Notes: generated from the letters alone by a model not told the origin. A stretch of DNA of 64,000 nt from Halovivax gelatinilyticus (GCF_024300625.1 NZ_CP101322.1:1439992-1503991); one strand, 5' to 3'. Counted from the first letter of the stretch, positions 1 through 64,000 are shown. Numbers and translations are program-made.

Positions 1-781
1 GAGCTGCCATTGCCATCACTACGTCATGGTGGGGAGTTTCCCAAATTCGAGCGTGAGTTCTGCCCGTGAAACCTGCAGGCCCTGAAGCGACTGAGGCATC
101 GTGAGAACGATACTGGCCTGCATCTGGATCGTAAAGGTATCTTGTCGCATCTGCAACGCTTGTCGTCCAGTTGGTTCCCCACGGCCGGCGTTGGTTGTCG
201 TGTTCACTCGCTGTGACGATATCATCCGCCATTGTATCGGGATCGCTCCATAGCTCACCAATAAGATTGATAGGCCCACTCTGTTCCCATATTCCATCGT
301 TGAGGTTGTGATAGTAGTCGGGAACCTCGTCTGCGTAATGAGTGGGTGAAACGTCGTGACCAGCTGTAGATCCGTTCAACGTCTCCCCGTAATACCGTTC
401 CCATTCCCCCTCAGTTCCAACGCGTGTGGTCCATGTGTCTCGTTTGACTACGACATCTCTCTTCGGTAGGTCGTCCTTGTTCGGATACGGTCGTTCGTAC
501 TCTATAGACTCAGTTAGTGCCGCTTTCCCATATCGCTCTACCAAATCTGGACTAGTTTTTCGAATATCGATCTGAATCTTCTCCGGTGCAATGCGTGTTT
601 TAATGAGCATATTGCCCTCAATATGGAGGTCCTCATCACTCGGTGCTTTCTCGCTGAGATTTGCTTTACCATTGCCGATTACAGTCGTTCCAGTGATTAA
701 CCCACCGGCAGCGATCGAGTTGACGAAGGAACGACGTGTCACGCTCTTTCGTCCACCACAGCGATTGTTTCTGTCGGACAT
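1..781 (-). CDS. Tat-signal secreted protein, C-terminus cut by window edge
   Basis: The reading frame is open from an ATG at 781 to the left edge (260 codons) with no stop, so the C-terminus lies outside the window. Residues 15-27 (TRRSFVNSIAAGG) form a twin-arginine motif followed by a hydrophobic stretch, which implies Tat export. The mature part is acidic and aromatic-rich; the segments GPINLI and RTHARIWE late in the visible part are faintly reminiscent of LssY C-terminal-like domains, but this is only a guess. A TATA-like stretch at 801-810 sits about 25 bp upstream of the ATG, fitting a leaderless transcript. Base composition is lower in GC than the core genes to the right, like the following accessory genes. 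Confidence 0.75.
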   Translation of the reverse strand, partial: MSDRNNRCGGRKSVTRRSFVNSIAAGGLITGTTVIGNGKANLSEKAPSDEDLHIEGNMLIKTRIAPEKIQIDIRKTSPDLVERYGKAALTESIEYERPYPNKDDLPKRDVVVKRDTWTTRVGTEGEWERYYGETLNGSTAGHDVSPTHYADEVPDYYHNLNDGIWEQSGPINLIGELWSDPDTMADDIVTASEHDNQRRPWGTNWTTSVADATRYLYDPDAGQYRSHDASVASGPAGFTGRTHARIWETPHHDVVMAMAA

Positions 782-1017
782 CAAGAGTCAAATTTGGATG
801 TATCTATAATGTATTTATGTATCTGATTTATATGGTTGAGTGTCAAAATATTATCGCTGCAAAATGTACATGGTTTGGAATGTTATAACATTTGTCTGGT
901 TAAATATGTAACTGATTTTGTTTAAAATCCCACATCCACCCCTGAAACGTTTGAGTTCGGGTTGTTGTTCTTTACTTGAACTACCGTTTCGTTCACTAAC
1001 AGCGATAATGAGGAGTG

Positions 1018-1353
1018 TCAGTCGAGATTTTCTACTACCAGTTCGTAACAATTCGCAATGAGCACCGATAGCGCATAAACGTAAATAATGGCTACCTCTG
1101 TCGAGAACGACGATCGGTTTGCGTGCCCACCGAAGATCTCGTAGACGATTCCATCGAGATAACTTGCAGGCCTGAAAATTATCTCGAGAGGGGTGTTCAG
1201 AATTTCCCTAATGGTACCGAACTCCCCATCTGGGAATAACATCAGGAAGACGTAGTATTGGAGGATGAGGACACCAATAGTTCCCAGCACTATTAGGACG
1301 GATTTTCTCGGCCGAATAATCGACCAACTCTTCCGCAAATACGGGTATTTCAT
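1018..1353 (-). CDS. Small membrane protein downstream of HTH regulator
   Basis: A 111-residue protein with a basic N-terminus and two predicted membrane segments: one around residues 18-40 (VLIVLGTIGVLILQYYVF) and one near the C-terminus (AIIYVYALSVLIANC). Its ATG overlaps the stop of the upstream HTH gene by 4 bp (ATGA, 1350-1353), so the two are very probably translationally coupled. I recognise no family. Since the pair sits between two Tat-secreted proteins and is divergent from a halocin-like precursor, a role in control, immunity or sensing is possible, but nothing in the sequence shows it. The DNA is AT-rich compared with the core genome. Confidence 0.6.
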   Translation of the reverse strand: MKYPYLRKSWSIIRPRKSVLIVLGTIGVLILQYYVFLMLFPDGEFGTIREILNTPLEIIFRPASYLDGIVYEIFGGHANRSSFSTEVAIIYVYALSVLIANCYELVVENLD

Positions 1354-1634
1354 CGGTGTTTACTGTATACAAGGTGCAATTCTCCCTCGAACTTTTTATA
1401 AGTTGAATAACACATGCTACCGAGCTCGGTCAGGACATATCCGCCGCGTTCCTTTCTCATCAGTTTGTATCTGCTCAGTTTTCGATTCCGATTATAAATT
1501 GTGCTTTTTGAGACGTCGAGTTTCTCGGCTAGTTCTCTTTTGTACTGGACGCCATCATCATTTAAAATTGAAAGGATCTCTGCGTGGTTACAGACAATAA
1601 CTGGGAGACTGGTTCCTGTTTTTTCGAACTCCAT
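1350..1634 (-). CDS. Winged helix-turn-helix transcriptional regulator
   Basis: A 94-residue protein whose central part has a canonical winged-helix pattern: KRELAEKLDVSKSTIYNRNRKL is the recognition helix-turn-helix (about residues 33-54), followed by a wing (RKERGGYVLTELG). This resembles archaeal HTH regulators of the MarR/ArsR type that control an adjacent membrane protein. It is the first gene of a two-gene operon with the membrane protein at 1018-1353 (4-bp overlap). A TATA-like TTATAAGT on the minus strand (1657-1664) lies 23-30 bp upstream of the ATG, supporting this start and a leaderless mRNA. The target is not known; the gene divergent across the 275-bp spacer is the obvious candidate. 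Confidence 0.7.
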   Translation of the reverse strand: MEFEKTGTSLPVIVCNHAEILSILNDDGVQYKRELAEKLDVSKSTIYNRNRKLSRYKLMRKERGGYVLTELGSMCYSTYKKFEGELHLVYSKHR

Positions 1635-1909
1635 ATCGGAAGTTGCAGCCCCCGATACTTATAATTAATTGTCCTTATTATTATTATTATTGATAGCAGT
1701 TAAAGAGGGCAAATTGAACGCGTTTTTGGTGTCGCTATTGCTAATGAGCCGTCAAGCCCTGATAAATCGGACATCTGGCTAATAACTAATGGGGTGGTCT
1801 TTAGGTTGAGCATTGAGTATAAGACTATACATTACTTTGCTAATGTCAAGATAGAATTTGATGTGGTATAAATCATTCCAATTGATAGATTTGCTCTTGG
1901 GATCAAACT
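1635..1909. promoter_or_regulatory. AT-rich divergent promoter region
   Basis: This spacer separates the HTH/membrane pair (leftward) from the cysteine-rich precursor (rightward). It contains a TATA-like box on the minus strand at 1657-1664 for the regulator, a run of TTA triplets at 1675-1692, and a TATA-like TATAAA at 1867-1872 about 40 bp upstream of the precursor's ATG. The layout would allow the HTH protein to control both directions. No clear palindromic operator was found by eye. Confidence 0.45.
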
Positions 1910-2638
1910 ATGGTTATGGTCGATTCATCGACTACTCGTGAATCTAGAAGTCAACACGTAAAGAGAAGGAAAATCCTTGGATCACTGGTCGCTACGGGTG
2001 CGATTGGCGGGGGAGGAATTGTCACTGGGAATGGTGACGGCGGATCCAGCAACGACACCATCGCGAAAAAAAGAAATCGATACAGTAATCCAGCTAATCT
2101 GAACCGAGTGATCGAGCGCCATCAGAGGTTTGTTGACTCAGTTTTCAACGAACTTAACGTCCCACTGCTGTGGAATGATATATTAGTTGACGACGTCTCA
2201 CCACCACCGAAAGAAGGTATAGAGGGTGAGATAGTCCGTTCAATAAAGACCCCAGACAATGTGTCAATACGGATTAACATAATTCGACGGATAGATTGCT
2301 GCCCGCTAAATTTCGTCATTCATCCCGAATCTGCGGAGCAACCATATGCCGTTCTCACAAATACCGACGAGAATGTGATTACCACATATGGCTTCAACAA
2401 AGTCGATGGGGCGGATGCACCATTGCGTGTTTTCACAGATGAAATGGGTGACAATTCTTCGTCGACACAGTCAAATCACCCGCCATGGGCGTGTCAAAAA
2501 TGTCCAACGGATGAAGAGTGCTGCGAGTGCGCTCGCGAGTGCGTGACCTGTTGTGGACAATCCTGTACCACGGTGTGGGACTACTACTGTGACTGCTGTA
2601 AATACACTAATCCAAGCTGTTGGGGTGACTGCTACTAA
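1910..2638 (+). CDS. Tat-exported precursor with 14-cysteine C-terminal module (halocin C8-like architecture)
   Basis: This 242-residue protein begins with a twin-arginine signal (KRRKILGSL, about residues 18-26, then a Gly/Ala-rich hydrophobic stretch). A middle domain (about 55-180) follows, then an Asn/Ser-rich linker, and the last 50 residues (193-242) hold 14 cysteines, including three CC pairs. The halocin C8 family shares this plan: a Tat-exported proprotein whose C-terminal cysteine-rich part is released as a microhalocin and whose N-terminal part gives immunity. Family membership is inferred from architecture, not from a sequence match. Two in-frame ATGs (1910 and 1916) are possible. 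The DNA is AT-rich compared with the core, suggesting transfer. Alternatives: a cysteine-rich metal-binding or secreted redox protein. Confidence 0.7.
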   Translation: MVMVDSSTTRESRSQHVKRRKILGSLVATGAIGGGGIVTGNGDGGSSNDTIAKKRNRYSNPANLNRVIERHQRFVDSVFNELNVPLLWNDILVDDVSPPPKEGIEGEIVRSIKTPDNVSIRINIIRRIDCCPLNFVIHPESAEQPYAVLTNTDENVITTYGFNKVDGADAPLRVFTDEMGDNSSSTQSNHPPWACQKCPTDEECCECARECVTCCGQSCTTVWDYYCDCCKYTNPSCWGDCY

Positions 2639-2867
2639 CAGATTTTACGCCCTCAACGCCTTGCACAGTTGGAAAGTGATCCGCCGATAGAAGACTCTGG
2701 AAAACGTCCAAAAGAGTCGGCGGTGAAGTTTCGTCTAACGATCTGAAAAAGTAATCCTCGGCAGTATATCCAGCCCAATACACGCCGAGTACGAGTATCC
2801 CTTCATCGAGACATTCAAAGTTACTCGTCGATCTCTGCCCGGGGTGCATAGACGAGCGTGTCGCCAT
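2607..2867 (-). CDS. Doubtful small ORF converging on the cysteine-rich gene
   Basis: An 86-codon frame whose second half has a natural-looking composition (GILVLGVYWAGYTAEDYFF, about residues 23-41). It overlaps the end of the cysteine-rich gene by 32 bp on the opposite strand and overlaps the small ORF at 2821-2979 in another frame. No family is recognised. It may be the last member of a chain of short overlapping genes (2607-3203), or only a fragment. Confidence 0.25.
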   Translation of the reverse strand: MATRSSMHPGQRSTSNFECLDEGILVLGVYWAGYTAEDYFFRSLDETSPPTLLDVFQSLLSADHFPTVQGVEGVKSVSSSHPNSLD

Positions 2868-2979
2868 CTCTCAGTTTCGACTCGTCGCCGTCCAGGCCCT
2901 GGTAGTTCAGAGCGGTGGCGTTCCGAATCAGGTCAGCGACGCAGACACCGCTCCCTTCGAAGCTAACCCAAGCGCTCAC
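2821..2979 (-). CDS. Very small acidic protein, possibly a beta-grasp remnant
   Basis: A 52-residue frame starting with GTG at 2979 and overlapping the stop of the upstream frame by 4 bp (GTGA). Its composition is protein-like and acidic, ending in LRDGDTLVYAPRAEIDE. The DGDTLVYAP tail resembles the last strand of small beta-grasp (ubiquitin-like, MoaD/ThiS-type) folds, but the diglycine end typical of sulfur carriers is absent. This is inference from a short motif only. Confidence 0.35.
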   Translation of the reverse strand: MSAWVSFEGSGVCVADLIRNATALNYQGLDGDESKLRDGDTLVYAPRAEIDE

Positions 2980-3203
2980 CCGTGACGTAGGGAAGGTTTT
3001 AGGTCGTCACAAATGGCCATCAGTTCCTTGAGCCAGTCTTCTTCCCACCGCCCGATGGTCTCCCTGCCGCCGAACGTGATCCATTCGCCGTCACGATCTG
3101 GTGCGTGCAGGTGAACCGAGGGATAGTGGGTGATTTGGCGGTCGTACAGCGTGTGGTGCGTCTGCGGTGTAAACGCGAGTAACACCAGCTGACCTGCTGA
3201 TCG
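2976..3203 (-). pseudogene. Unidentified gene remnant, 5' part missing
   Basis: The last ~75 codons of this frame, ending at 2976, look like a true protein C-terminus (for example HYPSVHLHAPDRDGEWITF and EDWLKELMAICDDLKP). Upstream the frame merely runs as a shadow through the phosphate permease gene on the other strand, so a real N-terminus is missing. It is followed by the 52-codon frame with a GTGA overlap, which suggests a former operon. Function unknown. Confidence 0.3.
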
Positions 3204-3258
3204 CACGTACTGTCCGCTTCCAGTACGCTCTTTAGGAGATCCGTCCAATCGGGAGACG

Positions 3259-4437
3259 ATGGGAGAGACGATTCTGGTCGTCGGTATCGTCGCGTCGATC
3301 TTCGTCGGGTTCAACATCGGCGGGTCGTCGACCGGCATCACGTGGGGGCCGGCGGTCGGGGCTGGAATCGTAAAGAAAACGACCGCGGCGGCGGTCATGA
3401 CGGTGTTCGTCTTTCTCGGCGGCTGGACCGTCGGGCGGAACGTGATGGAGACGTTGAGCGAGGGTATCATCACGATCGACCTCACGCTCTCTGCCGGCGT
3501 CGCCATCCTCTTTTTCATCGGCCTCGGCATCCTCGTCGCCAACGTGTTCGGCGTCCCCGTGCCGACGTCGATGACGACAGTCGGGGCGATCGCCGGCCTC
3601 GGGCTGGCGACCGACACGCTCAACTACGAGACCATCGCCTGGATCCTTTCGTGGTGGATCGTCACGCCGATCATCGGCTTCTGGGTCGGCGCAACGATCG
3701 GACGGTACGTCTATCCGGAACTCAACCGCCGCGTCCGGATCAAAACGTCCGACGGGCCGCTACTTTCGTTCGATCGGACCGGTCCGATTCCAGTACCCGG
3801 ACTCGGGCCGAACACGACTCGGAAGGAACTCGTGACGACCGCCGCCGTCATCGTCATCGGCTGTTACATGGCGTTCAGTGCGGGCGCGAGTAACGTCCCG
3901 AACGCGGCCGCACCGCTCGTCGGCGGCGAAAACGGCGATTTGTCCGCGGAGGTTGCGATCGTCGTCGCCACGTTGGCGATCAGCCTGGGTGGATTCACGA
4001 TCGCCCGCCGAACCATGGAGTCGGTCGGCGGCGAGTTGAGCGACATTCCGCTGTTGGCGGCGCTCGTCGTCATGCTCACCGCCTCGACGATCACGACCGC
4101 GCTCAGCTGGATCGGCATTCCGATCAGCCTCGTGATGGGGTCGGTGATGACGATCGTCGGCCTCGGCTGGGGTCGCGCTACCCGGCCGATCACGGCGAGA
4201 GAGGCGATCGCCGGCGACACCGAAGAGGCGGAGATCGCCCTCGGCGCGATCACCGCCGAAGCGCCTGGCGAGGAACCGGTTCCGATCGGCGAGGACGAGA
4301 CGGAAGAGGCGCTCGACGCGGGCGACCTCTTCAACCCGCGAGCCGTCGTCAAGTACCTCTCGATGTGGGTCATCGGCCCGTCGATGTCGACGCTGCTTGC
4401 CTACGGCTTCTTCCTCGCGCTTCCGGGCGTCGCCTGA
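3259..4437 (+). CDS. PiT family inorganic phosphate permease
   Basis: A 392-residue integral membrane protein with about ten hydrophobic segments in two homologous halves, each starting with a PiT signature: FVGFNIGGSSTGITWGPAVGA near the N-terminus and GCYMAFSAGASNVPNAAAPLV around residues 200-220. PiT proteins import phosphate with H+ or Na+. A charged acidic cytoplasmic loop (about 320-360) lies before the last membrane segment. A UspA gene follows 37 bp downstream, and a paralogous permease is encoded convergently at 5857-7125. That arrangement (PiT-UspA-repeat protein-PiT) suggests local duplication of the permease. Confidence 0.93.
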   Translation: MGETILVVGIVASIFVGFNIGGSSTGITWGPAVGAGIVKKTTAAAVMTVFVFLGGWTVGRNVMETLSEGIITIDLTLSAGVAILFFIGLGILVANVFGVPVPTSMTTVGAIAGLGLATDTLNYETIAWILSWWIVTPIIGFWVGATIGRYVYPELNRRVRIKTSDGPLLSFDRTGPIPVPGLGPNTTRKELVTTAAVIVIGCYMAFSAGASNVPNAAAPLVGGENGDLSAEVAIVVATLAISLGGFTIARRTMESVGGELSDIPLLAALVVMLTASTITTALSWIGIPISLVMGSVMTIVGLGWGRATRPITAREAIAGDTEEAEIALGAITAEAPGEEPVPIGEDETEEALDAGDLFNPRAVVKYLSMWVIGPSMSTLLAYGFFLALPGVA

Positions 4438-4474
4438 AGGGACACTTACGTTCCCGAACCACGTACGTCGATCC

Positions 4475-4903
4475 ATGCTCTCGCGGATCCTGGTTCCGAT
4501 GGACGATTCCGAGCCCGCCGGTCGCGCACTGGAATACGCGCTCGAAAACCATCCCGACGCCGAGATCACCGTCCTCCACGTCGTCGGCGTCCCGTCGATG
4601 ATGATGGGCGACGCGGTGAGTCTCGCGCTCGAAGACGACCTCGAAACGGCCGCCGACGAACGCGCCAGACCCGTCTTCGAGCGCGCCCGCGAGATCGCCG
4701 CCGAGCACGATCGCGACATCGAGACCGCCGTCGGAATCGGCCATCCCGCCCGAAACGTCGTCGAGCGAGCCGACGACTACGATACGGTTATCATAGGGAG
4801 TCACGGCAAACACACGGACGGGACGACGCGGCGTATCCTCGTCGGCAACGTCGCCGAAACCGTCGTTCGACGGGCGCCGGTGGCGGTGACCGTCGTTCGG
4901 TGA
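4475..4903 (+). CDS. Universal stress protein (UspA domain)
   Basis: A 142-residue single UspA domain starting at the typical SRILVPMDDSE strand, with GSHGKHTDGTTRRILVGNVAE near the C-terminus matching the family's nucleotide-binding G-rich motif (G-x2-G-x9-GS/N). The start at 4475 places the first beta-strand at the N-terminus as in the family; an upstream in-frame ATG would add an unnatural extension. It lies directly behind the PiT permease and probably is co-transcribed with it. Such pairs are frequent in haloarchaea and suggest a regulatory link to transport, which is an inference. Confidence 0.9.
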   Translation: MLSRILVPMDDSEPAGRALEYALENHPDAEITVLHVVGVPSMMMGDAVSLALEDDLETAADERARPVFERAREIAAEHDRDIETAVGIGHPARNVVERADDYDTVIIGSHGKHTDGTTRRILVGNVAETVVRRAPVAVTVVR

Positions 4904-4945
4904 CGGCGCCCGGCGTTCGATTCTCGTCGTGCGCTCGAGCGTCGG

Positions 4946-5674
4946 TCACTCCTCGGATTCGTCCGTCACCTCTCGCTCTTCGATCAGCTCTTCGACCTCG
5001 TCCTCGCGAGGCCGTCGGTCGACGCGCTCTTCGACGGACTCGACCTGTTTTTTCACCTCGTCGAGTTGCTCGCCAACGGTCTTCTCGATGGTCTCCGGGA
5101 CGGTCTTTTCTACCGTTTCACCGACCGTCTCCTCGACGGTTTCGCCGACTGTTTTCTCAACGGTTTCGCCCACTTTCTTATCGACGGTTTCACCGACTGT
5201 CTTATCGACCGTCTCTTCGACGGTTTTCTCTACCGTTTCGCCCACCTTCTTATCGACTGTGTCCTCGACCGTCTGTTCGACCGTCTCTCCGACCGTCTGT
5301 TCGACCGTCTCTCCGACCGTCTGTTCGACCGTCTCTCCGACCGTCTGTTCGACCGTTTCACCAACCGTCTGTTCGACCGTCTCTCCGACCGTCTGTTCGA
5401 CCGTTTCACCAACCGTCTGTTCGACCGTCTCTCCGACAGTCTGCTCGACCGTTTCGCCCACCTCCTCTTCGACCGATTCGCGTACCGCCCGGGTCATCCA
5501 GTCGGGATCGAATCGGGCCATCTTCCAGACGACGTGGACGACGTAGGCGGCAAAGACGCCGATCGCGAACGCGAATCCGATCGTGAAATCGAGCAGCGCG
5601 ATGAGCGCGATCGCGATGACGATCAGGGCGCCGTAGGCCAGGTCGACGACCGCGTCGACGCGGACTGGGTTCAT
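4946..5674 (-). CDS. Membrane-anchored octapeptide-repeat protein
   Basis: A 242-residue protein. Residues 12-50 contain two hydrophobic helices (ALIVIAIALIALLDF and FAFAIGVFAAYVVHVVW). Then a long helical-looking tail is built from about sixteen octapeptides of consensus GETVEQTV: eight essentially perfect copies followed by eight degenerate ones (GETVDKKV, EETVDKTV, PETIEKTV and so on). It closes with a charged segment (LIEEREVTDESEE). Valine recurs every fourth residue, which differs from a normal heptad coiled coil. The repeats are also 24-bp DNA repeats, so copy number may vary between strains. It lies convergent to the UspA gene and downstream of the second PiT permease. Function unknown. 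Confidence 0.75.
   Translation of the reverse strand: MNPVRVDAVVDLAYGALIVIAIALIALLDFTIGFAFAIGVFAAYVVHVVWKMARFDPDWMTRAVRESVEEEVGETVEQTVGETVEQTVGETVEQTVGETVEQTVGETVEQTVGETVEQTVGETVEQTVGETVEQTVEDTVDKKVGETVEKTVEETVDKTVGETVDKKVGETVEKTVGETVEETVGETVEKTVPETIEKTVGEQLDEVKKQVESVEERVDRRPREDEVEELIEEREVTDESEE
5076..5460. repeat. 24-bp tandem repeat array inside the repeat protein gene
   Basis: About sixteen units of 24 bp. Those at 5266-5460 are nearly identical (core cgaccgtctgttcgaccgt); those at 5076-5265 are degenerate. Because the unit is a multiple of three, several other frames on both strands also stay open here; these are artefacts of the repeat. The contrast between homogeneous and diverged halves is what recent unit amplification would leave. 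Confidence 0.85.
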
Positions 5675-5856
5675 CGGTTTCCCCCTTCGCGGTGGCCGAA
5701 CGCGGTGGCAGTCGAAGCGACGACGCCGCTAACGGTTCGTTGCAGTCGCAGACGGGAGACGTACCGTCGCGTATCGATCCGCGGTTCGCGGGTCCGGTGG
5801 GCCATATTGACGAAACGTACGGTGTGATCGGTTGATATCCTTTGGGACGGCCGGCG

Positions 5857-7125
5857 TCAGAATCCGAAGATCGGCACGAACCGGAACGTGAGAAACGCCC
5901 CGACCGTCGCCAGGAGGGGAACGAAGTTCTGAATGAGGATCACCCGCGCGGTCGTCGACGGGTCGAACAGGTCCGAGGCTTTGGGGATGTCGGCGGGTTC
6001 TTCTTCGCCGATCGGCGGCGCCGGCTCTCCTTCTTCCTCCGCGGTGAGCGCTCCCACCGAGACTCGCGTCTCCTTTCGACCGCGGACGACCTCCGAGACC
6101 GTCGTCGTGCGGGTCGCCCGGCCCCAGCCGAGGCCGATGATGCTCATCGTCGAGACGACGACCAGCTGGACGGGGATGCCGATCGCCGACAGCAGGGTGA
6201 CGATCGTCGCGGAGACGGTCATGACGACGACCGCCGCCGTCAGCGGCAGGTTGGTGATGTCGTTACCCATCGTCGCGAGCGTCCGGCGAGCGATGGTGAA
6301 CGCGCCGATGGTGACGGCGACGCCGGCGATGATCACGCCCCACTCCATGTTCCCGATGGTGGTCGACAGACCGGCGAGGCTCACCTCCGTCGGGTAGTCG
6401 AGCGCGCCGGCGCCCACCAGCGGCGCGACCGCGTTCGCGACGTTCGACGCCCCGGAGCTAAAGGCCATGTAACAACCGATGCCGACGACGATCAGCGAGC
6501 CGGTTATCTCGCGTCTGTCAGAGCCATCGGCCGCACGAATCCGCGGAATCGCACCAGTTCTATCGACCCGCCACAGCTGCGTCTCGCGCCGGGAGATCGC
6601 GACCCACGCGTTGAGTCGCGGGTAGAAGTACCGCCCGATGACGCCGCTGACCCAGAAGGCGACGATCGGCGCGACGATCCACCAGGAGACGATCTCTCCC
6701 ATCGTCGCCCAGTCGAGCGAACCCGTCGCCATTCCCAGCCCGGCGATCGCGCCGACGGCCGTCATCGACGTCGAGGCGGGGACGCCGAAGAGGTTGCCAA
6801 GAAAGAGCGCCAATCCGATGAAAAAGAGAATGCCGATGCCGGCTTCCAGGGTGAGATACTCGCGTGGAACGAGGTCGTCACCGAGCGTCGAGACGACCTC
6901 GGGACCGATGATCCAGCCGCCGAGAAAGAAGAAAAACGACATCAAGATCGCGGCGCCGAGCATGGAGACCACGTTCGCCCCGACGGCCGGCCCGAAGGAG
7001 ACGCCCGTCGTGGCGCCACCGATGTTGTAGCCGACGAACAGCGCGACGATGATTCCAATCGCGAGGAGCGTCTCTGTCACGGCTCTACCATCGAACGCCC
7101 ACCGAATAAATGATGTTACTTCCAT
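5857..7125 (-). CDS. PiT family inorganic phosphate permease, second copy
   Basis: A 422-residue paralogue of the permease at 3259-4437, with matching signatures in both halves ([21 protein letters not shown] near the N-terminus; [21 protein letters not shown] in the second half), [17 protein letters not shown], and an acidic loop ([17 protein letters not shown]) before the last helix. The start at 7125 ([11 protein letters not shown]) is chosen because upstream codons in this frame are the antisense of the ferredoxin gene. It diverges from the ferredoxin gene with a 96-bp spacer. Sodium- or proton-coupled phosphate uptake is expected. Confidence 0.92.
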
Positions 7126-7221
7126 CGTCCCGCGATACTGCGGGTTCGATGCCGGTCGGCCGGACGAGCGGGCCGCGGCGAACAGCAAGCTATTACAGTC
7201 CGGGTGCCGAAATCTCGGGTG

Positions 7222-7611
7222 ATGCCCACGGTAGAATACCTCAACTACGAAGTACTGGACGACCACGGCTGGGACATGGACGACGACGACCTCTTCGACA
7301 ACGCCGCCGACGCCGGCCTCGGCGACGAGGACTACGGCACGCTCGAGGTCAACGAGGGCGAGTACATCCTCGAAGCCGCCGAGGCGCAGGGCTACGACTG
7401 GCCCTTCTCCTGTCGCGCCGGCGCGTGTGCGAACTGCGCGGCGATCGTCAAAGAAGGCGAAATCGAGATGGACATGCAGCAGATCCTCTCGGACGAAGAA
7501 GTCGACGAGAAGATGGTCCGACTGACCTGCATCGGACACGCGATCACCGACGAGGTAAAGATCGTCTACAACGCGAAGCACCTGGACTACCTCCAGAACC
7601 GCGTCATCTGA
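7222..7611 (+). CDS. fdx: Halophilic-type 2Fe-2S ferredoxin
   Basis: A 129-residue protein that I recognise as the haloarchaeal plant-type ferredoxin: acidic N-terminal insertion ([13 protein letters not shown]), cluster loop [10 protein letters not shown] with three cysteines, the fourth in RLTCIG, and the conserved C-terminus [13 protein letters not shown]. It carries electrons for pyruvate and 2-oxoglutarate ferredoxin oxidoreductases in haloarchaea. The start [10 protein letters not shown] at 7222 matches known family N-termini, so a slightly longer in-frame start at 7204 is rejected. Confidence 0.97.
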
Positions 7612-7936
7612 GCGCCCGATAAACCCACCGAGTCGAACGATAGGGTAGTTCGCCCCGTACATTCATTTCTCGGCTTCGAGGGATAGGACCGCTGCGTAGC
7701 CAGGTTCCCAATTTAGTATCAACTGCTGAGATGGCGGTCGAAGAGACGAGACGTTCGAACGCCGCGATCCGTACCGTCGCGAAGACTACGTCTCTCAGTA
7801 ACCGAATTTGTATTTTGTGAGAGTGATACGACCGACCGGGAGCGGTCACGATCGCATCAGGTATACGGATCTGGTCGTTCCCGCCGCCCGAGAACCGGCG
7901 CGGATCCCTTAATTTGAGGGGCCAACTTGTTCACCG
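7612..7936. other. Intergenic region without recognised gene
   Basis: A 325-bp spacer between ferredoxin and the globin-coupled transducer. A short frame on the minus strand (7604-7849) has no protein-like composition and overlaps the ferredoxin end. No tRNA-like or repeat structure was seen. It presumably holds the ferredoxin terminator and the transducer promoter. Confidence 0.5.
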
Positions 7937-9577
7937 ATGACGGACATTCCGACCTTTGGGCGCGGGGGCTTGAACTCCTTCGTCGACGTGGACGAACTGG
8001 TCGAACGCATCGATCTGACCGACGACGAGATCGCCTGGCGAAAGGAATTCGTGGGGTTCGACGAGGAAGACGAACAGCGACTTTCGAAGCTGAATCCCCT
8101 CTTGCGGGCCGAACAGGACGCCATCGCGGACGATTTCTACGAAAATCTGTTGCGATACGAGGGAACGCGCGAAATCTTCGAGCGGTCGCCGAAGGACGTC
8201 GAGGCGTTAAAACAAACGCAGCGCGCGTACCTGCACTCGCTTTCGACCGGCGAGTACGACCGGGCGTACTTCGAGAATCGAGCCAGAGTCGGTAAACTCC
8301 ACGAATTGCTCGATATGCCGCTAAAGTACTACGTCGGGCAGTACGGCGTCTACTACGACTTGCTACTCGACCGATTGAACGACCGAGTCCAGGGTCGAGT
8401 CGTCGAGGAGATCGAGGAGTGGGCCGCCGAGCGAGAGGCTGAAGACGGCGGGCTCGGTCGGCTCGCTGGCGTGTTCGGCATCGGCGTCGACGACGGCGGC
8501 GACGACCTGGAGAGGTCGTTCGAGCGAACGGTGCGCTCGGCCATCGACGACGGTATGATGGACGTACTATCGCTGCTGCGGATCATCAACCTGGACCTGC
8601 AGGTCGCGACGGACACGTACGTCGACTCGTACGCGAGTCGACTGGAGGCGGCGATCGAGCGCCGAAACCGGCTGGCGGCGGCCGTCGAGGCCGACGTCCG
8701 GGCACCGATCGACGAGCTCCACGATGCGAGCGAGGTGGTCGCGGCGCGGGCGGAGGCGATCAGTTCCCACGCCGCCAACCAGGCGACGGCGATCGAGCAG
8801 AGCGCCTCGGAGATCGGCGCCGTGAGTGCGGCCATCGAGGAGGTGACGAGCGTGGCCGACGACGTCAGGACGGAGAGCGAGCGGGCCGAACGGCTCGCGG
8901 CCGACGGGGCGGACGCCGCCGACGACGCCCTCGACGAGCTGGATGGGATCGAGCGGGCCGCAGCCGACGTTCGAGCGGCCGTGGCGTCGCTCGAGGCACA
9001 CGCCGACGAGATATCGAGCGTCGTAGCGCGCCTCGACGAGATCGCGACGCAAACCTCGATCCTCGCGAAAAACGCCGAGATCGAGGCCGCCCGGAGCGGG
9101 GCGGGATCTGAGACGAACCGGGCGCTCCGAGTGATCGCCGACGAGATCGATTCCTTCGCAACGCGCACCCGGGCCGACCTCGGAGCGATCGAGGAGACCG
9201 CGAAGGACGTCGGCGAAGAGCTGGAGGAGACGATCGAGACGGCCGAAGAGACGGTCGAACGAGTCGACGTCGGCTCGGCCAGGATCCGCGAGACGGTCGC
9301 CTCGATCGAGACCGTCCACGAGGCGGTGTGTGCGACGGCAGCGGGGATGGACGAGGTCGTCGCGGCAACCGATCAACAGGCCCGCAGCGTCCAGTCGATA
9401 GCCGACTCGCTCGACGAACTCGGTGACGCCGCCGACAACGTCGCCGGTGCGGCGGAGTCGGTCGCCGCGGCTAGCCAGGAGCAGACGGCGAGCCTCGGCG
9501 CGGTAAGCGGCGCCGTCGAGCGACTGACGATGGACGTCGAGGGAGACTCACAACCGGTGTACGAGCGCGTGAAGTGA
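7937..9577 (+). CDS. hemAT: Globin-coupled methyl-accepting transducer (HemAT type)
   Basis: A 546-residue soluble transducer. Residues 30-190 form a globin-coupled sensor domain; H122 in RVGKLHELLDMP is the expected proximal heme ligand. A linker helix region follows, and from about 250 a long coiled-coil signalling domain ends in the family tail. The hairpin tip reads IATQTSILAKNAEIEAARSG, close to the consensus of chemoreceptors. Glu/Gln-rich helices provide methylation sites. No transmembrane segment exists, as in HemAT, which mediates aerotaxis by binding O2 and signalling to CheA. No che genes lie nearby. The start at 7937 fits the globin domain length. Confidence 0.92.
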   Translation: MTDIPTFGRGGLNSFVDVDELVERIDLTDDEIAWRKEFVGFDEEDEQRLSKLNPLLRAEQDAIADDFYENLLRYEGTREIFERSPKDVEALKQTQRAYLHSLSTGEYDRAYFENRARVGKLHELLDMPLKYYVGQYGVYYDLLLDRLNDRVQGRVVEEIEEWAAEREAEDGGLGRLAGVFGIGVDDGGDDLERSFERTVRSAIDDGMMDVLSLLRIINLDLQVATDTYVDSYASRLEAAIERRNRLAAAVEADVRAPIDELHDASEVVAARAEAISSHAANQATAIEQSASEIGAVSAAIEEVTSVADDVRTESERAERLAADGADAADDALDELDGIERAAADVRAAVASLEAHADEISSVVARLDEIATQTSILAKNAEIEAARSGAGSETNRALRVIADEIDSFATRTRADLGAIEETAKDVGEELEETIETAEETVERVDVGSARIRETVASIETVHEAVCATAAGMDEVVAATDQQARSVQSIADSLDELGDAADNVAGAAESVAAASQEQTASLGAVSGAVERLTMDVEGDSQPVYERVK

Positions 9578-9620
9578 TTCGCAACGCCGCCGACCGCAAC
9601 GAAGAGACGGGTCGCGACCG

Positions 9621-10682
9621 CTACCGACGGACGGTTCCCTCCAGATCGACGGTCCCTCGTTCGGCGGCCGCGTAGCGGGCGAGTTTGAGCAGCTGGACCG
9701 AGAAGCCGTACTCGTTGTCGTACCAGGCCAGCAGTTTGACCATGTCGTTGGCGACGACCATCGCCGATTCGAGGTCGACGAACGAGGCGAACGGCAGGCC
9801 GACGACGTCACGCGAGACGATCTCGTCGTCGGTGTAGCCCATGACGCCGGCGAGCCCGTCGTCGGCCGCGGTTCGGACGGCCGAGAGAACTTGCTCGCGC
9901 GTGACGTCGGCCTCGACGTTGACGGTGACGTCGGTGATCGAGCCGTTCGGAACCGGGACCCGCATCGCCATCCCGTCTAACTTCCCCTCGAGTTCGGGCA
10001 AGATCTTCGCGGCAGCGCCGGCGGCGCCGGTCGTCGTCGGGACGATGTTTTCGGCGGCCGCGCGACCCCGCCGGCGTTTGGCCATCGGGCCGTCGACCAG
10101 CCCCTGGCTGCCGGTGTAGGCGTGGACGGTCATGAGGGCGCCCGAGACGATGCCGAATTCGTCGTCGAGCACCTGCAAGACCGGCGCGACCGAGTTGGTC
10201 GTACAGGAGGCGTTCGAGAGGACGTCCTCGCCGTCGTACTCCTCGTGATTGACGCCGTAGACGAACATCGGAACCGGCTCGTCGCCCTTCGGCGGCGCCG
10301 AGATCAGGACCGTCTCGGCGCCGGCGGAGCGGTGCTGGGCGGCTTCCTCGCGCGTCCGAAAGAGACCGGTCGCCTCGATCGCGACGTCGACGTCGAGTTC
10401 GTCCCAGGGGAGGTCGGCCGGTTCCCGCTCGGAGTAGAGCTGGACCGGCCGGCCGTCGACGGAGAGCGTGTCGTCCGTCCGCGAGACGTTGTCGAAGCGG
10501 CCGTGGACGGAGTCGTACCGAAAGAGGTACTCCATGTCGTCGTCGTCCATCACGTCGTTGATCGCGACGACGGCGACGTCGTCGACGGTCAGCGACGCGC
10601 GCAGGAGACTTCGCCCGACGCGTCCGAATCCGTTCAGTCCGATTCGCACGGGCCTCGTTCCGGCGTGTTCATCTGCGCCCAT
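9621..10682 (-). CDS. gap: Type I glyceraldehyde-3-phosphate dehydrogenase
   Basis: A 353-residue enzyme with the NAD(P)-binding start (RIGLNGFGRVGRSLLR), catalytic Cys160 in SNASCTTN, HAYTGSQ, the RRGRAAAENIVPTTTGAA phosphate-binding loop, and WYDNEYGFS at the C-terminus. It is a bacterial-type GapA rather than the archaeal type II enzyme, as usual for haloarchaeal glycolysis. The start MGADEH at 10682 precedes the Rossmann strand by about ten residues; longer in-frame starts read antisense of other DNA. It is followed on the same strand by nothing, and the ADP-dependent kinase lies 127 bp upstream. Confidence 0.95.
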   Translation of the reverse strand: MGADEHAGTRPVRIGLNGFGRVGRSLLRASLTVDDVAVVAINDVMDDDDMEYLFRYDSVHGRFDNVSRTDDTLSVDGRPVQLYSEREPADLPWDELDVDVAIEATGLFRTREEAAQHRSAGAETVLISAPPKGDEPVPMFVYGVNHEEYDGEDVLSNASCTTNSVAPVLQVLDDEFGIVSGALMTVHAYTGSQGLVDGPMAKRRRGRAAAENIVPTTTGAAGAAAKILPELEGKLDGMAMRVPVPNGSITDVTVNVEADVTREQVLSAVRTAADDGLAGVMGYTDDEIVSRDVVGLPFASFVDLESAMVVANDMVKLLAWYDNEYGFSVQLLKLARYAAAERGTVDLEGTVRR

Positions 10683-10809
10683 ACGTTCGAGGGCAACCGC
10701 TGCGGGTAAATTTGTTGGCCCCGGAAACGTAATAAAAGGAGACGGTAGCGATCGCCGGACCGTCCACAGCGGGTGACGATCCAGTGATCCGACCCGACCA
10801 CGGCGTTCG

Positions 10810-12192
10810 TCAACGCGCGTCCGTTCTGTTGGCGACGGCGAGTTCGAGGACGAACGCGGACGACGAGACGATATCGCCGATGCCGACCGTTCCCGCGGGA
10901 TCGGCCACGACGCGATTGGGACAGGCGACGACCGACGGCGTGCGAAGCGCGCCGCCTTCGGTCGGTGCGTCGACGTGGTCTGCCAGCCGCGAAATCGCCT
11001 CTCGCCCCCGCTCCGAGGGCTCGTAGTCGAGACCCGTTTCGAGGTCCTCGGGCGAAGAGATGTGGCCGCTGTCCGCCTTGGCCGCCGCGTTGATGGCCGA
11101 GAATTGTAATCCACGCTCGACCGCCTCTGGCGTGAGGTAGTCGTCCAGCACGGCCAGATGGTACTCCATGGCGTGAAGCTGGATGGATCCGACGCCGAGT
11201 TCGTCCCGGAGCGACGAGAGCATGCGGTAGTGAGCCAGGATCTCGTCCGGGTCGAACGGGGTGTCCTCGCGCGGCGGCTCGACGACCGCGTCGAGGGCGG
11301 CGTCCTCGTGGAGCATGGCGAGTTCGTGCGTGTCGGCGCCGATGACGGTCGCTTCGGGTAAGATCCACTCGTATATGGCTTCCCTGAGGTCGGCGTCGTG
11401 AGTGACGGCGTACTCGACGTGAACCGGCACGTCGCCGCCCGACCGTAGCCGTCTGATGACGTCGCGCGCGTGGCGCAACGTCCGTTCGTAGCTCTCCTCG
11501 ACGTGGTCCGGCGTGAGGTTGTGATAACCGGCGAGAAGCGCCCCGTCGACGGTCGCGCCGACCTGGTCGATCGTCTCGTCTAAGTCGCCGGCCGAGAGGT
11601 CGAACTCCGGCGGCCGCGAGGCGGCGATGAACCGGGTATCTTCGATCGCGCGAACGTCGAACAGATCGTCGTCGACCCTGAACTCGAACACCCAGTTGAT
11701 CTTCGTCCGATCCGTGTTGACGGCCTCGCGAAGCGGGACGTACCGCACCGCGTCGTCCTCGACGAGCGGGTACCGGATCGCGTCCGGGTGATCGAACATC
11801 GAGAGCTGCCGGTCCGAGAGGAGGTACGTGTACGTGATCGGCGAGGCGCCCAGCGACGAGACGAGATTGGTCATGATGCCCGTCTGGCCGCCCATCTGCT
11901 GGCCGTCCGGCTCGAGTTCGGCCTCGAGCGTCGCGGAGAAGGCATCGGTCATCGCCACTTCGTCGCCGCGTCCGGCGGCCATCGTGTGGGAAATCGCCGC
12001 CGCGAGCTCTCGTTTCGACTCGAGCGGGGTGTCGGGAAAGTCTTCGCCCGGGTTCGACGGCCGGTCGAGAAATCGCTCCAGACGTTCGCCGACCCGCACG
12101 ATTGCGTCGACGTTGGCGTTGTAGGCGACGAACACCGGTAATCCGTCGAGCGCGCGGATGTCCTCTCGAAGTTGCGTGTCGTCCATCGGCAT
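10810..12192 (-). CDS. ADP-dependent sugar kinase (ADP-glucokinase/phosphofructokinase family)
   Basis: A 460-residue protein of the ribokinase-fold ADP-specific kinase family (PF04587). Signs are FVAYNANVDAIVRV at the N-terminus, GGQTGIMTNLVSSLGA, and the anion-hole motif GIGDIVSSSAF near the C-terminus, whose Asp is the catalytic base in the family. Members phosphorylate glucose or fructose-6-phosphate using ADP in modified Embden-Meyerhof glycolysis; which substrate applies here cannot be told. Gene order places it between GAPDH and a prolyl-tRNA synthetase, all leftward. An earlier in-frame ATG at 12249 is possible, but would leave only a few bases to the upstream gene. Confidence 0.85.
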   Translation of the reverse strand: MPMDDTQLREDIRALDGLPVFVAYNANVDAIVRVGERLERFLDRPSNPGEDFPDTPLESKRELAAAISHTMAAGRGDEVAMTDAFSATLEAELEPDGQQMGGQTGIMTNLVSSLGASPITYTYLLSDRQLSMFDHPDAIRYPLVEDDAVRYVPLREAVNTDRTKINWVFEFRVDDDLFDVRAIEDTRFIAASRPPEFDLSAGDLDETIDQVGATVDGALLAGYHNLTPDHVEESYERTLRHARDVIRRLRSGGDVPVHVEYAVTHDADLREAIYEWILPEATVIGADTHELAMLHEDAALDAVVEPPREDTPFDPDEILAHYRMLSSLRDELGVGSIQLHAMEYHLAVLDDYLTPEAVERGLQFSAINAAAKADSGHISSPEDLETGLDYEPSERGREAISRLADHVDAPTEGGALRTPSVVACPNRVVADPAGTVGIGDIVSSSAFVLELAVANRTDAR

Positions 12193-12252
12193 ATCGGACC
12201 AACTCCCATTCCCAGCGGGATAACGCTGTGTGAGGCGAATCGTGGCCACCGA

Positions 12253-13506
12253 CTAGCCGACGATGCTGGCAACCTCCTCTACGTCGACGAATCGAGTCGA
12301 TCCGTCACGGGATTCGAGTTCGACCGCACCGGACTCCCGATACCGGTTTCCGAGAATTACTTTCCAGGGGACCCCGAGCAAGTCGCTCTCGGCGAATCGC
12401 TCGCCAATCGTTCGATCGCCGCCGTCGAACAGGAGCGTCTCGTCCGGCCCACAGGACTCGTAGAGGGACTCTGCCGCCTTCCGAATCGATCCCTCGTATT
12501 CGAGCGGAATGATCGACGCCCGGTAGGGTGCGATCCGTTCGTCGCCGTCCATCGGCCAGCGACAGCCACCGTCGTCGCCGTGTTGAGAGACGAGCACGTG
12601 AAGGAGTCGCTCGATGCCGATCCCGTAGCTTCCCATCAACACGTCGCGTTCGGATCCGTCGGCGTCGTCGACGGAAAGTCCCATGGGCTCGGTGTACCGG
12701 GTTCCGAGCGTGAACACGTGACCGATCTCGATTCCCTCGCTGGCGGTGAGATGGCCACCGCACTCGGGACAGCGATCGCCCGCTGATAGCGCCGCGCGTG
12801 GAGACTCGTCGGTGACGCCGAACCGGCAAGCCGTCGCCTCACAGTGTCGCAGCAACAGCGTGCCGTTGTCGGCGACAGCAACGAACTCCTCGGACGTCGA
12901 TCCACCCATGACACTATTCTCGGCCGCCGCGACGGCGAACTCGACGTCGAGTGCGTCGAAAATGCGCACGTAGGCCTCGCGGACCCGTTCGTAGTACGCA
13001 TCGAGCGAGTCGCGAGTCGAGTGCAAGCTGTAGGCGTCTTTCATCGTGAATTCCTTCGTGCGAACCAGGCCGTTTCGAGCGTGATCGTCCCGGTACTTCG
13101 ATTCGACCTGATAGAGCAATACGGGTACGTCGTCGTAGGAGCGTACGACGCCGTCGACGAGGCGTACCACTCCCTCCTCGTGGGAGGGTGCGAGACACAG
13201 CCGCCGTCCGTCGCGGTTTTCGAACGTGAACATCTCGCCCTCGAAGCGCTCCCAGCGGCCACTGGCCCTCCAGATGTCGCTATAATTGAGCGAGGGAATG
13301 GAGATCCGCTGTCCACCGATAGCGTTCATCTCGCGCGTTATGAGCGAACACACGTTCGTCCGGAGGCGGTGACCCGTCGGCGTTAACCCGTACAGACCGC
13401 TTCCAAACTTCCTGATGAGACCGGCGCGCATCATGCGGGCAACAGTCTCGTTCTCGTGGCCGGTCGATTCGCGACTCGTGAACAGAATCGCCTCACTACG
13501 TCGCAC
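12253..13506 (-). CDS. proS: Short bacterial-type prolyl-tRNA synthetase without editing domain
   Basis: A class II synthetase with P-type (bacterial) signatures: MMRAGLIRKFGSGLYGLTPTG near the N-terminus, motif 2 around KYRDDHARNGLVRTKEF, MKDAYSLH, and motif 3 MGSYGIGIERLL. In place of the ~180-residue editing insertion of bacterial ProRS there is a short linker with cysteines (CEATACRFG and CPECGG) that may bind zinc. A typical anticodon-binding C-terminus follows. Most archaea use the eukaryote-like ProRS, so this may be a second enzyme or a replacement. The GTG at 13506 (VRRSEAIL) fits the bacterial N-terminus; an ATG at 13596 would add 30 residues. Confidence 0.85.
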   Translation of the reverse strand: MRRSEAILFTSRESTGHENETVARMMRAGLIRKFGSGLYGLTPTGHRLRTNVCSLITREMNAIGGQRISIPSLNYSDIWRASGRWERFEGEMFTFENRDGRRLCLAPSHEEGVVRLVDGVVRSYDDVPVLLYQVESKYRDDHARNGLVRTKEFTMKDAYSLHSTRDSLDAYYERVREAYVRIFDALDVEFAVAAAENSVMGGSTSEEFVAVADNGTLLLRHCEATACRFGVTDESPRAALSAGDRCPECGGHLTASEGIEIGHVFTLGTRYTEPMGLSVDDADGSERDVLMGSYGIGIERLLHVLVSQHGDDGGCRWPMDGDERIAPYRASIIPLEYEGSIRKAAESLYESCGPDETLLFDGGDRTIGERFAESDLLGVPWKVILGNRYRESGAVELESRDGSTRFVDVEEVASIVG

Positions 13507-13959
13507 GATACCCACCTCGACTTGCAGGTCGCCCGCGAACGGGCGTGTTCGTACTGTCGACGGGATCGTCGAACCGGACGGAGATATCGCGGTCAACGTG
13601 GCTATCGCTACGGCGTGTAGCGCCCGATACGTCGACTACCCAATCAGAAACAGGACAGTTATCGCGGAACCCAGCCGCGGGCCGCGCCGGACCCGCGGTT
13701 TCTGGGACGTGCAGTTGCGTGCATGCAATTGACAGATTGGGGATCGCCAATAAATAGGTTCGCATACGCCTCGGAGCGGTTGAGACGGGTTCGTCGCGGG
13801 TCGGTCGGATGAAAGGTTTACCACCGACGCCGTGGGAGTCGATCACCGTTCGTATGAGCCGACGCCCCCTTCGCTCGCCCGATTCGCGCGTTCGTCCCAG
13901 ACGCGATCAGCGTCGAACGGTAGCCGTCCCCGGAATCTCCGAGAGACGGTGGTAGACCG
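13507..13959. other. Intergenic region between divergent proS and nucleotidyltransferase genes
   Basis: About 450 bp with no convincing gene. Short frames on both strands are arginine-rich shadows. An A/T-rich patch (ccaataaatagg, around 13748-13759) could be a promoter element for either direction. No tRNA, repeat or hairpin terminator was recognised. Confidence 0.5.
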
Positions 13960-14952
13960 ATGGACGCCGTCGTCCTCGCCGGAGGCTACGCCACGCGTCT
14001 GTGGCCGATCACCCGCCACCGCCCGAAGATGTTCCTCCCGCTCGGCGAGACCACCGTCATCGACCGGCTCTACGCCGAGCTCGAGGCCGAATCGCGTATC
14101 GACGACGTCTACGTGAGTACGAACGAACGATTCGCCCCCGCGTTCGAATCGCACCTCGCCGACGCGCCCTACGAGAAGCCGCGGCTGTCGGTCGAGCGCA
14201 CGCGCGCCGAAGACGAGAAGTTCGGCGTCATCGCCGCCCTCGGCGAGTTGATCGACCGCGAGGGGATCGACGCGGACCTTCTCGTGCTCGCCGGCGACAA
14301 CGTGTTCGATTTCGCGCTCTCAGCCTTTCTCGAGCGTTACGACCGACGAGAGGGACCCTGCATCGCCGCGTACGACGTCGGCGACCCGTCGCGAGCGACC
14401 GGCTACGGCGTCGTCGATCTGGAGGGAGATCGCGTCGTCGATTTCGTCGAAAAGCCCGACGACCCGCCGGGAACGAACGTCTCGATCGGCTGTTACGCGT
14501 TTCCCCGCGAGACGCTCTCGTTGATTCCGAGCTACCTCGACGAGGGGAACGATCCGGACGAGCCGGGCTGGTTCGTCACCTGGCTCCAGCGAACCGAGCC
14601 GACGTACGCCTTTTCCTTCGACGGCCACTGGTTCGACGTCGGCACGCGCGAGAGTTACCTCGACGCCGTCGCCTGGTGCGTCGACGGCGAGTCACTGATC
14701 GCCGATTCGGCGACGCTCGAAAACGCCACCGTCGGGCCGAACAGCCACGTCATGGCGGACGTCTCGCTCGTCGACGTCGCGGTCGAACGAGCCGTGATCT
14801 TTCCGGGTGCGAGCGTCGAATCCGGCGTCGTTCGCCGGTCGATCGTCGACGAGGAGGCCGCGCTCTCAGGCGTCGACCTCGAGGACGCGATGGTCGGCGC
14901 GTACACCCAGATTCCCGGTCCAGCCAGCCGGGGCGACGATCGCCCAGCCTAG
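13960..14952 (+). CDS. Sugar-phosphate nucleotidyltransferase
   Basis: A 330-residue protein starting with the nucleotidyltransferase signature VVLAGGYATRLWPITRHRPK. It continues with VLAGDNVFDF (metal-binding Asp), GYGVVDLEGDRVVDFVEKP, and a left-handed beta-helix-like C-terminus (ATLENATVGPNSHV, VIFPGASV) as in GlmU, RmlA-long and archaeal mannose/glucose-1-phosphate NTases. It makes NDP-sugars for glycosylation or exopolysaccharide. The exact sugar and nucleotide cannot be deduced. It stands alone, divergent from proS and convergent to a UspA gene. Confidence 0.88.
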   Translation: MDAVVLAGGYATRLWPITRHRPKMFLPLGETTVIDRLYAELEAESRIDDVYVSTNERFAPAFESHLADAPYEKPRLSVERTRAEDEKFGVIAALGELIDREGIDADLLVLAGDNVFDFALSAFLERYDRREGPCIAAYDVGDPSRATGYGVVDLEGDRVVDFVEKPDDPPGTNVSIGCYAFPRETLSLIPSYLDEGNDPDEPGWFVTWLQRTEPTYAFSFDGHWFDVGTRESYLDAVAWCVDGESLIADSATLENATVGPNSHVMADVSLVDVAVERAVIFPGASVESGVVRRSIVDEEAALSGVDLEDAMVGAYTQIPGPASRGDDRPA

Positions 14953-15072
14953 GTGCGCCGCAGGTCACTCTCGGGTACGGGTGCGCCGCAGATCCACGCG
15001 TATGGCTGCAAGTGATCCGCAGATGCACGCGTTTGGCTGCGGATGGGGCGCAGGTCACTCGTTCGGCTGCGG
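14952..15072. repeat. Four imperfect ~30-bp tandem repeats
   Basis: Units start near 14952, 14980, 15011 and 15043. They share the pattern gtgcgccgcagatccacgcg followed by ttggctgcgg, with many substitutions between copies. The array lies between two convergent genes and runs into the last codons of the UspA gene. Similar decayed tandem repeats occur at 49925-50004. Confidence 0.65.
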
Positions 15073-15960
15073 GTGGGTCGCGCTCACCGGGACACACCAC
15101 ACCGGGACGTCGGCCCCGCGGAGGACGTTCTCGGTAACGCTCCCCAGAAACCACTGGCCGATGCCGGTCTGTCCGTGCGTCCCCATGACGATCGCGTCGA
15201 CTGGCGACTCGTCCGCGTAGGCGAGGATCACGCGAGCCGGCGCGCCGCTCGCGACCGAGCCCGTGACGGAGACGCCGGCGTCGCGAGCGCGTTCGCGGAC
15301 AGACTCGAGGGTCGTCTCGCCCCGTTCTTCGAGCGCCGTGAGGACGTCAGCGGGCTCAGCGGCGCTTCGAAAGCGGCTCGTGTCGACCGAGTAGAGCGCG
15401 TCCACCGTCGAGTCGAGCGCGCTCGCGAGCGCAATCGCCCACTCGGTCGCGATCGCCGCCCCCTCGCTCCCGTCGGTCGGAAGCAGCAGGCGGTCGAACG
15501 AGATCGTCTCGACCGGCGGAGGGTCCGCGTTCGGCGGGACCGCGAGAACGGGCACGTGAGCCGTCCTGAGGACGTTTTCGGTGACGCTCCCGAGGAGGAA
15601 GCGATCGAGACCCGTCCGGCCTTTCGTCCCCATGACGATCGCGTCGGTCTCGTGGCGATGGGCGTACTCCCTGATCGACTGGAACGGCGTTCCGCTCCTG
15701 ACGGTCGTCCTGACGGAGAGATCCGGATCGAACTCGGCGGCGAGATCCGCAACCGTCTCGGCAGCGTCCTCGGCGGCCGATTCGAACACGGAGAGCGTTT
15801 CCTCGTCGAGCGTCGACGGCCCGTCGGGTGCGTCGACCACCGAGAGGACGTGAACGTCGGCACCGAGGCGCGACGCGAGCGCGATGCCGTGGTCGGCTCC
15901 GGCGACAGCACCCTCGCTCCCGTCGGTCGGTACCAGGATCGATTCGATGAATCGGCTCAT
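15055..15960 (-). CDS. Tandem-domain universal stress protein
   Basis: A 301-residue protein made of two UspA domains. Each begins with an LVPTDGSEGA or LLPTDGSEGA strand-loop (residues ~9 and ~158) and ends with the nucleotide-binding motif (MGTKGRTGLDRFLLGSVTEN and MGTHGQTGIGQWFLGSVTEN). Double-domain Usp proteins generally bind ATP as intramolecular dimers. The C-terminus is encoded within a ~30-bp imperfect DNA repeat. It sits next to a TreT-like trehalose synthase on the same strand (76 bp apart), which would fit a common osmotic or general stress response. Confidence 0.92.
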   Translation of the reverse strand: MSRFIESILVPTDGSEGAVAGADHGIALASRLGADVHVLSVVDAPDGPSTLDEETLSVFESAAEDAAETVADLAAEFDPDLSVRTTVRSGTPFQSIREYAHRHETDAIVMGTKGRTGLDRFLLGSVTENVLRTAHVPVLAVPPNADPPPVETISFDRLLLPTDGSEGAAIATEWAIALASALDSTVDALYSVDTSRFRSAAEPADVLTALEERGETTLESVRERARDAGVSVTGSVASGAPARVILAYADESPVDAIVMGTHGQTGIGQWFLGSVTENVLRGADVPVWCVPVSATHPQPNE

Positions 15961-16036
15961 TGGACTCGGCTACTCCACCACTCACCGGCGGATAATTGTG
16001 GGGGTGTCAGATCGGACCGTCCGAACGCAGACGAAC

Positions 16037-17281
16037 TCACGAATGCGTTTCGAGCACGCTCACGAAGGTCGAGAGTAGCTCTTCGAGTTGTCGGGGGAGC
16101 AGGAAGCGTTCGCGAACGTGGTCTCTGGCGCGTTCACCGAACGCTGTTCGGCGCTCGTCGTCTTCGAGAAGCGAAACGAGGCGGTCTGCGGCGCCGGCGA
16201 CGTCGTCGGCCGCGACGAGGTAGCCGGTCTGCCCGTCGACGATCTGTAACGGAATACCGCCGACGTCGGAACCGACGACGGGCGTGCGCTTCCAGAGCGC
16301 CTCGGAGACGACCAGTCCGAAGCCTTCGCGGATGGACTTCTGGACGACGACGTCCGCCTCGGTCTGCAGGACGTTCACCGCTCGATCCGTCAGGTCGGTC
16401 AGGACGTGGACGTCCGGATCGTCGACGGCCTCGCCGGCCACCCGTTCGTACAACTCCAGGCCTTCGGGGTCGTCGCCGGCCATCCCGCCACACAGCGCCA
16501 GCTGTAGTCCGTCAATCTCCTCGCTGGCGCGACGGTACGCCTCGAGCGTTCCGAACTGGTCTTTCCACGGATCGAACCGAGAAACCTGCGCGACCACCGG
16601 GCGGTCGAACGAGAGCGGGTCGAGGCGGTCGCGTTCGGTCGCGATCGCGTCCGGATCGAGCGAGCGGTTCTTCTCCGCGAGCGGGTCGATCGACGGGGAG
16701 ATGACGCTCGGTTCCGGCACGTCCATCTCGCCGACGTACGCCGAGCGGCTGAATATCGCGTGGTCGACCCGTTTCGTGTAGTCAGAAACGAACGAGAGGT
16801 ACGCGTCGTCCGGATCGGTCAGGTCGATGTGACAGCGCCAGACGACCGGCGCGTCGGCCATCGTCTCCTCGATGCGGTCGAGCATCCCGAGCGGCTGGGG
16901 ATCGTGAACGACGACGAGGTCGTACGCCTCGTCGAGTTCGGCCCCGTTACGATCGGTTTCCCGGCGGTAGGTCGCTTTCATCTCGTCGGTGAACGCCGGA
17001 CCCTCCCCCTGGAGCCCGTTGTGCATCGCCTTGGTCACCTCGTAGAAGTCGTCCTCGGCGTCCATGACCAGCCAGTCGGTGTCGACACCGAGGTCGACAC
17101 AGACCGGGACGATCGACCGGAGGAGTTCGGCGACGCCGCCGCCGGTCGCGGTCGAATTGACGTGGAGGATGCGAACGCCGTCGAGCCGGCTCGCCAGCGA
17201 TCGAAGGCGTTCGAGCCGATCGACGTCAATCACGGCTTCGTACGCCTCGATCGACCGATCGGGGAGAGATGGCGCGTGCAT
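16037..17281 (-). CDS. treT: Trehalose glycosyltransferring synthase-like GT4 enzyme
   Basis: A 414-residue GT-B fold glycosyltransferase; archaeal TreT is about 415 residues. Typical TreT features are HVNSTATGGGVAELLRSIVP near residue 40, WRCHIDLTDPD around 160, and the GT4 nucleotide-sugar site (SIREGFGLVVSEALWKRTPVV around 325). TreT joins NDP-glucose and glucose to trehalose, a compatible solute. The start MHAPSLPDRS at 17281 matches the domain; upstream codons look non-coding. The divergent neighbour is a YjbQ protein. Substrate preference is inferred from the family. Confidence 0.85.
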   Translation of the reverse strand: MHAPSLPDRSIEAYEAVIDVDRLERLRSLASRLDGVRILHVNSTATGGGVAELLRSIVPVCVDLGVDTDWLVMDAEDDFYEVTKAMHNGLQGEGPAFTDEMKATYRRETDRNGAELDEAYDLVVVHDPQPLGMLDRIEETMADAPVVWRCHIDLTDPDDAYLSFVSDYTKRVDHAIFSRSAYVGEMDVPEPSVISPSIDPLAEKNRSLDPDAIATERDRLDPLSFDRPVVAQVSRFDPWKDQFGTLEAYRRASEEIDGLQLALCGGMAGDDPEGLELYERVAGEAVDDPDVHVLTDLTDRAVNVLQTEADVVVQKSIREGFGLVVSEALWKRTPVVGSDVGGIPLQIVDGQTGYLVAADDVAGAADRLVSLLEDDERRTAFGERARDHVRERFLLPRQLEELLSTFVSVLETHS

Positions 17282-17546
17282 CAGATAGGGTCCGTACCAC
17301 GAGGACGCTCGTATCTTTGGGGGTTCTATCTCGCTGAAGGGCCTCGGCGACAAGGTCGTCCACTCGGCGAGCCCTGGGATACCCGCATGGAGTGGCAAAC
17401 GCAAGCGAACACTGTCCGCCACGTTCGGGACGACGTTCGAGTGCGAAGGCGCTGATCTGGTCCTCCCGCTCGAAGCCTACTGTACGACCGGTTAATCGAC
17501 GCGTACCGGCGGGAACTTTGTCGCTCCTGGGCGTAGACCCGATCCG

Positions 17547-17936
17547 ATGAATATCGATGTCGAGACCGGGGGTCGCGTCGACGTCGTCGACGTCACCGCG
17601 GACGTGGCGGCGGCGATCCCGGACGACGCAGACGGCGTGTGCACCGCGTTCGTCCCGCACACCACGGCGGGCGTCGTGATCAACGAACACGAGCGAGGAT
17701 TGTGCGCCGACGTCGAAACGGCGCTCGAACGACTCGCCCCCCGCGGCGCGACGTACGAACACGATCGAATCGACGACAACGCCGACGCCCACTTGCGGGC
17801 GATGGTGCTCGGCGAGAGCGTCACGGTTCCGATCGACGGCGGAGAGCTCGGGCTCGGAACGTGGCAGTCGATCCTGTTCGTCGAGTGCGACGGGCCTCGT
17901 CGCCGACGGCTCAGACTCTCGGTCGTTCGCGAGTGA
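17547..17936 (+). CDS. YjbQ/UPF0047 family protein
   Basis: A 129-residue single-domain protein with the family signature: FVPHTTAGVVINEHE around residues 35-49, NADAHLRAMVLGESVTVPI in the middle, and LGTWQSILFVECDGPRRR near the end. Conserved His residues (H38, H47 and HLRAM) would bind metal. Members have been reported to have secondary thiamin-phosphate synthase activity, but the physiological role remains unclear. It converges on the kinase gene at 17953-18948 with 16 bp between stops. Confidence 0.92.
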   Translation: MNIDVETGGRVDVVDVTADVAAAIPDDADGVCTAFVPHTTAGVVINEHERGLCADVETALERLAPRGATYEHDRIDDNADAHLRAMVLGESVTVPIDGGELGLGTWQSILFVECDGPRRRRLRLSVVRE

Positions 17937-17952
17937 GCGGTTCTGCCGCCGA

Positions 17953-18948
17953 TCAATCGATCCGGTCGGCCACGGTCGCTAGCTGCCGTCGCAGTTGCGT
18001 CCGACCGCGCTCGGTTCGAGAGACGGCCAAGAGGTTCGCAGCCGACTGGACGAGCCAGCGGCGTTTGTACGCCGAGGCGCGGTCGGGGTAACCTCGGTCG
18101 AGCGGGGCGCGGCCCCGATAGGCCGCCCGGAAGCGAGCGCGGAGGCGCTCGCGTTCGGGCCTCGGGAATCGGTATCGGTCGACGAATCGGACTTCCGCGC
18201 GAGCGATCGCGTACTCCGGCCGGGTGACGTGGGCGTTGCCCCAGTCCAGCACGGCCGACAGCGCGCCCGTTTCACTCACGAGGAGGTTTCCGGGGTGAAA
18301 GTCGCCGTGGGTCAGGACGGGCCGAGCGCCTGACGGAGCGTTCGACACCGACTCGACGAGTCGGCGGTGCAACCGGCCGTGCAGCGATGCGGGCGCGGCC
18401 ACCTCTAGCGTCGTCTCGGTGCGCTCGAGGACGGCTGCGTGGCGAAGGTGGCCGGCGCCGGTCCGGTCGGGGCGTTCGGTGACGTCGTCCCCAGAGAAGG
18501 AGTCATCCAGGGCGAGCGGCTCGGCCGCGTGGAGCCGGCCGAGCGCGTCGCCGGCGTCGGTCACGATCCGACGGCGCACCCGCGGATCGGCGTCGCGATA
18601 CCACGGATCCGGGTTCGATCCATCGAGACACTCGTAAATCGCCCACCGGTGATCGCCCGTGAGCCGACCCCCGCGAACCGAACCCGTCGCGAGGACGGCC
18701 GGAACCGGAAGGTCGGTCGTTTCCCCGACGAGTCGGACCACCTCGGGTTCGATCACGTCGCCGATCCAGACGTTCGCCCCGCCGAGCTTGCAGATCGCGA
18801 GCGACGGCGAGCCGGCGAGGGCGAGGCGAAACGTCTCAGAGACGGAGCCGACGGCCGGACGCTCACAGCGCTCGACGGACGTTCCGAGCGCGTCCGCGAC
18901 GATCCGTTCGACGGACGCCGGAGCGGTAGATCGGGCCGTCTTCGTCAT
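17953..18948 (-). CDS. Aminoglycoside phosphotransferase-fold kinase
   Basis: A 331-residue protein with the APH fold: an N-lobe with SVSETFRLAL, the catalytic loop THGDFHPGNLL (Asp base, Asn metal ligand), and VLDWGNAHVTRPEY (metal-binding Asp). Members phosphorylate small molecules such as homoserine, choline, fructosamine or macrolides. No evidence points to a given substrate. The start MTKTARSTAP at 18948 places the fold at normal distance. It is divergent from the FkbM methyltransferase gene. Confidence 0.85.
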   Translation of the reverse strand: MTKTARSTAPASVERIVADALGTSVERCERPAVGSVSETFRLALAGSPSLAICKLGGANVWIGDVIEPEVVRLVGETTDLPVPAVLATGSVRGGRLTGDHRWAIYECLDGSNPDPWYRDADPRVRRRIVTDAGDALGRLHAAEPLALDDSFSGDDVTERPDRTGAGHLRHAAVLERTETTLEVAAPASLHGRLHRRLVESVSNAPSGARPVLTHGDFHPGNLLVSETGALSAVLDWGNAHVTRPEYAIARAEVRFVDRYRFPRPERERLRARFRAAYRGRAPLDRGYPDRASAYKRRWLVQSAANLLAVSRTERGRTQLRRQLATVADRID

Positions 18949-19109
18949 GGGTACTGGTGGTGGAAACGTAGATTCTGACGGGCCGGTTCGGTCGAGAGCG
19001 GGCTTCGAACGGTATAGGCGTCGACGCGACGAACCAAAACGGTCCGTACCGAACGCAGGAGCTGAACGTCGCCACAACACCCAACAGCGACCGGGACGTC
19101 TCGGTCCGC

Positions 19110-19916
19110 ATGCGATTGGGCTCCGGGAGCCGCGCGTTCAACCGGGTGCGTCGCGGGGCGCACCTGCGCCTCCGACGGGCGATCCTCGGCGGGTACTACC
19201 GACTCGTCGGTCTGAACTACGACCGGCAGTGGATCGCGCCGCGAAAGCGGACCGTCGGGGGAACCGTGCGGAGTTACGAACTCTACAACCGCCACGGCCG
19301 GGACGCGATGCTCGCGGCCGTCGACGCCCGCGCCGCGTCCGACGGGGTGGTCTACGACGTCGGGGCGAACGTCGGCGTCTACGCGCTCGCCCTCGCGGCG
19401 GAAACCCCGGATCGGCGGATCGTCGCGTTCGAGCCGGCCCCGCGCGTCGTCGAACAGCTTCGGGCCAACGTCGAGGTGAACGGCTTCGCAGATCGAATCG
19501 ACGTCCGCCACTGCGGCCTCGGCGAGGTGGCGGGCGAGCGCCCGTTCTACGTCTCGACGTACGCGGAGCTATCCGGGTTCGACGCGGCGAGCGCTCGCCG
19601 GTGGGAGGCGTCAGTCGCGGCGGAGACGACGGTTCCGGTCCGCCGACTCGACGACGTCGTCGACGAGGGCCCCACGCCGGAGGTCCTCAAGATCGACGTC
19701 GAGGGGGCCGCTCCGTCGGTTCTCCGCGGCGGGCGAGAGACGCTGGAGCGTCACCGCCCGACGGTGTTCCTCGAGGTGCACGGGGACGGACTCGACGGTG
19801 ACGAGGGGCTCGACTGTCGGTCGATCCTCGACGACGCGGGATACCGCGTTCGGTCGTTCGACGCGTACTGGGTAGCCGAGCCGACCGAGGGCGATCGGAG
19901 CGAAGACGGCGACTGA
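19110..19916 (+). CDS. FkbM family methyltransferase
   Basis: A 268-residue SAM-dependent methyltransferase. The basic N-terminal 40 residues may be membrane-associated. Motif I is DVGANVGVYALALA (about residue 87), followed by VAFEPAPRVVEQLRANVEVNG and the FkbM hallmark LKIDVEGAAPSVLRGG. The family O-methylates sugars and natural products. It is the first gene of a rightward run of seven genes up to 24996 that includes a phosphatidyltransferase, a glycosyltransferase and another methyltransferase, so a role in modifying a glycan or glycolipid is plausible. Confidence 0.88.
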   Translation: MRLGSGSRAFNRVRRGAHLRLRRAILGGYYRLVGLNYDRQWIAPRKRTVGGTVRSYELYNRHGRDAMLAAVDARAASDGVVYDVGANVGVYALALAAETPDRRIVAFEPAPRVVEQLRANVEVNGFADRIDVRHCGLGEVAGERPFYVSTYAELSGFDAASARRWEASVAAETTVPVRRLDDVVDEGPTPEVLKIDVEGAAPSVLRGGRETLERHRPTVFLEVHGDGLDGDEGLDCRSILDDAGYRVRSFDAYWVAEPTEGDRSEDGD

Positions 19917-20025
19917 CGGACGGACGCCACTGACGAAAACGGGAGACACCGACGTCGACGTCGGTCCGACCCCGGCGAGCGCGAACGACCGAAAGGCCCA
20001 TCATCGGATTCGTGGACGAGACCCC

Positions 20026-20409
20026 ATGGCCCGTCGCGTTCGCCGCTCCGGACTCTCTGCGCTGCAGTGGGTCGCGGTCGCGCTCGTCGTCGCGACCGGC
20101 GGCGTCCACCTCGGGCTCGGGGTCGTCTTCCTGCCGGAGCCGCTGGCGGTCGCGTTCGTGCTCGCGGGACTCGGCTACGCCGGCGCGCTGATCCTGTTCG
20201 CCTTCGACGTGCGCCGGCGGCTCCTCTACCTCGCCGGCGTCCCGTTCGTCGGCGCGCAGATCGTCGCCTGGTACGCGTTGAACCGACCGAGCGGCGTCGA
20301 CGACCTGTCGGTCGGCGAGACGGCGGATAAGCTCGTACAGCTCGCGTTGATCGTCGTCCTGATCGTCCTCTACCGACGCGACGATCGATCGACGGAGCGT
20401 ACCGCGTGA
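20026..20409 (+). CDS. Four-helix membrane protein
   Basis: A 127-residue protein with about four membrane segments (residues ~13-34, 38-62, 65-85 and 98-117) and a charged C-terminus. Its stop overlaps the GTG start of the CDP-alcohol phosphatidyltransferase by 4 bp, so the two are coupled. The family is widespread in haloarchaea as far as I recall but has no known function. The coupling suggests it assists the phosphatidyltransferase or its product. Confidence 0.75.
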   Translation: MARRVRRSGLSALQWVAVALVVATGGVHLGLGVVFLPEPLAVAFVLAGLGYAGALILFAFDVRRRLLYLAGVPFVGAQIVAWYALNRPSGVDDLSVGETADKLVQLALIVVLIVLYRRDDRSTERTA

Positions 20410-21221
20410 GTCGATTCGATCGAATCCGACGGCTCGACGGAGCGTCGAACCAGGCTCTCGAAGGTGCGCTCGGGGCAGTCATTCTCGCCGGCGTGGGGGT
20501 GCTGGTCGTCGCCGCCGTCCGACCGTCGGTACGGACGACGGCGTTTCCGGCGTGGGTGGCGCTCGCGCTCGGGTGTCAGCTGCTCGTCGTCGCGGGCGTC
20601 GTCGAGCGCACGCGTCGACGCGGCGAGGACGTTCGGCTCACCGCGGCCACCCACCTCACCGTCTCGCGAACCGCCCTCCTCGCACTGCTGATCGGGGTCG
20701 TCGCCGCGGTACCCGAGTCGACCGCGTGGGTGGCAGGCGGCCTCTTCGGCGCGGCGGTGATACTCGACGGGCTCGACGGCGCGGTCGCTCGTCGCAGAGA
20801 CGACGAAACGGTTCTCGGCGCTCGCCTCGACCGCGACGTGGACGGGCTCACCACGCTCGTCGGTGCCGGCGCGGCCGTCGCCGTCGGCGCCGCCCCGACC
20901 GCCTTCCTCGCCGTCGGGCTGGCCCGGTACGGGTTCGTCCTCGGGTGCTGGTGGCGCAGACGGCGAGGACGACGGGTACGCGATCTGCCGCCGAACCGCT
21001 TGCGGGCACCGTTGTCCGTGCTCGTGCTCGTCGCGATCTGGGTCGCGCTGGTCCCGCCGGTCCCGGACGCGTGGACGGCCGTCATCGCGAGCGCCGTCGC
21101 GGGTCCGTTCCTCGCGAACTTTGCGTGGGACTGGCTCGCCGTCACGGGTCGCCTCTCCCGGTTGTCGCGTTCGTCGACGCCCCGGGAGGACGGAGAGGCG
21201 GTGGCGCGAGAAGATGATTGA
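20406..21221 (+). CDS. CDP-alcohol phosphatidyltransferase
   Basis: A 271-residue polytopic enzyme with the complete family motif D-G-x2-A-R-x8-G-x3-D-x3-D spanning residues 124-146 (DGAVARR..., GARLDRDVD). Such enzymes transfer a phosphatidyl-like or phospho-alcohol group from a CDP-activated donor to an alcohol, with the aspartates coordinating two metals. Archaeal members make archaetidyl-inositol, -serine or -glycerol phosphates; this copy is longer and has an unusual N-terminus with two extra hydrophobic segments. GTG start coupled to the upstream membrane protein. Confidence 0.88.
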   Translation: MSRFDRIRRLDGASNQALEGALGAVILAGVGVLVVAAVRPSVRTTAFPAWVALALGCQLLVVAGVVERTRRRGEDVRLTAATHLTVSRTALLALLIGVVAAVPESTAWVAGGLFGAAVILDGLDGAVARRRDDETVLGARLDRDVDGLTTLVGAGAAVAVGAAPTAFLAVGLARYGFVLGCWWRRRRGRRVRDLPPNRLRAPLSVLVLVAIWVALVPPVPDAWTAVIASAVAGPFLANFAWDWLAVTGRLSRLSRSSTPREDGEAVAREDD

Positions 21222-21303
21222 GAGCGGCGTGCGCCCGACCCTGGCGAATCAGGTGAAAATCACGCCAACAGCCAAGTGTACGCGTATTGAGCGGACGGCT
21301 ATC

Positions 21304-22380
21304 GTGACTGGAACGGACGACGGCGGGGACCGAACGCGACGGAACCCCAGCGGTGGCTCGACCGCCCGGCGCGTGACGTTCACTGGCCCACGAACAGTGA
21401 CCGTCGAGCGTCGGCCGGTTCCGGAACCGGGCCCGTCCGAGTTGCGGGTCCGCACGAGCCTGTCGGCGGTGAGCGCCGGCACCGAGGGACTCGTCTACCG
21501 CGGCGACGCGCCCGAGGGACTGGCGGCCGACGAGACGATCGACGCGCTCTGTGGCGACTGTTCGTTCCCGATCGCCTACGGCTACGCCGTGGTCGGTCGG
21601 GTCGACCGGGTCGGCCGCGACGTCGACGACGAGTGGCTCGACCGGCGCGTGTTCGCCTACAATCCCCACGAGAGTCACGTTCTCGCGACACCGGAGGCGG
21701 TCGTCCCGGTCCCCGACGGCGTCTCGACGCGTGCGGCGGCGCTGTTCGCGAACGCGGAGAGCGCCGTCTCGTTCCTGCTCGACGGCCAACCGCTCGTCGG
21801 CGAACGCGTCGCCGTCTTCGGACAGGGCGTCGTCGGCCTGCTGACGACGGCGCTACTCGGTCGCACGCCGATCGAGACGCTCGTCGCGGTCGACCGGTAC
21901 GAGCACCGACGGGGTCTCGCCGCCTCCCTCGGCGCGGACGAGACGATCGATCCGACGAATGAGACACGCGACGGCGTCGCCGGAGCGGTCGCCGAACTCG
22001 CCGGCGAGCGGACCGACCTGACGTACGAACTCTCGGGCAATCCGGACGCCCTCGACGACGCGGTCGCGGCGACCGGCTACGACGGCCGCGTGATCGTCGG
22101 CTCGTGGTACGGTGACAGACCGGTGACCGCCGACCTCGGCGGCCGGTTCCACCGGGATCGTATCGACGTTCGAAGTAGCCAGGTGAGTACGATCGCGCCG
22201 AGACACCGCGGTCGTTGGACCCGCGAGCGCCGCCGCCAGACCGCCTGGAACTGGCTTCGTCGACTCGACCTCGACTCGCTGTTCACCCACGAGTTCGCCG
22301 TCGACCGGGCGGCCGACGCCTACCGACTGATAGACGAGCGACCCGAGGAGGCGGTGCAGGTGCTGTTCACGTACGAGTGA
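21304..22380 (+). CDS. Medium-chain dehydrogenase/reductase lacking the canonical zinc motif
   Basis: A 358-residue MDR-fold oxidoreductase: N-terminal GroES-like domain with LSAVSAGTEGLVYRG, then a Rossmann domain with VAVFGQGVVGLLTTALL and VAVDRYEHRR. The usual catalytic-zinc GHE motif is replaced (PIAYGYAVVGRVDRVG), as in BchC-like members that share the SAGTE signature. It therefore probably uses NAD(P) without the standard zinc chemistry. The GTG at 21304 is preferred, though an ATG at 21214 overlapping the previous stop would also be in frame. It is the fourth gene of the seven-gene run. Confidence 0.82.
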   Translation: MTGTDDGGDRTRRNPSGGSTARRVTFTGPRTVTVERRPVPEPGPSELRVRTSLSAVSAGTEGLVYRGDAPEGLAADETIDALCGDCSFPIAYGYAVVGRVDRVGRDVDDEWLDRRVFAYNPHESHVLATPEAVVPVPDGVSTRAAALFANAESAVSFLLDGQPLVGERVAVFGQGVVGLLTTALLGRTPIETLVAVDRYEHRRGLAASLGADETIDPTNETRDGVAGAVAELAGERTDLTYELSGNPDALDDAVAATGYDGRVIVGSWYGDRPVTADLGGRFHRDRIDVRSSQVSTIAPRHRGRWTRERRRQTAWNWLRRLDLDSLFTHEFAVDRAADAYRLIDERPEEAVQVLFTYE

Positions 22381-22521
22381 CGGTGTCGAGGCAACGTCGA
22401 CACACCTGTCGAGGCGCTGGCGTGGCCGGTCGGGCCTGCGGCCGATTCGACGGCGACGACGGCGACCTGCAGGAACCCGGCGTCGCGAGGGGCCGCTCCG
22501 GCCGCGAGAAACGACCCATCG

Positions 22522-22527
22522 TTTATC
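22522..22527 (+). promoter_or_regulatory. TATA box for the PTPS-GT4-methyltransferase operon
   Basis: TTTATC at -30 to -25 from the ATG at 22552, in an otherwise GC-rich 171-bp spacer. The spacing fits an archaeal promoter driving a leaderless mRNA. It suggests that the last three genes of the cluster form their own transcription unit. Confidence 0.55.
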
Positions 22528-22551
22528 AGGACGGTTACGGTACGGCTGCCC

Positions 22552-22944
22552 ATGTACGAGGTATCGGTCAGTCGATCGTTCGTCGCCCAGCACGCGCTCA
22601 CCGTGGTCGACGCCGGGCCGGAGGGGTCCGTTCACTCCCACCGCTACACCGTCGAGGTCACCGTCTTCGGTCCGTCGATAGACGAGCGTGGCTATCTGGT
22701 CGACATCGACGAGCTGAGTGCGGTCGTCGACGAGCTGGTCGCGCGTTACCGCGACAGAACCTTGAACGACCTCGAATCGTTCGAAGGGCGGAATCCGAGC
22801 GCGGAACGCTTCGCGCGAATTTTCGGCGATCGGCTCTGTGCGGCGCTCGAACCCGCGGGGGCGACGCGGCTCCGGGTGTCGATGGCCGAAGACGAGATCG
22901 CTCGCGTCGCCCACGAACGATCGCTCGAGGACGGATCCGGTTGA
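22552..22944 (+). CDS. 6-pyruvoyl-tetrahydropterin synthase/QueD homologue without catalytic cysteine
   Basis: A 130-residue T-fold protein. The three zinc ligands are present (H14 in FVAQHAL, H28 and H30 in VHSHRYTVEV), as are GYLVDIDELS and NPSAERFARI, matching the family's substrate-binding PTxEN region. The catalytic Cys four residues before the HxH motif is replaced by Glu24, and the LDH motif is altered (RDRTLND). Canonical PTPS or QueD chemistry is therefore unlikely; lyase or binding functions on another substrate are conceivable. It is followed after 1 bp by a glycosyltransferase gene. Confidence 0.85.
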   Translation: MYEVSVSRSFVAQHALTVVDAGPEGSVHSHRYTVEVTVFGPSIDERGYLVDIDELSAVVDELVARYRDRTLNDLESFEGRNPSAERFARIFGDRLCAALEPAGATRLRVSMAEDEIARVAHERSLEDGSG

Positions 22945-22945
22945 G

Positions 22946-24085
22946 ATGTACGTCGGTTTCGTCGTCTACGGCGGCCTCGACCGGACGTCGGGCGGCTACC
23001 GATACGACCGGAAACTCGTCGAAAACCTGCGAGCCCACGGTGACGAGGTGGACGTCGTCGCGATCCCGCAGCGGACGTACCCGCGACACCTCGCCGACGG
23101 CGTCTCGCGCACGCTCCGTTCCCGGCTAAATCGACCGTACGACGTGCTCGTCCAGGACGAACTCTGTCACGCGTCGCTGTGGCGGCACAACCCGCACCTC
23201 GACCGACCGGGGGCGATCGTCTCGGTCGTCCACCTGCTCCGGTCCGGGCCGTCTGCGGGCGTCTGGTCGCCGCTCTACCGGTCGGTCGAGCGACGCTACC
23301 TCGACTCGGTCGGTGCCGCCGTCTGCACGAGCCGGGACACGCGCGATCGGACCGAGCGTCTCGCCGACGTTCCGACACAGGTAGCGCCGCCGGCCGGTCG
23401 CGTCGAAGGGGCTGCACTCGCATCCGACGAGGTGGCCTCCCGCGCCCGCGACGGCCGCCTTCGGGTGGCGTTCGTCGGCAATCTGCAACCGAGAAAGGGC
23501 GTGAAACCGCTTCTCGACGCGTTCTCCCGAATCGTCAACGAGAGACGTCGCTCGGCGACGCTCACCGTCGTCGGGAGTCGCGACGCCGACCCCGCCCACG
23601 CTCGATCGGCGGTCGAACGCGCGACCGAGCTCGACGTCGACGGGTGCGTCACGTTCGCCGGCCGGGTGTCGTCGGACGAACTTCGCCGAGTTCTCCGCCG
23701 GTCGCACGTTCTCGCGGTGCCCGCCGCCTACGAGGGATTTGGGATGGTCTACCTGGAGGCGATGGAGTACGGCGTCGTCCCGATCGCGAGCGCGGTCGGC
23801 GGCGCACGCGAGATCGTCGACGACGGTCAGAACGGATTCCTCGTCGAGCCGGGCGACGCGGACGCGCTCGCGGACCGCCTCGCGAGACTCGACGCCGACC
23901 GCGACGAACTCGCCCGGCTCGGGGCGAACGCGCTCCGGACGGCCGACGACCACCCGACGTGGGCGGAGACGACGGCGCGCGTTCGATCGTTCCTCCGGGC
24001 GCAGGCTGACGGATCCGATGACAGCCACGAGCGGGCGTCGAGATCCGGGACGTACTCGGCCGCCGAACCGGGTGACCCGCCGTGA
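22946..24085 (+). CDS. GT4 family glycosyltransferase
   Basis: A 379-residue GT-B glycosyltransferase. The N-terminal half begins MYVGFVVYGGLDRTSGGYRY. The C-terminal half contains VAFVGNLQPRKGVKPLLDAF and the donor-binding site AYEGFGMVYLEAMEYGVVPI with the EX7E pattern. It transfers a sugar from a nucleotide donor to an unknown acceptor. The start at 22946 lies 1 bp after the previous stop, and its end overlaps the next gene's GTG by 4 bp, so it is tightly coupled on both sides. Confidence 0.9.
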   Translation: MYVGFVVYGGLDRTSGGYRYDRKLVENLRAHGDEVDVVAIPQRTYPRHLADGVSRTLRSRLNRPYDVLVQDELCHASLWRHNPHLDRPGAIVSVVHLLRSGPSAGVWSPLYRSVERRYLDSVGAAVCTSRDTRDRTERLADVPTQVAPPAGRVEGAALASDEVASRARDGRLRVAFVGNLQPRKGVKPLLDAFSRIVNERRRSATLTVVGSRDADPAHARSAVERATELDVDGCVTFAGRVSSDELRRVLRRSHVLAVPAAYEGFGMVYLEAMEYGVVPIASAVGGAREIVDDGQNGFLVEPGDADALADRLARLDADRDELARLGANALRTADDHPTWAETTARVRSFLRAQADGSDDSHERASRSGTYSAAEPGDPP

Positions 24086-24996
24086 GCGACGCGTACCTCC
24101 TCGCGAAGCGGTCGGTCGACGACCGGGCGCTGAATCGGCGCGTCTGGCGGAGCTTCGTCGAGGAACTCGACGCGATCGACCGCCGAACCGACGGCCCCGT
24201 CCGCGTCTCCGAAATCGGCGGGGGTGTCGGGACGATGGTCGCCCGGCTCGCAGCGCGGGACGTCCTGCCGCCGGCAGTGGACTACCGCCTGATCGACCGC
24301 TCCGAGGGGTGCGTCGAGACCGCACGCGAGCGCCTGCCCGGCTGGCTCGCTGCGGTGGGCTACGACGTCGAGCACACGTCCGACGGGCTGGTGGCCCGTC
24401 TCGAGGAGTCCGAGCCGACGCGGCGGCTCGAAGTCACCCTCGAGTCCGGCGACGCGCTCTTACAGGACGTCGGGGCGGACGTCGTAATCGCCGCGGCCGT
24501 CGTCGACCTCCTCGATCGCGAGCGACTGGTGCGGTGGCTCGAATCCGTCCTTCGCCCGAACGGGTCGTTCTACGCGCCGATCACCTACGACGGCGCGACG
24601 GGATTCGCCCCATCCCACGCCCTCGACGACCGAATCGAACGGTTCTACCACCGACACATGGACGAGGTGCGAGACGCGCCGGGGAGCAGTCGGGCGGGGC
24701 GGCAACTGGTCGCCGAACTGGCCGGTCGGGGCTTCGACCGGGTCGAAACCGGCGGTTCGGACTGGGTGATCCACCCCGGCGGGGGCGGTTCGACGGCTGA
24801 CGAACCGTATTCGAGCGACGATGCGACCGTCCTCCACGCCGTCCTCGACGATATCGAGGCGGCGCTCTCCGAGTACCCGACGGACGCGCTCGATCCAGAC
24901 GACCGACGGCGCTGGCTGGAAACGCGACGCACCCAGTTCGACCGCGGCGAGCTCACGTACGTCGCGCACAACCTCGACGTGCTCGCCCGGCGGTGA
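24082..24996 (+). CDS. SAM-dependent methyltransferase
   Basis: A 304-residue Rossmann-fold protein. The SAM-binding motif is VSEIGGGVGTMVARLAARD (about residues 42-60), followed by an acidic residue region (YRLIDRSEGC) and DVVIAAAVVDLLDR as motif IV/post-I. No target family is recognised. It starts with GTG overlapping the glycosyltransferase stop (GTGA). As the last gene of the seven-gene run it may modify the product built by the glycosyltransferase and the phosphatidyltransferase. Confidence 0.82.
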   Translation: MSDAYLLAKRSVDDRALNRRVWRSFVEELDAIDRRTDGPVRVSEIGGGVGTMVARLAARDVLPPAVDYRLIDRSEGCVETARERLPGWLAAVGYDVEHTSDGLVARLEESEPTRRLEVTLESGDALLQDVGADVVIAAAVVDLLDRERLVRWLESVLRPNGSFYAPITYDGATGFAPSHALDDRIERFYHRHMDEVRDAPGSSRAGRQLVAELAGRGFDRVETGGSDWVIHPGGGGSTADEPYSSDDATVLHAVLDDIEAALSEYPTDALDPDDRRRWLETRRTQFDRGELTYVAHNLDVLARR

Positions 24997-25100
24997 GACA
25001 GCGATTCCGAGCGTCGAACGGCCACGTTGCAGCGAGAACGGGCGAGGTCAGTCGATCACGCCCCGAAACACTAACGCGGGTGGCGGCCAGATGAGCGCTC

Positions 25101-26168
25101 GTGACACTCTCTGGCGTCTCTGCGTCCGGCCCCGACCTCCTGCGGCTGCTGACGATCCCCGTCTTCGCGTGGGTCGCTATTCTCGACATTCGGACGCGAC
25201 GCGTCCCGAGCGCGGCCTGGATACCCCTCGGCGCGCTGGGAGCGGGACTGCTCGTCTGGGACGGCTGGATCGCGTACCAGGCGGACGTCGTCGCCTGGCA
25301 GGAGTTCCTGATCCCGGCGGCGCTCAGTCTCGGCTTCGTCGTCCCGCTCGCGTACCTCTTCTGGTGGTTCGGCGGGTTCGGCGGCGCCGACGCGAAGGCG
25401 CTACTGGTACTCGCCCTGCTCTTTCCCGTCGTCCCGTCGTACGCGATCGGCGGTCTTTCGTTTCCGCTCGCCGGCGGCGACGAACTCCTGCCGTTTTCGC
25501 TTTCGATCCTGGCCAACGGCGTCCTCGTCGGCCTGGCGATTCCGGTCGCCCTCGCGATCAGAAACGCCCTGGCCGGGCGCGTCACCGGCGTCATGGCGCT
25601 CGGGTGGCCGGTGTCGACCGACCGGATTCCGGAAACCCACGGCCGACTCCTGCAGACGACCGAGGGCGTCAGCCTCGGCGGGCTCGACCTGGACGCGCTG
25701 CGAATGTACCTGCGCTGGCGCGGACTGACGCTCGACGACGTCCGCGAGGATCCCGACCGGTATCGCGATCCCTCGTCGCTTCCCGACGTGCCGAATCCGC
25801 CCACCGACGGTGCCGTCACAGTGGCGAATCCCGTCGCCGACGGGGGCAAACACGAGGAGGCGACTGCTGGCGACGAGACGGCGGCGAACGACTCGGCGTC
25901 GGAGAGCGACGACGAATCGACCGCGTCGGAAGCGGCGGGCGAATCAGACGGCGAGTTCGACGACCCGTGGGGCGCCGACGCGTTTCTCGAATCGATCGAG
26001 GGGACGGCCTACGGCACGTCGGCCGCCGACCTCCGCGACGGGCTCGACGTGCTCACCCAGGAAGAGACCGTCTGGATCTCGCCGGGAACGCCGTTTCTCG
26101 TCCCGCTGTTCGCCGGGCTGGTGCTGGCGCTCGGGTACGGCGATCTACTCGTCACGCTGGTGATGTGA
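25101..26168 (+). CDS. pibD: Prepilin/preflagellin peptidase (A24 family)
   Basis: A 355-residue membrane aspartyl protease. The two catalytic aspartates are at the expected places: D29 in AILDIRTRRVPSAAW after the first helix and the GGAD motif (FGGADAKALLVLAL). About seven hydrophobic segments surround a long acidic cytoplasmic loop (residues ~240-300, rich in Glu, Asp and Ser), an insertion typical for haloarchaeal PibD. The enzyme removes class III signal peptides from archaellins and type IV pilins at the membrane. GTG start at 25101. Confidence 0.88.
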   Translation: MTLSGVSASGPDLLRLLTIPVFAWVAILDIRTRRVPSAAWIPLGALGAGLLVWDGWIAYQADVVAWQEFLIPAALSLGFVVPLAYLFWWFGGFGGADAKALLVLALLFPVVPSYAIGGLSFPLAGGDELLPFSLSILANGVLVGLAIPVALAIRNALAGRVTGVMALGWPVSTDRIPETHGRLLQTTEGVSLGGLDLDALRMYLRWRGLTLDDVREDPDRYRDPSSLPDVPNPPTDGAVTVANPVADGGKHEEATAGDETAANDSASESDDESTASEAAGESDGEFDDPWGADAFLESIEGTAYGTSAADLRDGLDVLTQEETVWISPGTPFLVPLFAGLVLALGYGDLLVTLVM

Positions 26169-26181
26169 CGCCGTCGATTGC

Positions 26182-26409
26182 TCACGACCGAAGACGCTCG
26201 TACACCGGCCAGAGGACGGTCCAGAAGCAGACGAAAACGGCGCCGACGACGACCACCGCCAGCCAGATTCCGCCCGGATAGTCCGGGTTGCCGGTCGCGA
26301 TTGCGGCGACGACGCCGATCAGCAGGGCCACGCAGGTCGCCAGACTGCCGTACTCGAGCGTGGCCACGACCGGGTGGCGACGGAAGTCGGCGACGATCGA
26401 GGCGAGCAT
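26182..26409 (-). CDS. Small two-helix membrane protein
   Basis: A 75-residue protein with two membrane segments (VATLEYGSLATCVALLIGVVAAI and IWLAVVVVGAVFVCFWTVLW). It converges on the PibD gene (13 bp between stops) and lies 68 bp downstream of the PAP2 phosphatase on the same strand. The start at 26409 is preferred; codons upstream in this frame are antisense to the neighbour. Function unknown. Confidence 0.6.
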   Translation of the reverse strand: MLASIVADFRRHPVVATLEYGSLATCVALLIGVVAAIATGNPDYPGGIWLAVVVVGAVFVCFWTVLWPVYERLRS

Positions 26410-26477
26410 GCGGGTTGATTGTCGAGTGACAATAAAACACTCACGGTCGTCGGTTCTGCCGGTCGGATCGTCCGCCG

Positions 26478-27509
26478 TCAATCGAGTCGTCGCCGTATCG
26501 ACTCGCGAACGTACGCGTAGCCGCGTCGCCAGTTGGCCGGCGTGAGGACGAACGCGACGGCGCCCGCTGTTAGCCACAGGACGAACCGGATCTCCTCGCC
26601 GACGCGGCTGGCGTGTCGCGAGTGGTGTAACACGGGGATCGTGACGGCGACGGCCGTGGCGAGACCGGCGACGCCGCCGGCGACGTACACCGACAGGATC
26701 GGGAAGTACTCGAAGGTCGCGACGAGCGGCGCGAGCGCCACCGACGCGAGACCACCTCGGAGGGCGACCGGTCGGAGCGCCGCCTCCGGGGTCGGACTGT
26801 CGACGAGTTCGCGACCGAGTAGAATCAGCTGCCAGCCGGCGAACCCACCGAGGGCCGCCCCGAGGATGACCACCGACTCGATATCGGCGTTGCTCGCGAC
26901 GACGTAGAAGACGCCGAACGGGACGGCGAACGTGAGCGAGACCGTCGCGGAGTCCGGACCGCGAAACGTCGTGAACTCGCGAACGACGTACAGAAGCGAG
27001 AGGCCGACCGCGACGCCGACGACGACGTCGACGAGGTAGTGAACGCCGAGGGCGACGCGCGAAAAACTGACGAGCGTCACGAGCCCCGCGGCGACGGCGT
27101 ACCGTCTCGGACGCGTGCTCACCGTGAGAATGTGTGCGAGACCGAAGTAGACGATGGTCGTGTTGACGGCGTGGCCGCTCGGAAAGCCGAATCCCCCGGC
27201 GAACGCGGTGAGTTCGTACAGCTGCTGGATACCGAGCGGGAGCAACTCCGCGTCGAGCAACGGTTCGTCCGGACGGGGAAATTCGAAGATGTGCTTCAAC
27301 CCCTTGTAGAGGCCCATCCCCGCGAGCCAGACACCCCCCAGGGCGGCGACCGCGTCGCGACTCGGCGTCCCGTACCAGTAAAAGACCGTTATGACGAGCG
27401 CGAGAAACCAGATGTCGCCGAGTTGCGTACACAGCGCGATGATGACGGCCAGCCACTCGGGAATCGCCTCCTGGAGCGGGCCGAACTCGCCGATTCCGCG
27501 TGAACTCAT
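26478..27509 (-). CDS. PAP2 superfamily membrane phosphatase
   Basis: A 343-residue polytopic protein with the three acid-phosphatase motifs: KHIFEFPRP (KxxxxxxRP), GFPSGHAVNT (PSGH) and SRVALGVHYLVDVVVG (SRxxxxxHxxxD). The family dephosphorylates lipid phosphates or isoprenoid diphosphates at the membrane. The C-terminal half adds about six further hydrophobic helices of unknown role. An ATG at 27509 is preceded directly by an in-frame GTG. Confidence 0.9.
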   Translation of the reverse strand: MSSRGIGEFGPLQEAIPEWLAVIIALCTQLGDIWFLALVITVFYWYGTPSRDAVAALGGVWLAGMGLYKGLKHIFEFPRPDEPLLDAELLPLGIQQLYELTAFAGGFGFPSGHAVNTTIVYFGLAHILTVSTRPRRYAVAAGLVTLVSFSRVALGVHYLVDVVVGVAVGLSLLYVVREFTTFRGPDSATVSLTFAVPFGVFYVVASNADIESVVILGAALGGFAGWQLILLGRELVDSPTPEAALRPVALRGGLASVALAPLVATFEYFPILSVYVAGGVAGLATAVAVTIPVLHHSRHASRVGEEIRFVLWLTAGAVAFVLTPANWRRGYAYVRESIRRRLD

Positions 27510-27630
27510 CACTAGTTACCCGGATCGCTGTCCGGAAAGTTTCTTCTACTCGTCTCGGTCGCTCCCTCCGACCGGTGAGGAGTCCCCCTCGACGTCGGTG
27601 CTGGCGTGCCAGTCGGGGCTCCGACCGAAT

Positions 27631-28050
27631 TCAGGCGCGCGATTCGATCTCGGCGGCGATCCCGTCGAGTTCGTCCTCGCCGAGATCCGGCGTCTCGCCG
27701 GCGACGGCGTGGATGGGGCCGCCTCCGTCGCCGTCGAACCGCGGCACGATGTGACAGTGGACGTGGGGGACTTCCTGGCCGGCCGCCTCGCCGTTGTTGA
27801 ACGCGACGGTGCTCGCGTCCGCGTCGACAGCGTCCTCGACGGCCGGCACCAGCCGGTGGATCGTCTCGTAGAGGTCCGTCGCGACCTCGTCGGGGACGTC
27901 GTTAAGACGCTCGTACTCCTCGCGCGGGATGACGAGCGTGTGCCCCGGCGCGAGCGGGTTCGCGTCGAGGAAGGCGAACGTGGTCTCGTCCTCGTAGACG
28001 ACGCGGGCGGGGATCTCCCCGTCGACGATCTGGCTGAAGATCGTGGGCAT
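27631..28050 (-). CDS. HIT family nucleotide hydrolase
   Basis: A 139-residue histidine-triad protein: CxxC-free N-terminus (MPTIFSQIVDGEIPARVVYE), LDANPLAPGHTLVIP, and the active-site triad HVHCHIVPR near residue 100. HIT hydrolases cleave phosphoramidates such as AMP-lysine or dinucleoside polyphosphates. The start at 28050 matches family N-termini. It is monocistronic as far as visible. Confidence 0.93.
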   Translation of the reverse strand: MPTIFSQIVDGEIPARVVYEDETTFAFLDANPLAPGHTLVIPREEYERLNDVPDEVATDLYETIHRLVPAVEDAVDADASTVAFNNGEAAGQEVPHVHCHIVPRFDGDGGGPIHAVAGETPDLGEDELDGIAAEIESRA

Positions 28051-28236
28051 GTCTGGACGTGTGTCGGCCGATTGTATGAAGGTTACCCGAGCAGGGGACT
28101 CGCCGCGGCCTCGGGGCACGACCCCGTGTTCGATCACGGGACCTCCCACTACATTCGGCGCCGTTCGCCTTCATTTTACTATTCGGCCCTGAAACGGCCA
28201 TTTTTGTTAAATGGGTGTACTCGCGAGTGACTCGTG

Positions 28237-28797
28237 ATGTCACAGGAGACGGTCGAACCTGACGCGGACGGAACGGCACACGAGTACGACGAAGCGGCGG
28301 TCGATTCGGAATCGCTCATCTCGACCGATCGCGGGAAGGGCTACATCAAGGCCGTCGCCGGCATCTACGCGGCGGCGGGCGTCGCGATCGGCCTGCTCGT
28401 GATCGTCGTCTCGACGACGGGCAACCCGGTCACGCCGACCGAAGAAATCCCACAGTACGGAGACGCGACGGCGACCATGACGTCGACCTGGGCGATGATG
28501 AGCACGCCATTTCTCGCCGCGGTGTTAGGCGTCGGCATCGGCCAGACGCTGTCGCGCTCGGTCGACGAGGCGACCGAGGAGGTCGCCAAGCTCGCCGGCG
28601 CGGCCACCGCAGCCGGAACCGTCGCACTCGTCGTCCTCGGGGTCTTCCTCGCGGAGACGGAGTTTCAGAACGAACTGCTCTTTCTCGACACGAGTCTCGA
28701 CTTCGGTAACCTGCTGACGGGCGCGATCGGCGCGGCCGTCGTCGTGGGCATCCTGTCGGCGGTCACGGTGTACGCCGATCGAGAACTCACGGAGTAA
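28237..28797 (+). CDS. Membrane protein of unknown function
   Basis: A 186-residue protein with an acidic cytoplasmic N-terminus (about 35 residues), then four hydrophobic segments (around 45-65, 85-105, 120-140 and 155-175). The start is ATG at 28237, with a GTG directly upstream in frame. An inverted repeat (ggcc...ggcc) followed by a T-run lies about 35-55 bp upstream. No family recognised beyond a general haloarchaeal hypothetical. Confidence 0.7.
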   Translation: MSQETVEPDADGTAHEYDEAAVDSESLISTDRGKGYIKAVAGIYAAAGVAIGLLVIVVSTTGNPVTPTEEIPQYGDATATMTSTWAMMSTPFLAAVLGVGIGQTLSRSVDEATEEVAKLAGAATAAGTVALVVLGVFLAETEFQNELLFLDTSLDFGNLLTGAIGAAVVVGILSAVTVYADRELTE

Positions 28798-28878
28798 GGG
28801 CGACAGCGCAGGTTTTCCTCGGCAGGGCAGAACGGACGGTGACCCTCGAAGATCATCCATTGAGCGGGCGCGTAGCGA

Positions 28879-30039
28879 TCAAGCGTCCGACGGAGGCGGG
28901 GCGATCAACCCGTCGTTTCGGGTGACGAGGTAGCACACGAACGAGGTCAGCCAGTGGGCACCGTCGTAGTCGTCGGTGAACGCCAGCTCGAGACCCGCCT
29001 CGGCGTGTGCGCCCGCCGAATCCGTTAGCGCATTCCGAAGCGAGGCGTCCTCGATCACATCGGCGATCCCGGCCAGACACCACGCACGGGAGAGGTCCAA
29101 CCCGACGAGGTGGAGAGCCATCCCGTCGTCGGTCCCCGGTGCGACCCCGATCGGATCCGGGAGGGCGGTACGCGGGTCGTCGACGACGGCCGGGAGGAAG
29201 TCCTCGAACCAGTCTGTAAACTCCTCCGGCGGCCGAATCCGACGCATCAGGTCGGCCTCCGCGAGCCCCGGAGAGAGGAAATCCCACCCGATCGGCTCGT
29301 AGTCGAGCGAGTAGTCACGGTCGTCGGCGAAAAAGCGCTCGGCCGTCTCGACCGTCTTCGACTCGAGCGAGGTGTCGTCGACCGCCCGGGCGTAATCGAG
29401 GACGCACGCGAGGGCGAACGCCGAATTTCCGTGGGTACCGACTCGCAGTAGCCGGTCCATCGGTAGAAAGTTCGTCTCGACGAGGTCAACGATGGTCGAC
29501 TCCAGCGGGCGGAGCGTCTCGGCCCACCGGTCGGCACGGCCGTCGTCCCACGCGCGCAGTTCCACGGCGAGGCGCAACAGCCAGCCCCAGCCGTAGGGGC
29601 GCTCGAACGTCTCGTTCTCCGTGAAGAACGCCACCTCGCCGGCGACGGCGTCGGGGGTGAGTCGGGCGTCGATGCTCGCCTCGATCGCCGATTCGTCGGG
29701 ATGGCCCTCGATCAGGCGGAGCTGGCGCACCAGCGACCAGTGGCTGTGGACCGCCGAGTGCCAGTCGTAACAGCCGTAGAACACCGGATGCTGGTCGGAC
29801 GGGCGGGCGGTGTCGTCCGGCGAGTCGACCGACCGAACGTAGTGAGGGTACTCGCGATCGACGCAGGCGAGCGGGTGCGCGGCGAGGCTCGTCGCCAGTT
29901 CGTCGTCGATCCAGTCCCCCTGGCCGGCCAGAATCGTCTGCGTGTCGACGCGGTCGAGCGGATTCACGACCCGGTCGTCACGCCGCTCGGACGTGATTCT
30001 TCCGGCCAGTGCGGTCGGTTCGGCCAGCCCGCACGTCAC
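28879..30039 (-). CDS. DUF2891 family protein
   Basis: A 386-residue protein carrying the DUF2891 hallmarks: CVDREYPHYVRS near the N-terminus, HPVFYGCYDWHSAVHSHW, FERPYGWGWLLRLAVEL, and VGTHGNSAFAL. The Trp/His/Tyr-rich motifs suggest an (alpha/alpha) toroid enzyme on a carbohydrate-like substrate, though the family is biochemically uncharacterised. GTG start overlapping the uracil-DNA glycosylase stop by 4 bp (30036-30039), so the two are coupled. Confidence 0.88.
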   Translation of the reverse strand: MTCGLAEPTALAGRITSERRDDRVVNPLDRVDTQTILAGQGDWIDDELATSLAAHPLACVDREYPHYVRSVDSPDDTARPSDQHPVFYGCYDWHSAVHSHWSLVRQLRLIEGHPDESAIEASIDARLTPDAVAGEVAFFTENETFERPYGWGWLLRLAVELRAWDDGRADRWAETLRPLESTIVDLVETNFLPMDRLLRVGTHGNSAFALACVLDYARAVDDTSLESKTVETAERFFADDRDYSLDYEPIGWDFLSPGLAEADLMRRIRPPEEFTDWFEDFLPAVVDDPRTALPDPIGVAPGTDDGMALHLVGLDLSRAWCLAGIADVIEDASLRNALTDSAGAHAEAGLELAFTDDYDGAHWLTSFVCYLVTRNDGLIAPPPSDA

Positions 30040-30692
30040 CCGATCAGGTCGTCCAGTCGATCACGGATGGCGTCGCGGTAGGTCGCGGGTTCGTAGCCCA
30101 GCCGACCGATCCAGACGTCCTGGTAGCTCGGGTGGACGATCGGGCAGAGCCAGGTCGAGAGCGCTTCGCACCGGACCGGCTCGAGGACGGCGTCGAGAAA
30201 GCCCGAGCCGGGCAGGTCGGCGAGCGAGCGGCCGTCCGCTTCGAGGACGGTTTCGGTTGCGTGTTTGCCGGTCGCGAGGACGACGGCCGGGTCGACGCGC
30301 TCGAGTTCCGTCAGGAGGTGGGTGCGACAGGCGGCGCGCTCGTCGCCGGCGGGTTCGCGAGTGATTGTTGGGTCGTCGGGGTCCGCCGGCAAGCACTTGA
30401 CCGCGTTCGTATAGTAGGCGTCGTCCGCGTAGCCGACCGCGTCGAGCATCGAACGAATGCGCCGGCCCGAGTGGCGAGAGGTGTAGGCTTTGCCGGTCCA
30501 GTTGCCGCCTCGCCACCGATCGGCGTCCGGATCGCCCGCACCCGGCGCCTCGCCCACGACCACGATCGAGACGTTCTCCGGACCGGTCCCCCACGAAATC
30601 CGTTCTCGACAGTCGACGAGCTGTGGACAGCGATCGCAGCCGGGTTCGATGACGTGGCGCGACTCGGGGAACGCGGGATCCGCCGGGGACAC
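30036..30692 (-). CDS. Uracil-DNA glycosylase superfamily protein (Fe-S type)
   Basis: A 218-residue protein with UDG superfamily motifs: VVVGEAPGAGDPDADRW (motif 1), NAVKCLPADPDD, and HPSYQDVW (motif 2). Cysteines near the N-terminus (CDRCPQLVDC) and in KCLP resemble the 4Fe-4S ligands of family 4/5 enzymes. It would excise uracil from deaminated cytosine in DNA, a useful activity for a GC-rich organism. First gene of a two-gene unit with DUF2891. Confidence 0.85.
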   Translation of the reverse strand: MSPADPAFPESRHVIEPGCDRCPQLVDCRERISWGTGPENVSIVVVGEAPGAGDPDADRWRGGNWTGKAYTSRHSGRRIRSMLDAVGYADDAYYTNAVKCLPADPDDPTITREPAGDERAACRTHLLTELERVDPAVVLATGKHATETVLEADGRSLADLPGSGFLDAVLEPVRCEALSTWLCPIVHPSYQDVWIGRLGYEPATYRDAIRDRLDDLIG

Positions 30693-30914
30693 GGTGGAGG
30701 GGAGGAGCTAGTGGGGCTTGGGGATGGCGGTTCGCGTCGGGGGAACAGTCGGTAAAGTGATCAGTGACGATAAGACGGATAGCGAGGGCGAACCAATTTG
30801 TGTTAGATCGACAGCGTCGATCGAGGTGGCATAATGGTATCGATATGGCCCGTCTCTAAGCCAAATAATCCGATCGATATTTGAATTACCAGGGCGTTCA
30901 GTGCAGTAACACAA

Positions 30915-32069
30915 ATGGCCGACGATACCCTCCCCGACCGGGCACCGGGGTCGTACATCCCCTATGGCGCACGGCCGTACTACCTCCCCGAACCGCTTCC
31001 ACCGGAGGCGGAAATCGAGGTCGATCGCGATCTCCGAGAGGCGCTCGAAGGGGCGATATACGAGCTCGGGCGACTCGAAGGTGTGAGCGAGGAAACCACC
31101 AACACCACCACCAACCCCATCGTCTATACATCCCTCGTTCGTCGGGAGGCGGTGGAGTCGGTGTTGATCGAAGGGGCCAAGATCGAACTCGAGGATCTCT
31201 TTCGTCACGAAACACTCGACAACGTCGAGGTTACGAAGGACGTCCAGGAAGGGCTGAATTACGAATCGGCGGTGATCGAGGGAGCCGGCCGAGTCGATCA
31301 AACCGGGGCGATTACGATCGAACTGCTCGACGAACTCCACGGTCAGCTCCTGCAGGGTACTCGCCACGACGGAGAGACGATCGGCGCGTTCCGACGACAA
31401 CCCGTCCATCTGCCGCCGCCCGAGACGCTCGCGGATCCGTTCATTCCGCCTGCGCCGGGTCGGATCACCGAGTTGATGGACGATCTTATCGAGTACGTCC
31501 AGACCGGAGGGCCCTACCACAAACTTCTGGACGTCGGGATCGTCCACTACCAATTTGAGACGATTCACCCGTACAGCGACGGGAACGGACGCCTCGGCCG
31601 CCTCTTGATTACGCTACAGCTCATCGAGCAGGGATACCTGAGTAAACCGTACCTCTACCCGAGCGCCTACTTCAACGAGCACAAAGTCGAGTACGTCACC
31701 CGGATGCGCGCGGTCAGCGAAGAGGGTGCCTGGGAGCCGTGGCTTCGATTCTTCGTCGACGGCATTCGCCGACAGGCCGCCGACGCGGTAGAGCGAACCG
31801 ACGAGCTTCGGGCGCTGCGCCGAACGTACGAAGCGAAATATGGTCACGAGAAGACCGCTGCCGACCGCCTCGCGATGCGGCTGTTCCAGCACCCCTACGT
31901 CACGACGAACGAGGTAGCGGAGTTCCTCGACGTCACGTCCCAGACGGCCCGAAACGCGATCACCGAACTGGAAGCACAAGATGTTCTCGAAGAGACCACT
32001 GGCAAGCAACGCTATCAAGAGTTTAAAGCCGTCGACATCTTCGAGATTCTAACTCGGTCGTTCGAGTGA
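30915..32069 (+). CDS. Fic family AMP-transferase with C-terminal winged helix
   Basis: A 384-residue class II Fic protein. The inhibitory helix motif SVLIEG (residues 82-87, S/TxxxEG) lies before the Fic core. The catalytic motif is HPYSDGNGRLGR (218-229), complete with His and the anion-binding GNGR. The C-terminal ~70 residues form a winged helix (NEVAEFLDVTSQTARNAI) likely used for autoregulation. Fic enzymes AMPylate target proteins. No separate antitoxin is adjacent, in keeping with the self-contained inhibitory helix. It starts the accessory region extending to 38.1 kb. Confidence 0.93.
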   Translation: MADDTLPDRAPGSYIPYGARPYYLPEPLPPEAEIEVDRDLREALEGAIYELGRLEGVSEETTNTTTNPIVYTSLVRREAVESVLIEGAKIELEDLFRHETLDNVEVTKDVQEGLNYESAVIEGAGRVDQTGAITIELLDELHGQLLQGTRHDGETIGAFRRQPVHLPPPETLADPFIPPAPGRITELMDDLIEYVQTGGPYHKLLDVGIVHYQFETIHPYSDGNGRLGRLLITLQLIEQGYLSKPYLYPSAYFNEHKVEYVTRMRAVSEEGAWEPWLRFFVDGIRRQAADAVERTDELRALRRTYEAKYGHEKTAADRLAMRLFQHPYVTTNEVAEFLDVTSQTARNAITELEAQDVLEETTGKQRYQEFKAVDIFEILTRSFE

Positions 32070-32341
32070 TCGAATCGACGCGGCGGATTTGGGTTAGATG
32101 CCGACATCGTGGCAAGCTTCAATATAGGTGTTATGTCGTTGTCCGGCTGTAAGGAAAATGTTCAGGTCAGAAATTTGTGTTAGAGCGAGTTGAGGCCCGC
32201 TAAGTAAAACGTGAACTCTCAGAAGGTGCAGGGAGAAACCGTGGTCGACGCGATCGCTCCGAGCAGGCACACAGGGTCGTCTGAAAGCCATAGATCGTAT
32301 TTGAGTTATCGCACGACGGCTCGCAACCTCTAGTTTCTGTC

Positions 32342-32845
32342 TCACTTCTCGCAAATACAGACACTCCCGTCTCGAATCTGCTGTGTTACGTACTGGTGAA
32401 TACTTTCAGCTAGCGCATACGTCGCATCGGATTTTTGTTTCGTCGGAACCTGAACGCCGTAGTAATGGCCGGTTCGATTGTCGCTATATAACCCTTTCAG
32501 GTCCGAAGCCGTACTTCGGTCGAACAGCCCCCGTTCAGCTGCACGATCGTAGGCCGCCTCGTGGTCGTGGAAGTTCTCGATCGTGTCGTCCGTATCCCAG
32601 AGAAGATAGGCCTCGATCGTTCGTTCCGTCGAACTGAAACTCAACTCTACTACCGCACCGTGAAAGCCATCTTCAGCTCGCAGAACACGAGCGCTTTCCA
32701 GATAACGGCACGCTTTGGTCAGCTGAATCTTCCATTCTGCGTCCTGGTCAATGCCTTCTTCAAATGCGGGCGTTCCCAGACCGATGTATTCGAAGGCGTC
32801 ATCGGCCTGCTGGAGATGTTCAGTGATTTCAGACGGGGCTGTCAT
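32342..32845 (-). CDS. HEPN domain protein (toxin partner of MNT)
   Basis: A 167-residue helical protein with HEPN traits: AFEYIGLG, repeated amphipathic helices, and near the end SDNRTGHYYGVQVPTKQK, where the RTGHYYG segment occupies the place of the family's Rx4-6H RNase motif but has shorter spacing. It overlaps the end of the upstream nucleotidyltransferase gene by 17 bp. HEPN/MNT pairs are toxin-antitoxin modules in which the MNT protein AMPylates or restrains the HEPN RNase. The start at 32845 (MTAPSEITEHL) is chosen over a longer form at 32863. Confidence 0.8.
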   Translation of the reverse strand: MTAPSEITEHLQQADDAFEYIGLGTPAFEEGIDQDAEWKIQLTKACRYLESARVLRAEDGFHGAVVELSFSSTERTIEAYLLWDTDDTIENFHDHEAAYDRAAERGLFDRSTASDLKGLYSDNRTGHYYGVQVPTKQKSDATYALAESIHQYVTQQIRDGSVCICEK

Positions 32846-33530
32846 CGAACTCTCCGTGCGCAAGCAGGTTTCTGAGCGTTTCGAAATGTTCCGTGTTGTA
32901 CACGGTGATTCCTGTGAGGACGATGTGGCTAATATCCTCAGCGAAGGATGGAACGGCCTCGACGGATTCTACAGTGACGTGAAAGTCGTATCTCTGACCG
33001 TCGAATTCCCGGCCTTCGAGATCTTTTTCAACGGAATTTGCCTTTCGCTGGTTTGGGGCTCGGTCGTCCTGAACAACGACCCAGAGGTCGATATCGCTCC
33101 GACGGTCCGCTTCTCCCCGAGCGATACTCCCGTGTAAGACGATCCCCACAACCGAGTCGAGCTCACTTTTGAGCCGTTCTGTCGCAGTTTCGACCGGCAA
33201 TTGAAACTCCTCCTGCGGGATCCGTAAAATAGGGTCATCGGGTACAGAAAGTCGACATCTGTTGATTCTAACGGATTTTTGATTACCACGGTACTCGGTA
33301 TCGACGAGATCGTTCTCTTCGAGGATGGCTACTGCACGCCGAATTGCGGACTCGGAATAGTCGATTTGGCGTGCCAATTCTCGTTGACCGAACTCGTCGA
33401 ACCGATGGGTGGCTAAAAATAAGAGGAGGTCGTCAGTCGCCTCTTTTCCGTATAATTTGGAGTCCATAGCCGGAATTGGGACGGCAATTGAAATGCCAGA
33501 GTTGTCGTTAGTTTTCTCGTTCCGCCGCAT
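32829..33530 (-). CDS. HTH-fused minimal nucleotidyltransferase (MNT antitoxin type)
   Basis: A 233-residue two-domain protein. Residues ~30-95 form a winged helix (FGQRELARQIDYSESAIRRAV), and the C-terminal part is a polymerase-beta-type minimal nucleotidyltransferase with GSIARGEADRRSDIDL, which holds the GS and DxD metal-binding motifs. Fusion suggests it represses its own operon as well as modifying the HEPN toxin. A TATA box (33553-33560) 23-30 bp upstream fits the ATG at 33530 as a leaderless start; ATGs at 33551 and 33467 are alternatives. Confidence 0.85.
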   Translation of the reverse strand: MRRNEKTNDNSGISIAVPIPAMDSKLYGKEATDDLLLFLATHRFDEFGQRELARQIDYSESAIRRAVAILEENDLVDTEYRGNQKSVRINRCRLSVPDDPILRIPQEEFQLPVETATERLKSELDSVVGIVLHGSIARGEADRRSDIDLWVVVQDDRAPNQRKANSVEKDLEGREFDGQRYDFHVTVESVEAVPSFAEDISHIVLTGITVYNTEHFETLRNLLAHGEFDDSPV

Positions 33531-33552
33531 GCGCCGTAATGCGGAGGCCACC

Positions 33553-33560
33553 TATATAAA
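33553..33560 (-). promoter_or_regulatory. TATA box of the MNT-HEPN operon
   Basis: On the minus strand this reads TTTATATA, centred about 27 bp before the ATG at 33530, the standard archaeal distance to a transcription start. This implies leaderless transcription of the toxin-antitoxin operon and supports the chosen start. Confidence 0.65.
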
Positions 33561-33715
33561 CTATAAGTCTATTTTACGCCATTATTTATATACTCTATCG
33601 AGTTGGCGAGCTACATGACGAGAATTGTGTGTGTTGCCGAAGGCCCTTCTGAAACGATGTACAGTACCCGATGGCGGACGAGTGCCCGGACCACGTCTAC
33701 CGCGGACGTTCCCGT

Positions 33716-33844
33716 ATGAGAAGCGTCGGCTTCGCGACCGGCAAGCGTGAGATTCCGACGTCGATCGACAAGGACACCGTCGCCGAACAGCTGGGATTTA
33801 CGTCGACGGTGAGCCCATCTGGCCGAGTTACGATACGTCTTTAG
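33716..33844 (+). pseudogene. Possible fragment of a Bat-type HTH regulator
   Basis: A 42-codon frame. Its middle, REIPTSIDKDTVAEQLGFTS, resembles the helix-turn-helix of haloarchaeal Bat-type (HTH-10) regulators, which read like VPR-x-TLEELAEELGVS (compare the complete one at 61930-62595). The recognition helix after it is not conserved, and there is no upstream domain. It overlaps the 3' end of the convergent lipoprotein gene. Best read as a decayed remnant; chance resemblance is possible. The rest of 33531-33840 holds no recognised gene. Confidence 0.25.
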
Positions 33845-34287
33845 TAATTCGTTACGCTCCACTCGATCTCGTAGTCGTCGACTCGATAGGGATCGTCGTC
33901 CATGTACATGACGTCGAACTCCCAGACTCGGTCGGCTGCCAGGTCCATTGTATTGTCTATCCAGTCGGCGATCTGGACCCCGTCTTCGTCGAGGAAGTAG
34001 ACCGTCACCTCGACGTAGCTGAGTTCCTCGCCCGAGGTGTTCTCGAGTTGGCCCGTCACGCCCGCATCATACGGGCCGTTGTTGTACCATTCGTGCTCGA
34101 CGAACTGGAGCGCTTCGTCTCCGTTCCCTCCGTCGTCATCGTCCGATTCCGAGCTGTCATCGTCACCGCCTCCCCCGGCACCGTCATCACCGCTGCCGGA
34201 CTCCCGATCGGACGACTCTTCGCTGACGCATCCCGCCAACGCAGGGATTGATCCACCCACCACGGCCAATAACGTTCGACGTTGCAT
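33841..34287 (-). CDS. Tat lipoprotein with FxLYD-like domain
   Basis: A 148-residue protein: twin-arginine signal RRTLLAVVGGSIPALAGC with a lipobox cysteine at about residue 20, then a low-complexity Gly/Asp/Ser linker (about 22-57), and a C-terminal beta-rich domain (GVTGQLENTSGEELSYVEVT, YFLDEDGVQIADW) matching the FxLYD pattern of extracellular beta-sandwich proteins. It would be anchored on the outer face of the membrane. It lies next to the CRISPR array. Role unknown. Confidence 0.85.
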   Translation of the reverse strand: MQRRTLLAVVGGSIPALAGCVSEESSDRESGSGDDGAGGGGDDDSSESDDDDGGNGDEALQFVEHEWYNNGPYDAGVTGQLENTSGEELSYVEVTVYFLDEDGVQIADWIDNTMDLAADRVWEFDVMYMDDDPYRVDDYEIEWSVTNY

Positions 34288-34353
34288 ATCTCAGAGATGA
34301 AAATCAGCGTAGATGAACGTTCTGGCCTGTTACACCTCAGTTTTCTCGGTCCT

Positions 34354-34842
34354 GCTTCAACTTCTCTAGAGTCCTTCTGAAACCTCAGAGCCACAGATTG
34401 GGCACGTTCCGGGGTCTTTGCTTCAACCCCACTAGAGTCCTTCTGAAACCGGCCTTTTTGGCTGGATGCACGTCGGTACTGGGGGCTTCAACCCCACTAG
34501 AGTCCTTCTGAAACCACGATCGAGCGGTACGTGTTTTCTCTCCGACCGCCGGCTTCAACCCCACTAGAGTCCTTCTGAAACGAGACGACCATCACCGACC
34601 TGTGGACACGGTTGTTCGCTTCAACCCCACTAGAGTCCTTCTGAAACCGGTTGTACCAGTCGTGGTAAAGTTTCGACTCGTGCTTCAACCCCACTAGAGT
34701 CCTTCTGAAACCGGTTGTACCAGTCGTGGTAAAGTTTCGACTCGTAGCTTCAACCCCACTAGAGTCCTTCTGAAACTGGCGAGAGTTGGCCGGACGTCCT
34801 TCGGTTCTACGCGCTTCAACCCCACTAGAGTCCTTCTGAAAC
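34354..34842 (-). CRISPR. Orphan CRISPR array, 8 repeats and 7 spacers
   Basis: Repeats of 30 bp start at 34354, 34420, 34485, 34552, 34618, 34682, 34747 and 34813. On the minus strand they read GTTTCAGAAGGACTCTAGTG then GGGTTGAAGC, the haloarchaeal type I-B form ending in the 8-nt GTTGAAGC handle. Spacers are 34-37 bp. The copy at 34354 has three mismatches, marking the distal end, so the leader lies right of 34842 and transcription runs leftward. Spacers five and six (34648-34681 and 34712-34746) are the same sequence except for one extra base. No cas genes occur in the window. Confidence 0.97.
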
Positions 34843-35428
34843 CATGCCGGATTTCCGGCTGTGAGGCCCTCTATGGGCTGCTCACACATATCGATTTTCG
34901 TCGACCGTCAATAACCCCAATACCCCCTGGGGTCGACGAAACGCGCAGTGGAATGCTCTCAGCACCGACACCCTGGCCAGAATTTGTCTCGAAGCGACGA
35001 TTGAACCGTCGGTGATTATCCGAAATGGACCAGAACCTGCACAGCAGAAATCGACGTCTCGGTCGTCAGCCGATTTCCGGGATTCCGAAGATTTGCTTAT
35101 CTATATGGGCGCCAACACCGACGTGATCCATCTCAGCGAAGTTTTGCAGTGAGGACTCACTGGCATTTCTTACCACCAACGAAATCGGATGACCGTGTTC
35201 AACCGATCGACCGGTTCGACCGCAATCATCCTAAGAGATAAACAATCGCAACCGACCGTACCAATCGTTTCTAACGTGTCGATCCAATCTCGACGACGTT
35301 CACGGTCGAGTACGGACGCACGCTCAAAGACGAATCAGCCGCGAGGAACTGCCACTTTAACCCCGAGTTCCGTCAAATCGAGATGCTCACCGAATGTGAC
35401 GCCGATACGCTATTCCCGTGAGCCGGCG
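34843..35428. other. CRISPR leader side and remnant DNA without intact gene
   Basis: The first ~150 bp beyond the last repeat should be the leader of the array (contains an A/T-richer stretch near 34885-34920 with a CCCC run). Further right, one frame at 35275-35421 has protein-like composition (FTVEYGRTLKD, NPEFRQIEMLTECDADTLFP) but is preceded by an in-frame stop and has no start; it looks like the tail of a lost gene I could not identify. Other frames here are arginine- and serine-rich shadows. Confidence 0.45.
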
Positions 35429-35629
35429 TCAGCGCACCTCCCGAACGTCCTCGATAATCTCCCGAAGCGGAGCTTTCCTCGTCATCACTCGCCACGTGTT
35501 GACCGCCATGTACAGCCCGACGTTGTACCAGATGACCGTGATGCCGGCCAAACACGCCAGGAGGAACCAGAGCACCCCAAACCACCAGCCGACGAGCACG
35601 AACCACGCGATTCGGGTCGCGACGTTCAT
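35429..35629 (-). CDS. Small membrane protein, YccF-like
   Basis: A 66-residue protein with two hydrophobic helices rich in Trp (RIAWFVLVGWWFGVLWFLL and GITVIWYNVGLYMAVNTW) and a charged C-terminal tail. The arrangement resembles a single YccF (DUF307) unit, in which a Gly-Trp motif is followed by a second helix, but the resemblance is modest. It stands alone between CRISPR-side remnants and the repeated element at 35839-36023. Function unknown. Confidence 0.6.
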   Translation of the reverse strand: MNVATRIAWFVLVGWWFGVLWFLLACLAGITVIWYNVGLYMAVNTWRVMTRKAPLREIIEDVREVR

Positions 35630-35838
35630 TGGCAGACGTTAGTTTGTTTATCATTCATACATAAATTGGTGTGCCTTCCCGATTTTCGTTCAACAGCCCT
35701 CGGTTGCCGTCGCCGGTATTTGATTTCTAAACGACCGGAGCAGGTTGTCGATAGAATCGTAGAACAGATCGGCAGTGATCGAAGAATCGAACGTCTCGGA
35801 CCAGTATCGTCGAAGAAGATTCGGTAGTGGAGATAGTC

Positions 35839-36023
35839 AGTAGTTATAATACATTCCCCGCCGTAGCCACCGCTGGAAGTCCACGTCTCCACCGGTCGCA
35901 AGGGGACGGCGTTCAGTAAATGTCCCGGGTGTAGGCGCACCCGAGACGTGGCTTCCAAATCCGAGAAGGATTTGTCTGCCATGATTCCGTACACACCTTC
36001 GAGACAAAAAGGTCTCGCACGCC
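35839..36023 (-). repeat. Dispersed ~180-bp element, copy A
   Basis: Read on the minus strand, this copy begins ggcgtgcgagacctttttgt and includes a perfect 6-bp stem (CGAGAC/GTCTCG at 36000-36017), then AATCATGGC, GATTTGGAAGCCACGTC, ACCCGGG and a terminal TGTATTATAacTACTG. Copy B on the plus strand at 55514-55689 carries the same blocks in the same order. Each lies divergent from a gene of the same small zinc-finger family. It could be a degenerate IS or MITE, or a structured non-coding RNA with its promoter. Confidence 0.6.
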
Positions 36024-36120
36024 TGTGGTATCGAGAGCGCAAGCTATGGAGCGATTTTCCTACGATATCTGAAGTCTGTCAGCGCCGACGGACGGCCGTC
36101 CACGCGTCGGGGGTCGACGG

Positions 36121-36384
36121 ATGACCGACGCACAACGCGAGTCGAACGACCAGGCCTGCTACCGCTGTGGCGACTCGCTCCACGACGCACACCGGATTCG
36201 CCTCTCGGCCGCCCACAGCGGCCCGCTCGGCGACCGCTGCCTCGACGTCGAGCGGCCGATCTGTCCGGACTGCCTGGCCGGGATCGGGATGCTCGAGTTC
36301 GACCTGAACTCGATGGACGAGTCGCCGGATCCGGCGACGCCGACCCGCGGCGAGTGCCCGCCGGTTCGATCGCGCCCGGGGTGA
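36121..36384 (+). CDS. Small double-CxxC zinc-finger protein, copy A
   Basis: An 87-residue protein with a zinc-ribbon made of CYRCGDSLHDAHRIRLSA and ICPDCLAGIGMLEFD, giving four Cys ligands. It is clearly related to the protein at 55179-55418 (same CYRC, RLSA, CPDC and GLLEFD/GMLEFD blocks). Both lie divergent from a copy of the same ~180-bp element. The proline-rich C-terminal tail is not shared. A nucleic-acid- or protein-binding role is likely but unproven. Confidence 0.7.
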   Translation: MTDAQRESNDQACYRCGDSLHDAHRIRLSAAHSGPLGDRCLDVERPICPDCLAGIGMLEFDLNSMDESPDPATPTRGECPPVRSRPG

Positions 36385-36434
36385 TCGAGCGGCGTCGTGA
36401 CCGACGTGACGGCCTCGTTCGAAGCGGCACACCT

Positions 36435-36704
36435 ATGGCGTTCGAGGGCCTGGATCACCGCATGTCGTCAGCCGCACCCGAGTTGCTCGTCGAACTACTG
36501 ACCATCGCCGTCTACGCCGTTCTCGCGCTCGCGTTCACCGTCATCGGCCTACTGGCCGAGACGACCGCGTTCGATCACTACGCGAGCGGGGAACTCGTGC
36601 TGGCGGGCTGGTTCGTCGCCCTCGGCGCCGTCTTGCTCTACGCCGGCGTCGTCGCGATCGGCTACCAGAAGCTGTTCGTTCGCGTCCAGGAGCAATTCAT
36701 CTGA
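36435..36704 (+). CDS. Small membrane protein
   Basis: An 89-residue protein with two membrane helices (TIAVYAVLALAFTVIGLLAE and VLAGWFVALGAVLLYAGVVAIG) separated by a short loop, and a basic C-terminal tail. An alternative start is ATG 36462 (MSSAAPELL). It lies 50 bp after the zinc-finger gene, so co-transcription is possible. Family not recognised. Confidence 0.65.
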   Translation: MAFEGLDHRMSSAAPELLVELLTIAVYAVLALAFTVIGLLAETTAFDHYASGELVLAGWFVALGAVLLYAGVVAIGYQKLFVRVQEQFI

Positions 36705-36848
36705 ATCGATACGTGGGACAGGCCACTGTACCGTTCTGTGTGCGTTTTTTGCCACACAACCCGGCTACGTTCACGAGACGAGGGCATTCATCTCCCACCG
36801 AGTTTAGATTGGAGAAGGCATATATGCGGTTGAGCGTATCTGGAGCGT

Positions 36849-37091
36849 ATGTCTACTCGAACCGAACGAACGACGCTAACAGATCCGTGGTTCATAGTCA
36901 CGTTCGTCGCCGTGTTGTTCGTTTCGGTGAATGTACTGGGTCCACTTCTTTCTAGCGCGACGCTGCCCGTGTTTGGGCTACAGGGGAACAATCTGGTGTG
37001 GATCGTGTTGATCGCATTCTACGCGCTGGTATTCTCGATCGCCGGTGGGTTTTGTAGCTACTACGGCGTTTCGGCGTTGAGAGGACGCTAA
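36849..37091 (+). CDS. Small membrane protein with leaderless promoter
   Basis: An 80-residue protein with a polar N-terminus and two hydrophobic helices (FIVTFVAVLFVSVNVLGPLL and WIVLIAFYALVFSIAGGF). A TATA-like box CATATATG at 36819-36826 is 23-30 bp upstream of the ATG, consistent with a leaderless mRNA and supporting reality of the gene. Composition is less GC-rich than the core. Function unknown. Confidence 0.65.
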   Translation: MSTRTERTTLTDPWFIVTFVAVLFVSVNVLGPLLSSATLPVFGLQGNNLVWIVLIAFYALVFSIAGGFCSYYGVSALRGR

Positions 37092-37213
37092 CAGAGTCGA
37101 GTTGTATCATTGATCAACGCAGAAGTCCGTCAGTGAGACGGCAAAAGCCGTGTTCGACGAACCGCGTGTTCCTGCCTGACACACCGTAATCGACAGAGCT
37201 GGTGACCGACCGC

Positions 37214-37399
37214 TTACGCCGTTCTACGAGCGTCCCGGTACGTCAGTGCTGCAGCTCCGGTGAGGATCGCGTACGCGAGAAGCGCGACCGGAAACGGAAT
37301 CCGCCACCGACTCAGTTCGGTCGTGACATACGACGCGACGAGGACGACGGAAACGACCAGGGCGAGGTTTTCGGAGTACGAACGGACGAGAGAGGACAT
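37214..37399 (-). CDS. Small membrane protein
   Basis: A 61-residue protein with two hydrophobic segments (NLALVVSVVLVASYVT and FPVALLAYAILTGAAALTY) and a short basic C-terminus. A minus-strand TATA-like stretch (TATATTTAA, 37427-37435) lies about 28-36 bp upstream of the ATG. It stands between other small membrane protein genes and vapC. Function unknown. Confidence 0.6.
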   Translation of the reverse strand: MSSLVRSYSENLALVVSVVLVASYVTTELSRWRIPFPVALLAYAILTGAAALTYRDARRTA

Positions 37400-37464
37400 A
37401 CGAGTAAATACGGGCGCATCCGCGAGTTAAATATACTTATAATCTCAGACCGTGGGCGAATCAG

Positions 37465-37887
37465 CTATTCGGGATCAGCCGATTCTCGGTCGGCGTAGTA
37501 TTCGACGTCGAGACCGGGGACGTTCTCGAAGTCGCCGTCCCGCGTCAGTATCGGTGCGCCGGACTCACGTGCGACACCCGCAATCAGGATGTCCTGTTCG
37601 TTGATTGCGTTGCCATTTGCCAGGAGTTCGGCTCGTATCAACGCAGATTCTTGCGCAGCAGGTTCGGTAAACGCCACGGGATCGATCCAGTCGAGCGCAT
37701 CGATAGTCTCCGCGAGTTGATCCGTCCCCCCAGCCCACGCTGCATGCCGGTATATCTCGTATAGTATCGGAGTTGGTGCGCCGTATGCCCGACCCTCGTT
37801 CGAATCGAGATAGTCGACAGCGTCCTCGTGGTGATCGGACTTCGGCTGAAGCAGATCGACGAGAAAGCTACTGTCCAAAAACCTCAC
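37465..37887 (-). CDS. vapC: VapC-type PIN domain RNase toxin
   Basis: A 140-residue PIN domain: D5 in RFLDSSFLVDLLQ, a Glu in LYEIYRHAAW, the Asp in NEQDILIAGVA, and TRDGDFENV, giving the four acidic metal ligands of VapC endonucleases. VapC toxins cleave RNA, often initiator tRNA, and are held inactive by VapB. The GTG start at 37887 lies inside the 3' end of the antitoxin gene (20-bp overlap), the usual coupling for vapBC. A longer ATG start at 37959 would read deep into vapB. Confidence 0.9.
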   Translation of the reverse strand: MRFLDSSFLVDLLQPKSDHHEDAVDYLDSNEGRAYGAPTPILYEIYRHAAWAGGTDQLAETIDALDWIDPVAFTEPAAQESALIRAELLANGNAINEQDILIAGVARESGAPILTRDGDFENVPGLDVEYYADRESADPE

Positions 37888-38101
37888 GCTGTCGCTCCGT
37901 AAAATCCTCGTCAAATTCTTCGCGGAATGCATCCCGGTCGAGTCCGGCGTCAGTCCCACTCCACAGACCCGCAGCTTTCATCGGGTCTTTATCGCCCCGG
38001 GTCAGCCGGTTCACCACATCGCTAAAACTCTCGTCCCCTCGCTTGTGGGCTTTGAGCCGCTCGTAGGCCTCCTCCTTGATGCTTATCGTCTTCGTCCCCA
38101 T
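37868..38101 (-). CDS. vapB: VapB-type antitoxin
   Basis: A 77-residue protein with an N-terminal DNA-binding-like beta strand and helix (GTKTISIKEEAYERLKAHK) and a C-terminal toxin-wrapping acidic region (DRDAFREEFDEDFTERQR). This matches archaeal VapB antitoxins of the DUF217-like group. The region at 38101-38120 (tgtacacgtacacgtataca) is a near-palindrome spanning the start codon and could be the autoregulatory operator. The start at 38101 is chosen because upstream residues to 38155 are aromatic nonsense. Confidence 0.85.
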   Translation of the reverse strand: MGTKTISIKEEAYERLKAHKRGDESFSDVVNRLTRGDKDPMKAAGLWSGTDAGLDRDAFREEFDEDFTERQREVFGQ

Positions 38102-38324
38102 GTACACGTACACGTATACACCAACACAATAAGCGTGCTGGTGATCGCCGCCCATCGAGATCGCGACCGCGATCGATTGGAACGCCGGTGAGACGGTGGT
38201 ATCGCGGATATTACTCGGATACTTGCCCGACTGTGCGAGTTACAATTCGTACCCACTCGACCGGTCCGACAGATCGATCTGCCACACCGATTGCTCTTTA
38301 CCGTCGGAGCCAATTCCATCGGGT

Positions 38325-41300
38325 ATGAGTCGATTCGGCGAGGTTGCCGACCAGTACGAACCCCACGCACTCGAAGCGCAGGTCTTCGAGTACTGGGACG
38401 CGGTCGACGCCTACGAGCAGACGAAAGCACACCGGGCCGACGGTGAGACGTTCTTCTTCGTCGACGGTCCGCCGTACACCTCCGGCGCCGCCCACATGGG
38501 AACGACGTGGAACAAGACGCTCAAAGACGTCTACCTGCGCCACCTGCGGATGACCGGTCACGACGTCACCGACCGACCGGGCTACGATATGCACGGGCTC
38601 CCGATCGAGACCCGGGTCGAGGAGAAGCTCGGGTTCGAGAACAAGAAGGACATCGAGGAGTTCGGCGAAGACGCCTTCATCGAGGCCTGCAAAGAGTACG
38701 CCGACGAGCAGCTCGATGGCCTGCAAACTGATTTCCAGGACTTCGGCGTCTGGATGGACTGGGACGACCCCTACAAGACGGTCTCGCCGGAGTACATGGA
38801 GGCCGCCTGGTGGGGTTTCGCCCAGGCCGCAGAGCGCGACCTCGTCGAGAAGGGCCACCGCTCGATCTCGCAGTGTCCGCGGTGTGAGACCGCAATCGCG
38901 AACAACGAAGTCGAGTACGACGACGTCGAGGATCCGTCGATCTACGTCAAATTCGACATCACTGATCGCGAGGGCGAGTCCCCCGACGGCGCAGACGGCG
39001 ACGGCAAACTCGTCATCTGGACGACGACGCCGTGGACGATCCCGGCGAACACGTTCGTCGCCGTCGACGGGGAGGGCGAGTACGTCGGCGTCCGCGCGGA
39101 GAAAGACGGTGACGAGGAGCTGCTCTACGTCGCCGAACCGAAAGTCGAGGACGTCCTCTCGGCCGGCCGCTACGACGACTACGAGGTCGTCGAGGAGCTG
39201 ACCGGCGGGGAGATGGTCGGCTGGGCGTACGAACACCCGCTGGTCGAGGAGGTCCCGGACCACCCGGACCACGAGGGCGCCTGTGAAGTCTACGAGGCGG
39301 AGTACGTCGACACGCACGGCGACGGTACCGGCCTCGTCCACTCCGCGCCGGGTCACGGTGAGGAGGACTTCGTCCGCGGCAGCGAGCTCGACTTCCCCAT
39401 CTTCTGTCCCGTCGGGAGCGACGGCGTCTACACCGACGAGGGCGGCGCCTACGAGGGACAGTTCGTCAAGGACGCCGACGAGGCGATCACAGCCGATCTC
39501 GAGGAAAATGGCAACCTCCTCGCCTCCGAAACGATCAGCCACAGCTACGGCCACTGCTGGCGGTGTGACACCGGCATCGTCCAGATCGTCACCGAGCAGT
39601 GGTTCATCACGATCACCGACGTCAAAGACGAGCTCCTCGACAACATCGAAGACAGCGAGTGGCACCCCGAGTGGGCCCGCGACAACCGCTTCCGAGACTT
39701 CGTCGAGGAGGCCCCGGACTGGAACGTCTCGCGACAGCGCTACTGGGGCATTCCACTGCCCGTCTGGACGCCAGACGCGGAACGGAGTTCCGCGGAGAGC
39801 GACGACGAAGATACCGAGGACGACGATGCGACGGACATGATCGTCGTCGCGACGCGCGAGGAGCTCGCAGAACGGGTCGATCAGGACGTCGATCCCGAGA
39901 CGGTCGACCTCCACAAGGACACCGTCGACGAGCTGACGATCACCGAAGACGGGACGACCTACACCCGCGTGCCGGACGTCTTCGACGTCTGGTTCGACTC
40001 GTCGGTCGCCTCGCTCGGCACGATCGGTTACCCCGGCGACGAGGAGGCGTTCGAAGAACTCTGGCCGGCCGACCTCATCATGGAGGCCCACGACCAGACG
40101 CGCGGCTGGTTCTGGTCCCAGCTGGGCATGGGAACGACCGCCCTCGGCGACATTCCCTACAAGACGGTCCTGATGCACGGCTTCGCGCAGATGCCAGACG
40201 GCCGGGCGATGAGCAAGTCGAAGGACATCCTCGTCGACCCACACGACGCCATCGAGAAGCACGGCCGCGACGTCATGCGCATGTTCCTGCTCTCGAACGA
40301 CCCGCAGGGAGCGGACATGCGCTTTTCGTGGGAGGGCATGGAGACGATGGAGCGCCACCTCCGGACGCTCTGGAACGTGTTTCGCTTCCCGCTGCCGTAC
40401 ATGCGTCTCGACGGGTTTGATCCCGCCGAAATCGACCTCGACGACGTCGACGAGGATCTCGAACTCGTCGACGAGTGGGTGCTCTCGCGGCTGCAGTCGA
40501 CGAAGGCGGAGATGGGCGAGCACTTCGGCGAGTATCGCCAGGACCGTGCACTCGACGCCCTGCTCGAGTTCGTCGTCGAGGACGTCTCCCGGTTCTACGT
40601 CCAGGCCGTGCGCGAGCGCATGTGGGACGAATCAGAGAGCGCCTCGAAGACGGCCGCCTACGCGACGATCTACCGGGTGCTCAAAGAGAGTAGCGTCCTG
40701 CTCGCACCCTTTGCGCCCTTCGTCACGGAGAAGCTCTACGGCAAGCTCACCGGCGACGGCGGGTTCGACACCGTCCACATGGAAGACTGGCCGGAACCCG
40801 ACGAGTACTGGCTCGACGAGGAACTCGAGACCGACGTCGCCCACCTCCGGGCGATCGAGGAGTCGGGCGCCAACGCGCGTCAGCAAGCCGGCCGGAAGCT
40901 GCGCTGGCCCGTCCCGCGCGTGATCGTCGCGGCGAACGACGACCGCCTGGCCACCGCCGTAGAGCGCCACGACGAGCTGCTCGCAGACCGGCTCAACGCC
41001 CGCGAAATCGAGCTTCTCACGCCCGACGAGCGCTGGGACGAACTCTCCTACAGCGCCGAGGCGGACATGAGCGTCCTCGGGCCCGCGTTCGGCGACGAGG
41101 CCGGCCGGGTGATGAACGCGCTCAACGACGCCAGCGTCGACGAGCCGGACCTCGAAACGCTCGAAGCGGCAGTCTCGGAAGCGCTCGACGACGACGTCGA
41201 GCTGGACGAGGAGATGGTCTCGTTCGTCACGCAGACGCCCGACGACGTCGCCGGCTCGACCGTCACGATCGACGGCGAGGAGTTCGGCGTCGTCTACGCC

Positions 41301-41600
41301 GACGCCTCGCTCACCGACGACATCGAGAGCGAGGGCTACGCCCGCGAAGTCATCCGCCGCGTCCAGGAGATGCGAAAGGAGGCAGAACTCGACGTCGAAC
41401 AGCGCATCGCGCTCGAACTCGCGATCGACGACGACCGCGTCGCCGACCTCGTCGGCGAGCGAGAGGACCTGATCTGCGAGGAGGTCAGAGCCGACTCGCT
41501 CGGCGAGGTGAGCGACGGTCACCGCGAGACGTGGGACGTCGAAGGCATCTCGATCGAACTCGCAATCGAGCCGCTCGCGGCGGCCGAGGCGTCGGACTAG
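38325..41600 (+). CDS. ileS: Isoleucyl-tRNA synthetase
   Basis: A 1091-residue class I synthetase. The HIGH-like signature is GAAHMGTTWN (about residue 50), the KMSKS-like loop is RAMSKSKDI, and the editing CP1 domain contains WTTTPWTIPANT and the conserved GTGLVHSAPGHGEEDF. An acidic insertion (about 490-515, rich in Asp/Glu/Ser) is a halophilic addition after the CP1 domain. The C-terminal region has the archaeal/eukaryotic IleRS pattern (NARQQAGRKLRWPV). The start MSRFGEVADQ at 38325 fits the family; upstream sequence in frame is not protein-like. Confidence 0.97.
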   Translation: MSRFGEVADQYEPHALEAQVFEYWDAVDAYEQTKAHRADGETFFFVDGPPYTSGAAHMGTTWNKTLKDVYLRHLRMTGHDVTDRPGYDMHGLPIETRVEEKLGFENKKDIEEFGEDAFIEACKEYADEQLDGLQTDFQDFGVWMDWDDPYKTVSPEYMEAAWWGFAQAAERDLVEKGHRSISQCPRCETAIANNEVEYDDVEDPSIYVKFDITDREGESPDGADGDGKLVIWTTTPWTIPANTFVAVDGEGEYVGVRAEKDGDEELLYVAEPKVEDVLSAGRYDDYEVVEELTGGEMVGWAYEHPLVEEVPDHPDHEGACEVYEAEYVDTHGDGTGLVHSAPGHGEEDFVRGSELDFPIFCPVGSDGVYTDEGGAYEGQFVKDADEAITADLEENGNLLASETISHSYGHCWRCDTGIVQIVTEQWFITITDVKDELLDNIEDSEWHPEWARDNRFRDFVEEAPDWNVSRQRYWGIPLPVWTPDAERSSAESDDEDTEDDDATDMIVVATREELAERVDQDVDPETVDLHKDTVDELTITEDGTTYTRVPDVFDVWFDSSVASLGTIGYPGDEEAFEELWPADLIMEAHDQTRGWFWSQLGMGTTALGDIPYKTVLMHGFAQMPDGRAMSKSKDILVDPHDAIEKHGRDVMRMFLLSNDPQGADMRFSWEGMETMERHLRTLWNVFRFPLPYMRLDGFDPAEIDLDDVDEDLELVDEWVLSRLQSTKAEMGEHFGEYRQDRALDALLEFVVEDVSRFYVQAVRERMWDESESASKTAAYATIYRVLKESSVLLAPFAPFVTEKLYGKLTGDGGFDTVHMEDWPEPDEYWLDEELETDVAHLRAIEESGANARQQAGRKLRWPVPRVIVAANDDRLATAVERHDELLADRLNAREIELLTPDERWDELSYSAEADMSVLGPAFGDEAGRVMNALNDASVDEPDLETLEAAVSEALDDDVELDEEMVSFVTQTPDDVAGSTVTIDGEEFGVVYADASLTDDIESEGYAREVIRRVQEMRKEAELDVEQRIALELAIDDDRVADLVGEREDLICEEVRADSLGEVSDGHRETWDVEGISIELAIEPLAAAEASD

Positions 41601-41742
41601 CACCGCCGAGCGGAGCGAGGCGTTTTTGCTCTCTTGTCGAGCGGAAAGCCAACGGTCAGCGAGAGCGTCGCTCTCGCCGGACAGATTGTTGCGCGAGCGG
41701 TGAGCAAAGCGAACCCGAGCGGAAAAGGTGGGATCCGAACCG

Positions 41743-42924
41743 CTACACCCGCTCGACCAGCGTCGCGATTCCCTGTCCGAACCCGATGCACATCGTGCTG
41801 AGACCGTATCGGCCGTCACAGGCCTCGAGCTGGTAGGGAAGCTTTCCGACGAGCGCCGCTCCCGTCGCGCCGAGCGGGTGGCCGTGGGCGATGGCGCCGC
41901 CCCAGACGTTCGTCCGCTCCCAGTCGGCGCCGGTCTCGTCGAGCCAGGCGGCGACGACCGAGGCGAAGGCCTCGTTGACCTCGAAGCGGTCGACGTCGTC
42001 GACGGTGAGATCGTTGCGCCCTAAGAGTTCGGTCGTCGCCGGGATCGGGCCCGTGAGCATCGTGATCGGGTCGACGCCGACGACGTGCGTGTCGACGATG
42101 CGGGCGAGCGGCTCCCAGCCGTATTTCTCGCAGGCCTCGCCGGAGGCGAGCAGCGTCGCCGCCGCGCCGTCGACGATGCCCGAGGCGTTGCCCGCGTGAA
42201 CGACCCCGTCGCCCGCCTCGCGAAAGACCAGCGGGAGGTCGGCGAGCGTCTCGAGGTCCGTCCCGGGGCGCGGGTGTTCGTCGCGTACCAGGGAGGTGGT
42301 CTCGCCGCCGGCGTCCGTCTCGATCGGGACGACCTGCTCGTCGTAGCGGCCGGCGTCGTCGGCGCGCGCCCAGCGGGATTGGGAGTCGACGGCGATCTGA
42401 TCGAGTCCCTCCCGGGTGCAGTTCCACTCCTCGGCGACCCGTTCGGCCGCCTCGCCCTGCGTGGTGACCTCCTCGAACTGCTCGAAGTAGGTCTCGGTCA
42501 CGCTCGCCGGGTCGCCGTAGGTGTTGTCCGTCGAGTCGGCGTCGGCGCCCATCGGCGCGCGAGTCATGTGCTCGGTCCCGCCGGCGACGAGCACGTCGTG
42601 AAAGCCGGCGCGAACCTGACCGGCCGCGAAGTTGACCGCCTGCTGGCCGGAGCCACACATCCGGTTCAACTGGACGCCCGGGACCTCCTCGCCCCAGCCG
42701 GCGACGAGCGGCGCCAGCCGACCGACGTTCATCCCCTGCTCGCCCATCGGCGTCACGCAGCCGTAGACGACGTCCTCGGGGTAGCCGCGTTCGTCGAAGT
42801 CGTTGCGCGCCGCCAGCGCTTCGAGCGGTTTCGCGGCCAGATCCTGTGCGTGTAGCTCCGCCAGGGCGCCGTTTCGCTTCCCGAATGGCGTCCGGACGGC
42901 GTCGACGATGTAGACGTCTCGCAT
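41743..42924 (-). CDS. Acetyl-CoA acetyltransferase/thiolase
   Basis: A 393-residue thiolase. The catalytic Cys is in NRMCGSGQQAVN, the His in NEAFASVV-to-HGHPLGATGA, and the second Cys in MCIGFGQG, so the full set of degradative/biosynthetic thiolase motifs is present. It catalyses acyl-CoA plus acetyl-CoA exchange in beta-oxidation or acetoacetyl-CoA formation. The start MRDVYIVDAVRTPFG at 42924 is the standard thiolase N-terminus. Neighbours do not reveal the pathway. Confidence 0.95.
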   Translation of the reverse strand: MRDVYIVDAVRTPFGKRNGALAELHAQDLAAKPLEALAARNDFDERGYPEDVVYGCVTPMGEQGMNVGRLAPLVAGWGEEVPGVQLNRMCGSGQQAVNFAAGQVRAGFHDVLVAGGTEHMTRAPMGADADSTDNTYGDPASVTETYFEQFEEVTTQGEAAERVAEEWNCTREGLDQIAVDSQSRWARADDAGRYDEQVVPIETDAGGETTSLVRDEHPRPGTDLETLADLPLVFREAGDGVVHAGNASGIVDGAAATLLASGEACEKYGWEPLARIVDTHVVGVDPITMLTGPIPATTELLGRNDLTVDDVDRFEVNEAFASVVAAWLDETGADWERTNVWGGAIAHGHPLGATGAALVGKLPYQLEACDGRYGLSTMCIGFGQGIATLVERV

Positions 42925-43046
42925 ACGCGACTCTCGTTCCCGAGCGTTAGAATACCCTTCGGGCGCGGGCGTTCGATCGGTCGCCTCGGTACGGAACGGG
43001 TGAACCCACAAGGGATTTGCTCACTCACCGCCGAGCACTCGTTCAG

Positions 43047-45140
43047 ATGCGAGACCGTTCGGCGATCGTACTGGTCTGTTTGCTCGTCCTGTCGCTGCCT
43101 GTGACGGCGCTCGGTACAGCGGTCGGCGCACCGAGCGGCGTCGCTGACGCCCAGACGGCGAGTCACGGCGGTCACGTCGTCGATCGGCCGTCGGCGGCCG
43201 CTCCCGTGGTCCAGGCGAGCCCACTCGACGACGAGGAGACGATCCACGAGTCGCTCGTGCTCACCCAGCGGCCCGATCGGCCCGGGGAGTTCGGCGCCGA
43301 GGCGACGATCGCCGTTCCGGACGCCGTTCGCGAACTCGAGGTGTCGATCCCGGAGGAGGCGACGGTCGAATCGACGGACGGCTTCGACCGAGTCGGTCCG
43401 TCGACGCTCGAGTGGACCGGCGAGACGCGAGAGGCGTCGATCACTCTCGGCGTCCAGGCGAACCAGACCCGCGGAGACGGGCCGCACGGGTCGAGCGCGG
43501 ACGGTTACGACTTCGTGGAGACCGGCGAGTGGGGAATCGTCGCGGTTCCGCGCGTTTCGTTCTCCTGGCGCCACGACCGGGGAACCGAGATCGGCGTCGA
43601 ACGTTCGGTGACGGTCGACGGCCCCGGCGCGATCGGCGACACGATCGCCGTCTTCGGTCCCGTCGAAGAGTACGTCTCCGATGACGGCCCGGAGCGCCTT
43701 CGACTAGTCGTTCCCGAGGCGGCGTCGCTCGACGAGTCACCCGACGACATCCTGGACGTCCTGGGCGAGGCGGCGACGTCGCTCGCCGTCGGCGCGGCCA
43801 ACGACGAGTTCTTCGTGGTCGCCGCGCCGACCGGTACGGTCGAGTGGCGAGCCCGCGGCGCGCAATACGGCGCCGACGACGCCTGGGTTCGAGACGACGC
43901 GGCGCTCTCCGACCTGCCGAACGTCTGGCTCCACGAGTACGTCCACTCGCGACAGCCCTTCGCCGGCGTCGACGACGGCACGACCGACGAGTTGCAGTGG
44001 CTAATCGAAGGGCAGGCCGACTACTACGCCGCACTGTTCGCCCTGGAACAGGACCTCGTCGACTACCAAACGTTCCGAGCCTTCCTCGAGCGAGGGAGTC
44101 AGCACCCCTACGACGCCGGGATCCTCGCCGATCCGTCGACGTGGGCCGATCCCGAGACGGACTACGCGCGCGGGCCCCTCGCGCTGTACGCCGTCGACCG
44201 CGAGATACGGGAGGCGACAGCCAACGATCTGACGCTCGTCGACGCGCTGCGCGACGTGACGCGAGCTGACCAGCCCGTCGGACTGGCCGCCTACTACGCG
44301 GCCGTCGAGGATGTCGGCGGCGCGGACGCCCGCTCAACCGCCGAGCGGTACGTCGAAACCGAGTCGATTCCGGATACCGTCGGCGAACGGGCCCACCGCG
44401 ACGTCTTCGACGCGGATCGAACGGCGTTCGAGGTCGACGTCGAGGGCGGGCCGTTCGCGGTCGGCGGCGACTACCGCGACGGATCGGTCGACGCGCTCGA
44501 CGAGATCGTCCCCGGCGAAACGGTCGAGATCCCGGTCTCGGTCGCGAACGTGGACGATCGAGCCGGCCACTACAGCGTGTTCGCCGCGGTCGACGGCGAG
44601 GTCGTCGACGAGGCCCGCGGCCAGCTCGACGCCGGGGAAGGATCCTCGGCCTCCCTCTCGTGGACGCCCGAAACGGACGGTGCGTTCGACGTGCAGATCG
44701 GCGAGCACGTCGAGTCGGTCGCCGTAGAACCACCGGTCGAAGCGACCGTGACCGATCTCGCCGTCTCGTCGCGTGCCGTGAGCGTCGGCGAACCGGTCAC
44801 TGCAACGATCACCGTCACTGGCGACGACCATCGACCGTCCGCCATCGACCTCGTCGTGACGACGCCGGGCGGGACGGCCGACGAGCGGACGGTTCGTCTC
44901 GCCCCGGGCGAAACGCAGACCGTAGAGACGACAGTCAGCTTCGACCGAGAGGGGCGAAACCAGCTCACAGCGGGCGACGAGAGCGTGGTGGTCGGTGTCG
45001 GCACCCTCGCCGGGCTCGTCGTCCGCGGCGAGGCGTTCGTTACCTCGAGCGCCGGCGGTCTAGCGGTCGGCGGGCTGGTCGTCGTACTCGGGCTCGTCGC
45101 GGTGGGTATCGCTCGCCGGCGTGGAACGGATCTGCCGTAA
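43047..45140 (+). CDS. Membrane-anchored gluzincin metalloprotease (M61-like)
   Basis: A 697-residue secreted protein. A Sec signal peptide (residues 4-26), a beta-rich N-terminal domain, then a zinc-protease core with HEYVH at 296-300 and the third ligand Glu321 in EGQADYYA, as in M61/gluzincin peptidases. A CARDB-like beta domain (ETVEIPVSVANVDDRAGHYS; about 490-560) and a second beta repeat follow. The C-terminus is a transmembrane helix with basic tail (GGLAVGGLVVVLGLVAVGIA, RRRG), so it is exposed outside the cell. Substrate unknown. Confidence 0.85.
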   Translation: MRDRSAIVLVCLLVLSLPVTALGTAVGAPSGVADAQTASHGGHVVDRPSAAAPVVQASPLDDEETIHESLVLTQRPDRPGEFGAEATIAVPDAVRELEVSIPEEATVESTDGFDRVGPSTLEWTGETREASITLGVQANQTRGDGPHGSSADGYDFVETGEWGIVAVPRVSFSWRHDRGTEIGVERSVTVDGPGAIGDTIAVFGPVEEYVSDDGPERLRLVVPEAASLDESPDDILDVLGEAATSLAVGAANDEFFVVAAPTGTVEWRARGAQYGADDAWVRDDAALSDLPNVWLHEYVHSRQPFAGVDDGTTDELQWLIEGQADYYAALFALEQDLVDYQTFRAFLERGSQHPYDAGILADPSTWADPETDYARGPLALYAVDREIREATANDLTLVDALRDVTRADQPVGLAAYYAAVEDVGGADARSTAERYVETESIPDTVGERAHRDVFDADRTAFEVDVEGGPFAVGGDYRDGSVDALDEIVPGETVEIPVSVANVDDRAGHYSVFAAVDGEVVDEARGQLDAGEGSSASLSWTPETDGAFDVQIGEHVESVAVEPPVEATVTDLAVSSRAVSVGEPVTATITVTGDDHRPSAIDLVVTTPGGTADERTVRLAPGETQTVETTVSFDREGRNQLTAGDESVVVGVGTLAGLVVRGEAFVTSSAGGLAVGGLVVVLGLVAVGIARRRGTDLP

Positions 45141-45217
45141 CCGAGAGGTGACGAAGCGACGGAAGCCGAACCAGCGTCGCCACCTGAAGACGGGGTTCAG
45201 AATATTGCGGACGTTCG

Positions 45218-46078
45218 CTACAACTCGTCGGCTAGCACCGGCGCCACCGACACGGCGCTCGCCGCCCCTTCGATCGTGTCGGTGCCGTAGACGGCCTCGA
45301 CGCCGGCGCGAGCGAGTCGGGTGTAGGCCGTCCCGGCCAACAACGGGTGGACGCAGGAGACGTAGGTTCGGGCGGCGCCGCGGTCGCGGAGGACGGAGAC
45401 GGCCTCGCTCATGGTCCCACCGGTGGCGATGATGTCGTCGACGACGACCACGTCGCGCGCTTCGACGCGAACGTCGCTCGGGGCGATCTCGACGTCGGTG
45501 CCTGAGTGGCGAGTCTTCTCGAAGTAGTCGACCTCGCCGTCGCCGTGGGCGTCGCGGACGGTTTCGGCGATTTCGACGGCGCCCGCGTCCGGGGAGAGAA
45601 AGACCGGATCCGCGAGGTCGGCCGGAAGCGGGTCGGCGAGCGTCGACGCCGCGTCGACCGCGTCGGCGGATGGATCGAAGAAGTCACAGACGGCGTCTTC
45701 GTGCGGGTTCACCGTGAGGATCCGATCGGTGCCGGTCGAGATGGCGCGCGCGACGGCGCGAGCGGACACCGGGTGGCCGGGATCGAAGGCGCGGTCCTGC
45801 CGGGCGTAGCCCATGTACGCCAGGACAGTGACGACCTCGTCGACGCCGGCTTCCCTGACGGCGTCCTGGAGCTGGAGTAATTCGAGGTGTGCGTCGGCCG
45901 AGACGGTCGAGGCGACGACGACGGCCCGGTCGGGCGTCGTCCCGTCGGCGAGGCCCGGAACCGACGCGAGCAGTTCGCCGTCGGGAAAGTGCTCGACGGC
46001 GGTGGCGGCGAGCGGTTCGTCCAGCTCGGCCGCGAGGCTGGCGGCGAGCGACTGCGAAGAAGACCCACTGACGATCAT
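45218..46078 (-). CDS. prs: Ribose-phosphate pyrophosphokinase
   Basis: A 286-residue PRPP synthetase in the archaeal (class III-like) short form. It contains HFPDGELLASVPG, YMGYARQDRAFDPG, NPHEDAVCDFF and the PRPP-binding loop VVVVDDIIATGGT. It makes PRPP from ribose-5-phosphate and ATP for nucleotide, histidine and tryptophan synthesis. The start MIVSGSSSQSLA at 46078 is standard. Convergent to the metalloprotease gene. Confidence 0.95.
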   Translation of the reverse strand: MIVSGSSSQSLAASLAAELDEPLAATAVEHFPDGELLASVPGLADGTTPDRAVVVASTVSADAHLELLQLQDAVREAGVDEVVTVLAYMGYARQDRAFDPGHPVSARAVARAISTGTDRILTVNPHEDAVCDFFDPSADAVDAASTLADPLPADLADPVFLSPDAGAVEIAETVRDAHGDGEVDYFEKTRHSGTDVEIAPSDVRVEARDVVVVDDIIATGGTMSEAVSVLRDRGAARTYVSCVHPLLAGTAYTRLARAGVEAVYGTDTIEGAASAVSVAPVLADEL

Positions 46079-46152
46079 ACCCGAACGCACAGTCGGCGGG
46101 TACGAACCGTTTTCGTTTGTCGATCGAGAGAGTATCCGCCGAACGGTGGCGT

Positions 46153-46677
46153 TCAGTCCGCGCAGACGCCGTCCAGCGTGTCGCCGGTTACCCGGAGGGC
46201 GCCGGCACTGTCGATGAGAATAACGAGGTTGAGACAGTCGGGATCGTTCCAGTCGTCCGGTCGCACGTCCCGGAAGTCGCCGCCGTCGAGACGGACGCGG
46301 ACGCGGAAGGATCCACCCTCGGTCGGCCACTCGCGGTCCAGTTCGAGCGAACCCGTCCGTTCTTCGAGCTCGGAGGTCTGCCAGGCGTGGGTCTCGCCGT
46401 CGATTTCGACGATCACGTCGACTTCGTGCTTCTCGTCGTGGAGGTTGTCGAGCGTGATGTCGCCCAGGATCGTTCCCTGCACCCTCGAGGCCTCCTCTTC
46501 GTCGTCCGGCTCGTCGTTCGAGTCGTCGTCCGTGCCGGGATCAACGTCGTCTCCGCCGTCGTCCGCGTCGGGTCCGTCGTCCTCGGGATCGTCGCTGCCA
46601 CCGAGACAGCCGGCAAGCGCGCCGACACTCGCCGCTCCCGCCACGGCGAGAATCCGTCTGCGTGTCTGTCGAGTCAT
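46153..46677 (-). CDS. Tat lipoprotein
   Basis: A 174-residue protein with a twin-arginine signal and lipobox (RRRILAVAGAASVGALAGC, Cys at about residue 24), a Asp/Gly-rich linker (about 27-62), and a ~110-residue beta-rich domain (GTILGDITLDNLHDEKHEVDV) with two cysteines near the end. The domain resembles extracellular Ig-like folds but no family was identified. Presumably anchored outside the membrane by lipidation. The start ATG at 46677 gives a full signal. Confidence 0.78.
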   Translation of the reverse strand: MTRQTRRRILAVAGAASVGALAGCLGGSDDPEDDGPDADDGGDDVDPGTDDDSNDEPDDEEEASRVQGTILGDITLDNLHDEKHEVDVIVEIDGETHAWQTSELEERTGSLELDREWPTEGGSFRVRVRLDGGDFRDVRPDDWNDPDCLNLVILIDSAGALRVTGDTLDGVCAD

Positions 46678-46759
46678 GTGTGTGGATACGCCTGCCTTCG
46701 GATAACTGTTTGTCAGACACCTATCGTTTTACTAGCATAAATTCGCGGCCAGTGTCAGG

Positions 46760-47683
46760 CTAGAGACTGCCCCCACAAACCACGATCGCTCTCGGATCGG
46801 CGATGCCGAGGGGGTGTCGGCTCGATTCGGTCGAATCGGCGACGTACGTGGTCCCGGCCGTCGTGACGGCACAGACGACGCCTGGATTCACGTGCGCGAG
46901 ATCGGCGATCGTGTAGTCGGTCGACGTGATCCGGTCCCACGACGGATCACCGGTCGGATCGGCGGTTGCGTAGAGATCCGTCCCCGACGCCAGCACCGTC
47001 GAGAGGGTGTCGGGTTGTGTCGCAGCCGAAACCGACAGCGCGTCGACCGGCCCGTCGAATCGTTCCATCCAGCCGTTACCGAGGGCGTAGAGGCCGTCGG
47101 CCGTCCCCACTAGCGGGGCGAGAGTGGTCTCCAGCGCGGTGACGGCGTCGAGACCGGCCGGTCGAGCCGTTCCATCCACGAGTTGGAAGACGCCCCGGTC
47201 GGTCCCGACCAGCGGCGATTCGATCGCCGTCACCGACGGCCGCTCACCGTCGGTTGCCACCGGCCAGTCGATCGCCGTCCACTCCTCGACGGAGCCATCG
47301 CGACCGGTTTCGGCCTCGAAACACGTGCCCGACTGATCGGCGGCGACGATCGAACTGGGCGTGACGTCGACGGCGACGGCGGAACCGAAGTCCGTCGGTT
47401 CGAGGGTGATGGAATCCGGATCGACGTCGCTGGGTCGGCCCAGCCGAGAAACGAGGACATCCTCGTCCGTCGCGACGGCGAGCAGCGTCCCTCCGTCGGC
47501 GGCCGAATCGATCCCGTTCGGTCCGGCCGAGACGTCCGTCGCCGACCGGCGATCCGCCAGCGAGAACTCGCCGACCCCCGTTTGGGAAACCCGGAGGTAA
47601 ACGAGTCCGGTCTCGCTCGCGACGAAACAAGACCGAGATCCGCCACGGCCGTCGAAGACGCGCTTTTCGGCGAGCGACTCCAT
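46760..47683 (-). CDS. Haloarchaeal beta-propeller-like protein (HVO_0234 type)
   Basis: A 307-residue protein of repeated ~35-45 residue units containing patterns such as ESPLVGTDRGVFQLVDG, APLVGTADGLYALGNG and STVLASGTDLYATAD, typical for a beta-propeller. It resembles the haloarchaeal HVO_0234-type propeller family. No catalytic residues are evident. It is divergent from the phosphohexomutase gene with a 108-bp spacer. The start MESLAEKRVF at 47683 is preferred over one further upstream. Confidence 0.75.
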   Translation of the reverse strand: MESLAEKRVFDGRGGSRSCFVASETGLVYLRVSQTGVGEFSLADRRSATDVSAGPNGIDSAADGGTLLAVATDEDVLVSRLGRPSDVDPDSITLEPTDFGSAVAVDVTPSSIVAADQSGTCFEAETGRDGSVEEWTAIDWPVATDGERPSVTAIESPLVGTDRGVFQLVDGTARPAGLDAVTALETTLAPLVGTADGLYALGNGWMERFDGPVDALSVSAATQPDTLSTVLASGTDLYATADPTGDPSWDRITSTDYTIADLAHVNPGVVCAVTTAGTTYVADSTESSRHPLGIADPRAIVVCGGSL

Positions 47684-47791
47684 GCGGCGGGGTTCGGCGC
47701 CGATCGTCGAAAGGGTTGCGCCGCGGCCGTCGGTCGCGAAAGACGAATCCCTTCGCAATCCCTTTGAGGTGGGCGCTCGGACTACCTATCG

Positions 47792-49156
47792 ATGGACGTG
47801 TTCGGGTCGAGCGGTGCGCGCGGCGTGGCGAACGAGGAGCTAACGCCGGCGTTCGTCCTCCGCGTGGCGAAAGCCGCGGGGACGGCGTGGGACGTCCCGC
47901 GCGTCGCGATCGCCCGCGACACCAGACACACGGGCCGGATGCTCGTCGATGCCGCGACGAGCGGCCTCGCCAGCGTGGGCGCCGACGTCGACCGCCTCGG
48001 GATCGTACCGACACCCGGCGTGCAGGCCTACGCCGAGCGCGAGGGCGTCCCCGCGATCGTCGTCACCGCCTCGCACAACCCCCCGGAGTACAACGGCGTG
48101 AAGCTGATCGGCGCCGATGGGGTCGAACTCGCCGTCTCCGACTTAGAACGGATCGAACACACCTTGCTCGCCGAGTCGTTCGCCGACGCCCGGTGGGACG
48201 AGATCGGCCAGGTGCGCGAGATCGACGGCGCCCGGCGGCGCTACGTCGACGCGCTCCTCGAGTCGGTCGATCGAGAGCGGATCGCCGACGCCGAACTCAC
48301 CGTCGCACTCGATCCGGGCCACGGCGCCGGATCGCTGACCAGTCCCGGCTTCATCCGGGCGCTCGGCTGTCGGGTCGTCACGGTCAACGCCCAGCCCGAC
48401 GGTCACTTCCCCGGGCGGAACCCGGAACCGGTCGCCGAGAACCTCGCCGAACTCGGCCAGCTCGTTCGGGCCGCGGAGGCTGACGTCGGCATCGCCCACG
48501 ACGGCGACGCCGATCGCGCGATATTCTTCGACGAGTCGGGGGCCTACCTCGAAGGCGACGCGACGTTCGCCGCGCTGGCCGCCGCCGAACTCGAAGCGGG
48601 CGACTCGCTCGTCTCGGCGGTCAACGTCTCCCAGCGACTCGTCGACGTCGCGACCGAGGTCGGGGCCGACGTCGAACTCACCCCGATCGGCTCGACGAAC
48701 ATCATCACCCGCATCCGCGAACTCGAGGCCGAGGGTCGTCACGTGCCGATCGCCGGCGAAGGTAACGGCGGCATTTTCTTTCCGGACTACCGCCTCGCCC
48801 GCGACGGCGCCTACATCGCCGCTCGCTTTCTCGAACTCGTCGCCGAGACGCCCGCGAGCGAGCTGGTCGCTCCGTACGACGGCTACGCCAACGTTCGCGA
48901 GAACATCGAGTATCACTCGACCGCCGAGCGCGACGCCATGCTCGACGCGGCGGCTAACCACGCCCACACCGCCGACGCCGAGCTCAACACCCGCGACGGC
49001 TACCGGCTCGACTACGGCGACGCCTGGGTGCTCGCCCGCCCGTCGGGTACCGAACCGCTCGTCCGGATCTACGCCGAAGCTCGCGACGAAGACCGGGCGG
49101 AAACCCTCGCCGGCGACCTCTACGACGTCCTGATCGAGGCGAAGGGACGCGAGTAG
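47792..49156 (+). CDS. glmM: Phosphohexomutase, phosphoglucosamine mutase type
   Basis: A 454-residue alpha-D-phosphohexomutase. The active-site phosphoserine loop is TASHNPPEYNG (around residue 90), the metal loop DGDADRAIFF, the sugar-binding loop GEGNGGIFF, and the phosphate-binding loop RPSGTEPLVRIYAEA. The short SASHNPP-less N-terminus with FGSSGARGVANEELTP is GlmM-like. It interconverts sugar 6- and 1-phosphates (glucosamine, glucose or mannose) for glycosylation. Exact substrate inferred. Confidence 0.92.
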   Translation: MDVFGSSGARGVANEELTPAFVLRVAKAAGTAWDVPRVAIARDTRHTGRMLVDAATSGLASVGADVDRLGIVPTPGVQAYAEREGVPAIVVTASHNPPEYNGVKLIGADGVELAVSDLERIEHTLLAESFADARWDEIGQVREIDGARRRYVDALLESVDRERIADAELTVALDPGHGAGSLTSPGFIRALGCRVVTVNAQPDGHFPGRNPEPVAENLAELGQLVRAAEADVGIAHDGDADRAIFFDESGAYLEGDATFAALAAAELEAGDSLVSAVNVSQRLVDVATEVGADVELTPIGSTNIITRIRELEAEGRHVPIAGEGNGGIFFPDYRLARDGAYIAARFLELVAETPASELVAPYDGYANVRENIEYHSTAERDAMLDAAANHAHTADAELNTRDGYRLDYGDAWVLARPSGTEPLVRIYAEARDEDRAETLAGDLYDVLIEAKGRE

Positions 49157-49157
49157 A

Positions 49158-49223
49158 TTGAAACTCCTCGCGCTGGTGTTCGTCGGCGTCGGATTCTCGC
49201 TGCTCGGTCTCCTGGTCGAGTGA
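49158..49223 (+). CDS. Possible 21-residue membrane microprotein
   Basis: A TTG-started frame of 22 codons directly after the glmM stop: KLLALVFVGVGFSLLGLLVE, one perfect hydrophobic helix with a Lys at the start and Glu at the end. It is in a different frame from glmM and fills the spacer almost entirely. No ribosome-binding site is obvious. It may be a real small membrane protein or chance. Confidence 0.3.
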   Translation: MKLLALVFVGVGFSLLGLLVE

Positions 49224-49265
49224 GCGTCCCCGAGACCTATGGCGACCGGGAGATCACACGGTGGT

Positions 49266-49913
49266 ATGGAGTCCGTCATCTCGGTTCCCGCCCGTCCCGA
49301 CGAACCGCTGCCCGAGTGGGCCGACGGGACCGACCCTCGGTCGGCACCCGAGGTCGTCGAGCGCTTTCTCTCCCGGTACAGCGACCCCGGTGACGTCGTT
49401 CTCGATCCGTTCGCCGGGTTCGGGACGACGCTCGTCGTCGCCGAGTCGATGGGGCGCGAGGCGTGGGGAATCGAATTCGAGCGCGAGCGCGTCGAGTACG
49501 TGAAATCGCGGATCGATCACCCCGGACGCGTGCGCCGGGCCGACGCGCGAACCCTGACCGACCTCGACCTGCCCGACGTCGACTGCGTCTTCACCTCCCC
49601 GCCGTACACGCTCGAGTCGGCGACCGACGATCCGTTCCAGAACTACGACGGCGAGAGCGCTTACGACGACTACCTCGACGGCGTCGGTCGGGTCGCGTCG
49701 GAACTGTCGGCCGTCCTCGCCGACGACGGGACGCTCGTGATGCAGGTGTCGAACCTGATCCACGACGGGCACGTGACGACGCTTGCGTGGGACGTCGCCG
49801 ACGCCTGCGGAGAGTACCTTCACCTCGATCGGGAGGTCGTCCTCGCGTGGGAGGACGGCCCGAAGTACGGCTACGATCACGGCTACGCGCTCGTGTTTTC
49901 GACCGGGGAGTGA
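49266..49913 (+). CDS. Orphan DNA methylase (N4/N6 type, TSPPY)
   Basis: A 215-residue Rossmann-fold methyltransferase. Motif I is DPFAGFGTTLVVAESMG (about residue 39), and motif IV is TSPPYTLES (about 113), characteristic of N4-cytosine or N6-adenine DNA methylases. Motif I precedes motif IV, and there is almost no room for a separate target-recognition domain. No restriction endonuclease is nearby. RNA methylation cannot be excluded because similar cores act on tRNA. The ATG at 49266 is preferred; an ATG 9 codons upstream is possible. Confidence 0.8.
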   Translation: MESVISVPARPDEPLPEWADGTDPRSAPEVVERFLSRYSDPGDVVLDPFAGFGTTLVVAESMGREAWGIEFERERVEYVKSRIDHPGRVRRADARTLTDLDLPDVDCVFTSPPYTLESATDDPFQNYDGESAYDDYLDGVGRVASELSAVLADDGTLVMQVSNLIHDGHVTTLAWDVADACGEYLHLDREVVLAWEDGPKYGYDHGYALVFSTGE

Positions 49914-49924
49914 CAGTCGGGAGT

Positions 49925-50004
49925 GAGCCACACGGTGGGTCATCCGAGCGGATCCACACGGTTGGTCGTCCGAGCGGTAAGTCACACAGTAGGTCGACCG
50001 AGCG
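49925..50004. repeat. Three imperfect 26-28-bp tandem repeats
   Basis: Units at 49925-49950, 49951-49976 and 49977-50004 share a cacacggt-ggtcgtccgagcg core, with substitutions in each copy. The array lies just behind the methylase stop and before the membrane protein pair. It resembles the decayed array at 14952-15072 in position (gene tail) and period, though not in sequence. Confidence 0.65.
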
Positions 50005-50108
50005 GATAACCGCCGATTTCGCGTCAATATGTACCATACAGCGGCCCCGACCGCCGTTGCACTTCCCTGGCTCGGGCTTTTGCGTGGCGAAGCAGTCGAT
50101 GGGAACTC

Positions 50109-51173
50109 ATGGCGGACGAAATATCGGACCTCTCACTCAGCGAGCGGCTCTTTCCGGATCGCCAGGGGCTCGACCGGTCGCGGGAGAACCGCCTCGTTCG
50201 GTGGATCCTGTTCGACGGGGACCGAGAGCGAGTCGCCGGCGCGTTGCTCGGATTCGTGTTCGGACTGCTGCTCGTAATGGGCGGGCTCTGGCCGATCGAG
50301 TACCAGGAGCTCCTGACCGAAACGGACACGGTCCAGATGGTGTTCAACACCTTTCTGAGCGGGACGATCCTGCTGGTCTCGATCGTCGTCTCGATCGCGG
50401 CGGTCGGCATCTCCCAGGAACTCACCTCGCTTTCGGACCAGTCCGAGCGCGTCGACACGATCATGGAGTTTCAGAGCGACATCGAAGAGCGCGAGATCGT
50501 CGAGGTCAGTCCCGCCCGACCGGGACAGTTCATGGCGGTCGTCCTCCGGGCGCTCAAGGACCAGGCGAGCGAACTCCAGTCACCCGACGGGACGAAGGAC
50601 GCGAGCTATCGCGAGGAGGTCGACCGGCTCCAGGAGGACATCCAGGAGAATGCAGAGGAGGTGTTGACAACGCTCTCTCGGGTCGAGAACGGTTCGACCG
50701 ACGAGCTGCTCACGGGGCTGAGCTACGACTCCTCGTGGCAGCTCTATCAGTCCCGGCGAATTCTCGTGAAGTACGGCGACGAGCTAACCGAAGACGAGCG
50801 AGCGTGTATCGCCGAAATTCAGGCGACGCTCCGGAAACTGATGGTGAGTCGGGAGTACTTCAAGACGCTGTACTACAAACTCGAACTATCGGACCTCTCG
50901 CGGACGCTGCTTTTCGTCTCGCTGCCGATCATCGTCTTCATCACGTACGTCCTGCTCGCGCTCGACGCCGGCGTCTTTCCCGACCTCGCCTTCTTCGGCT
51001 ACACCCCGCTTTCGGTCTTCATCAGCCTGGCGTACACGATCGCGCTCGCCCCGTACGCCGTCCTCACCTCGTACGTCCTCCGGGCGGCGACCGTGACCAA
51101 GCGAACGCCGGAGGAAGGCCCGTTCGTCATGGATGCAGACCGGGAGACCGCGTACGACGACGGCCACCGGTGA
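50109..51173 (+). CDS. Four-helix membrane protein, first of a tandem pair
   Basis: A 354-residue protein: acidic N-terminus, two membrane helices (about 45-63 and 82-100), a long cytoplasmic helical region (110-260) and two more helices (about 270-290 and 300-325). The motif YFKTLYYKLELSDLSRTLLF before the third helix is shared with the next gene (SFKTLYMQYELAYLSKLLLY), as are SQELTSL/SQELGWP after helix two and the EGPFV/FGPFV C-termini. Function unknown; the architecture suggests a sensor or channel-like regulator. Confidence 0.78.
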   Translation: MADEISDLSLSERLFPDRQGLDRSRENRLVRWILFDGDRERVAGALLGFVFGLLLVMGGLWPIEYQELLTETDTVQMVFNTFLSGTILLVSIVVSIAAVGISQELTSLSDQSERVDTIMEFQSDIEEREIVEVSPARPGQFMAVVLRALKDQASELQSPDGTKDASYREEVDRLQEDIQENAEEVLTTLSRVENGSTDELLTGLSYDSSWQLYQSRRILVKYGDELTEDERACIAEIQATLRKLMVSREYFKTLYYKLELSDLSRTLLFVSLPIIVFITYVLLALDAGVFPDLAFFGYTPLSVFISLAYTIALAPYAVLTSYVLRAATVTKRTPEEGPFVMDADRETAYDDGHR

Positions 51174-51267
51174 CCGCGGCCCAGATTCCGACGAGCGATC
51201 GATTTTCCGTTCCCACCCCCTGCGTCCCTTGGACACCCTTTTTCGGCCGGCCGTGGACGACTCACCC

Positions 51268-52299
51268 GTGTCGGACGACGAATCCGCCGACGAGGAGATC
51301 GACGAGGAGGTGACCCAGAGCGCCCTCGTCCACGAGCGGCTGCGCGAGTCACCGGTTCGGCGCTGGGTGTTGCTCGACGGTAATCGGTACATCCTCGCGC
51401 TGAGCCTCTCGATCGTCGTCTTCGCGACGACGGCGGTCATCGGCCTCGCCGGGTTCATTCCGGTGACCGAACCGGGGACGGCGACGACGCTCGTCGCGGC
51501 GATCGTCGGCGGCACGTTACCGTTCATCACGATCGTCCTCGCCATCAACCAGCTCGTCCTCTCGCAGGAACTCGGCTGGCCGGGCGACCTCGCCGGCCGC
51601 TTCGAGGGGATGCGGTCGTTCCGACGGGACGTCGAGTCGGTGACCGAGACGAGCGTCAGTCCCGCCGCGCCGGCGGACTTCCTCGGGCTCCTCGTCGAGA
51701 GCGTCGTCGACCGCGCCGCGTCGCTCCACCAGGAGGTCGATCGAACGGCCGATCCCGCGCTCACCTCCTCGGTCGCGGACGTGGTCGACGCCGTCGCCGA
51801 GGAGGGCGAGATCGTCACCGATGCCCTCGAAAACGCCGACATCGGGACGTTCGACGCGCTCTCGGCCGTCCTCGGCCACTTCAACGGCGCCCATCGCCAC
51901 GCCCTGCGCACGCTCTCGGAGCACCACCGCGACGAGCTGACCGACGAGGCCGCCGAGGCGTTCGACGAACTCCTCGAGTTACTCGAATACGTCGCCGTCG
52001 CCCGGCAGTCGTTCAAGACGCTGTACATGCAGTACGAGCTGGCGTACCTGTCGAAACTCCTGCTGTACGTCGGGTTTCCGACGCTTCTCGGCGGCGGGAT
52101 CTTCATGATGACCTACGTCGAGATCATCGCCGCCGTCGGCGACCCAACGGCGCTCGTCTTCCTTGTCAGCGCCGTCGTGACCCTTGTCTTCCTGCCGTTC
52201 ATCGTCCTGCTCGTCTACACGTTCCGGATCGCGACGATCGCCAGCCGCACCGCCGACTTCGGGCCGTTCGTCCCGCGTGTCGACTTCGAAGAGGAGTGA
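51268..52299 (+). CDS. Four-helix membrane protein, second of a tandem pair
   Basis: A 343-residue paralogue of the preceding protein with the same order of helices and shared motifs (VRRWVLLDGNR, SQELGWPGDL, FKTLYMQYELAYLSKLLLYVG, FGPFVP). The GTG start at 51268 gives an acidic N-terminus of the same length as the paralogue; an ATG at 51133 would overlap the upstream gene by 41 bp. It follows the first copy after about 95 bp. Gene duplication with divergence is apparent. Role unknown. Confidence 0.75.
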   Translation: MSDDESADEEIDEEVTQSALVHERLRESPVRRWVLLDGNRYILALSLSIVVFATTAVIGLAGFIPVTEPGTATTLVAAIVGGTLPFITIVLAINQLVLSQELGWPGDLAGRFEGMRSFRRDVESVTETSVSPAAPADFLGLLVESVVDRAASLHQEVDRTADPALTSSVADVVDAVAEEGEIVTDALENADIGTFDALSAVLGHFNGAHRHALRTLSEHHRDELTDEAAEAFDELLELLEYVAVARQSFKTLYMQYELAYLSKLLLYVGFPTLLGGGIFMMTYVEIIAAVGDPTALVFLVSAVVTLVFLPFIVLLVYTFRIATIASRTADFGPFVPRVDFEEE

Positions 52300-52332
52300 G
52301 GCGAACGATCGGCGTAGAGTACATTCGAATCG

Positions 52333-52839
52333 CTACTCAAGTGTATCAAGTGCTCTGTGGCGGAGTCGCTCCGTTTCGAGCAGTAATCGGTGGGCGAGTA
52401 CGAGCACGGCGACGGCGAGGAGGATGATCGCCCCCTCGCGCGGCGTCGAGAGCAGGCCGAGCGAGACGATGAGCGTGGTCGCACAGGCCGGCGGGTGGCG
52501 CGTGTCCGTCGCGAGCATGCCGCCCGCGGTGAGCGTGGTCGCCACGACGGCGCTGACGGCGAGGCGCAATCCGTCGATCGAACCGGGGTCGGGTGCGCTC
52601 GTCATGTCGACGCCGGTGGCGAAGAGGCCGTACGCGACGAGTCCGGCGATCACGCCGACCGCGTGCCCGCCGAGCACCCGCCTGGGACGCGTTGCGTCGC
52701 TTCGCTGAAAGAGCGCGAGGACGAACGCCGAAGGTCCCAGACTCGGAAACAACATCGGGAGGCCCGATAGCCAGGCGAGAACGGCCGTCGTCGAGAGCAA
52801 CAGCCCGGTGTGGAGCGTGGTTCCGACGCGGTCGTCCAT
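52333..52839 (-). CDS. HPP family membrane protein
   Basis: A 168-residue protein with four to five hydrophobic helices and the HPP signature (TDTRHPPACATTLIVSLG), plus FPSLGPSAFVLAL near the N-terminus. HPP proteins are thylakoid or plasma-membrane proteins implicated in nitrite transport in some organisms. Start choice is uncertain: ATG 52839 fits homologues, whereas GTG 52914 would extend by 25 residues and nearly abut the upstream UspA gene, suggesting co-transcription. Confidence 0.85.
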   Translation of the reverse strand: MDDRVGTTLHTGLLLSTTAVLAWLSGLPMLFPSLGPSAFVLALFQRSDATRPRRVLGGHAVGVIAGLVAYGLFATGVDMTSAPDPGSIDGLRLAVSAVVATTLTAGGMLATDTRHPPACATTLIVSLGLLSTPREGAIILLAVAVLVLAHRLLLETERLRHRALDTLE

Positions 52840-52916
52840 CGAATCGAGGTGACGACGCGAGCGGGATAGCCTCGACGGTTTCGCGTCGCCCGCGACCGTC
52901 CCGCCGCTCGTCACCG

Positions 52917-53333
52917 TCAGTCGGCGTCGTCAGTTCCGGGAACGATCGTCACCGGCACGGGCGACCGGCGCGTGACGTCCTCGGCGACGCTTCCGAGCAA
53001 CATCCGCGAGACGCCGGATCGCCCCTCGCTTCCCATGACGATGCCGTCGATCGCCGCCTCGTCGACGTAGGCCAGAATCTCCTCGGGCGCTTTTCCCTCG
53101 CAGACGACCGTCTCGACCTCGGCTGCGTGCTCGGTCGCGATTTCCTCGACGGAGGCGAAGAACGGCGGATCCGCGGTAGCGGCCTCCTCGGGCGTGCCGC
53201 TGTAGGCCGCTTCGAGCGGATCGACGACGTGGAGGACGGTCACCTCGACGTCGTCGAACACCGCGAGGGCGTGTTCGAGGGCGGCCCGCGCCCGGTCGGA
53301 ATCGTCCATCGGAACCAGCAGTGTGCGCGTCAC
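52917..53333 (-). CDS. Universal stress protein (UspA domain)
   Basis: A 138-residue UspA domain: RTLLVPMDDSDRARAALEHAL at the start and GSEGRSGVSRMLLGSVAEDV as the nucleotide-binding loop, ending VPVTIVPG. GTG start at 53333, since upstream residues do not belong to the fold. Directly upstream of the HPP gene on the same strand; the two likely form one operon, parallel to the PiT-UspA pair at 3.3-4.9 kb. Confidence 0.9.
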   Translation of the reverse strand: MTRTLLVPMDDSDRARAALEHALAVFDDVEVTVLHVVDPLEAAYSGTPEEAATADPPFFASVEEIATEHAAEVETVVCEGKAPEEILAYVDEAAIDGIVMGSEGRSGVSRMLLGSVAEDVTRRSPVPVTIVPGTDDAD

Positions 53334-53421
53334 GAGGTGAGAGTCGGCGCGAGGGGACAAAAAATCGTTTGGATGGGCTCCGCGTCGGACCGACGACGCG
53401 CCAGGGTGGCCGCGATGGGAT

Positions 53422-54549
53422 TCAGAGCGCCGATTCGAGTCGTTCGCGCTCGTCGGTCAGCGCCTCGACGTCCGCCTCCAGACTGCCGTCTGCGACCCGA
53501 GCGCGCTCGTCCGCCGTCAGTTCCGCTCGCGCCGTCGCGGCCGTCTGCAACCGGTCGTACTCGGGGTCGTCGGCGAGCGATCTGATCTCTCTGAGTCGAG
53601 AGACGAGGTCGGCGTCCGCGACGCGTTCGACGAGCGGGCGTCGCTCTCGTGTCTGAAATCGCAGCTCCGCGGCCGGCGCCGGTGGCCACGGGAGCGTCAG
53701 GGGCTCGCCGTCGAGGCGTTTCAGGTACGTCTGCTGGGTGGCGACCCGTCGCTTGAGTCGGTCGGCGTCGTCGACGACGTGGGCGAGTTTCGAACGCGAG
53801 TACTCGGCGTACTCGAGTAACTCGGGAATCGTCGACTCGCCGTCCGGACTCGACGCAACGAACTGCCGAAGATCGTCGGGCGGGAGCGTGAAGTCGACGA
53901 GCGGATACCAGCGAGTGCGGTCGAGGAAGTCGAACACCTCGCGGGCCGAGGCGGACGACAGGTAGTCGTCGAATGCCGCCGTCACCGCCTCGTTGTAGGA
54001 CGATATGGGGTCTCGGATGCGCTCGACGGGGGCGTCCAGATCGACCGTCGCGAGATCGCGAAGTCTCTCGAGTCGATCGAGTTCGTCTTCGATCTCGTCG
54101 ATCCGTCGGGTCGCGGCCTTTCTGGCCTCGCGAAGCTCGGTCTCGGCGGCTTCGCGATCGTCGAGGATCTCGACGTACGTCGCGGCCGGCTCGAGTGCGG
54201 CCCGCGCCCGCTCGAAGTCGTCCTCGGAAAGTCGTCGCTTGTCGATGGCCTCCCAGGCGTCCTCGAACGCGTCGCGGTGGACGAGATCGTCGGGCAGGTT
54301 CTCGACGAGCGTGGCGAACTGGCCCTCGAGCTGGACGTAGGCGGCGAAGTTCTCGCGGCCGGTTCCCGTCGCGCGATCGTCGTAGTGGTCGAGAAGCTTC
54401 GACGCCTGTCGGTAGGCGTCGGCACCGCGCTCGACGTCGTCCTCGCCGCCCAGATCGTCGATTCGCTCGTCGACGCGTTCTCGCTCTCGCGTCGCGGAGT
54501 CGAGCCGCGTGAGCGGATCGGGTGCGGCGTCTCCGGTGGCCATACTCAT
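53422..54549 (-). CDS. Coiled-coil protein of unknown function, coupled to hisI
   Basis: A 375-residue acidic protein with long helical, heptad-rich regions (about 15-60, 110-170 and 330-375), and no membrane segment. A middle section ([19 protein letters not shown]) may be a small globular domain. It begins with ATG at 54549 whose ATGA overlaps the hisI stop, so it is translationally coupled to histidine synthesis gene hisI, but nothing suggests a metabolic role. It is probably a haloarchaea-specific family. Confidence 0.75.
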
Positions 54550-54911
54550 TCGTAGACGGTTTCGGGATCGAAGACCCGTTCGCCGACGCGCTCGCCGTCG
54601 ACCGTTCGATAGAAGCACGACCGGTGACCGGTGTGACAGGCGCCGCCGGCCTGTTCGACGCGGTACAACAGCGCGTCGGCGTCGCAGTCGACCCGGATCT
54701 CGACGATCCGCTGGAGGTGCCCGCTGGATCCGCCCTTCTTCCAGAGCTCGTCGCGACTTCGCGAATAATAGTGAGCCAGCCCCGTCTCCCGTGTCTTTTC
54801 GAGAGCGTGCGGAGTGACGTACGCCAGCATCAGCACCTCACCCGTCTCGACGTCCTGGGCAACGGCGGGGACCAGGCCGTCGTCGCCGAAATCGACTTCG
54901 ACGTCAGTCAT
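54546..54911 (-). CDS. hisI: Phosphoribosyl-AMP cyclohydrolase
   Basis: A 121-residue His[35 protein letters not shown], and the metal-binding cysteines in [16 protein letters not shown] and [12 protein letters not shown]. It opens the purine ring of PR-AMP, the third step of histidine synthesis. The start [12 protein letters not shown] at 54911 fits; no other his genes are adjacent. Followed by the coiled-coil gene with 4-bp overlap. Confidence 0.95.
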
Positions 54912-55178
54912 ATCCGGATTGTCGGTTGGTGGAGCGATAGGTCTTTTGCTACCGAACTTTTTCCGGTTCGGGTCGCTTCGCGACCCGCTCACCGCAAAAA
55001 CTTCGATGAAAAAGGCCGGCGGCTTCGCCGCCGGGGAACCACGCTCGCTGCGCTCGCGTGGACATCCATGGTTACAGCGACAACCGCCGAAAGCGAGGAC
55101 GTCGGCGGCGAATTCAGCATTCCAATCACCACTCACCGCCTTCCGTCACGATCTACCTGCCGTGATCGGTGTCGGTCG
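54912..55178. other. Spacer with GC-rich inverted repeats
   Basis: A region without a gene between hisI and the zinc-finger copy B. It contains palindromic stretches (gggtcgcttcgcgaccc near 54967-54983; gccggcggcttcgccgcc near 55015-55032; cgctcgctgcgctcgcg near 55047-55063) able to form stable hairpins. Such hairpins could be terminators of the leftward hisI upstream side or decayed mobile DNA. Confidence 0.5.
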
Positions 55179-55418
55179 CTACCGTCGATCGATCGCGTCG
55201 AGCCACCGCTCGTCGAATTCCAGCAGCCCCAGTGCGGCGACGCAGTCGGGGCAACAGGTTCGCGTTACGGGTCGGAATCGATCGCGGGTGGCGGATCGAG
55301 GCGTCGCGGAGAGTCGAAAGTAGTACTCGGTAGCCACGTCGCGGTCACACCGGTAACACGTGCGGTCAACAGGGGCTTCCTGCTCGGCCGCCCCGACGCT
55401 CTCGACGGTCGATCTCAT
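55179..55418 (-). CDS. Small double-CxxC zinc-finger protein, copy B
   Basis: A 79-residue protein with the same zinc ribbon as the gene at 36121-36384: CYRCDRDVATEYYFRLSA and CCPDCVAALGLLEFDERWLD. The N-terminal 18 residues differ. It lies divergent from a copy of the ~180-bp element at 55514-55689, exactly as the other copy does, but in inverted orientation on the chromosome. Function unknown. Confidence 0.72.
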   Translation of the reverse strand: MRSTVESVGAAEQEAPVDRTCYRCDRDVATEYYFRLSATPRSATRDRFRPVTRTCCPDCVAALGLLEFDERWLDAIDRR

Positions 55419-55513
55419 TCGCCCCCTCCGGTACCGTCGCTAGAACCGTTCGGTGCCACCCAATCCCAAGAATCCAAGCTGAACGAGGGGGAGCGGTTCG
55501 ACTCTCCGTACCG

Positions 55514-55689
55514 CGAGCGTGCGAGACCTTTTTGTCTCGGAAGTGTGTACGCAATCATGGCTACTGAATCCCCGCAGGGATTTGGAAGCCACGTCCTGGG
55601 TGGTGCATCACCCGGGGCATTTCTACCCCCTACCGGAGTCCGCAGCTTCCAGTCTGGTGTTTGACGTGAGTTGTATTATACCTACTGGT
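55514..55689 (+). repeat. Dispersed ~180-bp element, copy B
   Basis: It starts with gcgagcgtgcgagacctttt, forming the hairpin CGAGAC/GTCTCG (55522-55539), followed by GTGTGTACGcAATCATGGC, GATTTGGAAGCCACGTC, ACCCGGGGCATTT and ends near TTGTATTATAcCTACTG. The same ordered blocks form copy A at 35839-36023 on the other strand. Spacing between blocks differs by up to about 10 bp. Short open frames through it (MATESPQGF...) are not convincing proteins. Confidence 0.6.
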
Positions 55690-55699
55690 GATTGCGTGA

Positions 55700-55930
55700 A
55701 TGAATGGGCGGTCGATAACAGTAACATTTGGATTCGGGATTGGCCTGGTTCACAACATCACGGAGGAGTTGATTCGAAGACCCTTCGAGAAACTGGCTCA
55801 GAGACGATGGAAACCAAAACAGTCCTCGACGCTCGATCGTCAGGACAGTGACTACCGTTCGCCCGCAATCGGTCTGGTTCGCAGCGGCCGCGAACGTATT
55901 TACGGCGGGCTGATGACGTCTGACCCGTGA
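55700..55930 (+). CDS. Doubtful small ORF
   Basis: A 76-codon frame beginning NGRSITVTFGFGIGLVHNI and then basic (RRPFEKLAQRRWKP). The first half looks like a short membrane-associated helix, the second half is less protein-like. It ends 1-4 bp past the GTG start of the next gene. No family recognised; may be noncoding DNA adjoining the dispersed element. Confidence 0.25.
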   Translation: MNGRSITVTFGFGIGLVHNITEELIRRPFEKLAQRRWKPKQSSTLDRQDSDYRSPAIGLVRSGRERIYGGLMTSDP

Positions 55931-56451
55931 ACCAGCCAGCGATCGCCGCCCTCCACCGCGCGTGTTCTCGCGTCGGTCCCGGGCGGCTCCCCGGAGCGGA
56001 TTCCGAGGCGATCGGTGCAGGGTACGCGGCGGCGAGCGCGGCGGCGTTCGTGGCGGTCGCGTACGCCACGCTCGCCACCGCCGTTTCCGGCGTCGGACTG
56101 GTGGCGGCCCCGTACGCGTCCGTCGCGGTGGCGGCGCTGGCGTTCCCGATCGTCGTCCCGGCGGCGTTCGCGATCGGACTGGTCGGCTGGCGGCTCCTGG
56201 CACCGAAATCGCCCATCTGCGCTGGAGCCCTGGGACTCCTGGGAGTCGGCGCGACCTACGTCGCGATGTTCGTCGTGATCGGCGTTCCGATCACGGCGCT
56301 GGAAGCGCTGTCGGGCGCCGACCCGCTCCGGGCGGCCGTCTTTTCGTGGGGCGTCGTCTACTTCGCCGTCCTCGAAACGTGGTGGGTGGCGATACCGGTC
56401 GGTGCGGTGAGTGGCTACATCTACGCGAGCGTCGTCTCACTGGCGGCGTGA
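55927..56451 (+). CDS. Membrane protein, four helices
   Basis: A 174-residue protein rich in Ala and Val with four to five hydrophobic segments (about 35-57, 62-90, 98-120 and 135-170). GTG start at 55927. No family motif recognised. It is transcribed away from the dispersed element and toward the Sjogren-autoantigen-like gene. Confidence 0.65.
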   Translation: MNQPAIAALHRACSRVGPGRLPGADSEAIGAGYAAASAAAFVAVAYATLATAVSGVGLVAAPYASVAVAALAFPIVVPAAFAIGLVGWRLLAPKSPICAGALGLLGVGATYVAMFVVIGVPITALEALSGADPLRAAVFSWGVVYFAVLETWWVAIPVGAVSGYIYASVVSLAA

Positions 56452-56550
56452 ATAGCGCAGGAGCGTGGCGAACTCGGACGTCGGAGGGTTGGTGAAACGG
56501 TAGAAGGTATCTCACGAGCGCGTTCGACGTCCGAATCTGTGACGAACGGG

Positions 56551-57216
56551 TTACCGACGCAACGCCGCCAGCGCGTCCGCGGCCTCCCGGGCCGCTTCGA
56601 GACACTCGCGGGCGTGTCGCGGGTTGTCGGCCGTCTCCGCTTCGCGGGCCCACCGCTCGAGCGCGGTCTGCAACGAGTCGTAGGCACCGTCCAGTTCGCT
56701 CTCGATCGGGATCTTCGCGCCGTCGACCGGGTCGGTTCGACCCCGAGCAGCGTCGGCGGGCGTTCCGGTTGGCTGGCGAGCGGCGTCGGGGTTCGTCGGC
56801 GATCGATCCGGGTCGAACGAGTGGCCGTCCGCGTCGATCGAGTCGGTTTCAGGCGTCGTGTGGGCGCCGTTCGAAGCCGCCGGCATCCGGTCGTCGGTCG
56901 GATCAGCGTCCGTCGCGTCGTCGACCGCAGGCGTGGCCGGAGTCGCCTGGTCCGCCGATTCGTCGTCGACGTCGATCGAGGCCTCGACGCCCTCGGGGCC
57001 GCCGTGACAGGTGGGACAGAAGTTGGTCCCGTTCTGGCGGAAGAGCGGATCGCCACAGGTTCCGCAGTGGGCGTTCGTCATCGTCGCCCCCTTCAACAGG
57101 AGGTCGCTCATCCGCTGGGTTGACTCGCGTTTTTTCTCGTCCGCTGCGTACTTCTCTCGAAGCTCCTCCCGGAGGGCTTCCTTGTCGATGCCGCCGTCGT
57201 CCTCCGTCTCACTCAT
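56551..57216 (-). CDS. Zinc-ribbon protein of the SSSCA1/autoantigen p27 family
   Basis: A 221-residue protein. The N-terminal third holds the family signature: MSDLLLKGATMTNAHC, then the ribbon HCGTCGDPLF and FCPTCHG (four Cys ligands around residues 51-70). A long disordered-looking middle rich in Asp, Ala, Thr and Pro follows, and a C-terminal helix (YDSLQTALERWAREAETAD). Human homologue is Sjogren syndrome/scleroderma autoantigen 1; the archaeal role is unknown. The middle region is an atypically long linker. Confidence 0.85.
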   Translation of the reverse strand: MSETEDDGGIDKEALREELREKYAADEKKRESTQRMSDLLLKGATMTNAHCGTCGDPLFRQNGTNFCPTCHGGPEGVEASIDVDDESADQATPATPAVDDATDADPTDDRMPAASNGAHTTPETDSIDADGHSFDPDRSPTNPDAARQPTGTPADAARGRTDPVDGAKIPIESELDGAYDSLQTALERWAREAETADNPRHARECLEAAREAADALAALRR

Positions 57217-57282
57217 ACGCGTTCCAACGGGCTGAAGCGTCGAAAAGGCTACGACCCGGATCGAAGGGCCGGACCGTTCGGA

Positions 57283-57702
57283 TCACTCGGTCCGTCGAAA
57301 CATGCCCTTCGACGCCGGGCGCGTCTCTTCGTAGCCGAACCGTTCGTAAAACCCGTCGACGTCGGCGAGTAAGTTGACGTAGGCGTTCGGCGGGGCGGTC
57401 TCGTCGATCCACGCGTCGAGCGCCGTCAGGATCGCCGTTCCGAGGCCCGCACCCTGGTGATCCGGGTGGACGGCCATGTCCGAAATCTGGTAGACAGTGG
57501 CGCCGTCGCCGACCACGCGCCCCATGCCGACGGTCTCGCCCGTCGAGCGATGAACGACCGTCACGCCGAACAGCGAGTTGGGCAGGCCGCGGTCGATTCC
57601 CTCGGCGGATCGGGGCGCCATCTCGGCCGCCTCGCGCAATCGGGCGAACGCTTCGGGTGAAGGCAACGACCGTCGCAGGTCGTACTCGTCCGGGAGACTC
57701 AT
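57283..57702 (-). CDS. GNAT family N-acetyltransferase
   Basis: A 139-residue GNAT domain: VVGDGATVYQISDMAVHPDHQGAGLGTAIL holds beta4 and the acetyl-CoA pyrophosphate loop (Q/R-x-x-G-x-G), and NLLADVDGFYERFGYEETRPA is the C-terminal motif B. It would acetylate an amine on an unidentified small molecule or protein. Located between the autoantigen-like and LOG-like genes on the same strand. Confidence 0.9.
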   Translation of the reverse strand: MSLPDEYDLRRSLPSPEAFARLREAAEMAPRSAEGIDRGLPNSLFGVTVVHRSTGETVGMGRVVGDGATVYQISDMAVHPDHQGAGLGTAILTALDAWIDETAPPNAYVNLLADVDGFYERFGYEETRPASKGMFRRTE

Positions 57703-57772
57703 GGCAGTGACTCGGTCGGTGGGCCGAAAGAACGTATCGACACCGTTCGAGTGGAGCCGAGTGGGCCGTGGC

Positions 57773-58225
57773 TCACTCCTCGATGGCGGCTTCCAGAAAA
57801 TCGATCGCCGAGGCGGGATCCGAGACCGTCTCCATTTCGAGCGCCGGCACCTCGATCGCGCCGAGGCTGACGACGGGTTTCTCGTAGACGTGGGCGAACC
57901 CGATTTCCGAGAGCGTGCCGTCGCTGCCGGCGAGCGCGATGACGCCGTCGCCGTTCAGCGGCACCAGCGCGTTTCTCGCGTGGCCCATCCCCGTCGCGAT
58001 GGGGACGTCGACGTGCGGGTTGGCGTCGTCGACCGACCCCGTCGGGAGGATGCCGATCGTCCGGCCGCCCGCCTCGGACGCACCGCGACAGACCGACCAC
58101 ATGGTTCCGCCGAGGCCGCCACAGACGACGTCGTGACCGCGTTCGGCGATCTCCCGACCGACCGCTTCCGCGAGTTCCGACTCCTCGTCGGTGATCTGAC
58201 CGCCGCCGAGGACGCTAACGCGCAT
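57773..58225 (-). CDS. TIGR00725/LOG-like nucleotide-binding protein
   Basis: A 150-residue Rossmann-like protein: [38 protein letters not shown] (the PGGxGT-like loop altered to GGLGGT), and [20 protein letters not shown]. These match the short TIGR00725 relatives of LOG/lysine-decarboxylase-like proteins, some of which are phosphoribohydrolases. The classical PGGxGTxxE motif is altered to AGSDGTLSE, so activity is uncertain. Start ATG at 58225. Confidence 0.85.
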
Positions 58226-58467
58226 ACGAAACAGACGTCCGGCCGGACTCTTATCTGTTTGGTACCCGGAATCATCCGCATACATTTGTTCGAGCCGGGG
58301 CGCACGATACCTACAGCGCGTGCGGGGCGGACCCCGGCTGTGTGACTACAACGACGACCGGATCGGCCCCGGAGGTTCGACGATCGACGTACAAACTATC
58401 GTCACGATCGGCCGAACGGGGCGGATCCGACGGATTTAACGACTGGGCGGGCGGAGGTTCACGCGTT

Positions 58468-59382
58468 ATGTCGAAAGTCAGCGTGGTCGGGGCCGCCGGG
58501 ACGGTCGGCGCCGCCGCAGGCTACAACATCGCGCTTCGTGACGTCGCGGACGAACTCGTCTTCGTGGACATTCCGGACCAGGAGGACGTCACCATCGGGC
58601 AGGCCGCCGACACCAACCACGGCGCCGCCTACGACTCGAACACGGTCGTCCGCCAGGGCGGCTACGAGGACACCGAGGGCTCGGACGTCGTCGTCATCAC
58701 CGCGGGAATCCCGCGCTCGCCGGGTCAGACGCGAATCGACCTCGCCGGTGACAACGCGCCCATCATGGAGGATATCCAGTCTTCGCTCGACGAGTACAAC
58801 GACGACTACGTCTCCGTGACGACGTCGAACCCGGTCGACCTGCTCAACCGCCACCTCTACGAGGCGGGCGACCGCTCGCGCGACCAGGTGATCGGCTTCG
58901 GCGGCCGGCTCGACTCCGCCCGGTTTCGGTACGTCATCTCCCAGCGCTACGACGCGCCCGTCCAGAACGTCGACGCCACCATCCTCGGCGAGCACGGCGA
59001 CGCCCAGGTGCCCGTCTTCTCGAAGGTCCGCGTCGACGGCGAGGACCGCGACTTCGGCGACGACGAGCGAGACGAACTCCTCGGCGAGCTCCAGGAGAGC
59101 GCGATGAACGTCATCGAGAAGAAGGGCGCGACCCAGTGGGGCCCGGCGACGGGCGTCGCCCACACCGTCGAGGCCATCCTCCGCGACACGGGCGAAGTGC
59201 TGCCCTGCAGCGTGACACTCGAGGGCGAGTTCGGCCACGAGGACACCGCCTTCGGCGTGCCGTGTAAGCTCGGCAAAGACGGCGTCGAGGAAATCGTCGA
59301 GTGGGACCTCTCAGAGGCGGAACGCGAGCAGCTCGGCGAAGCGGCGGAGAAGTTAGAAGAGCAGTACGAGAAGATCGCGTAG
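58468..59382 (+). CDS. mdh: Malate dehydrogenase (halophilic LDH-like type)
   Basis: A 304-residue enzyme very like Haloarcula malate dehydrogenase in length and motifs: [58 protein letters not shown], and the catalytic His in [11 protein letters not shown]. It converts malate to oxaloacetate with NAD as a TCA-cycle step. The start at 58468 is fixed by the Rossmann strand MSKVSVVGA. The strongly acidic surface is a halophilic adaptation. Confidence 0.97.
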
Positions 59383-59581
59383 GCGAGCGGTTCGGAGTCG
59401 ATCGGAATACTGATTCGACGTACGGAATCGACCAATGCAGAGTTCGGTCCGCTGTCACGCTGCGACTAATCGCAGTATCGAATACGGACCCGTTGTAGTG
59501 ACTCGTTTCCTTCGTTAATTTTGTTCGTTTATTTCGGAATGTAGAAGGTGGCACGAACCGACGTATCGGCCGGTAGTGTCA

Positions 59582-60376
59582 ATGAAGAGGTTTATCCTGC
59601 GGCGCGAGGTCCTCCGACGTACCGCTTCCTGTTCCATTGTCGGGGCAACGGCCGTTCTCGGCGGATGCAGCGAGAGACTCCTCGGCTTTGGACTCGGGAA
59701 TTCAACGTACGAAACGGCGCATCAATTCGCGGACGGGTCGCGGAAAACGTATGATAGCGTCGAAGCGCGGGTCGAGGACCTCGTCACCGAGTACGATCAG
59801 TACGGACTCTGGGGAACGACTGGAACGGACCCGAGCCACGAAATGGAGCCGATCAGCGGATGGGTGGGGCGAGAAACACCGTCCGGCCACTCCATGCAGC
59901 TCGATCACGTCGTGATCCAGTACACGCTGCCGGGCGAGGAATTGCTTGGGAACGACATCGCCGTCCTCTGGTTCTGGACTGGCGTTCAGACGACGAACGA
60001 CGCGACCGTCACCGCGCTCGAACACGGAATCGATCTCGGTCAGAAAGAGGCGATGGACGACCTCTCCCCGAAGGCCCTCGAAGTGGAACAGGAATCGGAG
60101 GCTGTCGACCGAACCCTCGTTGGATTCAAAGGCGACACGATCTATCGGCACCTGACGCCGTGGGGGGAGATTCCCCTGATAGAACTCGACCTATCTCAGG
60201 AAACGGTCGAGTACGTCGGCGATCAGTCACGGTTCGGCGAGGGCGGTGCATTTCGGTCTCGCTGGAACGGATCTGATCGAGATCGAATCGGACTGACCGG
60301 CGCCTGCATCGTCCGGACCGACGACGCGTCGACCGTCGACGCCGAGTGGTCGGCCACCGTGACGCTCTCGGATTGA
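59582..60376 (+). CDS. Tat lipoprotein
   Basis: A 264-residue exported protein. The signal has RREVLRRTASCSIVGATAVLGGC with a lipobox cysteine at about residue 29. The rest is a soluble domain of about 230 residues with alternating beta strands (QLDHVVIQYTLPGEELLGND; TLVGFKGDTIYRHLTP). No known family recognised. ATG at 59582 is chosen although a GTG six bases upstream is in frame. It converges on the P450 gene. Confidence 0.8.
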   Translation: MKRFILRREVLRRTASCSIVGATAVLGGCSERLLGFGLGNSTYETAHQFADGSRKTYDSVEARVEDLVTEYDQYGLWGTTGTDPSHEMEPISGWVGRETPSGHSMQLDHVVIQYTLPGEELLGNDIAVLWFWTGVQTTNDATVTALEHGIDLGQKEAMDDLSPKALEVEQESEAVDRTLVGFKGDTIYRHLTPWGEIPLIELDLSQETVEYVGDQSRFGEGGAFRSRWNGSDRDRIGLTGACIVRTDDASTVDAEWSATVTLSD

Positions 60377-60407
60377 CGGGTATCGGCAATCGACGCGTCG
60401 GATTTCA

Positions 60408-61847
60408 CTACCGTTTTCGTACCCGCATCCGGACCTCGCCGGGATCGAGGGTCACGCGGAACGTGGGATCGATCGATTCCGTCACCCGTTCGAACTCGAC
60501 GCGGCGGAGGATCGTCGCCAGGACGAGGACGAGTTCGGCCATCGCGAAACGCATCCCGAGACAGTGACGCGGTCCGCCGCCGAACGGGAAGTAGGCGTAC
60601 TCCGGCCGGTCGTCCGCGCTCGTCGCCAGTTGGCCGTCGGCGTCGAGCCACCGATCCGGTCTGAAGGCGTCGGGGTCGTCCCACCACCGCTCGTCGCGGT
60701 GAATGCCGTAGACGAACAGCTGCAGCGTCGTCTCCGGGGTGACGCGGTAGCCGCCGAGCGTGGTCGGTTCGTACGGCTCGCGGTAGAGGTCGGCGACGGG
60801 CGGGTAGAGCCGCATCGCCTCGCGAGCGACCGCCTCGGTGACGACGAGGGCGGATCGGTCGGCTGCGCGCGGGTCTCGCGACCCGCAGACGGCGTCGAGT
60901 TCGTCGTCCAGCCGGGTTCGCACCGCCGAATCGTCGGCGACCAGCCACAGCGCGTACGTGAGCGCGAGCGCGGTCGTCTCGCGACCGGCGAACAGGAACG
61001 TGACGAGCTGATCGCGAATCTCGTCCGCGGTCATTCGCGATCCGTCCGGATACTCGGCGGTCGCGAGAATCGACAGGAGATCGTCGCGGTCGGTCGTCCC
61101 CGACCCAGCGTCGCGTCGTCGTTCGGCGACCAGTTCGTCGACGAGGTCGGTGAGGGCGTCCATCGCCCGATCGAATCGCCGTTCCGTCGGCGTCCGGATG
61201 GCAGACGGGAGCAGCGATCTGAGTGCCAGGACGTCGGCCTCGACGAAGTCGTTCATCGTTCGTGCCGCGCGACTGACGGTTTCGGCACGTTCTCCGTCGA
61301 ATTCCAGGTCGAACAGCGTCTGTGTGAGTACGTCGAGCGTCAGCGTCGAGGTCGCCTCGCGGAGGTCGATCACATCGCCGTCCCCCCACGATTCGACCGT
61401 CGCGAGCGTCTCCGAAACCATCTCGTTGGTGTAGGCGTCGATCCGCGCGGGGGTGAACGACCCCTGGAAAAAGCGACGCTGGCGAGCCCACTGGTCGCCG
61501 CTGGTGAACGCCACGCCATCGGGTGCGACCGCCTCGCCGAAGTCCGCTTCGAATCCACCTTTGCCGAACTCGTCGCTGCGCGAGACGAGCACCGACTCGA
61601 CCAGTTCCGGATCGAACACCGCGACGAACTCGCGGCCGAACGCGCGATACCCGACCACGTCGCCGTACGCCCTCGCCGATTCCGCGAACGAGAGGGGATC
61701 GCGAACCACGGAGAGGGTGCTCCCGAATACGGGTATCCCTCGGGGTCCGGGCGGGTGCCGAGGTTCGTTGGTGGACGCTTCCTCGTCGAGCGGCTCGTCG
61801 GCAGCCGGTTCTTCCGACCCAGTGGCGGATCGAGGTGGCTGGCTCAT
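60408..61847 (-). CDS. Cytochrome P450
   Basis: A 479-residue P450. It has a proline-rich hinge (PPGPRGIPVFGS), the I-helix AGRETTAL, the ExxR motif (EAMRLYPP region), and the heme-binding loop FPFGGGPRHCLG with Cys429 as the thiolate ligand. Soluble; a Glu/Asp-rich N-terminal 30 residues precede the fold. The substrate is unknown. It is divergent from a Bat-type HTH regulator (61930) across an 82-bp spacer, a typical regulatory pairing. The start MSQPPRSATG at 61847 is chosen over upstream in-frame starts. Confidence 0.93.
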   Translation of the reverse strand: MSQPPRSATGSEEPAADEPLDEEASTNEPRHPPGPRGIPVFGSTLSVVRDPLSFAESARAYGDVVGYRAFGREFVAVFDPELVESVLVSRSDEFGKGGFEADFGEAVAPDGVAFTSGDQWARQRRFFQGSFTPARIDAYTNEMVSETLATVESWGDGDVIDLREATSTLTLDVLTQTLFDLEFDGERAETVSRAARTMNDFVEADVLALRSLLPSAIRTPTERRFDRAMDALTDLVDELVAERRRDAGSGTTDRDDLLSILATAEYPDGSRMTADEIRDQLVTFLFAGRETTALALTYALWLVADDSAVRTRLDDELDAVCGSRDPRAADRSALVVTEAVAREAMRLYPPVADLYREPYEPTTLGGYRVTPETTLQLFVYGIHRDERWWDDPDAFRPDRWLDADGQLATSADDRPEYAYFPFGGGPRHCLGMRFAMAELVLVLATILRRVEFERVTESIDPTFRVTLDPGEVRMRVRKR

Positions 61848-61929
61848 GGACGGACGTTCGGTCGGGACGAGTACCGTTCTATTGTGCAAGTGCTGAAGGT
61901 TTTTATTAGTCCCCTGCGAATCGTTCCGT

Positions 61930-62595
61930 GTGCAATCGGCCGATCTCACGCTTCGACTCCCACCCGAGATGCAATTGCCGGTCCCGGACCTGGTCGAACT
62001 GGGGTCCGTCTATCGGGAGGAGGTGCTCTCGTGGGGCGTCGACGAACGCCGCGATCAGATTCGATTCCTGTCGATCGTCGCCGGCGAGATAGACGTGGTT
62101 CGGGAACTAGCCGCCGACCTGGAGCGCGCCGAATCGCCCGACGTGTACCGGTACGACCTCACGCCGATCGACGACGACACGTTCTACCTCTACGCCGAAC
62201 TCGGGCTCCGAGCGGCCGATTCGATGCTCTTCGAACCGTTCGATCGGCCCGGACTCGTACTCGTGCCGCCGGTCGTCTACACCGGTCGTGACGTCGTCAG
62301 GTTCACCGTGCTCGGCGAGGGCGATGCGCTGGCTAACGTTCTGGACGCGGTTCCCGACGCCGTCGGCGTTACGGTCGAGCGCGTAAGCGACCACCGACGA
62401 CGAACGGAGACGCTGACCGGACGGCTCACCAATCGACAGTTCGAGGCGCTGTCGATCGCGCGCGAGCTGGGATATTACGAGGTTCCGCGAGAGAGCAACC
62501 TCGCCGCAGTTGCCGATCGACTGGAATGTTCAGAGAGCGCCGCCTCGCGATTGCTTCGGACGGCCGAACGAGCGCTGGTGGAGTCGGCGTTCTGA
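61930..62595 (+). CDS. Bat-type helix-turn-helix transcriptional regulator
   Basis: A 221-residue regulator of the HTH-10 family. The N-terminal ~150 residues form a sensor-like domain (RFLSIVAGEIDVVRELAADL; YRYDLTPIDDDTFYLYAELG). The C-terminal ~60 residues contain LTNRQFEALSIARELGYYEV, PRESNLAAVADRLECSESAAS and RLLRTAERALVE, the recognisable Bat HTH. GTG start at 61930. It probably controls the divergent P450 and perhaps itself. Confidence 0.9.
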   Translation: MQSADLTLRLPPEMQLPVPDLVELGSVYREEVLSWGVDERRDQIRFLSIVAGEIDVVRELAADLERAESPDVYRYDLTPIDDDTFYLYAELGLRAADSMLFEPFDRPGLVLVPPVVYTGRDVVRFTVLGEGDALANVLDAVPDAVGVTVERVSDHRRRTETLTGRLTNRQFEALSIARELGYYEVPRESNLAAVADRLECSESAASRLLRTAERALVESAF

Positions 62596-62636
62596 GGCGC
62601 TCGAGTCGATGCGTTCAGGACCCGACCGATTCCGGC

Positions 62637-64000
62637 TCAGATCCGCTGTTCGTGGCCGAGCGCGGCCCGGAGAATCCGCATGCCCATCGGCGTCAGGGCG
62701 TAGTCTTCGAGCCCGAAGGGGTGTAAGTTCGACTGGGTGGCAGGCGGCAGCAGGCCCCCGATAACGGTGATCGATCCGAGTTCGCCGACGATGACGTCGC
62801 CGCCGGCGGTCGCGGCCACGTCGCCGCCGGCGTTGGCGAAGGCGGACTCGTCGACGACGGTTATCGGCGCTTCGTTGCTGATCGCGTACCCCAGCGTCGG
62901 TCCGGTCCAGAGTTCCGCTTCGAGCGAGCGAACGTCGTCGACAAGCGGGTGGCCGGTCGTCGAGCCGAGACTGGCGAACTGAACGGTTCGCGAGGTGACG
63001 TCGGACGAACCGATCGAATTCGCGCCACCCACGTCGAGCGACGCGAGCAGGGAAACGCCCGCGTCGGTCAACACGAGGTTGCCACCGGCGTCGACGTACT
63101 CTTCGATCGCGGAGACGTACGCGCCGCTGGCGGTTCCGTCGTCGTGGGAGATCACCAGGTCGTCGTAGGCCGGTTGACCGCCCGAGAGCAGCGCGCCGCC
63201 TTCGATCTCGGCTACGGTCAACCCGCTCGCCGTCCCGTCCGCCATCGCGTCGCCGTAGTCCTCGAAGTAGGCGAGCGGGGTGACTTCGTACTCGCGTTGC
63301 TGGTAATTCAGTGCGCCGGGATCCGGTCGCCCGGTGGTCGAAACGATCGCCAGAGTGACGTCGGCTGCGCCGTCGCCGTCGACGCGAAGCTCCCACCGCC
63401 CCGGCTCGGGATCGGTCACGATCCACTCCGCACCGCCACAGCAGCCCGAGCCGTGGACGTCGTCGGTTCTGACCGTCTCTCCGCTCGGCGAGACGAGCGC
63501 CGCGGACTCGACGCCGGTCTCTAGTTGCTCGACGGACACCGAGAGCGTGTGCGCGTCTCGCCCGATCGAAATCGAGCGACCGCCGTTCCTCTCGGTGGCG
63601 ACCGCGAGTCGGTCCCGGTCGATCGCCGTTCGCGAGTCGAGCGTCAGGTCATCTGAACGGCGCGTCAGCGTCGGCGTGTCGACGTACGCGAGCGAGCGGC
63701 CGCCGGTTTCGATCGAGCCGTCGACCGGTTCGGCGGCCAGTCGGGCGAGTTCTCGCATACAGATCTGATACGCCTCCAACTGGACCGTCACGAGGATCGG
63801 ATAGTACGGAATCGGCTGGGCCGTCTGCGAGTTGTCGATCGCCATCTCGTAGGTGACGGCCGTCGCGCCGAAGCCGCCGACGTCGACCGCCTTGCCCAGC
63901 CAGCCGCCCATGCTTCCCGAGACGTTGTAATCGATCGTGTCGGAGACGGTGCCGAACGCGTACGGCTCCGACGGCGCGCCGCCCCAGACGCCACGGTTCT
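62637..64000 (-). CDS. M14-like zinc carboxypeptidase with C-terminal extension, 5' part cut by window edge
   Basis: The frame is open at the right edge and ends at 62637 (454 codons visible). The visible start (GVWGGAPSEPYAFGTVSDTI, SGSMGGWLGKAVDVGG) followed by AVTYEMAIDN, whose Glu fits the M14 catalytic glutamate, suggests a zinc carboxypeptidase core. Two further domains follow: a beta-rich one with a paired cysteine (GSGCCGGAEW) and a Rossmann-like region (YDDLVISHDDGTASGAY, VSAIEEYVDAGGNLVLTDAG) resembling glutamine-amidotransferase-like folds. Signal peptide and zinc ligands lie outside the window. Confidence 0.7.
   Translation of the reverse strand, partial: NRGVWGGAPSEPYAFGTVSDTIDYNVSGSMGGWLGKAVDVGGFGATAVTYEMAIDNSQTAQPIPYYPILVTVQLEAYQICMRELARLAAEPVDGSIETGGRSLAYVDTPTLTRRSDDLTLDSRTAIDRDRLAVATERNGGRSISIGRDAHTLSVSVEQLETGVESAALVSPSGETVRTDDVHGSGCCGGAEWIVTDPEPGRWELRVDGDGAADVTLAIVSTTGRPDPGALNYQQREYEVTPLAYFEDYGDAMADGTASGLTVAEIEGGALLSGGQPAYDDLVISHDDGTASGAYVSAIEEYVDAGGNLVLTDAGVSLLASLDVGGANSIGSSDVTSRTVQFASLGSTTGHPLVDDVRSLEAELWTGPTLGYAISNEAPITVVDESAFANAGGDVAATAGGDVIVGELGSITVIGGLLPPATQSNLHPFGLEDYALTPMGMRILRAALGHEQRI

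Follow-up and report, generated by a model that had tools for sequence, protein, structure and literature searches.

A conserved haloarchaeal gene cluster around a diverged PTPS homologue, probably for a GTP-derived metabolite

The window analysed here, a stretch of 64,000 nucleotides from Halovivax gelatinilyticus, carries an operon that is real and conserved and that probably serves a GTP-derived pathway. On balance, we favour as its product a small molecule built on a GTP-derived heterocycle of the pyrimidine or pterin type, which is glycosylated, methylated and probably joined via phosphate to a lipid or another alcohol. An enzyme set that is conserved in two domains of life, and whose members are usually annotated as queuosine, alcohol dehydrogenase or lipid genes, points to a missing GTP-derived metabolite.

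Operon layout and conservation in haloarchaea

The read-out of open reading frames and domains in the window shows seven ORFs, all on the plus strand, between positions 19110 and 24996, and thereby bears out the order, the common direction and the families given by a preceding sequence-only reading:

19110..19916, +, FkbM-family SAM methyltransferase (PF05050 and TIGR01444, both above cut-off)
20026..20409, +, small membrane protein of the DUF7475 family (PF24287, 6.2e-9)
20406..21221, +, CDP-alcohol phosphotransferase, CDP-OH (PF01066, CDP-OH_P_transf, 3.8e-13)
21304..22380, +, MDR oxidoreductase with a GTG start (PF00107, ADH_zinc_N, 1.1e-12)
22552..22944, +, diverged PTPS/COG0720 homologue (PF01242, 2.9e-23)
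22946..24085, +, GT4 glycosyltransferase (PF00534, 2.3e-38; also PF13692)
24082..24996, +, class I SAM-dependent methyltransferase, MT (PF08242)

The 4-bp overlaps, of which several had been noted, do exist, but at two junctions only, namely between the DUF7475 and CDP-OH genes (20406-20409) and between the GT4 and MT genes (24082-24085). The PTPS and GT4 genes are separated by 1 bp, and the remaining gaps amount to about 82 bp between CDP-OH and MDR, taking the GTG at 21304 as the MDR start, 109 bp between FkbM and DUF7475, and 171 bp between MDR and PTPS. A promoter and terminator scan of the operon gave no signal exceeding that of shuffled sequence.

With respect to the distribution of these genes, 92 of the 195 genomes sampled from the order have GT4 and 101 of 190 haloarchaeal genomes have MDR. 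Of the 87 haloarchaeal genomes having both genes, which were found by independent searches, 71 have them at most 8 kb apart, indicating clustering beyond chance. Among 65 loci compared for synteny (64 fetched plus the window, picked by GT4, with some genomes counted twice), a labelled PTPS homologue was found in 57, MDR in 52, MT in 50, CDP-OH in 46, DUF7475 in 40 and FkbM in about 14, and the linkage survives changes of gene order as well as inversions. Haloarchaeal synteny supports a six-gene unit of DUF7475, CDP-OH, MDR, the PTPS homologue, GT4 and MT. It also lends support to the earlier claim that the genes form a functionally linked and unusual pathway, although the check proposed with that claim, i.e., whether the genes are scattered in relatives, has a divided outcome: the six genes stay together, whereas FkbM is largely scattered.

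FkbM was rejected as a core gene because few of the related loci have it and because the FkbM genes that adjoin the cluster in four rhizobial cases are only distant kin (26% identity over 148 aa to the window protein); it is an accessory gene. Next to it, an APH-type phosphotransferase is encoded on the minus strand (17953-19080), a pairing also seen at L034, the nearest relative, and at L078, and this gene may be an occasional partner of FkbM. Further upstream (13960-17422) reside genes for a sugar-1-phosphate nucleotidyltransferase (+) and a TreT-like trehalose synthase glycosyltransferase (-), neither of which is conserved with the cluster.

Within the genus, the cluster is missing from three of four sampled genomes, and since these three congeners have neither MDR nor GT4, it is dispensable or mobile. 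Glycosylation and phosphotransfer are not universal, as the cluster of Haloarcula pelagica (L117) is devoid of GT4 and that of a member of the Rhodobacteraceae (L110) of both GT4 and CDP-OH.

The genomic surroundings of the cluster also vary. In many relatives, unlike at the window site, it is flanked by the genes for ribosomal proteins L1/L10/L12 and L11, recognised by sequence and not by family search (L035, L039, L041, L043, L074, L077, L079, L088, L089, L092 and L094). In a second haloarchaeal layout (L045, L053, L054, L058, L060 and L105), a Gfo/Idh-aldo/keto reductase fusion and a sulfatase-superfamily protein are encoded between CDP-OH/DUF7475 and MDR. A Natrarchaeobaculum plasmid (L102) carries a remnant cluster of GTP cyclohydrolase III (GCH III), MDR and a flippase adjoining an IS5 transposase, and on plasmid pNG700 of the published Haloarcula marismortui genome an unannotated PTPS gene is split over two frames (L105:9001-9420) and may be decayed or frameshifted.

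The PTPS homologue and the other enzymes

The PTPS homologue belongs to the PTPS/COG0720 superfamily, as it has the tunnel-fold and an invariant E113, and its AlphaFold model (pLDDT 92.6) matches both 3d7j and QueD. The structure models were built with archaeal alignments only. The best match in the PDB is SCO6650 of Streptomyces coelicolor (3d7j), which was ranked first by the fold model as well as by the archaeal-only profile and the structure of which was solved in 2008 without an assigned function. When compared to QueD, the position of the catalytic Cys is taken by E24 (E24-G-S-V-H-S-H in place of CxxxHGH), which is invariant in 26 archaeal homologues, and the Asp-His dyad is lost, with RD-R-T-LND replacing DHHYLND. 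In line with this divergence, the NCBIfam model for QueD (TIGR03367) yields 54.4 bits against a cut-off of 89.25. Retained are H14, H28, H30 and the pterin-anchoring Glu E113, and the residues invariant in the archaeal family comprise H14, E24, H28, H30, D51, N72, E85, E113 and D114. As the QueD residues are lost and the same genome encodes a separate canonical QueD with the motif CSRPHGH (CxxxHGH), the label "queuosine biosynthesis" is wrong for this gene.

Amongst the subfamilies of COG0720, PTPS-IV is marked by the signature FGPAQ and has a reported neighbourhood of PF00925 and PF01872 (PMC5445326). In the cluster, FGPAQ was found in the bacterial members only and is missing in the archaeal ones, which have GPEG instead.

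Of the other enzymes, the window CDP-OH protein has the complete motif D-x2-D-G-x2-A-R-x8-G-x3-D-x3-D, and its residues D121, D124, G125, A128, R129, G138, D142 and D146 are conserved across 52 homologues, some of them from bacterial clusters. The E-x7-E motif of GT4 is present as E263/E271 and conserved in 66 homologues. An alignment of MDR proteins from archaeal and bacterial clusters has 23 invariant columns; since the usual Cys region of the window MDR reads SAGTE, it is probably not a Zn enzyme. MT has conserved residues at G46/G48, D142, G171, G206, R282 and D299, and with its AlphaFold model (pLDDT 96) a fold search returned generic SAM methyltransferases only (TM about 0.4-0.6).

The intact CDP-OH and GT4 motifs would fit a polar glycolipid or phospho-sugar that contains no GTP-derived heterocycle, with PTPS and MDR acting on sugars or lipids, and genes for a Polysacc_synt flippase, LPG_synthase_TM and sulfatase-superfamily proteins do adjoin the clusters of some relatives. 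However, this explanation, which was that of the sequence-only reading, appears unlikely, as it accounts neither for the conserved pterin-anchoring Glu nor for the linked genes for GCH III, GTP cyclohydrolase II (GCH II), creatininase and RibD_C described below. What stands of the earlier "modified glycolipid or phospho-sugar" are the steps of lipid or phospho-alcohol, glycosyl and methyl transfer, whereas the evidence for a start from GTP had been overlooked.

GTP cyclohydrolases in archaea and bacteria

A recurring neighbour of the cluster in haloarchaea is GCH III (PF05165, 3.4e-91), which converts GTP to the formylaminopyrimidine nucleotide FAPy (reviewed in PMC9478397). In 42 of 88 cluster-bearing haloarchaeal genomes with known gene positions, GCH III lies within 8 kb of MDR or GT4 as compared to about 0.8 expected, a difference for which a formal p value is not meaningful because the genomes are related; the remaining 46 have no local GCH III. 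While the enzyme is near-universal (182 of 190 haloarchaea), 20 genomes have two copies, and in all 17 of these that have the cluster exactly one copy is located at the cluster and the other elsewhere. By comparison, three of the 62 clusterless genomes listed have two copies. Direct reading of individual regions showed GCH III beside MDR and PTPS at L118 and L124, and single or second copies away from MDR and PTPS at L119-L123 and L125.

In the window itself, no GTP cyclohydrolase, creatininase or RibD gene adjoins the operon, and a local GTP cyclohydrolase was therefore rejected as proof for this particular site. Elsewhere the same genome encodes a single chromosomal GCH III (at 3445227), three creatininase-family proteins and a RibD_C reductase. 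Throughout the archaeal loci, RibD was not seen and creatininase was rare (L067 and L105). At L123 (9166-11401), a second GCH III copy away from the cluster adjoins a creatininase-family gene, a candidate for the FAPy deformylase of haloarchaea; members of the creatininase family have been shown to act as FAPy formamidases (PMC9478397).

Such genes might also be expected if the cluster provided a supplementary route to an established cofactor, i.e., riboflavin, F420, folate or archaeosine, standing beside unrelated glycosyl and lipid genes. MDR, GT4, CDP-OH and MT are not known from any of these pathways. The cluster is moreover patchy, both by the MDR count (101/190) and within the genus (missing in three of four genomes), in contrast to GCH III (182/190), and its PTPS is devoid of the QueD/PTPS catalytic residues in a genome with a canonical QueD elsewhere. 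We consider a known cofactor improbable on these grounds, even though GCH III, creatininase and RibD_C act early in riboflavin/F420 synthesis (PMC9478397, PMC8305020), the Haloferax orthologue of GCH III is needed for riboflavin (PMC8305020), and PTPS-IV has been said, in an unpublished statement, to act in F420 synthesis (PMC5041015).

In bacteria, sampled here from plasmid records only, an MDR-PTPS-GT4-MT(-CDP-OH) cluster was found in Streptomyces, Microbacterium, Rhizobiaceae, Methylosinus and Thiodictyon, accompanied by genes for GCH II and/or a RibD_C reductase and, in Streptomyces, creatininase. The cluster of Streptomyces fungicidicus comprises CDP-OH, MDR, PTPS, GT4, MT, creatininase and GCH II, to which that of S. 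globisporus adds RibD_C and an LPG_synthase_TM gene. Agrobacterium, Peteryoungia, Rhizobium and Allorhizobium have GCH II, CDP-OH, MDR, PTPS, GT4, MT, RibD_C, cytochrome b561 and LPG_synthase_TM, and further occurrences are in Microbacterium, Neorhizobium, Methylosinus and Thiodictyon, with a cytochrome b561 gene in the Thiodictyon cluster as in the rhizobial ones. CDP-OH, MDR, PTPS, GT4 and MT thus occur jointly in the window and in the two Streptomyces species, Microbacterium, Rhizobiaceae and Thiodictyon.

The bacterial cyclohydrolases differ at one position. In S. fungicidicus GCH II, Met120 aligns with Tyr105 of the E. coli enzyme. Both Streptomyces clusters have Met at this position together with creatininase, whereas the five rhizobial enzymes have Tyr, with no creatininase in the stretches read. 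In work by Spoonamore et al. (2006), this Met was reportedly identified as the switch by which SCO6655 halts at FAPy. In this small sample, Met with creatininase as opposed to Tyr without it would fit a diaminopyrimidine intermediate common to both. Archaea and bacteria appear to feed the pathway with unrelated GTP cyclohydrolases, the Streptomyces enzyme appearing to stop at the same intermediate as GCH III.

The early steps of such a route recall toxoflavin, the genes of which follow the logic of a cyclohydrolase, a RibD-type enzyme and a methyltransferase. A toxoflavin-like secondary metabolite, secreted and not lipid-linked, made from a GTP-derived diaminopyrimidine would also suit minimal clusters such as L110 with neither GT4 nor CDP-OH. 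However, PTPS, MDR, GT4 and CDP-OH do not belong to the known toxoflavin gene set, toxoflavin-type partner proteins were not seen around the clusters, and a membrane CDP-OH enzyme is encoded in most of them (46/65 archaeal loci), which makes this origin very unlikely.

Proposed pathway and known systems

A start of the favoured pathway from GTP is suggested by the linked GCH III in archaea, by GCH II, creatininase and RibD_C in bacteria and by the retained pterin-anchoring Glu, although PTPS folds can accept other substrates. GTP would be opened to FAPy by GCH III, encoded elsewhere on the chromosome in this genome and by a second copy at the cluster in many relatives, or in bacteria by the cluster-borne GCH II. 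A creatininase-family enzyme would then remove the formyl group of FAPy, and in bacteria at least the RibD_C enzyme would carry out a reduction, so that the branch point would lie in the early riboflavin/F420 route. The order of substrates and all reactions beyond FAPy are drawn from the chemistry of the respective families: the diverged PTPS homologue and MDR would rework the ring or side chain, MT would methylate and GT4 glycosylate the heterocycle, and the membrane CDP-OH protein would form a phosphate link between the product and some alcohol, more likely archaeol (in bacteria, diacylglycerol). Least secure among these steps is the attachment to a lipid, which is suggested by the CDP-OH family, by flippase genes near L036 and in L102, and by LPG_synthase_TM and sulfatase-superfamily genes in relatives. 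There is some chance, though not a good one, that haloarchaea, actinobacteria and proteobacteria share a hitherto undescribed membrane lipid with a glycosylated, methylated GTP-derived pterin or aminopyrimidine head group attached by CDP-OH. With regard to a biological role, such a lipid may be a membrane-bound redox or light-active cofactor, and the cytochrome b561 genes of the rhizobial and Thiodictyon clusters may be noted alongside.

The closest known system is the SCO6650-type cluster of Streptomyces, read here in S. fungicidicus and S. globisporus rather than in the S. coelicolor chromosome, which shares with the window the set of CDP-OH, MDR, PTPS, GT4 and MT. The S. coelicolor SCO6650 cluster includes SCO6655, reportedly a GCH II that stops at FAPy. 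The clusters of the two species read likewise have a GCH II of the FAPy-forming type with the Met switch, whereas archaea use the unrelated GCH III; RibD was seen in the bacterial clusters only, as was, with rare exceptions, creatininase. In addition, the archaeal PTPS reads PEGxxHSH with three Zn-type His kept, in contrast to FGPAQxxHGA in the bacterial clusters.

QueD, i.e., 6-carboxytetrahydropterin synthase, which is the usual annotation, resembles the window homologue in the tunnel-fold and in the Zn-type His and pterin Glu positions, but differs from it in the catalytic Cys and Asp-His, which are replaced here, and in the TIGR03367 score below cut-off. With the early archaeal riboflavin/F420 route (GCH III ArfA, ArfB, ArfC) the proposed pathway has GCH III in common and probably also deformylation and reduction, but PTPS, MDR, MT, GT4 and CDP-OH follow here instead of the riboflavin/F420 enzymes, and in the 17 two-copy genomes a separate GCH III copy serves the cluster.

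In the literature searched, no description was found of the cluster or pathway, its archaeal branch or the link to GCH III, which supports the initial impression that no known pathway can be named. The nearest published observation is the PTPS-IV neighbourhood, as the bacterial cluster members have FGPAQ and exactly the neighbours PF00925 and PF01872; however, the archaeal members are without FGPAQ, and the published account names these two families alone and links them to no pathway (PMC5445326). S. coelicolor SCO6650 and the unassigned PTPS subfamilies thereby gain a concrete pathway that is testable in genetically tractable hosts.
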